Assembly (NCBI GenBank): GCA_030528645.1
Contig: JAUMYM010000003.1
Location: forward strand, 1-41,520
DNA: 41,520 bases
Source: Erysipelotrichaceae bacterium
GTDB taxonomy: Bacteria > Bacillota_I > Bacilli_A > Erysipelotrichales > Erysipelotrichaceae
Direction: 5' to 3'
Made by a program: the position numbers and the translations under genes
In this document: positions 1 to 41,520 of the stretch, piece after piece
How the letters are laid out: every line of letters begins with the position of its first letter
How positions within the stretch are numbered: position 1 is the first letter of the stretch
Notes under the pieces: model-generated
Databases searched by the model: none
Told to the model about the DNA's origin: nothing
What the model saw: only the letters and a program-made list of their open reading frames with translations

Positions 1-96
1 GTAAGGATTAAGGACTTACAGCTTGATCCAAACTTAAGTTTAGGAGAATATCGAAGTTTAAAAGAAGAAGAATTAAAAAAATTAAAGGATGACTGA
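1..96 (+). CDS. RluB/RsuA-type rRNA pseudouridine synthase, C-terminal tail (partial)
   Basis: The window opens inside a reading frame that runs 31 codons to a TGA at 94-96. The visible residues include RIKDLQLDPNLSLGEYRSL followed by a charged Glu/Lys tail. The pattern of a basic residue, I-x-x-L-x-L-D, L-x-x-G-E-Y-R-x-L and then acidic residues with a final Leu matches my recollection of how RluB/RsuA-family 23S/16S rRNA pseudouridine synthases end. The catalytic part lies outside the window, so the assignment rests on the tail alone. The stop codon sits in the loop of a terminator hairpin shared with the converging pepD gene. Confidence 0.5.
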   Translation, partial: VRIKDLQLDPNLSLGEYRSLKEEELKKLKDD

Positions 97-113
97 GTCA
101 TCCTTCTTTATTT
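85..113. terminator. Bidirectional terminator between the pseudouridine synthase and pepD
   Basis: A perfect 9-bp inverted repeat, AAGGATGAC (85-93) and GTCATCCTT (97-105), encloses the TGA stop as its loop. A T-rich run follows on the plus strand (CTTTATTTAT), and the minus strand has TTAATTTTTTT after the same stem, so it can serve both converging genes. Confidence 0.75.
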
Positions 114-1536
114 ATAGGTTTTCTAATAAATTTGTAAGTAAGTGATATGTTTTTACAGAAGAAGCTACATCTAATTTCTCATTTGGGCTATGCACATCAT
201 AGATGTTTGGTCCCATTGTAATAATATCTAAACTAGGTTTTTTATTTTTGAAAATACCACATTCTAATCCGGCGTGGATTGGAACGATATGCATTTTTTC
301 GTTATTTAGTTGGAAATATACTTTTTCTAAGGTATCTCTTAAAGGACTGTGTTCTAAGTAGTCCCAAGCCGGATACCAGTTGTCTTCTTTAAAATTGAAA
401 GAAAGAATATTCGCTAATGTTTCAATTTCTAAAGCTAAGTTTACAACTAAGCTATTTAAGCTACCTCTTAATGCAGCTGAAATTTTAACTTCTTCCTGCA
501 TTGTAAGAATTCCAACATTTTCACTTGCACTTGTTAAACCATCTAATTGTAAATTACGATTACGCATACCATTAGGGAATAAATAAAGTAATTTTAGTAA
601 GTCATTACTTTCAGAAAGGGCAATAACATCGTTTGATGGAGTTTCTTCAAGATGAAATGTAAAATTAGGTTCTGTATATTCGATTTCCTTTTTGATGTCT
701 GCAAATAAATGAGTTACTTTTTCTTTTATGATTTCAAACGGTTCATTACTTCCAAATGATGCAACTGCACTTCGTGGAATGGCATTGACTTTACTACCGC
801 CTTGGAAGTTACTTAAGCAAATCTCATAAGATCTTGATAAATAGTATAAGATACGAGCTGTAAGTTTTAATGAATTTCCTTTTTCTTTATGAATATCAGC
901 ACCAGAATGACCACCGCTTAATCCATCAATACTTAATGTAAAATGATGTTTATAAGGGTTTGTACGATAATGTAAAGTACGAGTAACAAAGACATCCGTA
1001 CCTCCGGCACTGGCACATGTAGAAGTATCATCTTCTTCAGAGTCTAAATTAATTAATTGTTCCGCTTCAATAAGCGATGCATCTAATTCAAATGCCCCTA
1101 ACATTGTTGTTTCTTCTTCCACTGTAAAGATACAAGTTAATTTAGGATGTTTTAAAGAAGTATCCGCAAGAATAGCGAGCATGTAACTTACACCTACACC
1201 ATTATCTGCTCCTAAAGTTGTATCTTTTGCTTTTAAAAAGCCATCTTCCACATAAAGTTGAAGTTCGTCTTTATCGAAGTCAAAAGTACTTGAAGCTGTT
1301 TTTTCATTTACCATGTCAATGTGAGCTTGCAAAGCGACAGGCTTATGCGTTTCATATCCTGCAGAAGCTTCTTTGTAAATGACTACATTCAATGTTTTAT
1401 CTTGTACATAACGTAAATTATGTTTCTTGGCAAATGTTACAAGATAATCAGACACTGCTTGTTCATTGCTTGAACCACGAGGGATTTTACATAAATCTTT
1501 AAAATAGTTTTGAAACGGTAAGTTAAAATTTTCCAT
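112..1536 (-). CDS. pepD: Aminoacyl-histidine dipeptidase (cytosolic non-specific dipeptidase, M20 family)
   Basis: A 474-residue M20-family metallopeptidase, close to the usual PepD length (about 480). Such enzymes hydrolyse dipeptides, including Xaa-His, in the cytoplasm using two zinc ions. Visible motifs are AHIDMVNE (His72, Asp74), LGADNGVG (bridging Asp111), a Glu triplet at 140-142 in TVEEETTMLGA that holds the catalytic Glu, SGGHSGADIHKE in the middle, and HAGLECGIF near the C terminus, as expected for the PepD subfamily with its inserted lid domain. The ATG is preceded by AGGAGG on the minus strand. It starts 9 bases after the ispH stop, so the two are probably co-transcribed, although no functional link is obvious. 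Confidence 0.9.
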   Translation of the reverse strand: MENFNLPFQNYFKDLCKIPRGSSNEQAVSDYLVTFAKKHNLRYVQDKTLNVVIYKEASAGYETHKPVALQAHIDMVNEKTASSTFDFDKDELQLYVEDGFLKAKDTTLGADNGVGVSYMLAILADTSLKHPKLTCIFTVEEETTMLGAFELDASLIEAEQLINLDSEEDDTSTCASAGGTDVFVTRTLHYRTNPYKHHFTLSIDGLSGGHSGADIHKEKGNSLKLTARILYYLSRSYEICLSNFQGGSKVNAIPRSAVASFGSNEPFEIIKEKVTHLFADIKKEIEYTEPNFTFHLEETPSNDVIALSESNDLLKLLYLFPNGMRNRNLQLDGLTSASENVGILTMQEEVKISAALRGSLNSLVVNLALEIETLANILSFNFKEDNWYPAWDYLEHSPLRDTLEKVYFQLNNEKMHIVPIHAGLECGIFKNKKPSLDIITMGPNIYDVHSPNEKLDVASSVKTYHLLTNLLENL

Positions 1537-1545
1537 AAATTCCTC

Positions 1546-2454
1546 CTATAATATTTTTGAAAGTTCTATTTCAGGTACTTCTAGTATACCATCTTTTGCA
1601 TACTTTTCTAAAACTTGTATTACTTGATTTGTAAGATAAGTAGGAGTGCTTGCTCCAGCTGTAATACCAACAGTTTCTACATTCAAATCTTCCAACTTGA
1701 TTTCTTTTGCTGTTTCGATTAAACGTACGTTTTTTGTTCCATGCAAAGCAGCAATATCTTTAAGTTTATTCGAATTGTTACTACTTGGATCACCTACAAC
1801 ATATAACAAATCTAAAGCTTTATTCTTAATAAGTGCTTGTTGCCTCAATCGAGTTGCACTACATAATTCTTCTTCGATGTAGACTTGTGGATATTTTTCT
1901 TCAATACGTTTAAAAATCACACCAATTTCAATAAAGGACATGGTTGTTTGATTGGTTACATAAATAAGAGGATTGGAAAGATGCAAAGCATCTACTTCGG
2001 TAGGTTTCGTAATTAGATGCACTCTATTACTAATGGATGTAATGGCTTCTGCTTCAGGATGGTTTAATGAACCAATATAGATAACATCATAGCCTTCCTG
2101 TAGTTTTTCCTTGACTTTTTCTTGGGTAGTTTGTACATCAATACATGAAGCATCTACACAGGTTAAACCTTTGCTTAACGCCTTCTCTTTAACTTGTTGA
2201 CTAATACCATGGGCAGTAAAAATAACAATTCCTTCATCAATGAGATCGAGTAATTCTAGACGGGTTTTCCCCTTAGATTCAATGGTTTTTATATTATATA
2301 AATTTAAGGCTTCTGTTACATATTTATTATGTACAATCATACCTAAAATATAAATTTTTTCATTTGGATGTTCCATCGCTGTTTTCTTGGCAATGTTTAT
2401 GGCATTTACAACACCTTTGCAATAACCACGAGGACTAATTTTAATAATCTGCAT
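1546..2454 (-). CDS. ispH: 4-hydroxy-3-methylbut-2-enyl diphosphate reductase
   Basis: A 302-residue IspH/LytB, the last enzyme of the MEP pathway, which reductively converts HMBPP to IPP and DMAPP with an iron-sulfur cluster. The three cluster cysteines are visible as GYCKGV (Cys12), DASC (Cys104) and ELCSATRLRQQ (Cys198). Substrate-site motifs are also present: VHN near residue 42, AHG near 82, NHPEAEA near 131, TNQTT near 167 and SSNNSNKL near 224. An AGGAGG lies just upstream of the ATG. ispG, the preceding enzyme of the pathway, is encoded about 2 kb away on the same strand, with a helicase and sodA between them. It is the first gene of the ispH-pepD pair. Confidence 0.95.
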   Translation of the reverse strand: MQIIKISPRGYCKGVVNAINIAKKTAMEHPNEKIYILGMIVHNKYVTEALNLYNIKTIESKGKTRLELLDLIDEGIVIFTAHGISQQVKEKALSKGLTCVDASCIDVQTTQEKVKEKLQEGYDVIYIGSLNHPEAEAITSISNRVHLITKPTEVDALHLSNPLIYVTNQTTMSFIEIGVIFKRIEEKYPQVYIEEELCSATRLRQQALIKNKALDLLYVVGDPSSNNSNKLKDIAALHGTKNVRLIETAKEIKLEDLNVETVGITAGASTPTYLTNQVIQVLEKYAKDGILEVPEIELSKIL

Positions 2455-2476
2455 AACAAACCTCCTTATTTATTCT

Positions 2477-2506
2477 AACATAGTTTTTCATTTTTAAGGT
2501 TTTCAA
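2477..2506 (-). promoter_or_regulatory. Probable promoter of ispH
   Basis: On the minus strand TTGAAA (2501-2506) is followed after 18 bases by TATGTT (2477-2482), just upstream of the ispH ribosome-binding site. The -10 is imperfect. On the plus strand TATAAT at 2508-2513 may be the -10 of the divergent helicase gene, but I see no good -35 for it. Confidence 0.4.
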
Positions 2507-2531
2507 GTATAATAGTAATGAGGTAAATAGA

Positions 2532-3887
2532 ATGAAATTTAAACAATATCCATTATCAGAGACTACCCTTAAATTTATTGCATTAAATGATTTTGTAGAA
2601 GCTACACCAATACAGCATGCAACAATTAAAATGGCGTTGAAGCATAAAGACATCATCGCCATTTCAAATACAGGTACCGGTAAGACTCATGCTTTTTTAA
2701 TACCGTTAATGGAAAAAATTGATCCAACGGTACAAAAGATTCAAGCGGTTATTACAGCACCAACTCGTGAGTTAGCTATGCAGATTTATCAACGTGCAAA
2801 GTTAATGGAGAAGGCAGATAATCGCTTAAACATTAAGTTAATCACAGGTGGTATTGCTCGTGATAAGATGAGTGAGTCTATAAAAAAACAACCGCATATT
2901 GTCATTGGAACACCAGGAAGAATAAAAGACTTATTTTTAGATCAAGATGTATTGCGTGTAGATACTGCGAATATTTTGGTTGTCGATGAAGCAGATATGA
3001 CGTTAGAATATGGCTTTTTAGAGGATGTTGATGCGATTGCATCAAGAATGAAAGATTTAACAATGATGTGTTTTTCAGCAACCATACCACAAGAATTAAA
3101 GCCATTTTTAAAGAAATATATGACACATCCACAAACCATCAAAATTGAAGATTCTAAAGATATGAATCCAAATATTGAACATCGTTTAATTAATTGTAAA
3201 CACAAATCATATCAAGAAACATTATTAAGCATTGTAGATGGCTTTATTCCTTATGTATGTTTAGTTTTCGCAAATACACGTCAACAAGCTAGTGAATGTG
3301 CAAGTTTATTAAGAAGCAATGGATTGCCTGTCTTGGAACTACATGGTGGGCTTTCAGCCAGAGCTCGTAAACAAGCGATGAAACAACTTCAAAACAATCA
3401 ACATAGTTATATTATTGCCAGTGATATTGCTTCACGTGGTATTGATATTGAAGCGATTACGCATGTAGTATCATTAGGTTTTCCAAACAACTTAGAATTT
3501 TATATTCATCGTGCCGGTCGTTGTGGTCGAGCAGGGAAGCATGGTATTTGTTTTGCTTTATATAAAGAACAAGATGATGCATCCATCAAAGAATTGATGA
3601 AACAAGGAATAGAGTTTCTACATTATAGTTATAAAAATGAAGTATGGACAAAATTGAAACCTTATGGATTTAAAAAGGTAGTAAAGAAAGATGTCTTAGA
3701 GAAAGAAATAGCGAAAAAGATTACTCGTAAAAATGAAAAAGTAAAACCTGGTTATAAAAAGAAAAAAGCGGAAGAAGTTAAGCGTATTAAACAAAAACAG
3801 CGTCAACAAGAAATTCGTAGTAAAATCAAGGCACAGCGTAAAGAGATGTACAAACAAAAACAAAGAGAACTAAATAAAAACGGTTAA
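2532..3887 (+). CDS. DEAD-box ATP-dependent RNA helicase (CshB-like)
   Basis: A 451-residue superfamily 2 RNA helicase. All core motifs can be read: Q motif TPIQHATI (25-32), motif I SNTGTGKT (45-52), PTREL (78-82), GTPGR (126-130), DEAD (152-155), SAT (182-184), IASDIASRGIDIE and HRAGRCGRAG (motif VI). After the second RecA domain the last 90 or so residues are strongly basic (rich in Lys, Arg and Gln), as in the RNA-binding tails of cold-shock helicases. It likely unwinds structured RNA during ribosome assembly or mRNA turnover. The order of features recalls CshB, but the subfamily is not certain. The start has GAGGT 8 bases upstream. It is transcribed alone, divergent from ispH and convergent with sodA. 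Confidence 0.9.
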   Translation: MKFKQYPLSETTLKFIALNDFVEATPIQHATIKMALKHKDIIAISNTGTGKTHAFLIPLMEKIDPTVQKIQAVITAPTRELAMQIYQRAKLMEKADNRLNIKLITGGIARDKMSESIKKQPHIVIGTPGRIKDLFLDQDVLRVDTANILVVDEADMTLEYGFLEDVDAIASRMKDLTMMCFSATIPQELKPFLKKYMTHPQTIKIEDSKDMNPNIEHRLINCKHKSYQETLLSIVDGFIPYVCLVFANTRQQASECASLLRSNGLPVLELHGGLSARARKQAMKQLQNNQHSYIIASDIASRGIDIEAITHVVSLGFPNNLEFYIHRAGRCGRAGKHGICFALYKEQDDASIKELMKQGIEFLHYSYKNEVWTKLKPYGFKKVVKKDVLEKEIAKKITRKNEKVKPGYKKKKAEEVKRIKQKQRQQEIRSKIKAQRKEMYKQKQRELNKNG

Positions 3888-3908
3888 CTAATAACCGTTT
3901 TATTTTGT
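3877..3908. terminator. Bidirectional terminator between the helicase gene and sodA
   Basis: A perfect 10-bp stem, AAAACGGTTA (3877-3886) with TAACCGTTTT (3892-3901), a 5-base loop and A/T-rich flanks on both sides. The stop codon of the helicase (3885-3887) and that of sodA (3900-3902) both lie within it. Confidence 0.8.
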
Positions 3909-4508
3909 AGCCAAATAACGTTTTTCAACTTCATCCCAATTGATTACATTCCAGAATGCTTCTACATAACTTGGACGTAAGTTTTGGTATTTTAAGTAGT
4001 AAGCATGTTCCCAAACATCTAAACCTAAAATTGGTGTACGACCACTTGAAAGTGGAGTATCTTGGTTTGGTGTAGATTCTACTTTTAAAGTACCATTATC
4101 TACCGTTAACCAAGCCCATCCTGAACCAAATCTTGTTTTTGCAGCATTATTGAATGCTTCTTTAAATGCTTCAAATGATCCAAATGTTTTTTCAATGTCT
4201 TCTTTTAACTGACCTTTTGGTAAACCACCACCATTTGGACTCATAATACTCCAAAATAATGTGTGATTTGCATGTCCTCCACCATTATTTCTAACAGCTT
4301 GACGAATATCTTCTGGTAATACATCTAAGTTGCTTACTAATTCTTCAATTGTTTTTTCAAAGAATTCAGGGTGTTTTTCAATCGCAGTATTTAAGTTGTT
4401 TACATAAGCATTGTGATGTTTACCATGATGAATTTTCATTGTCATTTCATCAATGTGTGGTTCTAATGCATTAAATGCATAAGTTAATTCTGGTAATGTA
4501 TATGTCAT
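3900..4508 (-). CDS. sodA: Superoxide dismutase, Mn-type
   Basis: A 202-residue Fe/Mn superoxide dismutase, the normal family length, converting superoxide to oxygen and peroxide in the cytoplasm. The metal ligands are His27 (in [14 protein letters not shown]), His82 (HANHTLFW), Asp164 and His168 ([14 protein letters not shown]). The GGGHANH segment and the Gln in NQDTP near residue 149 are the pattern usually associated with Mn rather than Fe, so Mn use is inferred. AGGAGGAG precedes the ATG. It lies 78 bases downstream of ispG on the same strand. I see no terminator between them, so read-through from ispG is possible, and no strong sodA promoter is evident. Confidence 0.95.
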
Positions 4509-4586
4509 AATAATCTCCTCCTAGATTGTAAAATAACTGTAACATGTTTAAATACAGAATAAAAGTTATATGCTCAATCTACTACA

Positions 4587-5660
4587 TTAAGCTGTTTTCT
4601 GATTGGTATCAATCATTTTTAAGATTTCTTCTTTTAAGGTTTCAACAATGTGATCTTGTGCAACGCGCTTTACCAATTTTCCTTTTTTAAATAATAAACC
4701 TTCATTTTTACCACCGGCAATTCCAATATCCGCTCTTGATGCTTCTTGAGGACCATTGACTGGACAACCCATAATCGCAACGGAAATATTTGCAGAAATA
4801 GTATTTAAAAAGGCTTCTACTTCGTTTACTAATGGAATCATATCGTATTGGATACGTCCACAAGTTGGACAACTGATTAAGTTAGGGATGTTGTCATATA
4901 GGTCAAAACATTTTAAAAGTTGTTTAGCGATTTTAAGTTCTTCTACAGGATCAGCACTTACAGAAATACGCATCGTATCACCAATGCCCTCATGTAGTAA
5001 GGTACCTAAGGCTGCACTTGATTTAATGGCACTTCCAGTAAAAGAACCGGCTTCGGTTACACCTAAGTGTAGAGGATAATTGAATGTTTCACTTGCTAAT
5101 TTATATACATCAATACATAGTTGCACTTCACTGGATTTAAACGATAGACAGATATCATAAAAATCTAAATCTTCTAAGATTTTGACGTGTTTCATGGCAC
5201 TTTCAATCATACCTTGGGCTGTTGGTTTTCCATACTTTGCTAAAATTTCTCTCTCTAATGACCCAGAATTAATACCAATACGAATTGGGATTTTATACTC
5301 TTTACACTTATTTACAACAGCTTCTACTTTTTCTCTGCTTCCAACATTTCCGGGATTTAAGCGTATTTTATCAATACCCATTTCAATCGCAATGAGTGCA
5401 TATTCAGTGTTGAAGTGAATATCAGCAACCAAAGGAATATTGGTACGTTCTCTGATCTCTTTAATGGCATAGGCATCTTCTTTATCTAAGACAGCCATAC
5501 GAACAATTTGACAACCCGCTTGTTGAAGCTCATTGATTTGCTTTACTGTAGCTTCTACATGTTTTGTTTTAGTGTTTGTCATTGACTGTATAATCACTTG
5601 ATTTTGTCCACCAATTTGGATATCTCTACAAAAAATAGGTCTTGTTTTTTCTCTTTTCAT
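4587..5660 (-). CDS. ispG: 4-hydroxy-3-methylbut-2-en-1-yl diphosphate synthase
   Basis: A 357-residue IspG (GcpE), the penultimate MEP-pathway enzyme, reductively opening MEcPP to HMBPP. Conserved pieces are QSMTNTKT (25-32), ADIHFN (79-84), RLNPGNVG (100-107), RIGINSGSL (127-135), the 4Fe-4S ligands Cys264 and Cys267 (CPTCGR) and Cys299 with catalytic-site Glu306 (MGCPVNGPQEASRADIG). An in-frame start exists 41 codons upstream at 5783, but that extension would cross the promoter and lacks family similarity. The start at 5658-5660 has GGGTGA upstream and gives the normal N terminus. It is divergent from the PBP gene, and with IspH it supports lipid-carrier synthesis for the wall. Confidence 0.93.
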   Translation of the reverse strand: MKREKTRPIFCRDIQIGGQNQVIIQSMTNTKTKHVEATVKQINELQQAGCQIVRMAVLDKEDAYAIKEIRERTNIPLVADIHFNTEYALIAIEMGIDKIRLNPGNVGSREKVEAVVNKCKEYKIPIRIGINSGSLEREILAKYGKPTAQGMIESAMKHVKILEDLDFYDICLSFKSSEVQLCIDVYKLASETFNYPLHLGVTEAGSFTGSAIKSSAALGTLLHEGIGDTMRISVSADPVEELKIAKQLLKCFDLYDNIPNLISCPTCGRIQYDMIPLVNEVEAFLNTISANISVAIMGCPVNGPQEASRADIGIAGGKNEGLLFKKGKLVKRVAQDHIVETLKEEILKMIDTNQKTA

Positions 5661-5676
5661 TTTTATCACCCAATTG

Positions 5677-5685
5677 ATTATAACA
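5677..5685 (-). promoter_or_regulatory. Extended -10 promoter of ispG
   Basis: Read on the minus strand, TGTTATAAT (5685 to 5677) is a perfect extended -10 element, 16 bases before the ispG ATG. Extended -10 promoters can work without a good -35, and none is visible. Confidence 0.55.
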
Positions 5686-5753
5686 CAGATATATTTATAG
5701 CACTTGAAATTTAAATAGTTTATAATTATCTTATTGGAAGGAGTCAGATCTTC

Positions 5754-7910
5754 TTGTTTAAGTTTAAAAATAACAAATACCAAGGTTCTAGTGAATATTT
5801 AAAAAAAGCACTGGATTTAAGTAAACTTATTAATACACGTTATTATTACTTGATTGTAATAATTTTAATATTGATGATTGTTATTATTGGTCGTTTATAT
5901 TATGTCCAAATTATTAAAAGTAAAGATTATCAATCAAAGTTAGAAGCCTATGCTTCAAGATATCAAACAATTACAACACCAAGAGGAGAAATTATTGATC
6001 GCAATGGACTATCCGTTGTATCCAATGAACAACGATTGATTATTACTTATTTTCCATCACGTACTATTACAGATAGTAAAGAATGGTTGTTAGCTTATAA
6101 TTTTTCCAAGGATTTTTATGTTGATGATTCCGTATTAAAATCAAGAGATTTAAAAGATTTATTTATTACTACACAAAGTCAAGCGTTTAAAAACTTTGTA
6201 AAAGAGAATCAAATTGAAGAATTTAATTATATTCTTACAGATGAATATCAAGGTATAAATGAAAGTTTATTATCAGAAGAAGAACATCGTTTTGTTTTAA
6301 AGGGAAAACTTTCAAATAAAGATGCATATTATTTAAAACTTTCAAGAATTGATGATCATCTTTTAAAACAATTAACACCGGAGTTAAAAAAGGTTTGGGT
6401 TGTAAAGCAGAGTATGGATATGCCTAGTAGTGGGCAAACAAAAATTATTAAAGAAGATGCCACTTTTAGTGAAACTGCGTTTTTAATGGAACATAGTGAA
6501 GCCTATCCCGGCTTTGATGTACAAATTGATTGGCAAAGAGTATATCCATTTCAGACTTCTTTTAAGGCTGTTTTAGGGAGTGTTACAAATTCTAAACAAG
6601 GATTACCAAAGGAAGACTTAGATTATTATTTAGCTTTAGGATATTCACGTAATGATAAAATAGGTAAATCTGGTATTGAGAAACAATATGAAGAGTTATT
6701 AAATGGTTCAAAAGCGAAATATTCTCTTCTCTATGATGAAAATGAACAGGGTTATTTAAAAGAAGTTCAACAAGGTTCAAAGGGATATGATTTACAATTA
6801 GCTGTAGATATGCAGTTACAGCAATATATTGAAAAGAAAAGCACAGATATTTTAAATGAATTTAAAGAAGATAAAAATCGTGCGTACTTTGATCGTGTTA
6901 ATGTAGTGGTTCTTAAACCTAAAACAGGAGAAGTTTTAAGTATGGTTTCCATGGTTCAAATGGAAGATGGCAGTGTTGTAGATGATCCGGTTGATACCTA
7001 TACCGGTGCTTATATTCCAGGGTCTATTGTAAAAGGGGCAACTTTGTATATGGGCATTAATGAAGGTGTAGTGAAACCGGGGGAAGTCATCTTGGATGCA
7101 CCGGTAAAGCTAAAAGGCACACCGACAAAATCCAGTTGGAGTAACTTAGGATTAATCAATGATTTAACTGCTTTATCTCGTTCAAGTAATATTTATATGC
7201 TTCATATTGCGATTCGTATGTCCGGAGGACAATATGTATTTGATGGTCCATTATATGTGAAAGATGGTATTTTTCAAACCTTTAGAAATTACTATTCACT
7301 GTTTGGTTTGGGTGTTTTAACAGGGGTAGATGTTCCTAATGAAGCCATTGGTTATATGGGACTTGCCAAAGAAGCTGGTAATGCTTTGGATTATGTCATT
7401 GGACAATACGATAACTATACAACATTGATGTTGGCACAATACATCGGAACCATAGCGAATAATGGCATCAAGATGAAACCTAGATTAGTAACCAAGGCGT
7501 ATGAACCTAAAACAAGAGAAGTCATTTATGAAAATCCTGCAACGATCTTAAATGAAGTCGAAAATAAAGAAGCACTCCAAAGAGTACAAGAAGGATTTTA
7601 CCAATGCGTTAATGCAAGTAATGGATTATGTTATGGATATCATCCAGATTTAAAACAAATAATTGCCGCTAAAACAGGAACTGCACAGGCTTATTTTACA
7701 GAAGAAATTGATGGGCAACCAATCCGAGTAGAAGCTTACAATCATTCAACCATTACGTATGCACCTTATGATAATCCAGAATACGCCATAGCTTGTGTCA
7801 TGCCAAATGGATACAATGGTAGTCAGGGGCAAAGTAACTTATGTTTAAGATTAACAAATGAAATATATCTCTATTTATTTGGTTTAGCTGAAGACACTAT
7901 AAATCCATAA
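5754..7910 (+). CDS. Class B penicillin-binding protein (peptidoglycan transpeptidase)
   Basis: A 718-residue class B PBP, anchored by one N-terminal membrane helix (about residues 30-46) and acting outside the membrane to cross-link peptidoglycan. The dimerisation/pedestal domain carries TPRGEIIDRNG (75-85). The transpeptidase has the active-site SIVK tetrad (Ser424-Lys427), SSN (477-479) and KTG (640-642). It fits the PBP2/PBP2B group for elongation or division; which of the two cannot be decided here. The start is a TTG 10 bases after AAGGAG (5738-5743), since no suitable ATG exists. A TATAAT at 5721-5726 is a possible -10. There is no MraY or FtsW neighbour to fix its role. Confidence 0.9.
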   Translation: MFKFKNNKYQGSSEYLKKALDLSKLINTRYYYLIVIILILMIVIIGRLYYVQIIKSKDYQSKLEAYASRYQTITTPRGEIIDRNGLSVVSNEQRLIITYFPSRTITDSKEWLLAYNFSKDFYVDDSVLKSRDLKDLFITTQSQAFKNFVKENQIEEFNYILTDEYQGINESLLSEEEHRFVLKGKLSNKDAYYLKLSRIDDHLLKQLTPELKKVWVVKQSMDMPSSGQTKIIKEDATFSETAFLMEHSEAYPGFDVQIDWQRVYPFQTSFKAVLGSVTNSKQGLPKEDLDYYLALGYSRNDKIGKSGIEKQYEELLNGSKAKYSLLYDENEQGYLKEVQQGSKGYDLQLAVDMQLQQYIEKKSTDILNEFKEDKNRAYFDRVNVVVLKPKTGEVLSMVSMVQMEDGSVVDDPVDTYTGAYIPGSIVKGATLYMGINEGVVKPGEVILDAPVKLKGTPTKSSWSNLGLINDLTALSRSSNIYMLHIAIRMSGGQYVFDGPLYVKDGIFQTFRNYYSLFGLGVLTGVDVPNEAIGYMGLAKEAGNALDYVIGQYDNYTTLMLAQYIGTIANNGIKMKPRLVTKAYEPKTREVIYENPATILNEVENKEALQRVQEGFYQCVNASNGLCYGYHPDLKQIIAAKTGTAQAYFTEEIDGQPIRVEAYNHSTITYAPYDNPEYAIACVMPNGYNGSQGQSNLCLRLTNEIYLYLFGLAEDTINP

Positions 7911-7966
7911 TGTTTAAAATAATTTATAACATTTAAAAAGGTTGCTTATGATACTGATTTTGATGT

Positions 7967-8686
7967 ATGATAGGAAAGTATAAAAGGAGACATACAACGA
8001 AAAACACATTAAAAAAATTTGCATTATCGCTTGTTGTAGTTGCCCTTGTTGGATGTACAAGTCAAAAGAAAGCAGAATCAACTACACTGGCAGATACACA
8101 GGTAGAAACAACAACGACAACAGCAGAAACAACAACTGCTACAGAAACAACCGTAGCAAGTACAGTTTTAGGTGAAAAGTATGTGGATTTAGATAAGCGC
8201 AGTTTTGCGATTAATGGTAAAGTATATGTACTTGGAGAACACACATTACAAAATTTAATTGATGATGGGGTTCCATTTCATGAAGATGATATAGCAAATG
8301 CCGGAAACAATTTAAATGATAGTACCATTTCAGAACCATTCCGCGTAACACTTCCAAGTGGAAACTCAATACATATTTCAGTTGTGAATACAACAGGAAG
8401 TAATCAAAAAACAGCGGATTGTAAAATCGCATCTATCTATATACCAGCTATGCAAAATGTAGCAGGAAGCATATTCTCATTTACCTTCCCTCATGATTTA
8501 ACGGAAGAAGCATTACGTCAACAAGCTGGTGAACCTACAAAATACAATGAATATGTAGATGGTGATTTTGTATTACATACCTTGGAGTATAAAGTATCTT
8601 CTGAAAAATATTTAAAAGATACAGGATATTCTTTTGAATTTGTTAAAGGAAAATTAAATAGCGTTACAATTAACTGGATTGACTAG
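7967..8686 (+). CDS. Unknown lipoprotein with Thr-rich linker
   Basis: I do not recognise the family. The 239-residue product has a basic N terminus, a hydrophobic stretch and a lipobox, ALVGC, ending at Cys30, so it should be lipidated and anchored on the outer face of the membrane. A low-complexity Thr/Ala/Glu linker (about 39-66) leads to a roughly 170-residue domain that shows no known motif to me. The ATG at 7967 lacks a ribosome-binding site. The only good one, AAAAGGAG at 7983-7989, lies inside the coding frame, with no ATG, GTG or TTG suitably placed after it. The gene stands 56 bases after the PBP gene, so it might be co-expressed with it, and a terminator follows. Confidence 0.75.
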   Translation: MIGKYKRRHTTKNTLKKFALSLVVVALVGCTSQKKAESTTLADTQVETTTTTAETTTATETTVASTVLGEKYVDLDKRSFAINGKVYVLGEHTLQNLIDDGVPFHEDDIANAGNNLNDSTISEPFRVTLPSGNSIHISVVNTTGSNQKTADCKIASIYIPAMQNVAGSIFSFTFPHDLTEEALRQQAGEPTKYNEYVDGDFVLHTLEYKVSSEKYLKDTGYSFEFVKGKLNSVTINWID

Positions 8687-8708
8687 GATTAATTTCTATA
8701 TAAATTTT

Positions 8709-8755
8709 AAAAAGCAACTAAACTATCGTTTTGTATTTTGTTGCTTTTTTATTTT
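8709..8755 (+). terminator. Terminator after the lipoprotein gene
   Basis: AAAAAGCAAC (8709-8718) pairs with GTTGCTTTTT (8740-8749) around a loop of about 21 bases and runs into TTTTTTATTTT. The remaining bases up to rpmG (8756-8861) contain A/T-rich promoter-like sequence, including TATAAT at 8765-8770 and overlapping TATGAT/TATTAT near 8823-8833, but no clear -35. Confidence 0.7.
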
Positions 8756-8861
8756 CTAATGTATTATAATCACTATAGTTGGAATATATATTAGGTAAAA
8801 GCTATAGCATTTTCAACAATAATATGATATTATAGTTAAGCTATTATAGGAGGAATTATCA

Positions 8862-9011
8862 ATGAGAGACGATATTACATTTAAATGTACTGAATGTGGT
8901 GAAGAAAACTATATTGGTACTCGTAACAAACGTAAACATCCAGAAAAAATGGAAATCAAAAAATATTGCCCAAGATGTAACAAGAAAACTGTTCATAAGG
9001 AGAAAAAATAA
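8862..9011 (+). CDS. rpmG: 50S ribosomal protein bL33
   Basis: A 49-codon gene preceded by AGGAGG (8848-8853). The product begins [17 protein letters not shown] and contains two CxxC pairs, CTEC (9-12) and CPRC (36-39), so this is the zinc-binding (C+) form of bL33 that sits in the large ribosomal subunit. Between the pairs lies the [14 protein letters not shown] stretch typical of the family. In many Firmicutes C+ and C- paralogues are exchanged under zinc limitation; only the C+ one is in this window. A short hairpin follows directly. Confidence 0.95.
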
Positions 9012-9029
9012 GCCCAAAAAGGCTTTTTT
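9010..9029 (+). terminator. Small hairpin with T-run after rpmG
   Basis: AAGCC (9010-9014) and GGCTT (9021-9025) enclose CAAAAA and are followed by TTTT. It is weak for a terminator, and the next gene begins only five bases after it, so it may attenuate rather than stop transcription. Confidence 0.5.
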
Positions 9030-9034
9030 AAATT

Positions 9035-9631
9035 ATGGAAATAAAATCATTAGTTAGTGGGAGTTTTCAAACAAACACCTATATTTTAGTAAAAGACCAG
9101 CAAGCTATTTTGATTGATCCAACCGGTAAAAAAGAAAAAATTATTGAAGCTTTACATGGAGTTAAAGTCATAGCGATTTTATTAACACATGGTCATTTTG
9201 ATCATATTGGATGTGTGGATGCTTTAAGTGCTTTTTATCAGTGTGAAGTATATTTGCATGATAACGATAAAGAATTGGCTCGTAGTAGTCATTTAAATCG
9301 TTTAGGGAATATTTCTGCTTCTATTTCTGTAGCGACTAAAAGTTTAAAAGAAGGTCCTCTTACGATTGGTCCATTTCACTTTGACGTATACTTTACTCCA
9401 GGTCATACAGCTGGTTCAGTACTTCTTGCAATAGAAAAACATCTTTTTGTTGGAGATGTAATCTTTCAAGGATCAATTGGTCGTACGGATTTATATAGTG
9501 GGAATGCTTCATTAATGAAACAAAGTTTAAAATTTATAAAGACATTAAATGAAGACTACATTTTATATCCCGGACATGGTCCAACTACCACTTTGAAAGA
9601 AGAACTACAATATAATCCATTTTTAAGATAA
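9035..9631 (+). CDS. MBL-fold metallohydrolase (glyoxalase II-like, YqgX family)
   Basis: A 198-residue metallo-beta-lactamase-fold hydrolase. The di-metal site is visible as THGHFDH (His52, His54, Asp56, His57), His124 in TPGHTAGS, Asp141 in VGDVIFQGSIGRTD and His181 in YPGHGP. The short single-domain form with GSIGRTD and a C-terminal NPFLR matches YqgX-like proteins, often annotated as hydroxyacylglutathione hydrolases though the true substrate is usually unknown. The start is placed at 9035 because the family N terminus (SxFQTNTY) begins there. There is no ribosome-binding site between the rpmG hairpin and this ATG, so efficient translation is puzzling. Confidence 0.88.
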   Translation: MEIKSLVSGSFQTNTYILVKDQQAILIDPTGKKEKIIEALHGVKVIAILLTHGHFDHIGCVDALSAFYQCEVYLHDNDKELARSSHLNRLGNISASISVATKSLKEGPLTIGPFHFDVYFTPGHTAGSVLLAIEKHLFVGDVIFQGSIGRTDLYSGNASLMKQSLKFIKTLNEDYILYPGHGPTTTLKEELQYNPFLR

Positions 9632-9650
9632 CATTTGTTATCTTTTTTTT
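9625..9650 (+). terminator. Terminator after the MBL hydrolase gene
   Basis: AAGATAAC (9625-9632), loop ATTT, GTTATCTT (9637-9644), then an unbroken T-run to 9650. The stop codon lies in the ascending arm. It separates this gene from the comG operon. Confidence 0.85.
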
Positions 9651-9696
9651 AGATTTTTCCAATATATTCTCTATAAAAGGATGTAGGGAGAAAGAT

Positions 9697-10674
9697 ATGA
9701 TAAATCGACTTGAAGAATTATTGGAATTAGCTCTAGATGCTAAGGCAAGTGATGTTCATTTTACAATTAAAGATGAAGAAATGTCTATTGAATTGCGTGT
9801 CAATGACAAAATGAAATCCATACCAACAAAGAAAGAGGATAGTAGATTATTAAGATATTTACAATATCGTGCCAATCTTGATATTGGAGATAATATTAAG
9901 CCACAAACAGGGAGTTTTCATATGTTTGTAAACGATCATCATTTATCTTTAAGATTTGCATTAATTAAAAGTTTGTATATCACAAGTGGTGTATTAAGAA
10001 TCTTAAATCGAAACCTAAAACTTAACATTGATCATCTAATTAAGTTTAAAGAACAAAAGATACAAATGAAAAAAATGATGAATAGTCGTAGTGGATTAAT
10101 TATTTTTTCAGGTCCAACTGGTAGTGGAAAGACAACTACCCTTTACACTTTATTAAATGGTATTTGTCATAAAAAAATTTATACCATTGAAGATCCTATT
10201 GAAATCTATACCCATAAATTTGTACAACTTCAAGTAAATGAAGGAATTAATTTCACCTATGATGTAGGGATAAAACAAGTTTTAAGACATGATCCGGATA
10301 TTATTATGATAGGTGAAATCCGCGATGAGGTAGCTGCCAATATGGCAATTAGGTGTGCATTGACGGGTCATTTGGTTGTTACTAGTCTTCATGCTTCCAG
10401 CTGTAGTAGTGCGATACAACGTATGTTGGAGTTAAATGTAAATCCTACTCAGTTAAAAGATGTACTCATTGGGATTACAAATCAAAGATTATATGCTGGA
10501 ATAGATGCTACAAAAAAAATAAATGTATATGAAATTATGGAAAGAAAGGATATCGAGTATTATTTTGAGAATCAAAAACTTCCTGATGAATACAAAAATT
10601 TACAATATTATATTCAAAAGTCCATTCATCAAAAATATATTAGTGTTAAAAAAGCCAAACAAGATCTTTCTTGA
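9697..10674 (+). CDS. comGA: Competence pseudopilus assembly ATPase ComGA
   Basis: A 325-residue GspE/PilB-type secretion ATPase that powers extension of the competence pseudopilus from the cytoplasmic face. Motifs are Walker A GPTGSGKT (139-146), the Asp box YTIEDPIE (162-169), Walker B in HDPDIIMIGEIRDE (198-211) and the His box TGHLVVTSLHA (223-233). It lacks the long N-terminal domain and the Cys4 zinc motif of classical GspE, as ComGA does. The ATG follows AGGGAG at a suitable distance. It leads seven overlapping genes that encode the whole pseudopilus set, so the identification as ComGA rather than PilT is secure. Confidence 0.92.
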   Translation: MINRLEELLELALDAKASDVHFTIKDEEMSIELRVNDKMKSIPTKKEDSRLLRYLQYRANLDIGDNIKPQTGSFHMFVNDHHLSLRFALIKSLYITSGVLRILNRNLKLNIDHLIKFKEQKIQMKKMMNSRSGLIIFSGPTGSGKTTTLYTLLNGICHKKIYTIEDPIEIYTHKFVQLQVNEGINFTYDVGIKQVLRHDPDIIMIGEIRDEVAANMAIRCALTGHLVVTSLHASSCSSAIQRMLELNVNPTQLKDVLIGITNQRLYAGIDATKKINVYEIMERKDIEYYFENQKLPDEYKNLQYYIQKSIHQKYISVKKAKQDLS

Positions 10675-11644
10675 TTTAGATGATCTTAAAGAAATCAACG
10701 AATTATTGGAAAGTGGTTTTAGTTTTAAAGATACACTTGCCTTATTAAAAACAGTAAAGACAAGTAACATTATTCATGAGATGGAAGAAAAGATTAATGA
10801 AGGAAAATCATTAGATCAATTTTTTGGAGGGTATTGTAAACGATATATTCAGAGTTATTTTAATAGTTTTGCTAAATATTTACCTTTTAAGCAAGCCTTA
10901 TCCATCACCATTAAGGTTATTGATCACCAACGTAAGCAAATACATACCTTTATTAAAACGCTCGCTTATCCATTAAGTATGTTTCTTTTGGCAATTATTG
11001 GTCTATATATATTTAATTTATACTTTTTTCCAAGTTTGATTAAGATGTTAAAAGGGTTTCAAGTTTCTTCGAAAAATTATCTTTTACTTTCTAGTGTTAT
11101 TCATGGTGTAATTACGTTCTTCTTTCTTTGTTTATTAGCTATTCTTATTTTTCTTATCTATGTAGTAAAACAGAAAAAAGTAGTCTTTATGTATGTTGTA
11201 TTATGCACATATACGAAAAATAAATTACTAAAACGATATTTATCAAATGAGTTTGTAATCTTCTTTAAAGAATGTTTACATCAAGGCTTAAAATCCAAAC
11301 AAGCACTTGATGTGTTAAAAAGCTGTCATATGAAGCCTTTATTAGCCTTTCAAAGTTATCATATTGATAAGATGTTGCTGGAAGGCTTTCACTTACAAGA
11401 AGCCCTGAGTAATAAATTTCTTGATCAAGATTTAAGCCGATTTATGAACATAGCCATTTACTCGAATGACATTGTTAAAATGTTAGAGGGATACTTACTA
11501 AGTAATTCCATGAAATTGCAAAAGTCATTTAAACATATCGCTAATACAATGCAGATTGTATCCTACGCTACGGTAATATTGTTAATTATTTTTGTGTTTC
11601 AAATACTATTATTACCACTTAAAATTATGGGACAAATACAATGA
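10643..11644 (+). CDS. comGB: Pseudopilus inner-membrane platform protein ComGB
   Basis: About 333 residues, a GspF/PilC-type polytopic protein that couples the ComGA ATPase to pseudopilin assembly. Three hydrophobic segments are clear: LSMFLLAIIGLYIFNLYFF in the first third, ITFFFLCLLAILIFLIYVV in the middle and VILLIIFVFQILLLPL at the end. The reading frame is open back to 10523, but that part overlaps comGA and has no family similarity. I place the start at a GTG (10643-10645), giving an N terminus just before LDLDDLKEINELLESGFSF, the usual beginning of the GspF domain. No ribosome-binding site is visible, so translational coupling to comGA (32-base overlap) is likely. An ATG at 10586 is the alternative. 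Confidence 0.87.
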   Translation: MLKKPNKIFLDLDDLKEINELLESGFSFKDTLALLKTVKTSNIIHEMEEKINEGKSLDQFFGGYCKRYIQSYFNSFAKYLPFKQALSITIKVIDHQRKQIHTFIKTLAYPLSMFLLAIIGLYIFNLYFFPSLIKMLKGFQVSSKNYLLLSSVIHGVITFFFLCLLAILIFLIYVVKQKKVVFMYVVLCTYTKNKLLKRYLSNEFVIFFKECLHQGLKSKQALDVLKSCHMKPLLAFQSYHIDKMLLEGFHLQEALSNKFLDQDLSRFMNIAIYSNDIVKMLEGYLLSNSMKLQKSFKHIANTMQIVSYATVILLIIFVFQILLLPLKIMGQIQ

Positions 11645-11645
11645 T

Positions 11646-11945
11646 ATGAAATTAAAAAAAGGATTTACTTTACTTGAAATGATTATTGTCATAAGTGTAT
11701 TATCCATCTTGTTTTTACTGACCGTTCCCAATATTCAAAAAGTACTAAATGTTGTTGAACATAAAGGATGTAAAGCTCTTTTAAAGGTGGTAGATGCAGC
11801 TATTTTGCAATTTAAGTTAGACTATAATGAATATCCAAATGATATTAGTGATTTAGTAAATGCCAATTATCTAAGTGAAGATCAAATTGAGTGTGCTAAT
11901 GATCAATCGATTTACATTGTGGACAATCAAGCGGCCATTAAATAA
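11646..11945 (+). CDS. comGC: Major competence pseudopilin ComGC
   Basis: A 99-residue class III signal-peptide pseudopilin. The start at 11646 gives a five-residue basic leader, MKLKKG, cleaved before FTLLEMIIVISVLSILFLL, which has the canonical Glu at +5. The rest, with a Cys near residue 41, NEYPNDISDLVNANYLSED and another Cys near the end, matches ComGC, the main subunit of the DNA-uptake pseudopilus. A longer frame back to 11592 exists but lies inside comGB. The gene begins one base after the comGB stop, so it is translationally coupled. Confidence 0.9.
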   Translation: MKLKKGFTLLEMIIVISVLSILFLLTVPNIQKVLNVVEHKGCKALLKVVDAAILQFKLDYNEYPNDISDLVNANYLSEDQIECANDQSIYIVDNQAAIK

Positions 11946-12249
11946 AGGCTATGCCTTAATGGAATTGTTGATAGGAATATTCATCATTACAACACTACAG
12001 GTAGTAATACTTGTTAAACTCCCAAAGATGAATATGGATCATTATTACTTTAAATATGACTACTTATTACAACAAAGTAGAGTGTTAAATGATAAACAAG
12101 AAGTGAGCATTCCATTAGATGCTTATACCATATCAGCAGAAAATATGAACTTTAATAAGATGGGGAACATTAGCAGTGCCAACACATTACATTTTATGCA
12201 AAAAGACTTAGTAATACATCTTGGAGGTGGAAGAATTGAAATTAAATAG
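11899..12249 (+). CDS. comGD: Minor pseudopilin ComGD
   Basis: About 116 residues, beginning inside comGC. The leader ends RPLNKG, cut before YALMELLIGIFIITTLQ, with Glu at +5. Which start is used is uncertain. ATG 11899 gives a 17-residue leader after Met-Ile; TTG 11917 gives a shorter one; ATG 11875 would be longer. None has a clear ribosome-binding site, suggesting coupling to comGC. The C-terminal part is a small beta-rich domain, as in ComGD, a minor pseudopilin probably needed to prime pilus assembly. Assignment relies on the leader and its position in the operon. Confidence 0.75.
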   Translation: MINRFTLWTIKRPLNKGYALMELLIGIFIITTLQVVILVKLPKMNMDHYYFKYDYLLQQSRVLNDKQEVSIPLDAYTISAENMNFNKMGNISSANTLHFMQKDLVIHLGGGRIEIK

Positions 12250-12442
12250 AGGATACATTGTTATGGATACACTGTTATTTGTTATGATTTCCATGATTAT
12301 GGTTTCTTTAGTAGTCAATACAGTAACATCAAACACGACAACAACAAATGTAATCCAAACACATAAAGAACAAATAAATGTTGAATTATATGAAGCATTA
12401 AATCATGAAGTAACATGTTTAGAAAAAAAGGAATTATCATAA
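12236..12442 (+). CDS. comGE: Minor pseudopilin, ComGE-like
   Basis: A 68-residue product starting at a TTG (12236) preceded by GGAGGTGG (12223-12230), which decides the start. It begins MKLNRG, cut before YIVMDTLLFVMISMIMVSL, so +5 is Asp rather than the usual Glu. Past the helix there is only a short polar tail. It is very small, but position and leader fit ComGE. The last 28 bases overlap the next gene. Confidence 0.65.
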   Translation: MKLNRGYIVMDTLLFVMISMIMVSLVVNTVTSNTTTTNVIQTHKEQINVELYEALNHEVTCLEKKELS

Positions 12443-12807
12443 AAGATTTATTGTTATCAATCGCTATGTTAAGTTTCTTTCTTCCTATTGCTGTTGAAAG
12501 TTTCAAGGTGATACATAAAGTTAATGTGGATGAGCAGTTAATACAGGATGAAATTGTTTCTATACAATTAAGAAGACTGCTAGCATTATCAAGTGATCTT
12601 ACAGTTTCAAATGAATTGGTGCAGTTTCATTATAGTGATAAAGATTGGAAACTATATCATGTCAATGACCACGTTATTTTAACACCGGGTGTACAAATAC
12701 AATATATCGATTGTCAAGATGCTTACTTTACTGTAGAAAATAAAGTGTTACATATTCACATTTTAAGACAAGGGCATTATTATTCTTATGCTTTATCCAG
12801 AATATAA
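12415..12807 (+). CDS. comGF: Minor pseudopilin, ComGF-like
   Basis: A 130-residue product with the leader MFRKKG, cut before IIIKDLLLSIAMLSFFLP, again with Asp at +5. The downstream domain contains alternating beta segments and an IQYIDCQDAYFTVENKVL stretch that resembles ComGF, which interacts with other minor pseudopilins. The start codon lies inside comGE and has no ribosome-binding site. The gene overlaps comGG by 20 bases. Function is inferred from the leader and operon position; sequence similarity alone would be weak. Confidence 0.7.
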   Translation: MFRKKGIIIKDLLLSIAMLSFFLPIAVESFKVIHKVNVDEQLIQDEIVSIQLRRLLALSSDLTVSNELVQFHYSDKDWKLYHVNDHVILTPGVQIQYIDCQDAYFTVENKVLHIHILRQGHYYSYALSRI

Positions 12808-13132
12808 AAAAGGATTTATAAGTACTACGGCATTCGTTATGTTGTTATTTACAATAAGTTTATTATCACTCATTTTATTTAAAGATATACAAAACCTAAA
12901 AGCGATGAATTCGATTTTACAAGCAAACAAAAAATTTCTGGTAGAAGAAAAAATGATTCAAACATTTCGGTGTGCATTAAAGCAAGAAGAAATGCCAAAG
13001 GAATATACATTAGAAGATATAGAGATTTCTATTGAACAAAATCAAGATGAGTTTACGGTTTGGTCTTCCTTGTTACCATATAAATTGTATTTTATAGTTA
13101 AGGATCAAAAGATTATAGATTTTTATTATTAA
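12788..13132 (+). CDS. comGG: Minor pseudopilin, ComGG-like
   Basis: A 114-residue last gene of the operon, starting inside comGF. The leader MLYPEYKKG precedes FISTTAFVMLLFTISLLSL. The residue at +5 is Thr, so it lacks the acidic residue, as the tip-type GspK/ComGG pseudopilins commonly do. The remaining soluble part (KFLVEEKMIQTF and beyond) shows no motif I can name. Its stop (13130-13132) touches the -35 box of efp. Confidence 0.65.
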   Translation: MLYPEYKKGFISTTAFVMLLFTISLLSLILFKDIQNLKAMNSILQANKKFLVEEKMIQTFRCALKQEEMPKEYTLEDIEISIEQNQDEFTVWSSLLPYKLYFIVKDQKIIDFYY

Positions 13133-13160
13133 TTGACAAAAATAAGGATTGCTATAAAAT
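13133..13160 (+). promoter_or_regulatory. Promoter of efp
   Basis: A perfect TTGACA (13133-13138), 16-base spacer and TAAAAT (13155-13160), 22 bases before the efp ATG, directly after the comGG stop. Confidence 0.7.
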
Positions 13161-13182
13161 AGTAAAGTAGGATGGTGAAGAG

Positions 13183-13740
13183 ATGATAATTGTAAATGAT
13201 TTAAAACCCGGGACAACATTTGAACATGAAGGAAATATTTTTGTTGTTCTAGATATTGCACACAATAAGACAGCAATGCGTCAAATGATTGTTAAGGTAA
13301 AAGTGAGAAACTTAAGATCCGGAGTGATTAATGAATTGTCTTTTACAGGTGGAGACAAAGTTGATCAAGCAATGGTAGAAAAGAAAGAAATGCAATATTT
13401 ATATGATTCTGGAGATGCGTTAGTATTTATGGATACAAGTACATACGATCAAATAGAAATCAATAAAGATAAATTAGCATGGGAAATTAATTTCTTAAAA
13501 GAAAATTCAATGGTAAATATTTCGATGTATGAACAAGAAATCTTAGGTGTAATTTTACCAGATAAAGTGGAATTACAAGTAGTAGAATGTGAACCTGCTG
13601 TAAAAGGTGATACTGCAACAAGTGCTAGTAAAATGGCTAAATTGGAAACAGGATTAGAACTAAAAGTACCATTATTTATTAATCAAGATGAAATGATTTT
13701 AGTTTCAACAGCTGATGGTAAATATTCAAGTAGAGCATAA
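13183..13740 (+). CDS. efp: Translation elongation factor P
   Basis: A 185-residue EF-P with its three beta-barrel domains; it relieves ribosomes stalled at polyproline. The start has GGTGAAGAG upstream, and the family N terminus NDLKPGTTFEHEGNIFVVLD follows. The C-terminal domain is well kept (VECEPAVKGDTATSASK, ETGLELKVPLFI, ADGKYSSRA). The domain I loop that normally reads KPGKG, with the modified Lys at about position 32, here reads HNKTAMRQMIVKVKVRN. In an ungapped alignment Met32 takes the place of that Lys and Arg33 follows it. It may act unmodified or be modified differently. It has its own promoter and terminator. Confidence 0.93.
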   Translation: MIIVNDLKPGTTFEHEGNIFVVLDIAHNKTAMRQMIVKVKVRNLRSGVINELSFTGGDKVDQAMVEKKEMQYLYDSGDALVFMDTSTYDQIEINKDKLAWEINFLKENSMVNISMYEQEILGVILPDKVELQVVECEPAVKGDTATSASKMAKLETGLELKVPLFINQDEMILVSTADGKYSSRA

Positions 13741-13761
13741 AGGTCAATTTTGACCTTTTTT
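13739..13761 (+). terminator. Terminator of efp
   Basis: AAAGGTCAA (13739-13747) and TTGACCTTT (13750-13758) form a 9-bp stem with a two-base nominal loop, followed by more T residues. It begins in the stop codon. Confidence 0.85.
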
Positions 13762-13801
13762 GTTTACAATTTTATGAATATTGATTATAATAATTTACGA
13801 T

Positions 13802-13918
13802 AAAACTTTTAGGGCAGGGTGTAATTCCCGACCGGTGGTAAACTCCACGAGCCATGTTTATGGTTGAACTTGTGAAATTCAAGTAGCGACAGTAAAGTCT
13901 GGATGAAAGAAAGGTTTT
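13802..13918 (+). ncRNA. FMN riboswitch aptamer (RFN element)
   Basis: The core landmarks of the RFN element are present in order: AGGGCAGGGTGTAATTCCCG, ACCGGTGGTAAACTCCACGA, GCC, a variable hairpin, TGAAATTCAAG, GCGACAGTAAAGTCTGGATG and AAAGAAAGG. The outer P1 stem can form between AAAACTTTT (13802-13810) and AAAGGTTTT (13910-13918), with one mispair or bulge. It lies in the leader of the riboflavin transporter gene ribU and should turn it off when FMN is plentiful. Confidence 0.93.
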
Positions 13919-13936
13919 TCTTTTATTTTTGATCCT

Positions 13937-13958
13937 AAGGTTTTAATAACCTTTTTTT
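13937..13958 (+). terminator. Riboswitch expression-platform terminator
   Basis: AAGGTT (13937-13942), loop TTAAT, AACCTT (13948-13953) and a T-run. A second copy of AAGGTTTT at 13911-13918, in the 3' side of the aptamer P1, can pair with the same AACCTT strand as an antiterminator, suggesting transcriptional control. Confidence 0.75.
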
Positions 13959-13983
13959 ATTGGTTATTTAAAAGGAGAAAAAA

Positions 13984-14592
13984 ATGAACACAAAACAACT
14001 ATTTACAACAAAAAAAATGGCTATTGTAGCGATTTTATCATCTATGAGTGCAGTCTTAATGTTGGTTAGTTTCCCACTACCATTTTTTCCATCGTTTTAT
14101 CGCTTGGATTTTAGTGAAGTGCCTGTTTTAATTGGAGCTTTTGCTTTAGGACCTATTTATGGAATTATGATTGAGGTCATTAAAATTTTATTAAATACTA
14201 TTCTAAATGGAACTATTACTGCATATGTAGGAGAAATCGCAAATCTGTTAATCGGTATTTCTTTTGTAGTTCCAGCAAGTATTATTTATCGTGCAAATAG
14301 AACAAAGAAAGGTGCATTACTATCATTGCTTTCTTCGATAATGATTATGACTACATGTGCAGTTGTATTGAACTATTTTGTATTAATACCTGCCTATAGT
14401 GCAATTGCCAATTTCCCGTTAGAAGCGATTTTATCTATGGGGTCAAAGATTAATCCATTGGTTGTTAATAAGTTATCGTTTGTTTTATTTATGACATTAC
14501 CATTCAACGTATTAAAAGGAGTATTAGTTTCAATTATTCTTATTATGATTTATAAAAATATTTCGACGTTGATTAAACGTGTAATAGCGTAA
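13984..14592 (+). CDS. ribU: Riboflavin ECF transporter substrate-binding protein RibU
   Basis: A 202-residue hydrophobic protein with about six membrane segments, the S component that binds riboflavin and works with the shared EcfA/EcfA'/EcfT module (not in this window). The N-terminal part MAIVAILSSMSAVLMLVSFP, then FPSFYRLDFSEVPVLIGAFA and GPIYGIMIEVIKILLN, follows the RibU pattern, and the FMN riboswitch directly upstream makes the substrate assignment firm. AAAAGGAG precedes the ATG. ung starts four bases after its stop, so ung may be under the same riboswitch-controlled transcript. Confidence 0.93.
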   Translation: MNTKQLFTTKKMAIVAILSSMSAVLMLVSFPLPFFPSFYRLDFSEVPVLIGAFALGPIYGIMIEVIKILLNTILNGTITAYVGEIANLLIGISFVVPASIIYRANRTKKGALLSLLSSIMIMTTCAVVLNYFVLIPAYSAIANFPLEAILSMGSKINPLVVNKLSFVLFMTLPFNVLKGVLVSIILIMIYKNISTLIKRVIA

Positions 14593-14596
14593 GACT

Positions 14597-15259
14597 ATGT
14601 ATAAGAACGATTGGGATACATTTTTAAAAACGGAGTTTGAACAAGCATATTTTAAGCAGTTGGCTTCTTTTTTAAAACAAGAATATCAAGAAAAAACAGT
14701 TTATCCACCTAAGCAAGAAGTATTTCGTATTTTTCAGCTTTGTCCCTATCATAAGGTAAAAGTTGTTATTTTAGGTCAAGATCCATATCATCAACCAAAT
14801 CAAGCTTGTGGTATGAGTTTTGCTGTAAATAAAGGTGTAAAACTTCCACCAAGCCTAGTTAATATCTATAAAGAAATTCGTAATGATTTAGGTCTTTCAA
14901 CCTTTCGTCATGGATATTTATCTGATTGGGCAACCCAAGGAGTATTTCTTTTAAATGCAATTTTAACGGTTGAAGCAAATAAAGCTGCATCGCATCGCAA
15001 TAAAGGTTGGGAAATTTTTACAGATCATGTGATTGAACATTTAAACAATCGAATTGAACCGATTGTCTTTATGCTTTGGGGTAATTTTGCTAAAGAAAAG
15101 GCTAAATTAATTTCTAATCCACAGCATTTAGTATTAACAAGTGCCCATCCATCTCCACTATCTGCACATCAAGGTTTTTTTAATAATCATCATTTTTCAA
15201 GATGTAATGCTTTTTTAAATAAGCACTATAACAAATCTATTCATTGGGAAGTTTTGTGA
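14597..15259 (+). CDS. ung: Uracil-DNA glycosylase
   Basis: A 220-residue family 1 uracil-DNA glycosylase, which removes uracil from DNA to start base-excision repair. The water-activating motif GQDPYH spans residues 60-65 (Asp62), and the minor-groove loop HPSPLSAH is near the C terminus; GMSFAV and the NxIL stretch (LLNAILTVE) are also present. The length is typical. The ATG has little ribosome-binding site and follows ribU closely, so its translation is probably coupled. A terminator encloses its stop codon. Confidence 0.96.
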   Translation: MYKNDWDTFLKTEFEQAYFKQLASFLKQEYQEKTVYPPKQEVFRIFQLCPYHKVKVVILGQDPYHQPNQACGMSFAVNKGVKLPPSLVNIYKEIRNDLGLSTFRHGYLSDWATQGVFLLNAILTVEANKAASHRNKGWEIFTDHVIEHLNNRIEPIVFMLWGNFAKEKAKLISNPQHLVLTSAHPSPLSAHQGFFNNHHFSRCNAFLNKHYNKSIHWEVL

Positions 15260-15289
15260 TAACCACTGCGGTGGTTATTATTTATTTTT
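15259..15289 (+). terminator. Terminator of ribU-ung
   Basis: ATAACCAC (15259-15266), loop TGCG, GTGGTTAT (15271-15278), followed by a mixed T/A tract. The T-run is imperfect. Confidence 0.7.
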
Positions 15290-15300
15290 ATGCTTAATTT

Positions 15301-15309
15301 TGCTATAAT
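15301..15309 (+). promoter_or_regulatory. Extended -10 promoter of the 15331 gene cluster
   Basis: TGCTATAAT is a perfect extended -10, 21 bases before the ATG at 15331. The -35 region (TTTATT) is poor. It probably drives the unknown gene, cmk, der and gpsA. Confidence 0.55.
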
Positions 15310-15330
15310 TACAAAAGCGGAGGAATGTTT

Positions 15331-16251
15331 ATGGAAAAGTTATCACGTACTAAAAAATATGCCGATTTAAGAGAGAAAATTCAACATGATCGTGAAGAAT
15401 TAATACATACAAATGAATTATCAACATTTAAAAATAAGTTGAATACAATTGATAGTAATCATTTTGAAAAAGCGGAGGATGTCAGTGACACTAGTCATGA
15501 TCCAATTCATCGTCGCAGAGAAGAGTATTTCAACCCTCAAGAATCTACGGATACTTTAGAAGTTCCACAAGTACATAGTGAGTACTTGGATGATTATATC
15601 AATGAGGTGAAGGAATATAATCGTCAAAAAGGATTGCTAACCGTAGAAGATACTCAGACCAATATCTTAAGTGAGATTCGTAATCCTGAAAATAAAGTAA
15701 TACGTCCTTTTGGAGAGATTGATTTAAATCAAAATCATAATCTGGGATCTTTTAAACGAATTGATGTTGATGAAACGATGGGAAAAGATTATCAAGATTC
15801 AAATTCTCTTACTGAAGATACGGTACAAATTCCATTTATGTCTAATGAAGAGTTAAATAATACAATATCTTTAGAAATTAAGAATTTATTAAATCAAGGG
15901 AATGTTGAGTATCAAAAACAGGAGGAACCAGAATCACAAGAAGAAGTACCTTTTACATTTAATCGAAGCAAAGAAAGTGAAGCTTTATTAAATGAAACGG
16001 TTCAAATGGTTGTAGATCCATCATTAAGAAAAGAAACACCTGTTGAACATGAAGAAAAAGAGACAAAGGTTTCAACGGAAGACTTCTATAAAAGAAAGAC
16101 AATTGAAGTGGAAGAAAGTGATGAGTTTGAAGATGACTATGAAGGAAATAGTCGTATCATTAATTTTGTTTTAGTATTACTTATTCTTATTTTCATAGTT
16201 GTATTGGCTTTTGTAGGATATTGGATTTTATTACAAAAGGGGATTATATAG
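15331..16251 (+). CDS. Unknown acidic protein with C-terminal membrane anchor
   Basis: Not recognised. The 306-residue product starts with a basic motif, MEKLSRTKKYADLREKI, then has a long, highly charged, Glu/Asp/Asn/Gln-rich region without obvious domains (about 20-275) and ends in one strong hydrophobic helix (about 277-301, beginning INFVLVLLILIFIVVL) with a tail of a few residues. This predicts a largely disordered cytoplasmic protein inserted by its tail, or the reverse topology. The start at 15331 is chosen over 15325 because GGAGG (15319-15323) is seven bases from the former and one from the latter. It heads the cmk-der-gpsA cluster, three bases before cmk. Confidence 0.75.
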   Translation: MEKLSRTKKYADLREKIQHDREELIHTNELSTFKNKLNTIDSNHFEKAEDVSDTSHDPIHRRREEYFNPQESTDTLEVPQVHSEYLDDYINEVKEYNRQKGLLTVEDTQTNILSEIRNPENKVIRPFGEIDLNQNHNLGSFKRIDVDETMGKDYQDSNSLTEDTVQIPFMSNEELNNTISLEIKNLLNQGNVEYQKQEEPESQEEVPFTFNRSKESEALLNETVQMVVDPSLRKETPVEHEEKETKVSTEDFYKRKTIEVEESDEFEDDYEGNSRIINFVLVLLILIFIVVLAFVGYWILLQKGII

Positions 16252-16254
16252 TAC

Positions 16255-16917
16255 ATGAAAATTAATATTGCGATTGATGGTCCAAGTGCTGCCGGTAAAA
16301 GTACGATTGCAAAAGAGCTATGCAAGCGTTTAGGGTATCGACACATTGATACAGGTGCAATGTATCGATGTGTGGCTTACAAAGCTTTAAAAAACAATAT
16401 ATCGGTAGAGGATGAAAAGCGTATTGTAGCTATGATGGATGAAACCCAAATTCGTATTGATGAAGATGGAGAAATCTTAATGGATGGTATCTTTGTTGAA
16501 CAATACATTCGTAGTAATGAAGTATCCATGGCTGCATCCGCTGTTTCAAAATTAGAGAAAGTAAGAGAGCGTCTAGTGGCTCAGCAGCAAGCAATGGCAA
16601 AAGATTTTGGCTATGTCATGGATGGTCGTGATATTGGTACGGTGGTATTAAAAGACTTGGCAAAAGTAAAAATTTTCTTAACAGCATCAGCACAGGCACG
16701 TGGAGAAAGACGTCACTTACAGAATCTACAATTAGGTATTGAAAGTGATTTGCAGTCTATTATTGAAGATATTAAACAACGTGATTTACAGGATAGTAAT
16801 CGTAAGCATTCGCCTTTAAGAAAGGCAGAAGATGCGATAGAAATCGATAGCAGTCATCTATCGATTGAAGAAGTAGTAAATGAAATTATTGAGATTGTTA
16901 ATCAGTATATAAAGTAG
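16255..16917 (+). CDS. cmk: Cytidylate kinase
   Basis: A 220-residue (d)CMP kinase, phosphorylating CMP and dCMP to the diphosphates. The P-loop GPSAAGKS lies at 9-16, the CMP-binding region includes HIDTGAMYRCVAYKAL, and MDGRDIGTVV with the following FLTASAQARGERR forms the remaining substrate and lid regions. The length is typical of the Gram-positive form. It sits between the unknown membrane-anchored gene and der; cmk-der adjacency is common in Firmicutes, though rpsA, often between them, is absent. The only upstream purine run, AAGGGG, is rather far from the ATG. Confidence 0.95.
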   Translation: MKINIAIDGPSAAGKSTIAKELCKRLGYRHIDTGAMYRCVAYKALKNNISVEDEKRIVAMMDETQIRIDEDGEILMDGIFVEQYIRSNEVSMAASAVSKLEKVRERLVAQQQAMAKDFGYVMDGRDIGTVVLKDLAKVKIFLTASAQARGERRHLQNLQLGIESDLQSIIEDIKQRDLQDSNRKHSPLRKAEDAIEIDSSHLSIEEVVNEIIEIVNQYIK

Positions 16918-16935
16918 TGGAAAGGAGGTAGAGGT

Positions 16936-18246
16936 ATGATTGATGGTGTAGTAGCAATCGTAGGTCGCCCCAATGTAGGTAAATCAACAATTTTTAATCG
17001 TATGATTAATGAGCGACTTTCCATTGTGGAAGATACTCCAGGTGTTACAAGAGATCGTATTTATGGAAAAGGAAATTGGCTTACGAAGGAATTTCGTGTC
17101 ATTGATACAGGTGGAATACAGTTACAAGATCAAGTGTTTCAAAAACAAATTAAAATGCAAGTAGATATTGCGATTGAAGAAGCGGATGTCATTGTTTTTG
17201 TTTGTAGTGGAAAAGAAGGACTTACACAAGATGATGAATATGTAGGTCGTATGTTGCTCAAGAATAAAAAACCAGTCATCTTAGCCATTAATAAAATTGA
17301 TGATGGGCAATTAATTGATAATATCTATGAGTTTTATAGTCTTGGATTAGGAGATCCTATTGCAGTAAGTGGCATCCATGGTATTGGAATGGGTGATTTA
17401 TTAGATCAAGTAATTGCATATTTTCCTGAAAAGAAACATAAGGATTATTTAGGTATGATTAAGTTTTCTTTAATTGGTCGTCCTAATGTAGGGAAATCTT
17501 CGTTAGTTAATGCCATTTTAAATGAAGAAAGAGTTATTGTAAGTGATATTGAAGGTACAACTCGAGATGCTATCGATACTCCATTTAAAGCAGATGGGCA
17601 AGAATATGTTGTTATCGATACGGCAGGGATACGTAAACGTGGTAAGATTTATGAAAACATAGAGAAATATTCTGTATTACGTGCCATGAGTGCCATTGAA
17701 CGTAGTGATGTTGTATTATTTTTAATTGATGGTGAAAAAGGTATTTTAGAACAAGATAAGCATGTAGCTGGTTATGCCCACGAAGCAGGTAAACCAATTG
17801 TTATTGTATATAATAAATGGGATGCGGTTGAGAAAGATGAAAAGACAATGAATCAAGTAATTGAGAAAATTAGAGCAGAATTTTTATATTTATCTTATGC
17901 TCCTATTATCTTTGTTTCCGCAAAAACAAAACAACGTGTAAATGACTTAATACCTTTGATTAATGAGGTGTATCAGTACTCTAATTTACGTATTGCAACC
18001 AATATCTTAAATGAAGTCATATTAGATGCACAATTGGTTACACCTGCACCAACACACAACGGGAAGCGTTTAAAAATCTATTATGCTTCTCAGGTTTCCA
18101 CAGCTCCTCCAACCATTGTTTTATTTGTTAATGATCCGGAATTAATGCATTTCTCTTATCAAAGATATATTGAAAATCGTCTAAGAGAAGCATTTGGATT
18201 TGTTGGTACAATGATTAAAATATTAGCTAGAAGGAAAGAAGGATAA
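16936..18246 (+). CDS. der: Ribosome-assembly GTPase Der (EngA)
   Basis: A 436-residue protein with two tandem G domains and a C-terminal KH-like domain, needed for 50S subunit maturation. The first G domain has GRPNVGKS (10-17), a G2/G3 region DTPGVTRD and DTGG, and NKID. The second has GRPNVGKSS near 180, [18 protein letters not shown] and NKWD. The C-terminal domain ends with [11 protein letters not shown], as in Der proteins. AAAGGAGG precedes the ATG at good spacing. Its TAA overlaps the ATG of gpsA. Confidence 0.97.
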
Positions 18247-19235
18247 TGAAAATTCGTGTTATAGGTAGTGGTAGTTGGGGGTGTGCATTAGCTCAAGTAC
18301 TACAAGATAATCAACAAGATGTATTAATTTATGGGATTGATCCTCAACAAGTTGAAGATATTAACGTAAATCATAAAAATAGTAAATTTTTCGAACATGT
18401 TACATTAAATAAAGAATTAAAGGCTACATCAAATTTTGATGATGTATTAGATGCAGATATTGTGTTATTAGCTGTACCTGTTATGGCAATCGAACATGTA
18501 TGTTTACAGTTAAAAGAAAAACTTCAACATCCGGTTATTGTTATTAATGTTGCAAAAGGGTTCCATCCAGAAAGTCATTTACGTTTAAGTGTTGTTATTA
18601 AATCTATTTTACAGGATAAAGTAAAAGAGGTTGTTTCCTTAATTGGTCCCTCACATGCCGAAGAAACGGTTCTAAGAATGCTTACATGTATCAATGCGGT
18701 ATGTGAAAATGAAGAAGTCAGCAAAGAAATTCAACAGTTATTCTCAAATGATTACTTTAGAGTATATCGTCAAAGCGATGTAGTTGGAGCGGAGATTGGT
18801 GTGGCTATAAAAAATGTTATGGCGATTGCCAGTGGCATTATTGAAGGTCTTGGTGAAGGTGATAATGCCAAGGCAGCTTTGATGACAAGAGGTTTAGCTG
18901 AAATTACACGTTATGGATTAGCTCACGGAGCAAAAAGTGAGACTTATCTTGGATTAACAGGAGTAGGGGACTTAATTGTTACATGTACATCGAAACATTC
19001 TCGTAATTTTCAAGCCGGTTATCAAATTGGAAAAGAAGACAGTGCAGAAAACTTTATGAAGAATAATACCAAAACGGTAGAAGGTGTTAAAAGTGCAAAA
19101 GCCGTTTATGAAGAAGCTAAAAAATTAAATATTTCAATGCCAATTACCGAACAAGTATATCGTGTATTGTATGAAAATGAAAAACCGTCAAATACAATTA
19201 AGTTATTGATGAAACGTGACTTAAAGGCTGAATAA
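18246..19235 (+). CDS. gpsA: Glycerol-3-phosphate dehydrogenase [NAD(P)+]
   Basis: A 329-residue GpsA, reducing dihydroxyacetone phosphate to sn-glycerol-3-phosphate, the entry step of phospholipid synthesis. The N-terminal dinucleotide fold shows GSGSWGCALAQVL (7-19). The catalytic-domain motif is VGAEIGVAIKNVMAIASGI with the active-site Lys, followed by LGEGDNAKAALMTRGLAEI and GLTGVGDLIVTC. It overlaps der by one base (TAATG), the der-gpsA pair being common in Firmicutes. A terminator follows. Confidence 0.96.
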   Translation: MKIRVIGSGSWGCALAQVLQDNQQDVLIYGIDPQQVEDINVNHKNSKFFEHVTLNKELKATSNFDDVLDADIVLLAVPVMAIEHVCLQLKEKLQHPVIVINVAKGFHPESHLRLSVVIKSILQDKVKEVVSLIGPSHAEETVLRMLTCINAVCENEEVSKEIQQLFSNDYFRVYRQSDVVGAEIGVAIKNVMAIASGIIEGLGEGDNAKAALMTRGLAEITRYGLAHGAKSETYLGLTGVGDLIVTCTSKHSRNFQAGYQIGKEDSAENFMKNNTKTVEGVKSAKAVYEEAKKLNISMPITEQVYRVLYENEKPSNTIKLLMKRDLKAE

Positions 19236-19239
19236 ATAA

Positions 19240-19269
19240 AAAAGAACTTGTAATTTTACAAGTTCTTTT
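19240..19269. terminator. Bidirectional terminator between gpsA and the class A PBP gene
   Basis: AAAAGAACTTGTAA (19240-19253) and TTACAAGTTCTTTT (19256-19269) make a perfect 14-bp stem. A-rich sequence before and T-rich sequence after allow it to act on both strands. Confidence 0.85.
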
Positions 19270-19271
19270 GT

Positions 19272-21740
19272 TTATCGAATTTTAGCACATTGTTCACCGC
19301 TTGTTGCACCACTATCATAGTAGAAGTATCCACAAACTTTTAAGTTGGATGTGCCTAATGCTGGATCATACCAACCATAAAAGGACGCAGAATCCGAAGT
19401 AAAGTCTTGTACAACTCCTCCATTGACATAAAGGCGTCCAACAAAATGTGGTGTTCCCAATGCCCATGAATAATCAAACATTACATTTCCAACGGCAGTA
19501 ACTGTTTTTCCATCTACAGTTAAACTTAAATCTTTTACTAATTGACCATTTTCGTTATAGTAAGGGAATCCAGCCCAATTGACAGTGAAATTACCTTCAT
19601 CATCCGCCCAACCACTAATACCATCTAAAGATGTTTTAGGAGTCGCAGCATAAACACTTTCCGTTTTGTTAAATTCATCTTTTACAAGACCACTTACTTG
19701 TGTTCCAACATCACCATGTGCATAAGGGAAGGTTCCTTGGATGTGGTTAATTGTGGATAGACCCTCAGGACGTTCAACGGCTTTTGGTTTTTCTTTTCCT
19801 TCATGTATTTTATCTAAAAGTAATTTAATAATGCGACCTTTAAGATTATAGTTTAAATCAGAAAGTAGTAAGTACGTTTGTTGATCTTTAATGCCTCGAT
19901 CAAAGCCTAACCATACCGTTGCAGTATATTGGCTAGAAGAAGCAGTCATCCATGTGTCCTTGGCTTGTCCGATTGGGATGTTGTATGGTTCTCCATCTTT
20001 TGCCCAATCGGTTGTACCGGTTTTACCATAAATTGGATAATCACGTTTTAATAATTGCATATAGTTTCTAAATGGTCCACTTACTGCATATTCGGTAGTA
20101 ATATCTGTAAGATAGGCAGCAGCTGGACTAATAACTTGACGAGAAGTATATTCAGGTGTCAATATATCTCCATTTGAAAGTTTAATATATTTAATGGTAT
20201 GTGGTTCATTGTATGTACCAAGATTAATCATTGTAGCATGTGCATTAGCAAGTTCTAATGGACTAACTAAAAAACTAGATCCTCCAATGGCATAAGATAT
20301 ATCAAATAAATCTGTTGTTACTTTGGAAAAGCCTAAGTTATTTAAGTATTTAACAACTTCTTCTTTTCCAATTTCACCAATAACATCTTGTAAGGTTAAA
20401 ATAGCAGGAGTATTTAAAGATTTCCCAATGGCATCTTTTAAGGTTAAGTCACCTTCATATCGTCCACTAAAGTTTTTAATAATCTTATTGGTACCACGAT
20501 AGTGAATTGGTTTATCCGTTACGACATGACTTGTTGCATAACCTAAGTGTTCAAACGCTAGAGCATAAGATAATATTGGTTTTACACTTGAACCGGGTTG
20601 AATGAATGATTGTGTAGCTCGATTGAATAAACGTTCACCTTCTTGGTAACGACCACCACCTAAGGCAACAATTTCACCTGTTTGATTGTTTAAAACAACG
20701 GTTGCAACTTGCATTAAGTCGTTGGTAAATTCAGCTTCTTCTACTGCATTATTTTGAATTTGATGAATAAGCTCTTGAGTAGGTAAATCTAAATGTGTAT
20801 AGATTTTCATAGGTGTATCATATGGATTCATACCTGTTTTTGTTTTTACTTCTTCAATTACTGCATCAATATAGGATTGATATGCATCATTGGCAATTTT
20901 TAAAGAAGTAGAATTGTTACTTAATAAATCTTCAACTTTAATACTTTTAGCAAGTTCACATTGTTTATCGTCAATATAACCATGATACTTCATTAAGTCT
21001 AATACTTTATTTCTTCGTTTTGTAGCTTCATCTAAACGATTATAAGGATTGTATACATTTGGTAAATTTACGATACCAGCAAGCATGGCAGACTCTGATA
21101 ATGTTAATTCTTTAACACTTTTATTAAAATAATACTGTGCAGCTTTTTCAATGCCTCGAATATTTGCTCCGAAGTTTACTTTGTTTAAGTAAAGCATTAA
21201 AATTTCTTCTTTATTTGAAATTTTTTCTAAATGATAAGCTAAATAAATTTCTTGGACTTTACGATCAATGGATTTGATGGCAATGGTTGATTTTCCATCG
21301 TTATCAATTTGAAAGTATGTATTTTTTACAAGTTGCATGGTAAAGGTAGAACCACCTTGTCCAAAGCTTCTTGTTTTAATATTAGATAAAAAAGCTTTAA
21401 AGAAACGTGGAATATCAAATCCATTATGTTCAAAAAAGCGAGAATCCTCAATGGAAACAAACGCATCAATTAAACTTTGTGGTAATTGATCATACGTAAC
21501 GTTTTCTCTAAGATATAATCCAAGTTCAGTTATGACATTGCCTTGGGAATCATAAATAATGGAAGAATCTCCAGAATAGAAGTCAGCAATACTTAGTGGT
21601 GGTGCTTGTTTAATAATATCAAGCCCTTTTTTCACTACAATTGTTGAAATAATTATGCCGACTATAATAATACCCCAAACAATAGATAAAATAATTTTAG
21701 AAAGTATGGATTTATACTTTTTATTCTTTTTTCTAGTCAT
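19272..21740 (-). CDS. Class A penicillin-binding protein (glycosyltransferase/transpeptidase), PBP1A-like
   Basis: An 822-residue bifunctional PBP. One N-terminal membrane helix (about 14-36) follows a basic cytoplasmic segment. The GT51 glycosyltransferase has SIEDSRFFEHNGFD (catalytic Glu98) and GGSTFTMQLVKN (129-140). The transpeptidase has SSVK (Ser384-Lys387), SLN (441-443) and KTGTT (573-577). Beyond the catalytic part there is an extra C-terminal region of about 150 residues, rich in Gly, Tyr and Trp, with two cysteines (803 and 818) close to the end. Its role is unknown to me; wall binding is a guess. AAAGGA precedes the ATG, and a TGATAAAAT extended -10 lies at 21774-21766. Confidence 0.93.
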   Translation of the reverse strand: MTRKKNKKYKSILSKIILSIVWGIIIVGIIISTIVVKKGLDIIKQAPPLSIADFYSGDSSIIYDSQGNVITELGLYLRENVTYDQLPQSLIDAFVSIEDSRFFEHNGFDIPRFFKAFLSNIKTRSFGQGGSTFTMQLVKNTYFQIDNDGKSTIAIKSIDRKVQEIYLAYHLEKISNKEEILMLYLNKVNFGANIRGIEKAAQYYFNKSVKELTLSESAMLAGIVNLPNVYNPYNRLDEATKRRNKVLDLMKYHGYIDDKQCELAKSIKVEDLLSNNSTSLKIANDAYQSYIDAVIEEVKTKTGMNPYDTPMKIYTHLDLPTQELIHQIQNNAVEEAEFTNDLMQVATVVLNNQTGEIVALGGGRYQEGERLFNRATQSFIQPGSSVKPILSYALAFEHLGYATSHVVTDKPIHYRGTNKIIKNFSGRYEGDLTLKDAIGKSLNTPAILTLQDVIGEIGKEEVVKYLNNLGFSKVTTDLFDISYAIGGSSFLVSPLELANAHATMINLGTYNEPHTIKYIKLSNGDILTPEYTSRQVISPAAAYLTDITTEYAVSGPFRNYMQLLKRDYPIYGKTGTTDWAKDGEPYNIPIGQAKDTWMTASSSQYTATVWLGFDRGIKDQQTYLLLSDLNYNLKGRIIKLLLDKIHEGKEKPKAVERPEGLSTINHIQGTFPYAHGDVGTQVSGLVKDEFNKTESVYAATPKTSLDGISGWADDEGNFTVNWAGFPYYNENGQLVKDLSLTVDGKTVTAVGNVMFDYSWALGTPHFVGRLYVNGGVVQDFTSDSASFYGWYDPALGTSNLKVCGYFYYDSGATSGEQCAKIR

Positions 21741-21765
21741 AAAAAATCCTTTCTATAACATTAAT

Positions 21766-21774
21766 ATTTTATCA
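21766..21774 (-). promoter_or_regulatory. Possible extended -10 promoter of the class A PBP gene
   Basis: Minus-strand TGATAAAAT, 26 bases before the ATG and directly after the degV terminator. No clear -35. Confidence 0.4.
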
Positions 21775-21781
21775 CATATAC

Positions 21782-21809
21782 GAAAAAAGTGAGAGAAATC
21801 TCTCACTTT
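21782..21809 (-). terminator. Terminator of the degV-family gene
   Basis: A 10-bp stem, AAAGTGAGAG (21786-21795) and CTCTCACTTT (21800-21809), followed on the minus strand by a run of T. The stop codon of the gene lies in the first arm. Confidence 0.8.
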
Positions 21810-22654
21810 GCTGGTTTGAAATATTGAATACCGATACATCCTATTCCGGTATGCACCGCAATTGGAGCATATAGTTCTATGATTTCTACTTTTAAGTCAT
21901 GGAACATATGTAATATTTTTTCTTTTAATATTGTTGCACTTTCCATAGCATCAACATGAGCGATAAATACCTTATAACTTTTATCCACAAAGTCTTTTTT
22001 CATTTTTTCAACAGCAAGATCCATCGCTTTTGAAAGAGTACGCACCTTATCTACTACATCGACTTTTCCAAGAGTACTTTTATTTAAGCTAAGGATAGGT
22101 TTAATCTTTAAAAGAGATGCTAGAGTAGCTGCAAATGTTGTTAATCGTCCACTACGTTTTAAATGACTTAAATCATCAGGGATTAAAATGGTGTTACAAC
22201 TTTCGATGGTATTTTGAATCGCTGAAAGTGCATCTTCTAAGCTGCCGCCTTGATCTGTAAATTGTTTTAAATATAAAACAATATGCTCTTGTACATATGC
22301 AGCTACGTAAGTATCAATCATTGTAATAGGTATTTCAAGTTGATTTGCAATCATTTCAATCGCATCATAAGTACCCGATAAGCCTTTTGACATCGGAACT
22401 GCCACAATGTGTGTATAGCCTTCCTCTTTTATACGTGAAATGGTTTCTTCAATAATTCCAAGAGGTGGAAGTGAAGTTTTGATGACTTTTTCATTTCTTA
22501 AGTTTGTTAAAATATCGTTGATAGAACATTCTTCAATGTCTAGATAATTTTGATTTTCAATCATGATTTGAAGCGGCAAAGAGAAAATTCCGTGGTCTTT
22601 CATTTCTTGGATTGATTTACCAGTACCACTGTCTGTTAAAAACGCAATTTTCAT
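21803..22654 (-). CDS. DegV family fatty-acid-binding protein
   Basis: A 283-residue DegV-family protein. Members bind a fatty acid between two domains, and the FakB branch presents it to the FakA kinase. Visible marks are the N-terminal FLTDSGTG, SLPLQIMIENQNYLD, VKTSLPP-like IKTSLPPLGIIEE, VPMSKGLSGTYDA (lipid head-group Ser/Thr region), MIDTYVAA and GPI-like HTGIGCIGI at the end. There is no FakA gene in the window, so a FakB role is possible but unproven. GGAGG lies upstream of the ATG. It is transcribed alone, divergent from dnaE. Confidence 0.9.
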   Translation of the reverse strand: MKIAFLTDSGTGKSIQEMKDHGIFSLPLQIMIENQNYLDIEECSINDILTNLRNEKVIKTSLPPLGIIEETISRIKEEGYTHIVAVPMSKGLSGTYDAIEMIANQLEIPITMIDTYVAAYVQEHIVLYLKQFTDQGGSLEDALSAIQNTIESCNTILIPDDLSHLKRSGRLTTFAATLASLLKIKPILSLNKSTLGKVDVVDKVRTLSKAMDLAVEKMKKDFVDKSYKVFIAHVDAMESATILKEKILHMFHDLKVEIIELYAPIAVHTGIGCIGIQYFKPAK

Positions 22655-22674
22655 AAATATGTCCTCCGAGTCTA

Positions 22675-22703
22675 ATTTTAGTATATTATTAAATTAAAGT
22701 AAA
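22675..22703 (-). promoter_or_regulatory. Probable promoter of the degV-family gene
   Basis: Minus-strand TTTACT (22703-22698), 17-base spacer and TAAAAT (22680-22675), 20 bases before the ATG. Confidence 0.5.
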
Positions 22704-22739
22704 CAAATTATGATAAAATAAAACTGAAAGGCAGAGTAT

Positions 22740-25700
22740 ATGACAGTACATTTACATACAAGATCTTCTTATTCTTTACTGCAAAGTCCAATTAAAATTG
22801 ATGATTTAATAGCGTTTGCAAAGAAACATGAAATCAAGACTTTGGCTTTGACTGATTATAAATCGATGCATGGTGTCATGCATTTTAATAAAGAGTGTTT
22901 AAAACATGGTATTAAGCCTATTTTTGGGTTGGAATTGGATGTTGAAATTGATCAATTGCTATCTAAAGTACTTTTGATTGCGAAAGATGTTAAAGGCTAT
23001 TTTAACTTAGTAGCCTTATCTTCTATTATTAGTGTGCAACAACAAGTTCTTACCATAGAAGATTTGAAAAAACATTTGGATGGATGTTTTTTCATTGTGT
23101 ATGGAGAAGGTGGTTATTTTGAACATTTTTTTCATAATCATCAGTATGAAAAAGGACTTAAGCAACTAGAAAGTCAAGTTCAAGATTTTATTGTAGCGAT
23201 TTCTTATAATGATGCTTCTTATTTTAAAAATCATAACCAAGCTTTAAAAAAGGTATGTCAAAGTTATGGTGTTAAGACAGTTGCTTTATCAAAAGTGTAT
23301 TATTTACAGGAAGAAGATTATTCGTTATATCATGTATTAAATGCTTTAAGAAATAATAAGACCATTCATGATCAAACTCTAACAAGTGAAAAGGGACGTT
23401 ATTTTCGTTTGGATAAGGAAATGGAACTTTTATATGATAAAGATGATTTGTTATATAGTGACTATTTAGCAAGTCAGTGTCATGTAGAATTACCTAAGAA
23501 CATTACACAGTTACCAAAATTCCCTACAAAAAATCATGATAGCAAAGCGTATCTAATTGAACTGTGCAAAGTTGGATTAATGAAACGATTAGACAATCAG
23601 TTACGTAAAGACTATGTTGCTAGATTAAAAAAAGAATTAGATGTTATATGTTCTATGGGTTTTGAAGACTATTTTTTAATCGTCTATGATTTTATTCGTT
23701 ATGCACGTAGTCAGAAAATCTATGTAGGTCCAGGTCGAGGCAGCGCAGCAGGATCATTGGTTGCTTATTGCTTGGGAATCACACATATCGATCCTATAAA
23801 ATATCACTTACTTTTTGAACGTTTTTTAAATCCAAAACGTATCAGTATGCCTGATATTGATGTTGATTTTCCGGATAATCGTAGAGAAGAAGTCATACAG
23901 TATGTCATTGACAAGTATGGATATGAACATATTGGTCATATTGTGACGTTTAATACATTGGCTTGCAAACAAGCTTTAAAAGATGTAGGACGTGTCTTAG
24001 AAATACCATTAAGAGAAATGGAAAGTATTACAAGAGTAGTTCCAAATACACTAAAAGTAACCTTGACCAGTGCTTATCAAGAATCATCAAAGTTCAAACA
24101 ACTGATTGATTCGAATAAAAAATATCAAGAATTGTTTCGTATTGCTTTAAAGTTAGAAGGTCTACCACGTCATGTTTCTACGCATGCTGCCGGTATTGTC
24201 ATCAGTATGAAACCACTTGATCAAGTGATACCAATTATGAAATATGACAATATGATTACAACCCAATATACAATGGAATATTTAGAAGAGTTAGGTTTGA
24301 TTAAAATGGATTTTTTAGGTTTAAGAAACTTAACAATTATTGATGAAATTGTGGGTAATATTCAAAAACATCATCCATTTGATTTGTTCCACATTGATTT
24401 ACATGATAAAAAAACGTATGAAATGATACAAAAAGGGGATACTTTGGGTGTTTTTCAATTGGAAAGTGATGGAATGGTTGCCTTACTTAAAAAGTTAAAG
24501 CCAGAAGTATTTGAAGATATTGCCTGTACAATAGCGTTATTCCGTCCAGGTCCAATGCAAAATATACCTTTATATTTACAACATCGTCAAAATAAAAAAA
24601 ATATTGAATATTTACATGAAGATTTAATACCTATTTTAAAAGAAACGTACGGCATTATTGTATATCAAGAACAAATTATGCAAATATCAGTGAAAATGGC
24701 TAATTTCTCACTTGCGAAAGCCGATATTTTAAGAAAAGCTATGAGTAAAAAGAATTATCAAGAAATTGAAGCGATGAAAGGTTCTTTCATTGAAGGTTGT
24801 GTTGATAATGGGTATCCACTTGAATTAGCACAAGAACTTTTTGATTTGATATTAAGATTTGCAGAATATGGTTTTAATAAATCACATTCGGTTGCCTATG
24901 GTTTAATTTCTTATCAGATGGCTTATTTGAAGGCAAATTATCCATTATATTTCTATCAATCTTTATTAAATAGTGTGATTGGATCAGATATTAAGACCAG
25001 TGAATATATTTTTCAATTTAAAGCGAATGGGTATCAAATGTTACCTCCATCAATCAACGATAGTCAAGCTGTTTATATCATAGAACAACATGCATTGCGT
25101 TTTCCATTATTGGCGATAAAAAATGTTGGAAGTGCCGTGGTTACAACATTGATGACACATCGCAAAGAGTATGGAATGTTTAAAGATTACTTTGATTTTG
25201 TTGTTCGTGCATCTAGCTTAAAAATAAATCGTAAAGTCTTAGAGTCTTTGATTGATGCTGGGGCACTAGATGAGTTTAAAATTCCACGTTGGGATATGCT
25301 AGCTTCTTTAGAGGAAGCTTTAAAATATGCTGATTTAGTTAAAATACAGGTCGATGGACAAGTTCAAATCAATATGAATTTGGTATCGAAACCCATGCTT
25401 ACAAAAGGCGTATATGATGAAGTAAAAACATTAAATCGAGAAAAAGAAGTTTTGGGATTTTATTTTTCTGTTCATCCAATTAAGAAATTGCGTGATAAAC
25501 ATCAAATTCAATATCCACTTTTAGCGACTTTGAGTACACATTTTGGTTATGTAAATGGGTTTGGTCATATTGTAAAAGTTAAACAACATCGTACGAAAAA
25601 AGGTGATTTAATGGCTTTTGTTGGTATTAATGATGAATCGTATGAAATGGATTTAGTGATTATGCCGAATATATATCAAAAATATAGTGATTGTATTCAA

Positions 25701-25781
25701 AAAGGAAACTATATCGTATTTAGTGGTAAAATAGAAAAAGAAGCATCGTGCTTAGTAAATAAAATTTTACGAATAGAATAG
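22740..25781 (+). CDS. dnaE: DNA polymerase III alpha subunit, DnaE type
   Basis: A 1013-residue C-family replicative polymerase. The N-terminal PHP domain begins VHLHTRSSYSLLQSPI (His4, His6). The palm carries GPGRGSAAGSLVAYCLG (330-346) and the catalytic aspartates in MPDIDVDFPD (Asp372, Asp374); STHAAGIVIS, LFRPGPM and a helix-hairpin-helix region follow. An OB-fold domain lies near the C terminus (about 910-1013). It is shorter than Bacillus DnaE (about 1115) and E. coli DnaE (1160), with the end trimmed. Firmicutes normally also have PolC, not in this window, in which case DnaE would extend primers on the lagging strand. AAAGG precedes the ATG. A response regulator follows after eight bases. 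Confidence 0.95.
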   Translation: MTVHLHTRSSYSLLQSPIKIDDLIAFAKKHEIKTLALTDYKSMHGVMHFNKECLKHGIKPIFGLELDVEIDQLLSKVLLIAKDVKGYFNLVALSSIISVQQQVLTIEDLKKHLDGCFFIVYGEGGYFEHFFHNHQYEKGLKQLESQVQDFIVAISYNDASYFKNHNQALKKVCQSYGVKTVALSKVYYLQEEDYSLYHVLNALRNNKTIHDQTLTSEKGRYFRLDKEMELLYDKDDLLYSDYLASQCHVELPKNITQLPKFPTKNHDSKAYLIELCKVGLMKRLDNQLRKDYVARLKKELDVICSMGFEDYFLIVYDFIRYARSQKIYVGPGRGSAAGSLVAYCLGITHIDPIKYHLLFERFLNPKRISMPDIDVDFPDNRREEVIQYVIDKYGYEHIGHIVTFNTLACKQALKDVGRVLEIPLREMESITRVVPNTLKVTLTSAYQESSKFKQLIDSNKKYQELFRIALKLEGLPRHVSTHAAGIVISMKPLDQVIPIMKYDNMITTQYTMEYLEELGLIKMDFLGLRNLTIIDEIVGNIQKHHPFDLFHIDLHDKKTYEMIQKGDTLGVFQLESDGMVALLKKLKPEVFEDIACTIALFRPGPMQNIPLYLQHRQNKKNIEYLHEDLIPILKETYGIIVYQEQIMQISVKMANFSLAKADILRKAMSKKNYQEIEAMKGSFIEGCVDNGYPLELAQELFDLILRFAEYGFNKSHSVAYGLISYQMAYLKANYPLYFYQSLLNSVIGSDIKTSEYIFQFKANGYQMLPPSINDSQAVYIIEQHALRFPLLAIKNVGSAVVTTLMTHRKEYGMFKDYFDFVVRASSLKINRKVLESLIDAGALDEFKIPRWDMLASLEEALKYADLVKIQVDGQVQINMNLVSKPMLTKGVYDEVKTLNREKEVLGFYFSVHPIKKLRDKHQIQYPLLATLSTHFGYVNGFGHIVKVKQHRTKKGDLMAFVGINDESYEMDLVIMPNIYQKYSDCIQKGNYIVFSGKIEKEASCLVNKILRIE

Positions 25782-25789
25782 GAGTAAGT

Positions 25790-26452
25790 ATGTATAAATT
25801 ATTAATTGTGGATGATGAAGATAAAATTAGAGAAGTTGTTTCTGAGTATGCCTTAATCAACAACTATGAAATCTTTGAAGCGAGTGATGGATTGCAAGCG
25901 ATTAATATGGTAACCGAACATGATTTTGATTGTGTAATTTTAGATATTATGATGCCTAAGCTTGATGGTTTTAGTGCTTGTAAACAAATTAAAAAGATTA
26001 AGAATGTTCCTATTATTATGCTTAGCGCCCGTCAAGAAGAATATGATAAACTCTTTGGATTTGAATTAGGGGTTGATGATTATGTGGTGAAGCCGTTTTC
26101 ACCAAAAGAATTAATGGCTCGCGTAAAAGTTGTAATAGATCGTTTTAAAGGTCCGGAAAGTCAAATTTTAAAGTTTAAAGGGTTAACGATTGATGTTGAT
26201 GGACGTAGTGTTTATGTTGATGGTGAAAAAGCACAATTAACACCGAAAGAAATTGATTTATTGTTGTATATGGTAAAAAATAAAAATATAGCTTTATCAC
26301 GCGATAAGTTATTACAAGAAGTATGGGATTATAATTATTATGGTGATGATCGTACCGTTGATACACACATTAAAATGTTACGTCATAACTTAAAAGAGTA
26401 TCGTGATTTCATTGTTACAGTAAGAGCGGTGGGTTATAAATTTGAAGTTTAA
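25790..26452 (+). CDS. Response regulator, OmpR/PhoB family
   Basis: A 220-residue two-domain regulator. The receiver has Asp8-Asp9-Glu10, phospho-acceptor Asp52 (VILDIMMPKLDG), Ser79 and Lys101 (VKPFSPKEL). The C-terminal winged-helix DNA-binding domain (about 125-220) contains LTPKEIDLLLYMVKNKN and DRTVDTHIKMLRHNL. AGGAG precedes the ATG. The partner kinase starts 11 bases before its stop. The controlled genes cannot be told from the sequence; the window holds no transporter or resistance gene next to it that would suggest a stimulus. Confidence 0.95.
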   Translation: MYKLLIVDDEDKIREVVSEYALINNYEIFEASDGLQAINMVTEHDFDCVILDIMMPKLDGFSACKQIKKIKNVPIIMLSARQEEYDKLFGFELGVDDYVVKPFSPKELMARVKVVIDRFKGPESQILKFKGLTIDVDGRSVYVDGEKAQLTPKEIDLLLYMVKNKNIALSRDKLLQEVWDYNYYGDDRTVDTHIKMLRHNLKEYRDFIVTVRAVGYKFEV

Positions 26453-27902
26453 TTTTAAAGGAGTTCGTTTTAAAATATTTATATCCTTTTTTCTATTTTC
26501 CTTGGGGATTGTTTTTCTATTGGGTGTTCTTCAAGTGTTTTTAATTCGCCCTTACTATCGTAATAATAAATTAGAATCTATTAAAACACTTAGTTATTCT
26601 TTAGAGAAATATATTATAGATAATGATTATATTGTGGATGCGGATTTAGAAAAAGCTTTACAGATTACGATTAATAATAATGCGTGTAGTGTATTATTTA
26701 ACCAACATGGTCATGTTATTTATTCTTCCGATTCGATTGGTGCCCAATGCTTATTAAAACGCAGTATTAAACTTGATGATGTAGATGTAGTACCAATGAA
26801 GAATGGTTCTTATATGATTGAAAAACTTGCGAATACATCCGAGTATGAAGTGATTGTAAGTAGTCAAATTAATGATTTGGAAAGTATTATTTATGGTCAA
26901 AAAATTGATTCTAACTTAGGTACGTATTATTTATTTGTAAATAGTCCTTTAGAGCCGATTGAATCTGTGGTACGTTTTGTTTTAAATCAATATTATTTAT
27001 TTACAAGTTTTATTTTAATTTTATCATTAGCGATTTCATTGTATTTAGCTTCTAAAATTTCACATCCATTAATCAAGATGAAAAATGAAGCTGTTAAATT
27101 AGCATATGGTAATTATGATACAACCTTTGTTGGTAGTGGATATAGTGAAGTGAATGAATTGGCGAATACCTTAAATGATGCGAAAGATAAATTAAGTAAA
27201 ATTGATGAATTACGTCGAGATTTAATTGCGAATGTCTCACATGATTTAAAAACACCTTTAACGATGATTAAGGCTTATGCAGAGATGATTTTAGATATTT
27301 CTGGTGATAAAAAAGAAAAGCGTGAGGAACATCTTAATGTTATCATTAAAGAGGTAAATTATTTAGACAATTTAATCAAGGACATGCAAGAGTTATCTAA
27401 GATGCAGGCTGGATATATTGTATTAAATAAATATAATTTTGATTTAAGTTCTAAAGTGTTAGAAGTCATGCATCTATTTGATGTTATGATTCATGAAAAG
27501 TCATTTGAAGTGGAGTTAAATGTTCAGCCAGATGTCTTTGTGTATGCAGATGAAGTAAAAATTGGACAAGTTATTTATAATTTTATTTCCAATGCGTTTA
27601 AAAATTCAGATGATCATACCAAGGTAACCATTAACTTGACTGCTAATGAGGATTTTACTCGTTTTGAGGTTGTAGATCAAGGAAGTGGTATTAAAGAAGA
27701 AGATTTACCTTATATTTGGGATCGTTACTATAAAATAGAAAAGAAGTTTATTCGTAATCATCAAGGTACAGGTTTGGGCTTAGCGATTGTAAAAGCAATT
27801 TTGGATGCTCATAACATAGCCTATGGTGTAGAAAGTGAATATGGAAAAGGATCCATCTTTTACTTTGAAATATCTAACTATTATGATGAAAATGATTTAT
27901 AA
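26442..27902 (+). CDS. Sensor histidine kinase
   Basis: A 486-residue membrane kinase and partner of the preceding regulator. It has a transmembrane helix at about 10-35, an extracytoplasmic sensor of about 150 residues, a second helix at about 184-205, a HAMP linker, the dimerisation/phospho-acceptor motif NVSHDLKTPLTMIKAYAEM (His267) and an HATPase domain with NFISNAFKNS (N box), DQGSGIKEED (G1), the F box IWDRYYK and GTGLGLAIV (G2). The start is a TTG at 26442 with GGTGGG eight bases upstream; it overlaps the regulator gene. The architecture resembles VanS/BaeS-like kinases, but no signal can be named. Confidence 0.93.
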   Translation: MKFNFKGVRFKIFISFFLFSLGIVFLLGVLQVFLIRPYYRNNKLESIKTLSYSLEKYIIDNDYIVDADLEKALQITINNNACSVLFNQHGHVIYSSDSIGAQCLLKRSIKLDDVDVVPMKNGSYMIEKLANTSEYEVIVSSQINDLESIIYGQKIDSNLGTYYLFVNSPLEPIESVVRFVLNQYYLFTSFILILSLAISLYLASKISHPLIKMKNEAVKLAYGNYDTTFVGSGYSEVNELANTLNDAKDKLSKIDELRRDLIANVSHDLKTPLTMIKAYAEMILDISGDKKEKREEHLNVIIKEVNYLDNLIKDMQELSKMQAGYIVLNKYNFDLSSKVLEVMHLFDVMIHEKSFEVELNVQPDVFVYADEVKIGQVIYNFISNAFKNSDDHTKVTINLTANEDFTRFEVVDQGSGIKEEDLPYIWDRYYKIEKKFIRNHQGTGLGLAIVKAILDAHNIAYGVESEYGKGSIFYFEISNYYDENDL

Positions 27903-27925
27903 TAAAATAAAAATGGAGGTACATT

Positions 27926-28252
27926 ATGATTGTCACAACAACAAATACCATTGAACATTATGAGATTGTAGAATACATTGATGTTGTCTTTGGTGAAGTC
28001 GTATCAGGAGTAAATTATTTAAAGGATGTAGCAGCTTCATTTACCAATTTAATTGGAGGTCGCAGTGATGGTTATGAAGAAGAGTTAATCACAGCTCGTA
28101 CACTTGCGATTAAAGAAATGAAAAAACGTGCAAGTGAGCTTCAGGCTGATGCAGTGGTTGGAATGAAGTTAGATTGTGAAGCTTTAGGAAAAGATGGCAC
28201 GATGTTGATGGTTACATGCATTGGTACAGCAGTTAGATTACAAAAGAAATAA
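27926..28252 (+). CDS. YbjQ/UPF0145 family protein
   Basis: A 108-residue protein with the features of the YbjQ (UPF0145) family: an N-terminal VTTTNTIEHYEIVEYIDVVFGEVV strand-rich region, GVNYLKDVAASFTNLIGGRS, and ARTLAIKEMKKRASELQADAVVGMKLD. The family forms a pentameric beta-barrel of uncertain function; it is sometimes labelled a heavy-metal-binding protein without experimental support. ATGGAGGT lies just before the start. It stands between the histidine kinase and ybeY, and its stop overlaps an alternative, unlikely ATG of ybeY. Confidence 0.88.
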   Translation: MIVTTTNTIEHYEIVEYIDVVFGEVVSGVNYLKDVAASFTNLIGGRSDGYEEELITARTLAIKEMKKRASELQADAVVGMKLDCEALGKDGTMLMVTCIGTAVRLQKK

Positions 28253-28281
28253 TGGAGGTAAATAAAGATAGGAGGTGTTTT

Positions 28282-28746
28282 ATGGCAATCAGTATGATTA
28301 ATAAAGTAAAAGGAAGTCGTTTGATTCAGACGTATCGTAAAGATTATGAATTTTTAATGCATAAGACATTGAATTATCTTAATTTACATCAAGACTACAC
28401 AATATCGGTCATTTTTGTAAATGATCGTTTTATTCAAAACATTAACAAACAATATCGGAATAAGGATATGCCAACCGATGTAATAAGTTTTGCCTTAGTA
28501 GATGATTCCTTAGTTAAGCTAGAAGCTATGGAAGAGCTTGGAGATGTGTTTATTAATTATGATGCAGCATTACGCCAAGCAAAGGAATATCAACATTCTT
28601 TAAGACGTGAAATGTGTTTTCTATTCGTTCATGGATTATTACATTGTCTAGGGTATGATCATATCGATAAAGATGAGGAGAAAGAAATGTTTGAACTACA
28701 AACTAAGATGTTAGATGACTACATTTCTAGAGAAAATGATGCGTAA
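28282..28746 (+). CDS. ybeY: Endoribonuclease YbeY (rRNA maturation factor)
   Basis: A 154-residue metal-dependent endoribonuclease that takes part in 16S rRNA 3'-end processing and ribosome quality control. The signature HGLLHCLGYDH supplies His117, His121 and His127; MPTDVISFAL and GDVFINYD are also conserved. The start at 28282 is preferred because AGGAGGTG lies directly upstream; an ATG 10 codons earlier lacks one. It opens the conserved ybeY-dgkA-cdd-era-recO run; the phoH gene often placed before ybeY is missing here and replaced by the ybjQ-like gene. Confidence 0.95.
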   Translation: MAISMINKVKGSRLIQTYRKDYEFLMHKTLNYLNLHQDYTISVIFVNDRFIQNINKQYRNKDMPTDVISFALVDDSLVKLEAMEELGDVFINYDAALRQAKEYQHSLRREMCFLFVHGLLHCLGYDHIDKDEEKEMFELQTKMLDDYISRENDA

Positions 28747-29071
28747 ATTTCAAGTAGCTTTTTTAGGGTTAAAGCATATTGTTCAAGATTCATCCATTTT
28801 GATTCAGATACTGATTGGTGTTACTGTGCTTGCTGTATCGTTTTGGTTAGGTTTGAATAAATTTGACTTGATGTTTGTCAGTGTGTTAATTGTATTGGTG
28901 ATAGTCTGTGAAATCATTAATACTGCAATAGAGCGTCTTTGTGATGTATATACTACACAAGTAAATCTTCAAATAAAGTATATAAAAGATGTAATGGCAG
29001 GTTGTGTATTGTTTGTAAGCATATTTGCATTTATCATGGGACTTATTATTTTTATTCCATATTTCAAGTAG
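28736..29071 (+). CDS. dgkA: Undecaprenol/diacylglycerol kinase, DgkA family
   Basis: About 111 residues with three membrane helices. The conserved active-site motif CEIINTAIERLCD supplies the family's Glu, Asn and Glu residues. In Gram-positive bacteria DgkA homologues phosphorylate undecaprenol to the lipid carrier used in wall synthesis, so that is the likely substrate here. The start is either 28736 or 28739 (Met-Met-Arg-Lys-Phe); a longer start at 28715 lies deep in ybeY. It overlaps ybeY by 11 bases and has only a weak AGAG upstream, suggesting coupling. Confidence 0.9.
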   Translation: MMRKFQVAFLGLKHIVQDSSILIQILIGVTVLAVSFWLGLNKFDLMFVSVLIVLVIVCEIINTAIERLCDVYTTQVNLQIKYIKDVMAGCVLFVSIFAFIMGLIIFIPYFK

Positions 29072-29080
29072 GAGGAAGTT

Positions 29081-29476
29081 ATGAAAAACAAAGTAGTTGA
29101 TTTAGCGTTTGAGGCAATGAACAATGCCTATGCTCCGTATTCAAATTACCATGTAGGAAGTTGTGTTTTATGTAAAGATGGAACTACATTTCTAGGGGCT
29201 AATATAGAAAATGCCTCTTACGGGGCAACTAACTGTGGAGAGCGCAGTGCTATTTTTGCAGCGTATTCACATGGCTATCGTAAGCAAGACATCGAAATGA
29301 TTGCTATTGTATCTGATGGAAATACGTTGGCTTCACCTTGTGGCATTTGTCGTCAAGTTTTAAATGAACTACTTGAACAAGATACGTTAATTATTTTATC
29401 AAATAAAAAAGATTACAAAGAGACAACGATAAGAGAATTATTACCGATGAGTTTTTCTAGTGAGGATTTACGATGA
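29081..29476 (+). CDS. cdd: Cytidine deaminase
   Basis: A 131-residue homotetrameric-type cytidine deaminase that converts cytidine and deoxycytidine to uridine and deoxyuridine. The zinc site uses Cys52 with catalytic Glu54 (NCGERSAIF) and Cys87/Cys90 (SPCGICRQVL). Substrate-binding ENASYG is at 43-48. AGGAGGAAG precedes the ATG. The stop overlaps the era start (ATGA). Confidence 0.96.
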   Translation: MKNKVVDLAFEAMNNAYAPYSNYHVGSCVLCKDGTTFLGANIENASYGATNCGERSAIFAAYSHGYRKQDIEMIAIVSDGNTLASPCGICRQVLNELLEQDTLIILSNKKDYKETTIRELLPMSFSSEDLR

Positions 29477-30369
29477 AGTCCGGCTTTGTTGCCTTAATCG
29501 GTCGACCAAATGCTGGCAAAAGTACATTGTTGAATGCTTTATTACAGACCAAATTAGCGATTGTTTCAGATAAACCTCAAACAACTAGAAATGCAATACG
29601 AGGTATTTTTAACGATGAAGAAAGTCAAATTATCTTCATTGATACTCCGGGTATTCATAAGCCCATTCATACCTTAGGTAGTCAAATGAATAAGCAAGCT
29701 TATGCTCAAATGAGTGGGGTAGACATTGTGTATTACATTGTAGATGCGACATCGCCTTATGGCAGTGGAGATGAATTTGTACTTAACTTAATTCAAGAAG
29801 TTGGTTGTAAAGTGTTTTTAGTGTTAAATAAAATTGATGGTTTAACAAAAGAAGAAATTACTAATGTACTGTTACAGTGGAGCAAACGTGGAAATTTTAC
29901 TGAAATTATACCAATTTCAGCATTAACACAGGGTAACTTACAGGAATTACTATTAACGACAAAACAACATCTAGAGGATGGGGTTATGTATTATCCCAAA
30001 GATCAAAAAAGTGATTATCCTGAGCAATTTATTATCAGTGAGATTATAAGAGAAAAAATAATATATTTAACACATGATGAGGTTCCTCATAGTATCGCTG
30101 TTGTGATTGAAAAGATGGGACGTAAAAAAGGTGTTTTATGGATGAGTTGTTTAATTCTGGTGGATCGTGATTCCTTAAAAGGTATTATCATTGGTCATGG
30201 TGGTAATATGATTAAAAAGATTGGACAATTATCACGTCAAGAATTAGAGGGTATCTTTGGAGAAAAAATCTTTTTAGAATTATTTGTTCGTGTAGAAAAA
30301 GATTGGCGCAATAAAAAAGCAAAACTGCAACAGCTTGGTTATATCACTTTAGAGGTTGATGATGAATGA
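29473..30369 (+). CDS. era: GTPase Era
   Basis: A 298-residue GTPase that binds the 3' end of 16S rRNA during 30S assembly. The G domain has GRPNAGKS (10-17), TTRNAIRG, DTPGIHKP and NKIDG; the C-terminal KH domain carries IIGHGGNMIKKIG. It overlaps cdd by four bases and recO by eight. Era next to YbeY is a common pairing, and both act on 16S rRNA maturation. Confidence 0.97.
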   Translation: MKSGFVALIGRPNAGKSTLLNALLQTKLAIVSDKPQTTRNAIRGIFNDEESQIIFIDTPGIHKPIHTLGSQMNKQAYAQMSGVDIVYYIVDATSPYGSGDEFVLNLIQEVGCKVFLVLNKIDGLTKEEITNVLLQWSKRGNFTEIIPISALTQGNLQELLLTTKQHLEDGVMYYPKDQKSDYPEQFIISEIIREKIIYLTHDEVPHSIAVVIEKMGRKKGVLWMSCLILVDRDSLKGIIIGHGGNMIKKIGQLSRQELEGIFGEKIFLELFVRVEKDWRNKKAKLQQLGYITLEVDDE

Positions 30370-31093
30370 TGTGATACAAGCGATTGTCTTAAAGACAAGT
30401 GAATATAAAGAAAATGATTTATTGGTCTATGTTTTAGCGAAACAATATGGTAAGTTAACACTTATTTGTAAAGGTGCTAAAAAAATGGGAAGTAAATTAA
30501 ATGCGTTTGTACAAGTTTCTAATTGTAGTGAATTTATCATAGATTATGCATTTCATAAATCAATGTTTATGATTAAAAGTGGCAAAGTTATAGAAACCTA
30601 TAAAAAGTTTAATGAAAATTTACAGTTATCTTTAATGATGCAGTTAATGGTAGAAATTGTTTATAAATTAGAAGTTGATGAATGGAATGATGAACTTTAT
30701 GAGTTACTACTCATTGTTTTTCAAAAGATTACACAAGAAAATCAATATTTATTAGGTTGTTATTTCATGGCTCAATTACTATCCTATTTAGGAATCAAGC
30801 CTTATGTAGATAGTTGTGTAAAGTGTGGAAATGTGAAAGTCAAATCCATTTCAACGATACATGGCGGTTTCATTTGTGAACGATGTTTTAATGAAAGTGA
30901 ATATCGTAATCTTACTGTTAATCAGTTAAGAAAATTCCGTTTTATCAATAAAGTAACTTGGAAAGACATCTTAACCTTAGTGCCTGAGTGTTATGATATG
31001 GAGGATTTTAAGTTGTTGATAGAATTTCTGATTCATAATTATCATTTATCCCTCAATACGTGGGACTTTTTGCTTTCGTTAAACATTGACTAA
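30362..31093 (+). CDS. recO: DNA repair protein RecO
   Basis: A 243-residue recombination mediator that loads RecA with RecR. The N-terminal OB fold begins VIQAIVLKTSEYKENDLLV, and a zinc-type motif of paired cysteines, CVKCGN and FICERC, lies about residues 148-171. Three starts are possible in a row (TTG 30356, ATG 30359, ATG 30362); the third is best spaced from AGAGG (30351-30355). It begins inside the end of era. The following 57 bases hold no terminator or T-box. Confidence 0.92.
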   Translation: MNDVIQAIVLKTSEYKENDLLVYVLAKQYGKLTLICKGAKKMGSKLNAFVQVSNCSEFIIDYAFHKSMFMIKSGKVIETYKKFNENLQLSLMMQLMVEIVYKLEVDEWNDELYELLLIVFQKITQENQYLLGCYFMAQLLSYLGIKPYVDSCVKCGNVKVKSISTIHGGFICERCFNESEYRNLTVNQLRKFRFINKVTWKDILTLVPECYDMEDFKLLIEFLIHNYHLSLNTWDFLLSLNID

Positions 31094-31150
31094 TTGTTTG
31101 AAATTCGTTATATTTATTATTGATATTTGAAAGGAATAGTAGGTGATAAT

Positions 31151-32530
31151 ATGGTTGCTAAAACGTTTGAAAAAGTAGTAAATCATGCAAAAAATACAGG
31201 TTTTGTATATCAAGGTTCTGAAATCTATGGGGGATTAAGTAATACATGGGATTTTGGTCCGTTAGGAGTAGAATTAAAAAATAATATTAAGAATGCATGG
31301 TGGAAAAAATTCATTCAAGAAGATCCTAATAATGTTGGTATTCAATCAGCAATTTTAATGAATCCTAAGGTATGGCAAGCAACAGGTCACTTAGCCGGGT
31401 TTTCAGATCCACTTATGGACTGTAAACAATGTAAAACAAGACATCGTGCTGATCATTTAATTGAAACACAAAGTGAAGGTAAGGTTGTTCCGGAGGGGTG
31501 GAGTAATGAAGAAATGGTTCGTTATATTCAAGAGCATAATGTTGCATGTCCAGATTGTGGGGGGCATAACTTTACCGATATTCGTCAATTTAATTTAATG
31601 TTTAAAACGTTTATTGGAACGTTAGAAGATAACAAGAGTGCAGTTTATTTAAGACCGGAAACAGCACAAGGGATGTTTGTAAATTTTAAAAATGTTCAAC
31701 GTACTATGCGTAAGAAGTTACCATTTGGAATTGGACAAATTGGTAAATCATTTCGTAATGAAATTACGCCGGGTAATTTCATCTTTAGAACACGTGAATT
31801 TGAACAAATGGAATTAGAATTTTTCACACAACCCGGAACAGATTTACAGTGGTATGAATATTGGAAAAATTACTGCATGGATTGGATTTTATCATTAAAT
31901 GGGAATCGCAAAGAGAATTTACGTTTCCGTGATCATACACCGGAAGAGTTAAGCTTCTACTCAAAAGCAACTTGTGATATTGAGTATTTATTCCCATTTG
32001 GTTGGGGTGAAATCTGGGGGATTGCAGATCGTACGGATTATGATTTAAAACAACATGCTGAATTTGCAAATGTGAATATGGAATATTTAGATCCAACTAC
32101 AAATGAGAAATATATTCCATATTGTGTAGAACCAGCTGTAGGAGTAGAACGTTTATTTTTAATGTTTTTAACAGAAGCGTATGATGAAGAAGTGATTGAT
32201 GAAAAAGATACACGTATTGTTATGCGTTTTTCTCCATATTTAGCTCCGGTGAAGGCTGCTATTTTACCTCTTTCAAAACAACTTTCACCACAAGCAAAAG
32301 AGTTATTTGCAACGTTAGCGAGTGAATTTAATATTGATTTTGATGAAACAGGAAGTATTGGGAAACGTTATCGTAGACAAGATATGATTGGTACACCATT
32401 CTGTATTACGTATGACTTTGATAGTTTAGAAGATCAAAGTGTAACGATTCGTTATCGTGATACGATGGAACAAGTTCGTCTTCCAATCAGTGAAGTGAAA
32501 GACTTTTTAATGAAACAATGTAAGTTTTAG
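31151..32530 (+). CDS. glyS: Glycyl-tRNA synthetase, single-chain dimeric type
   Basis: A 459-residue class II synthetase of the alpha-2 type (also called GlyQS or GRS1), not the two-subunit alpha-beta form of many Bacillales. The catalytic core shows [20 protein letters not shown] at the start, [30 protein letters not shown] (motif 2 region) and [11 protein letters not shown] (motif 3). The C-terminal anticodon-binding domain contains [16 protein letters not shown] and [14 protein letters not shown] eight codons upstream is in frame, but AGGTGA just before ATG 31151 fixes the start. No T-box leader precedes it. Confidence 0.95.
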
Positions 32531-32541
32531 GAGGATTAGAT

Positions 32542-34293
32542 TTGCGTATAGATGAAAATTTAATTCAAGAAATCAGAAACAGTGCAGACATTGTTGAAGT
32601 AATTGGCAATTACATACCTTTAATCCGTAAGGGAAAGGCAGTTACAGCAGTTTGTCCTTTTCATGATGACCATTCTCCTTCATTATCTATTTCATCTGAT
32701 AAGCAAATATATAAATGTTTTGTTTGTAATAATGGTGGTAATGTCTTTACATTCGTAAAGAATTTTGAATCGATTTCATTTCAGGAAGCTGTTGTTAAGG
32801 TCGCTAAAATAATAGGTAAGGACATTACGTTTGAGTATAGCTCAAAAGAAGTAAAGGACTTACCTTTTCAAGCTAGATATGATGCTTTGGAAGAAATGAT
32901 TAAGTTTACTCAGTTTAATTTAAATACCGTTGATGGAAAAGTTGCAAGTGAGTATTTAAAGAAACGTAAGCTTGATGATAGTATTATTGATGCTTTTCAA
33001 ATTGGATACAATGGATTGAATAACCAGGTGTATCACTATTTAAAAGCGAAAGGTTATCCAGATGATGTATTAGTGGAAAGTGATATTGTACGAATAAATG
33101 AATATGGTGTAAAAGATGTATTTGAACATCGTATTTTATTTCCTATTCATGATGTGTATGGTTTACCGATTGGCTTTACCGCAAGAGCATTAGATTCTAA
33201 TCAAAGTAAATATATCAATACGAAAGAAACAGAAATCTATAAAAAGGGAGACGTTATCTATAATTATCATCGTGCCAAAACAATGGCTAAAAAAGAGGAT
33301 AAGGTGTATTTACTGGAAGGTGTTATTGATGTTATTGCGATGTATAAGGCAGGTTATCATAATGCTGTGTGTAGTCTTGGGACTTCGTTAACTACAAATC
33401 AATTAAAAGCGATTAAAAGATTATCCAATCATTTAGTGTTTTTCTATGATGGAGATGAAGCTGGATTAAATGCTACATACAAGGCAGCGATGTTAGCGAA
33501 AGAAAAAGGCTTTCACATTTCTGTAATTGACAATGATACCCAACTTGATCCAGATGAGATTATTCATCAATATTCGATTGATAAATTAAAAAAAATCATA
33601 CTGAAAGAAATACCTTGGATACAGTTTTTAATGAAGTATTTAAAGATGCATCTAAATCTGGAAAATTATAGTGATAAAAAGACGTTTACACAGCGTATTC
33701 AACATGAAATACAACAGTTAGATGATGACTATGATCGACAAAACTTTGCTCAACAGCTCTATGTTTTGACCGGTTATCAAGCAAACAGTCATCCGATAAC
33801 TAAAAAATCCACAAAGATAAAGCGGATGGTTGAAGAGGAAAGTAATATAGATAATGGTATTATTTTAGCTGAGTATGAAATTATAAATCAATTGTTAATA
33901 AGTAAGAAAGCAAGTCTTATATTTAAAGAACAATTAGGCTTTCTAGTCAATCAAGAAGCTAATTTAATAGCGATGTTAATTTTAGATTATTATCGTACAC
34001 ATAATGAAATACAATTAAATGAATTTATTGATGTGATGGTTGAAGATAGCCTAAGAAATCTTGTTTTAAAGATTTCAATGCTTGATTTTTTGCCTCAAGT
34101 ATTTAATGAAATAAAATTGCTTGGATCTATAAAAAGAATTAAAATAGAGTTATTAAAAGAAAAAGAACGTAAAATTAAAGAACAGATTGCTTTAATTGAT
34201 AATTCGGAAAGTCAAAGAGTATTGATTGAAGAGTTATCGCATTTACAATTAGAACGTAGGAGACTGATCGATGAAAACAAAAGCGAACAATAA
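32542..34293 (+). CDS. dnaG: DNA primase
   Basis: A 583-residue primase that makes RNA primers for replication. The zinc-binding domain has Cys38, His41, Cys59 and Cys62 (CPFH and CFVC). The TOPRIM core contains LLEGVIDVIAMYKAGYHNAV, GTSL and FYDGDEAG, the last two holding the metal-binding acidic residues. The C-terminal part, for helicase binding, is less conserved. The start is a TTG with AGGAGG nine bases or so upstream. The dnaG-rpoD pairing is conserved, but here a lysine-rich ORF lies between them, overlapping the last 23 bases of dnaG. Confidence 0.95.
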   Translation: MRIDENLIQEIRNSADIVEVIGNYIPLIRKGKAVTAVCPFHDDHSPSLSISSDKQIYKCFVCNNGGNVFTFVKNFESISFQEAVVKVAKIIGKDITFEYSSKEVKDLPFQARYDALEEMIKFTQFNLNTVDGKVASEYLKKRKLDDSIIDAFQIGYNGLNNQVYHYLKAKGYPDDVLVESDIVRINEYGVKDVFEHRILFPIHDVYGLPIGFTARALDSNQSKYINTKETEIYKKGDVIYNYHRAKTMAKKEDKVYLLEGVIDVIAMYKAGYHNAVCSLGTSLTTNQLKAIKRLSNHLVFFYDGDEAGLNATYKAAMLAKEKGFHISVIDNDTQLDPDEIIHQYSIDKLKKIILKEIPWIQFLMKYLKMHLNLENYSDKKTFTQRIQHEIQQLDDDYDRQNFAQQLYVLTGYQANSHPITKKSTKIKRMVEEESNIDNGIILAEYEIINQLLISKKASLIFKEQLGFLVNQEANLIAMLILDYYRTHNEIQLNEFIDVMVEDSLRNLVLKISMLDFLPQVFNEIKLLGSIKRIKIELLKEKERKIKEQIALIDNSESQRVLIEELSHLQLERRRLIDENKSEQ

Positions 34294-34792
34294 GAGTGAA
34301 ACTACAAACGTTACAACAAAGAAGGCAGATGTTAAGAAAACAGTAAAAAAGGAAACAAGTAAAGTTGCTACCAAAGCATTAAAAGAAAAGGTAGAAACAA
34401 AAGCAAAAGCGAAAAAAGTAGAAGTAGCTAAGGAAAGTGAAAAGTCTAAAAAGACGGCAGTAAAGAAAGAAAAAGAAGTTTCTAAAAAGATAAAAGCCAA
34501 TAAAGAAGTAGCGGTAAAGGAAGTAGCTTCAGAAAAAGAAAAAATAAAAAAAGCAGTGAAAAAAACTGCGGTTTCTACTGAGACAAAAGAAGTAAAAAAA
34601 CCAGTGAAAAAAGAAGAAAAGAAAGTTTCTCCTACCGTTTCTTCAAAGTCAAATAAAGCAACAACAAAAAAAATGACTGTTGAGGAAGTAAGTGTAAAAC
34701 AAGAAAAAGTAAGTAAAAAAGGTAAAAAAGAAGTTATAGCTTTAAAAGAAGATCCTAAAAAAGTCAAGAGTGAAAAGAAGACCTCAAAATAA
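34271..34792 (+). CDS. Lysine-rich ORF in frame with rpoD (possible N-terminal extension of sigma factor)
   Basis: A 173-residue product, about one third lysine, with Ala, Val, Glu, Thr and Ser filling the rest in short irregular repeats such as VKK, AKK and TKK. No domain is visible, and it should be disordered and highly basic. AGGAG lies at a good distance before the ATG. The frame is the same as that of rpoD, and only a TAA (34790-34792) and one AAA codon lie between it and the rpoD start, while the same Lys-rich composition continues past the stop. It may be a free nucleic-acid-binding protein, or the front part of an extended RpoD split by one stop codon. Confidence 0.6.
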   Translation: MKTKANNKSETTNVTTKKADVKKTVKKETSKVATKALKEKVETKAKAKKVEVAKESEKSKKTAVKKEKEVSKKIKANKEVAVKEVASEKEKIKKAVKKTAVSTETKEVKKPVKKEEKKVSPTVSSKSNKATTKKMTVEEVSVKQEKVSKKGKKEVIALKEDPKKVKSEKKTSK

Positions 34793-34795
34793 AAA

Positions 34796-36010
34796 GTGAA
34801 AAAAGAGGAAGAAGTCATTAAAACAACAAAGTCTGATACAAAGGCAAATTCAAAAGGGGCTGTAAAATCACTGACAGAATTAAAAGAAGATTATAAACGA
34901 ATCTACAATGAAACAAAGGAATTAAAACAAAAAGATGTTTTACAATCATTAGAAAAATTAGACATGTCCGATGATGATATGGAAGAGTTATATGATTGGT
35001 TCCAAAGTGAAGGTATTGTCATTAGTGAAGATGAAGATTTAGCACAAATGGAAGAGTTAGAGAATGATTTCATTGACGATGACCATTTTGAAACGGATGA
35101 AGAAAATGATGACCATCATGAAAAACATATTGATGTAGTAGCAAATTTTGGTTCTACAAACACGTATGTAAAAATTAATGACCCTGTAAAGATGTATTTA
35201 AAAGAAATTGGTCGTGTTCCATTATTAAATCCAGAAGATGAACCTGAAATTGCCAAAAGAGTAGAAGCTGGCGATAATGAAGCTAAGAATATTTTAATTA
35301 GTTCAAACTTACGTTTGGTTGTTTCAATTGCGAAAAAATACGTTGGTCGTGGGATGTTGTTTTTAGACTTAATTCAAGAAGGAAATATGGGCTTAGTTAA
35401 GGCAGTTGAAAAGTTTGATTATACAAAAGGATTTAAATTTTCAACGTATGCTACATGGTGGATTCGTCAAGCGATTACACGTGCTATTGCTGACCAAGCT
35501 CGTACGATTCGTATTCCGGTACACATGGTTGAAACCATTAATAAACTTACACGTATTCAACGTCAATTAGTACAGGAATTAGGACGTGATCCTTCAGCTG
35601 AAGAAATTGCAGCTAGAATGGATAATAATATTACAGCTGAAAAAGTACGCGAAATTCAAAAAATTGCTTTAGAACCGGTATCATTAGAAACACCAATAGG
35701 GGAAGAAGATGATTCTCATTTAGGTGATTTCATTGAAGATAAAGATGCAATGTCACCGGATCAATATGCTAACAATCAACTTTTAAAAGATGAGATTAAT
35801 ATGGTTTTACAAGGCTTAACAGAACGTGAAGAAAAAGTGTTACGTTTACGTTTTGGTCTTGAAGATGGTAGAACAAGAACTTTGGAAGAAGTTGGAAAAG
35901 AGTTTAATGTTACACGTGAGCGTATACGTCAAATTGAAGCAAAGGCGTTAAGAAAATTAAAACATCCTACAAGATCAAAACGTCTCAAAGATTTCGTGGA
36001 TAAAAATTAA
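34796..36010 (+). CDS. rpoD: RNA polymerase primary sigma factor RpoD (SigA)
   Basis: A 404-residue housekeeping sigma-70. Region 1.1-like sequence ([18 protein letters not shown], then [13 protein letters not shown]), region 1.2 ([20 protein letters not shown]), region 2 ([54 protein letters not shown]), region 3 and region 4 ([35 protein letters not shown]) are complete. The start is uncertain. GTG 34796 has no ribosome-binding site but follows the Lys-rich ORF by three bases, so reinitiation is possible. AGAGGA with an ATT codon at 34817 is an unusual alternative. Its TAA overlaps the trmK ATG. Confidence 0.96.
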
Positions 36011-36672
36011 TGCTATCAAAACGATTACATGCCGTTTACAAGCTCATTGAAGAAGGTAGTATCATTAGTGATGTAGGCACTGATCATGCTAAACTTCCAT
36101 GCTTTGTGGTCAGTAGTGGCTTAAGCAGCAAAGCTTATGCGATTGATATTAAAGAAGGTCCACTTTTACAAGCATTAAAGACGATTGAATCACAGACATT
36201 ACAAGATAAGGTAATTCCTATACTATCCGATGGAATAAGTCATTTACCTAGTGATTGTAATGCAGTAACGATTTGTGGCTTAGGTTGGTTAACTTGTGAA
36301 GATATTTTGATGAATGATATTCAGAGTTTGTATAAATTGGACTATGTTATTGTTCAGTTAAATAAAGATTATCATTTATTACGTAAATGGATTAGTGATC
36401 ACCATTTTACAATTGTAGATGAAGAAATTGTTTATGATGGACATTACTATATCATTATAAAATTTAATACCGATTACCATGAATCTTACAGTGATTTACA
36501 AATTTTATTAGGACCTGTATTAATGCAAAAAAGAACTCCATTATTCATAGAGTACTTAGAGTATTTGTTATTAAATTTAAAAGAAATTATTGTAAATGTA
36601 CCAAATGATAGTGAGGTATATAACAATATGCAAAAAGAAATTCAAATTATATGTTCTATACTAGGAAAATAA
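36010..36672 (+). CDS. trmK: tRNA (adenine(22)-N1)-methyltransferase TrmK-like protein
   Basis: A 220-residue protein placed right after rpoD, as trmK is in Bacillus, and starting with the family pattern LSKRLHAVYKLIEEGSIISDVGTDHAKLPCF (SAM-binding motif I in it). TrmK methylates A22 of certain tRNAs. Two usually strict motifs are changed: the expected GMGG loop reads GLGW (90-93), and the expected QPN reads QLN (116-118). The C-terminal helical domain is of normal length. It could be a diverged but working enzyme or one with lost activity. A terminator follows. Confidence 0.82.
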   Translation: MLSKRLHAVYKLIEEGSIISDVGTDHAKLPCFVVSSGLSSKAYAIDIKEGPLLQALKTIESQTLQDKVIPILSDGISHLPSDCNAVTICGLGWLTCEDILMNDIQSLYKLDYVIVQLNKDYHLLRKWISDHHFTIVDEEIVYDGHYYIIIKFNTDYHESYSDLQILLGPVLMQKRTPLFIEYLEYLLLNLKEIIVNVPNDSEVYNNMQKEIQIICSILGK

Positions 36673-36687
36673 TCCTAGTATTTTTTA
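36658..36687 (+). terminator. Terminator of the rpoD-trmK end of the operon
   Basis: ATACTAGGA (36658-36666), loop AAATAA, TCCTAGTAT (36673-36681), then a run of T. Confidence 0.85.
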
Positions 36688-36689
36688 TA

Positions 36690-36710
36690 TAAAAAAAGAC
36701 CATAGGGTCT
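36690..36710 (-). terminator. Terminator of rpsT
   Basis: On the minus strand AGACC, loop CTAT, GGTCT, then seven T residues. The stem is short but the T-run is good. Confidence 0.7.
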
Positions 36711-36972
36711 ATTTTACAGAATCAACTGCTTTTGCTAAGCGTGATTTCATGCGTGAAACATAATTTGAATGCTTAATTTTTGATGTTAATGCTTTATCTA
36801 ATAAAGAGTTAGCATGGTCAAAAGCAACTTTTGCATTTTCTGCATTGTTTGTTGCAACAGCTTCAAGTACTTTTTTGATTGCTGATTTTAGTTCTGATTT
36901 TGCAGCCGTATTTGCAACATTTCTTTTTGCGTTAGTAATTGCGCGCTTTTTTTGTGATTTAATATTCGCCAT
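36709..36972 (-). CDS. rpsT: 30S ribosomal protein bS20
   Basis: An 87-residue basic helical protein, MANIKSQKKRAITNAKRN at the N terminus and AKSELKSAIKKV in the middle, the normal bS20 pattern and length. It binds 16S rRNA early in 30S assembly. AGGAGGTG lies directly before the ATG. It is transcribed alone, with its own strong promoter and terminator, from the opposite strand between trmK and fmt. Confidence 0.96.
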   Translation of the reverse strand: MANIKSQKKRAITNAKRNVANTAAKSELKSAIKKVLEAVATNNAENAKVAFDHANSLLDKALTSKIKHSNYVSRMKSRLAKAVDSVK

Positions 36973-37007
36973 AGTGCACCTCCTTTTATTTATATAAATG
37001 CTTGTAA

Positions 37008-37036
37008 ATTATATCAAAGCAATCAAGAAAATGCAA
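37008..37036 (-). promoter_or_regulatory. Promoter of rpsT
   Basis: Minus-strand TTGCAT (37036-37031), 17-base spacer and a perfect TATAAT (37013-37008), the strongest-looking promoter in the window. Confidence 0.8.
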
Positions 37037-37051
37037 TAATATAACGAAATA

Positions 37052-37060
37052 TGCTATAAT
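37052..37060 (+). promoter_or_regulatory. Extended -10 promoter of fmt
   Basis: TGCTATAAT, a perfect extended -10, 17 bases before the fmt ATG. Its -35 zone overlaps the -35 of the divergent rpsT promoter. Confidence 0.6.
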
Positions 37061-37077
37061 TCTTTTTGGTGATTGAA

Positions 37078-38010
37078 ATGAATAAAACAAAAGTTATTTT
37101 TATGGGGACACCAGAATTCTCGGCAAATATCTTGCAAGGTTTAGTAGAATCTGGCTACAATGTTGTTGCGGTTGTAACACAACCAGATAAAAAAGTAGGG
37201 CGTAAACAAGAGATTGTGTACTCACCAGTAAAGCAATTGGCACAAAGATTACAAATTGATGTTTTACAGCCCGTTAAAATTAAAGATGAGTATCAAATGG
37301 TTTTAGATTATAAACCGGATTTAATTATTACATGTGCCTATGGACAATTTATACCTAGTGTTATCTTAGAATTTCCAATATATAAATGCATTAATGTTCA
37401 TGCTTCTTTATTGCCAAAATATCGTGGAGGAGCACCAATTCATAAAGCTATTATCAATGGTGATCAAACAACGGGTATTACTATTATGCATATGGTAGCG
37501 AAGATGGATGCTGGTGATATACTTGCTCAAAAAGAGTTGGATATTGATCTTTGTGATACAACATCTACATTATTTGAAAAGTTAAGTCATTTAGGAAAAG
37601 ATTTATTATTAGAAATGTTGCCGAAGTATTTAAATCATGAAATTAAACCAATACCACAAGAAGAGTCCTTGGTAACGTATGCATATAATATTAGTAAAGA
37701 AGAAGAATTTGTTTCTTTCAAACGTAAGGCATTCGATGTTTATAACCATATTCGTGGTTTAATTCTTTGGCCGGTTGGCTATGGTAGTATTGAAGAGAAA
37801 CAGATTAAACTACATCAAGTAGAACTAACGTCTCTTTCTTTTCAACAACCATGTGGAACGTTAATCTATCAAGATAAAAAATTATATGTTCAATGCTTGG
37901 ATTATGCAGTTATGTTGCATAAAGTACAAGTGGTTGGAAAACAAGTGGTATCAGCGATGGATTTTTATAATGGTATAGGTAGAACACTTGTAGGTAAACA
38001 ATTTAAGTAG
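37078..38010 (+). CDS. fmt: Methionyl-tRNA formyltransferase
   Basis: A 310-residue enzyme that formylates initiator Met-tRNA. The formyl-transferase core has FMGTPEFS (8-15), the catalytic Asn106 and His108 with SLLPKYRGGAP (110-120), and Asp144 in MDAGDILA. The C-terminal OB-like tRNA-binding domain follows. A TTG four codons upstream is in frame, but GGTGA just before ATG 37078 fixes the start. The usual neighbours def or priA are not next to it; a sortase gene follows 19 bases later and could share the transcript. Confidence 0.95.
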   Translation: MNKTKVIFMGTPEFSANILQGLVESGYNVVAVVTQPDKKVGRKQEIVYSPVKQLAQRLQIDVLQPVKIKDEYQMVLDYKPDLIITCAYGQFIPSVILEFPIYKCINVHASLLPKYRGGAPIHKAIINGDQTTGITIMHMVAKMDAGDILAQKELDIDLCDTTSTLFEKLSHLGKDLLLEMLPKYLNHEIKPIPQEESLVTYAYNISKEEEFVSFKRKAFDVYNHIRGLILWPVGYGSIEEKQIKLHQVELTSLSFQQPCGTLIYQDKKLYVQCLDYAVMLHKVQVVGKQVVSAMDFYNGIGRTLVGKQFK

Positions 38011-38029
38011 TGTATAAAGGGGATCGTAT

Positions 38030-38743
38030 ATGAAAACAAAACGTAGATTAAAAAAATCAGTGTATAACTTAATTATTGTAGTATTAATAGCTATGCTTGG
38101 TTATTCTGTATTTAATTTAGCTAAGATTTATTTTGATGGAGTTAATGCGAAAAGTAGTGCTAAAAAAATACAAGAAATAAAATATGAAAAAGCAGTTGCG
38201 AAAAGTGAAGAAACACCTGTTAAATCTTTAAAAGAAATTAATGAAGATTACATTGGCTGGATCAAAATTGATGATACAATTATTGACTATCCAATTGTTC
38301 AAACGACAAATAACGATTATTATTTGAATCATTCTTTTGAAAAAGAACATACTAAATATGGAGCTATCTTTGCTGATTATCGTAGTGATTTATCAATGAA
38401 GAATAATTTCATTATCTATGGTCATTATATGCAAGATGGTCAAATGTTTGGTGCTTTACATAAATATAAGAATCAAGAATTTTTAAAGAATCATGATGTT
38501 ATAAATCTTGAAATCAATAATCAAACTTATACGTATCGTGTAAAAATTGTTGCGTATATGGATTTAGAAAAAGAGGGAGCTTTTGACTACACGGATTTAA
38601 GTGTTGGTATGAAGACTTACAATGAATTGGTTAAGCCATTTGCAAGCTATTATGAGCCGGTAACAGACAATGTTTTAATCTTATCGACTTGTGCAAGTTA
38701 TACGGATGATACAAGATTATTTGTGGTGTTACAACAAGAGTAA
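38030..38743 (+). CDS. Class B sortase
   Basis: A 237-residue membrane-anchored transpeptidase (helix about 11-32) that attaches surface proteins to the wall. The catalytic triad is visible as His132 (IIYGHYM), Cys221 (LILSTCASY) and Arg229 (DDTRLFVVL). The helical insert before Cys and the LSTC-SY pattern are those of class B (SrtB) enzymes rather than class A. No protein with a sorting signal (LPxTG or NPxTN type) is in this window. It is flanked by fmt and lepA, an odd place for a dedicated sortase, so it may serve a broad or remote substrate set. AAGGGG lies upstream of the ATG. Confidence 0.92.
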
Positions 38744-38767
38744 AGAAGTCACAGACTTCTTTTATTT
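38742..38767 (+). terminator. Terminator of the fmt-sortase unit
   Basis: AAAGAAGTC (38742-38750), loop ACA, GACTTCTTT (38754-38762), then T-rich. An alternative stem, AAGTCACA (38747-38754) with TGTGACTT (38767-38774), competes for the same bases. Confidence 0.75.
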
Positions 38768-38772
38768 GTGAC

Positions 38773-38801
38773 TTGGTAAGAGATTTATTTTTTGATATAA
38801 T
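38773..38801 (+). promoter_or_regulatory. Promoter of lepA
   Basis: TTGGTA (38773-38778), 17-base spacer and a perfect TATAAT (38796-38801), 22 bases before the lepA ATG. Confidence 0.7.
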
Positions 38802-38823
38802 ACATAGTTACTGGAGGATATTT

Positions 38824-40626
38824 ATGGATCAAAGTAAAATTCGCAATTTTTCAATTATTGCACATATCGATCATGGCAAATCAACACTAGCCGATCGTAT
38901 TTTAGAGGTAACCAATACGGTTACATCCAGAGAAATGATGTCACAACTTTTAGATCAGTTGGATTTAGAGCGTGAGCGTGGTATTACCATTAAGTTAAAT
39001 GCTGTTCAGTTGAAATATCATGCCAAAGATGGTCAAGACTACATATTACATTTAATTGATACTCCAGGTCATGTCGATTTTACTTATGAAGTGTCAAGAT
39101 CACTTGCTGCATGTGAAGGGGCTGTTTTAGTTGTGGATGCTGCTCAAGGTATTGAAGCTCAAACGCTTGCCAATGTGTATTTAGCACTTGATAATGATTT
39201 AGAAATTGTACCGGTTATTAATAAAATTGACTTACCAAGTGCAGATCCTGAACGTGTGAAACATGAAGTTGAACATGTTATAGGTTTAGATTGTAGTGAA
39301 GCACCTTTAATTAGTGCGAAAAATGGTTTAAATATTATTGATGTGTTAGAAAGTGTTGTTAAGAATATACCAAGTCCAAAAGGAAATGTAAAAGATCCAC
39401 TACAAGCCTTGGTGTTTGATAGTTTATATGATACTTATCGTGGTGTTATTGTATTTGTCTGCGTGAAAAATGGACAAATAAAAGTAGGCGATAAAATTAA
39501 GTTTATGGCAACGAATGCGGAATATGAAGTCATAGAGTGTGGTATACGTACGCCAAAAGAAATAAAAAAAGATTGTTTGTTGACAGGAGAAGTAGGGTGG
39601 TTTGCTGCTTCGATTAAGTCGATTCAAGATGTTCATGTAGGGGATACGGTTACCAATAGTTTTAAACCTGCTCAAGAGCCTCTTGCCGGCTATCGTAAGA
39701 TGAATCCAATGGTATATTGTGGATTATATCCAACGGATAATAATCGCTATAACGATTTAAGAGAAGCATTGGAAAAGTTGCAATTAAATGATGCTTCATT
39801 ACAGTTTGAAGCGGAAACTTCACAAGCATTAGGGTTTGGATTCCGCTGTGGATTTTTAGGTTTATTACATATGGATGTGATTCAAGAGCGTTTAGAGCGT
39901 GAATATAATTTAACGTTAATTGCAACTGCACCTTCTGTTATCTATCATTGCTATTTAACAGATCAAACAATGATTACAATAGATAACCCTGCACATTTAC
40001 CACCGGCTCAAAACATTGAACGTTTGGAAGAGCCTTATGTAAAAGCAAGTATCATTGTTCCACCAGATTATGTTGGTGCAGTAATGGAATTATCACAAGC
40101 AAAACGTGGTATTTATATGGATATGCATTACATTGATGATACACGCAATCAAATTGTATATGAAATACCATTGGCTGAAATTGTATATGAATATTTTGAT
40201 AAACTGAAAAGTGTTACAAAGGGCTATGCTTCTTTGGATTATGAATTAGTAGGCTATCGTCCAAGTAAATTAGTGAAGATGGATATTTTATTAAATGGAG
40301 AAAGTGTCGATGCTTTAAGTATTATTGTGCATCGTGATTTTGCTTATAAGCGTGGTAGTGCTATTACAAGTAAATTAAAGGAATTGATTCCGATGCAACA
40401 ATTTGAAATTCCTGTTCAAGCGGCTATTGGTGGCAAGGTCATTGCAAGAACAAATATTAAATCGTTAAGAAAAAATGTTCTTGCAAAATGTTATGGTGGA
40501 GATATTTCACGTAAAAAGAAACTCTTAGAAAAACAAAAAGAAGGTAAAAAGCGTATGAAGGCTGTAGGAAGTGTTGAAATTCCACAAGAAGCATTTATGG
40601 CTGTTTTATCAATGGAAGAAGATTAA
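38824..40626 (+). CDS. lepA: Translation factor LepA (EF4)
   Basis: A 600-residue ribosome-dependent GTPase, homologous to EF-G. The G domain has AHIDHGKS (13-20), [15 protein letters not shown] and NKIDLPSA. The LepA-specific C-terminal domain ends [20 protein letters not shown] and AFMAVL. An in-frame start 17 codons upstream (38773) lies in the promoter; GGAGG (38812-38816) fixes ATG 38824. hemW begins seven bases after its stop, the lepA-hemW order being common in Firmicutes. Its role is in ribosome assembly or rescue of mistranslocated ribosomes. Confidence 0.97.
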
Positions 40627-40632
40627 GCATTC

Positions 40633-41520
40633 ATGGTTGAGCATTTATATCTCCATGTTCCATTTTGCAATAAAATTTGTAGTTACTGTGATTTTGCTAA
40701 AACAGGCTATCAGGAACAATTGGTAGAGAAATGGCTTAAGGTTGTTGCAAAGGAACTCAAAGAGCGTGTTTTGGATACGGAATTAACTACAATTTATATT
40801 GGTGGAGGTACACCAAGCAGTTTAAGTGTCCAACAATTAGAAACATTGCTTCTTCTTTTGAAACCTTATACTAAAAAAGTAAAAGAGTATACGATAGAAG
40901 CAAATCCAGAATCGTTAAGCATGGACAAGTTATATGTATTAAAAACCTATGGAGTCAATCGTATCAGTCTAGGTGTACAATCTACCCATCAAGAGTTATT
41001 AGATATGATGAATCGAGCGCATCGATATACAGATGTAAAAGAAGTGATTGATCATTGTATTCAAGTTGGAATCGATAATATCAGTGTTGATTTAATGTAT
41101 TCTTTGCCGAATCAAACCATGCAACAATGGGAAGAGACGTTATATAATATTGTTCAATTACCAATCACGCATATTTCTTTGTATAGTCTAACCATTGAAG
41201 ATAATACAGTTTTTAAAAAGAAACAGTATGAAAGTTTACCTGTTGAAATAGAAACAAAAATGTATCAAAAAGCGATTCGTATCTGTACTCAATACGGATT
41301 TATGCATTATGAAATCAGTAATTTTGCTAAAGATGGTAAGGAATCTTTACATAATAAAGCATATTGGAAGTACAAAGATTTTTATGGCATATCACTTGGT
41401 GCAAGTGGTAAAATTCAACAACAGCGTTATGATAATACTCGTAACTTTAAAGCATATTTAAATCATGAATATATTCAAACATCTTATCAAGAAGATGAAA
41501 AAGAAGTTATGTTTAATATG
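40633..41520 (+). CDS. hemW: HemW-like radical SAM protein (heme chaperone), 3' end cut off
   Basis: The reading frame is open to the end of the window for 296 codons. The radical-SAM cluster motif is CNKICSYC (Cys12, Cys16, Cys19) after LYLHVPF, then IYIGGGTPSSL, EANPESL, GVNRISLGVQS and SVDLMYSLPNQTMQQWEETL, all as in HemW (formerly called oxygen-independent coproporphyrinogen oxidase-like). HemW has Cys19 followed by Asp-Phe, whereas true HemN proteins carry an additional cysteine (CxxxCxxCxC), absent here. Its likely job is heme binding and delivery. The window contains no heme synthesis genes. The missing C-terminal part is roughly a fifth of the usual length. Confidence 0.93.
   Translation, partial: MVEHLYLHVPFCNKICSYCDFAKTGYQEQLVEKWLKVVAKELKERVLDTELTTIYIGGGTPSSLSVQQLETLLLLLKPYTKKVKEYTIEANPESLSMDKLYVLKTYGVNRISLGVQSTHQELLDMMNRAHRYTDVKEVIDHCIQVGIDNISVDLMYSLPNQTMQQWEETLYNIVQLPITHISLYSLTIEDNTVFKKKQYESLPVEIETKMYQKAIRICTQYGFMHYEISNFAKDGKESLHNKAYWKYKDFYGISLGASGKIQQQRYDNTRNFKAYLNHEYIQTSYQEDEKEVMFNM

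Follow-up and report, generated by a model that had tools for sequence, protein, structure and literature searches.

Elongation factor P with a conserved methionine loop tip in Erysipelotrichaceae, and a separate lysine-type EF-P linked to candidate modification genes in relatives

Known EF-P loops and the efp gene of the window

In elongation factor P (EF-P) of most bacteria, the loop carries a lysine that is chemically modified. In Bacillus subtilis, Lys32 bears 5-aminopentanol, and the EF-P of Corynebacterium glutamicum keeps its lysine in a stiff, proline-rich loop. Modification of EF-P is usually treated as needed, and bacteria in which the modified residue has changed are little studied. 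Witzky et al. (2018) report the distribution of the pathway genes over bacteria. In the survey of Volkwein et al. (2019; PMC6544042), methionine is reported at the tip of 0.77% of 1166 EF-Ps, never with a proline two residues before it, and is placed among the later tip residues; the same study reports that E. coli EF-P with a methionine tip (K34M) is inactive in vivo and that more than 50% of bacteria lack any known enzyme for EF-P modification. The sections of that paper considered here give no function for the Met-tip EF-Ps and mention no second, lysine-type copy; our literature search, mostly at the level of titles, returned none on Met-tip EF-P function or on an efp-SDR-ynbB unit. In B. 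subtilis, the K32A mutant is reported to fail on polyproline and to support growth without YfmR (PMC11381351). EfpL (YeiP), a relative of EF-P, is reported to work with a bare arginine tip, in a paper that names methionine among the natural tips (PMC11611912), and actinobacterial EF-P is cited as active without modification (PMC11611912, PMC11381351).

The stretch of DNA analysed here (the window; 41,520 nucleotides of an Erysipelotrichaceae bacterium) encodes at 13183-13740 on the forward strand an EF-P of 185 aa, the sole EF-P found in the genome. The protein exceeds the Pfam cut-offs for all three EF-P domains and matches TIGR00038 efp over its full length (227.7 bits, cut-off 185.8). It contains HNKTAMRQMIVKVKVRNLRSG, beginning at residue 27, and its residues 1-184 align without gaps to Staphylococcus aureus EF-P in a phmmer comparison (6rk3, 6rji). 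As the first-pass annotation had read from the sequence, the canonical PGKG loop is missing, and residues 29-35 are KTAMRQM. This loop between strands 3 and 4 lies at 13267-13287 on the forward strand, as placed by the sequence, the AlphaFold2 model and the ungapped alignment to 6rk3; the stretch 13261-13330, previously given as the loop, contains it but extends into the next strand.

The gap-free alignment pairs Met32 (13276-13278, forward strand) with the lysine of KPGKG, and both this alignment and the model bear out the earlier placement of Met32 at the site of the modified lysine. The AlphaFold2 model, built from a 36-row alignment with a mean pLDDT of 88.6, has a strand at residues 18-28, the loop at 29-35 and a strand at 36-43. 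Since the model places the loop at 29-35, Met32, the fourth of its seven residues, is the predicted loop tip. Lys29 (13267-13269, forward strand) had been raised as the possible true tip. This is ruled out: the model puts it at the base of the loop, and canonical EF-P has the same loop-base lysine, which all 36 alignment rows share, as do 190 of the 194 rows collected without using a loop pattern; canonical EF-Ps are included in both sets.

Thus, the window EF-P resembles the canonical Firmicutes EF-Ps of S. aureus and B. subtilis in its three domains, its fold, the length of the loop between strands 3 and 4 (seven residues) and Lys29, but it lacks their Pro30, Gly31 and Lys32. A lysine tip with proline two residues before it is replaced by Met32 and Thr30, and the protein shares both the methionine tip and the absence of that proline with the Met-tip EF-Ps described by Volkwein et al. 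(PMC6544042). EarP-type EF-P likewise has no proline two before the tip, and its arginine tip occurs in close relatives of the clade; in the window protein, however, the tip is methionine and the arginine comes one residue later. The 20 best solved structures that Foldseek matched to the window model are EF-Ps or EfpL. The fold also matches C. glutamicum EF-P (6s8z, TM 0.92), from which the window loop differs in having neither a proline nor a lysine at the tip. Identity with EfpL/YeiP was rejected, with scores of 130.8 bits for the EfpL model (cut-off 216) and 111.3 bits for the YeiP model (cut-off 264); EfpL has an arginine tip on a longer loop, while the window EF-P has a methionine tip on seven residues.

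A terminator-like hairpin with a T run lies directly 3' of efp (13739-13766, forward strand; 1 such site found against 0.2 expected). Together with a promoter-like site at 13133-13160 (forward strand), which is weak evidence at 7 such sites against 5.4 expected, it suggests that efp is on its own transcript. Note that an FMN riboswitch (Rfam RF00050, 107.3 bits) occupies 13801-13918 of the forward strand, between efp and the gene for an ECF transporter S-component-like protein.

Loop types and loop history in the order and class

Full-length EF-P loci were collected from 78 genomes of the order and their loops were read by alignment. An EF-P match was present in 74 of the 78 genomes, and the 106 loci comprise the window gene, one broken gene (L109), 33 copies with the canonical KPGKG and 71 that are non-canonical. 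The tips of these 71 are Arg (45), Met (23) or Gln (3), and all 71 lack both Pro30 and Lys32. A non-lysine EF-P is the only one in 41 of the 78 genomes, that of the host included. In the class sample, Met-tip EF-Ps likewise make up families f8 and f19, and the loops of families f5 and f16 are KTGRQQ, KTGRAQ, KSGRQQ, KSGRGQ or KQGRGQ; many genes of these two families need TGA read as Trp. Further loops in this sample read VKSARSAAF or VKSANSMAF, or are shortened. The first-pass annotation had proposed aligning the EF-Ps of relatives, and had missed what this comparison gives: on the aligned sequences, the Met-tip loop is a trait of the clade, and non-canonical loops run clade-wide.

The 194 rows fetched without a loop pattern give the tip counts. 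The tip is lysine in all 75 rows that have Pro30. Among the remaining 119 it is Arg in 69, Met in 43, Gln in 3, Asn in 2 and Lys in 2, and the loops of both these Lys rows are gapped. All 43 Met-tip rows keep Met35, and their residues 33-34 are RQ (21), RK (14), AK (6) or RG (2), so that a basic residue follows the tip in each of them. Arg33 counts are taken from these 43 rows only: the window residue, encoded at 13279-13281 on the forward strand, is Arg in 37 and Ala in 6. The named loci are the best 80 of 153 and were fetched by patterns that include NKTAMRQM, so their uniform loop is not independent evidence; the codon analysis likewise located loops by the letters NKTAM. Among those best 80 of 153 loci, named Met-tip carriers include Anaerorhabdus, Holdemania, Solobacterium and Dielma, and the nearest named relative is Erysipelotrichaceae bacterium OH741_COT-311, with an identical EF-P and 95.7% DNA identity over 6.6 kb.

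Several loci depart further from these loop types. L102-L108, part of family f2, have a divergent loop, NKQGRLSGK, on a long branch with support of 100. Shortened or shifted loops, V-PTKRG, VLQNK-VAY and VLQNK-TAF, are found in L195, L198 and L200 (families f20 and f21) and are a further departure from the seven-residue loop. In addition, a 49-residue fragment with one stop (L143, G127:C8:14938-15084) matches the C-terminus of the window EF-P at 61% identity and stands apart from the intact efp of the same genome.

In support of a conserved loop, an alignment of 14 Met-tip EF-Ps, 63-83% identical to the window protein, shows no variation at N28, K29, T30, A31, M32, R33 or M35. A second genome of the host's genus encodes an identical protein. 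Since the loop is invariant in these 14 relatives and the congener protein is identical, it is neither a sequencing error nor a product of chance. Across 81 Met-tip genes, position 33 uses six Arg codons with the residue kept, and position 34 uses both Gln codons with the residue kept save for one Gly34. The codons vary and the residues hold, and by this comparison the loop is under purifying selection. A loop drifting in a decaying gene is therefore very improbable, as the first-pass annotation had already argued. Drift could draw on the tip residue differing between families, and on genome G235, in which the non-lysine efp is broken and a lysine-type copy is intact; against it stand the invariant loop with its synonymous variation and the retention of EF-P in 74 of the 78 genomes of the order. 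The broken gene of G235 (L109, G235:C1:2429500-2433000) is an efp of the NKQGR type, interrupted by a change of frame and by a TGA, in a genome of a single contig whose lysine-type copy, otherwise intact, lies elsewhere, and the break is either a real loss or a sequencing error. The window protein is thus a real and conserved variant of EF-P, and its methionine tip belongs to an already reported rare class.

The quick tree, of 166 rows, places 72 Met-tip rows in one clade with a single Gln and a single Arg row (SH-aLRT 96), and this clade lies nested within Arg-tip rows. In the careful tree, of 59 rows after the long or gapped rows L188, L195, L198, L200, L031 and L017 were removed by hand, one clade with support of 100/99 holds 17 Met, 13 Arg and 1 Gln row. 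Here the Met-tip rows form one side of a branch (support 68/81; in 72% of bootstrap trees). Three Arg-tip rows from other families sit with Lys-tip ones, and this tree does not settle whether Arg or Met came first within the order. The simplest path for the tip would be from Lys to Arg to Met, which is not proven. Since there are Arg rows among Lys rows and the order of Arg and Met is unsettled, the change from Lys to Arg may have occurred more than once.

Modification genes and the second, lysine-type EF-P

The host genome was searched with models of EpmA, EpmB, YmfI, YnbB (PF06838) and EarP. The genome has 1.38 Mb in 28 contigs and is 97.5% complete, so that about 2.5% of it may be missing. 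Neither EpmA nor YmfI, both of which the first-pass annotation had proposed to look for, reached its cut-off. The best EpmA score was 205 bits (cut-off 287), from an ORF that, at about 520 aa, is as long as a lysyl-tRNA synthetase, and the best YmfI score was 136.5 bits (cut-off 238). EpmB reached 18.6 bits (cut-off 369), and the YnbB family gave one partial match of 33.4 bits, which passes the Pfam cut-off of 24.2, against 243-526 bits for full members in the order. The host therefore has neither the EpmA and EpmB pair of the beta-lysyl type nor the YmfI and YnbB pair of the 5-aminopentanol type at these scores, and unlike hosts of canonical Firmicutes EF-P it has no full-score YnbB-like gene and no YmfI over the cut-off. 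The control genomes exceeded the cut-off in 2 of 14 cases for EpmA and 1 of 14 for EpmB, with E. coli among the positive controls, and the YmfI and YnbB controls were positive, B. subtilis among them; these positives are counts that do not name the single genomes over the cut-off. The EarP model had no match in the host, but its control matched in 0 of 14 genomes. The possibility of a second, canonical EF-P in this genome had also been raised, and none was found by the EFP_N model or by the whole-protein search in the 97.5% complete assembly.

The relatives differ in a respect absent from the first-pass annotation: a second, canonical KPGKG EF-P, distinct from the housekeeping efp, and linked candidate modification genes are present in 33 of the 78 genomes of the order. 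The canonical copies sampled in the careful tree, with two from families f17 and f20, form one branch (100/99, five rows), and the quick tree recovers the same lysine-type branch with support of 100 over 15 rows. Each of the 33 canonical copies is followed, after 8-42 bp and on the same strand, by a gene for a short-chain reductase (SDR). The YnbB-like gene is strong in all 33 genomes with a canonical copy (in one it is cut by a contig end) and occurs in 1 of the 45 without it, a co-occurrence counted over related genomes, for which Fisher's test is uncorrected for relatedness. The lone exception, G237, has a YnbB-like gene without any EF-P match. Over 20 wider neighbourhoods (18 of them from the order), the SDR cluster was found 20 times, the YnbB-like cluster 19 times and the PnuC-like cluster 15 times, family names that rest on two scanned SDR proteins, two YnbB-like proteins and one PnuC-like protein.

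These co-occurrences show that the candidate modification genes track the lysine-type copy and, as judged by gene position and content, are linked to it in the relatives. The clade history and this linkage are what is new here. From its position and co-occurrence, the reductase is a candidate for a role in EF-P modification. We do not call it YmfI, because in the one protein scored (from L293) the FabG model gave 198.8 bits, more than the YmfI model, which at 165.6 bits stayed below its cut-off of 238.

Because the candidate modification genes track the lysine copy, the Met-tip copy is most likely unmodified. The earlier suggestion that the factor works without modification probably holds, on this linkage and on the EpmA, EpmB and YmfI scores below the cut-offs. 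The alternative, that an unknown enzyme modifies the loop on Met32 or on another residue such as Arg33 or Lys29, could draw on the more than 50% of bacteria with no known EF-P modification enzyme (PMC6544042) and on an EarP search without a positive control. We consider it improbable: Arg33 is Ala in 6 of the 43 Met-tip rows, the tip swaps between Arg, Met and Gln in close relatives, and no enzyme of a modification type stood out in the 14 largest gene clusters around efp, inspected over 71 of 81 neighbourhoods. The other 10 (L210, L221, L224, L227, L228, L236, L256, L260, L261 and L265) were excluded because the ORF caller did not return efp, probably displaced by a longer overlapping ORF. 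The proposal that Arg33 is used as in rhamnosylated EF-P is not supported by the data: this residue lies one past the tip, and in those 6 Ala rows Lys34 follows.

How a methionine-tip EF-P may work

On balance, we think that the window EF-P is probably a housekeeping EF-P that works without loop modification, through Met32 and the adjacent basic residue. It belongs to an EF-P clade of the class in which Lys32 and Pro30 were lost together. The Met-tip protein would bind in the E site beside the P-site tRNA, like other EF-Ps, and would promote peptide bond formation with unmodified side chains. In the proposed contact model, Met32 would pack close to the CCA end, whose backbone would be contacted by Arg33 or, in relatives, by Lys34. 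The KTAMRQM loop would compensate as a whole, which we favour over a modification-independent job alone, and the factor would possibly be weaker than a modified EF-P on strong polyproline stalls. EfpL, with its bare arginine (PMC11611912), offers a precedent for the bare tip proposed here. Against it stand the inactive E. coli K34M and the failure of B. subtilis K32A on polyproline, by which a bare methionine may not rescue polyproline.

These two mutants also favour a different reading, in which the Met-tip EF-P has ceased to reach the peptidyl-transferase centre and gives no polyproline rescue. It would keep a modification-independent job, the recognition of P-site tRNA from the E site together with ABC-F ATPases, and strong rescue, where needed, would come from the lysine-type second copy and its linked genes. 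In support of this, K32A supports growth without YfmR (PMC11381351), the host genome encodes two ABC-F proteins, and Pro-Pro is scarce in the sampled part of that genome (13 seen, 27.0 expected). However, 41 of the 78 genomes live without a lysine copy, and the tip methionine and the next basic residue are conserved, which is unexpected for a tip without a role. The scarcity of Pro-Pro is also general. The simple expectation is fewer Pro-Pro motifs in genomes without the lysine copy, but in two sets of 20 stretches 74 motifs were seen against 110.6 expected where the copy is missing (ratio 0.67) and 61 against 109.2 expected where it is present (0.56), compared to ratios of 0.60 near efp in 30 Lys-tip loci of the class (10 of 16.7) and 1.00 in a 50-kb stretch of E. 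coli. The counts oppose the expectation and do not discriminate. We regard the loss of polyproline rescue as rather unlikely. The host must translate PPP, because PPPNVTG is encoded in one of its ORFs, which we take to be valyl-tRNA synthetase.

For the class branch made up of the Erysipelotrichaceae and two other families, we tentatively propose, as quite possible, an unmodified housekeeping EF-P whose Met tip and basic residue arose by way of Lys, Arg and Met. The lysine-type EF-P, with its own candidate modification genes (the tandem reductase and, usually nearby, the YnbB-like gene), would be a separate unit gained and lost together. If this is true, evolution has divided the work of EF-P between two genes, one for its basic functions and one for those that depend on modification. 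The relatives allow a natural comparison of genomes in which a housekeeping, non-lysine EF-P stands alone with genomes that add a lysine-type copy and candidate modification genes, so that it can be tested which EF-P functions depend on modification. The tandem pair of efp and reductase, with the YnbB-like gene, also offers a compact way into the 5-aminopentanol-type pathway, which is incompletely understood. In the neighbourhoods L292-L311, for example at L293:8390-12482, a PnuC-like membrane gene (15 of 20), the second efp, the SDR gene (20 of 20) and a YnbB-like Met_gamma_lyase gene (19 of 20) lie together, and this neighbourhood is also found in two genomes outside the order.
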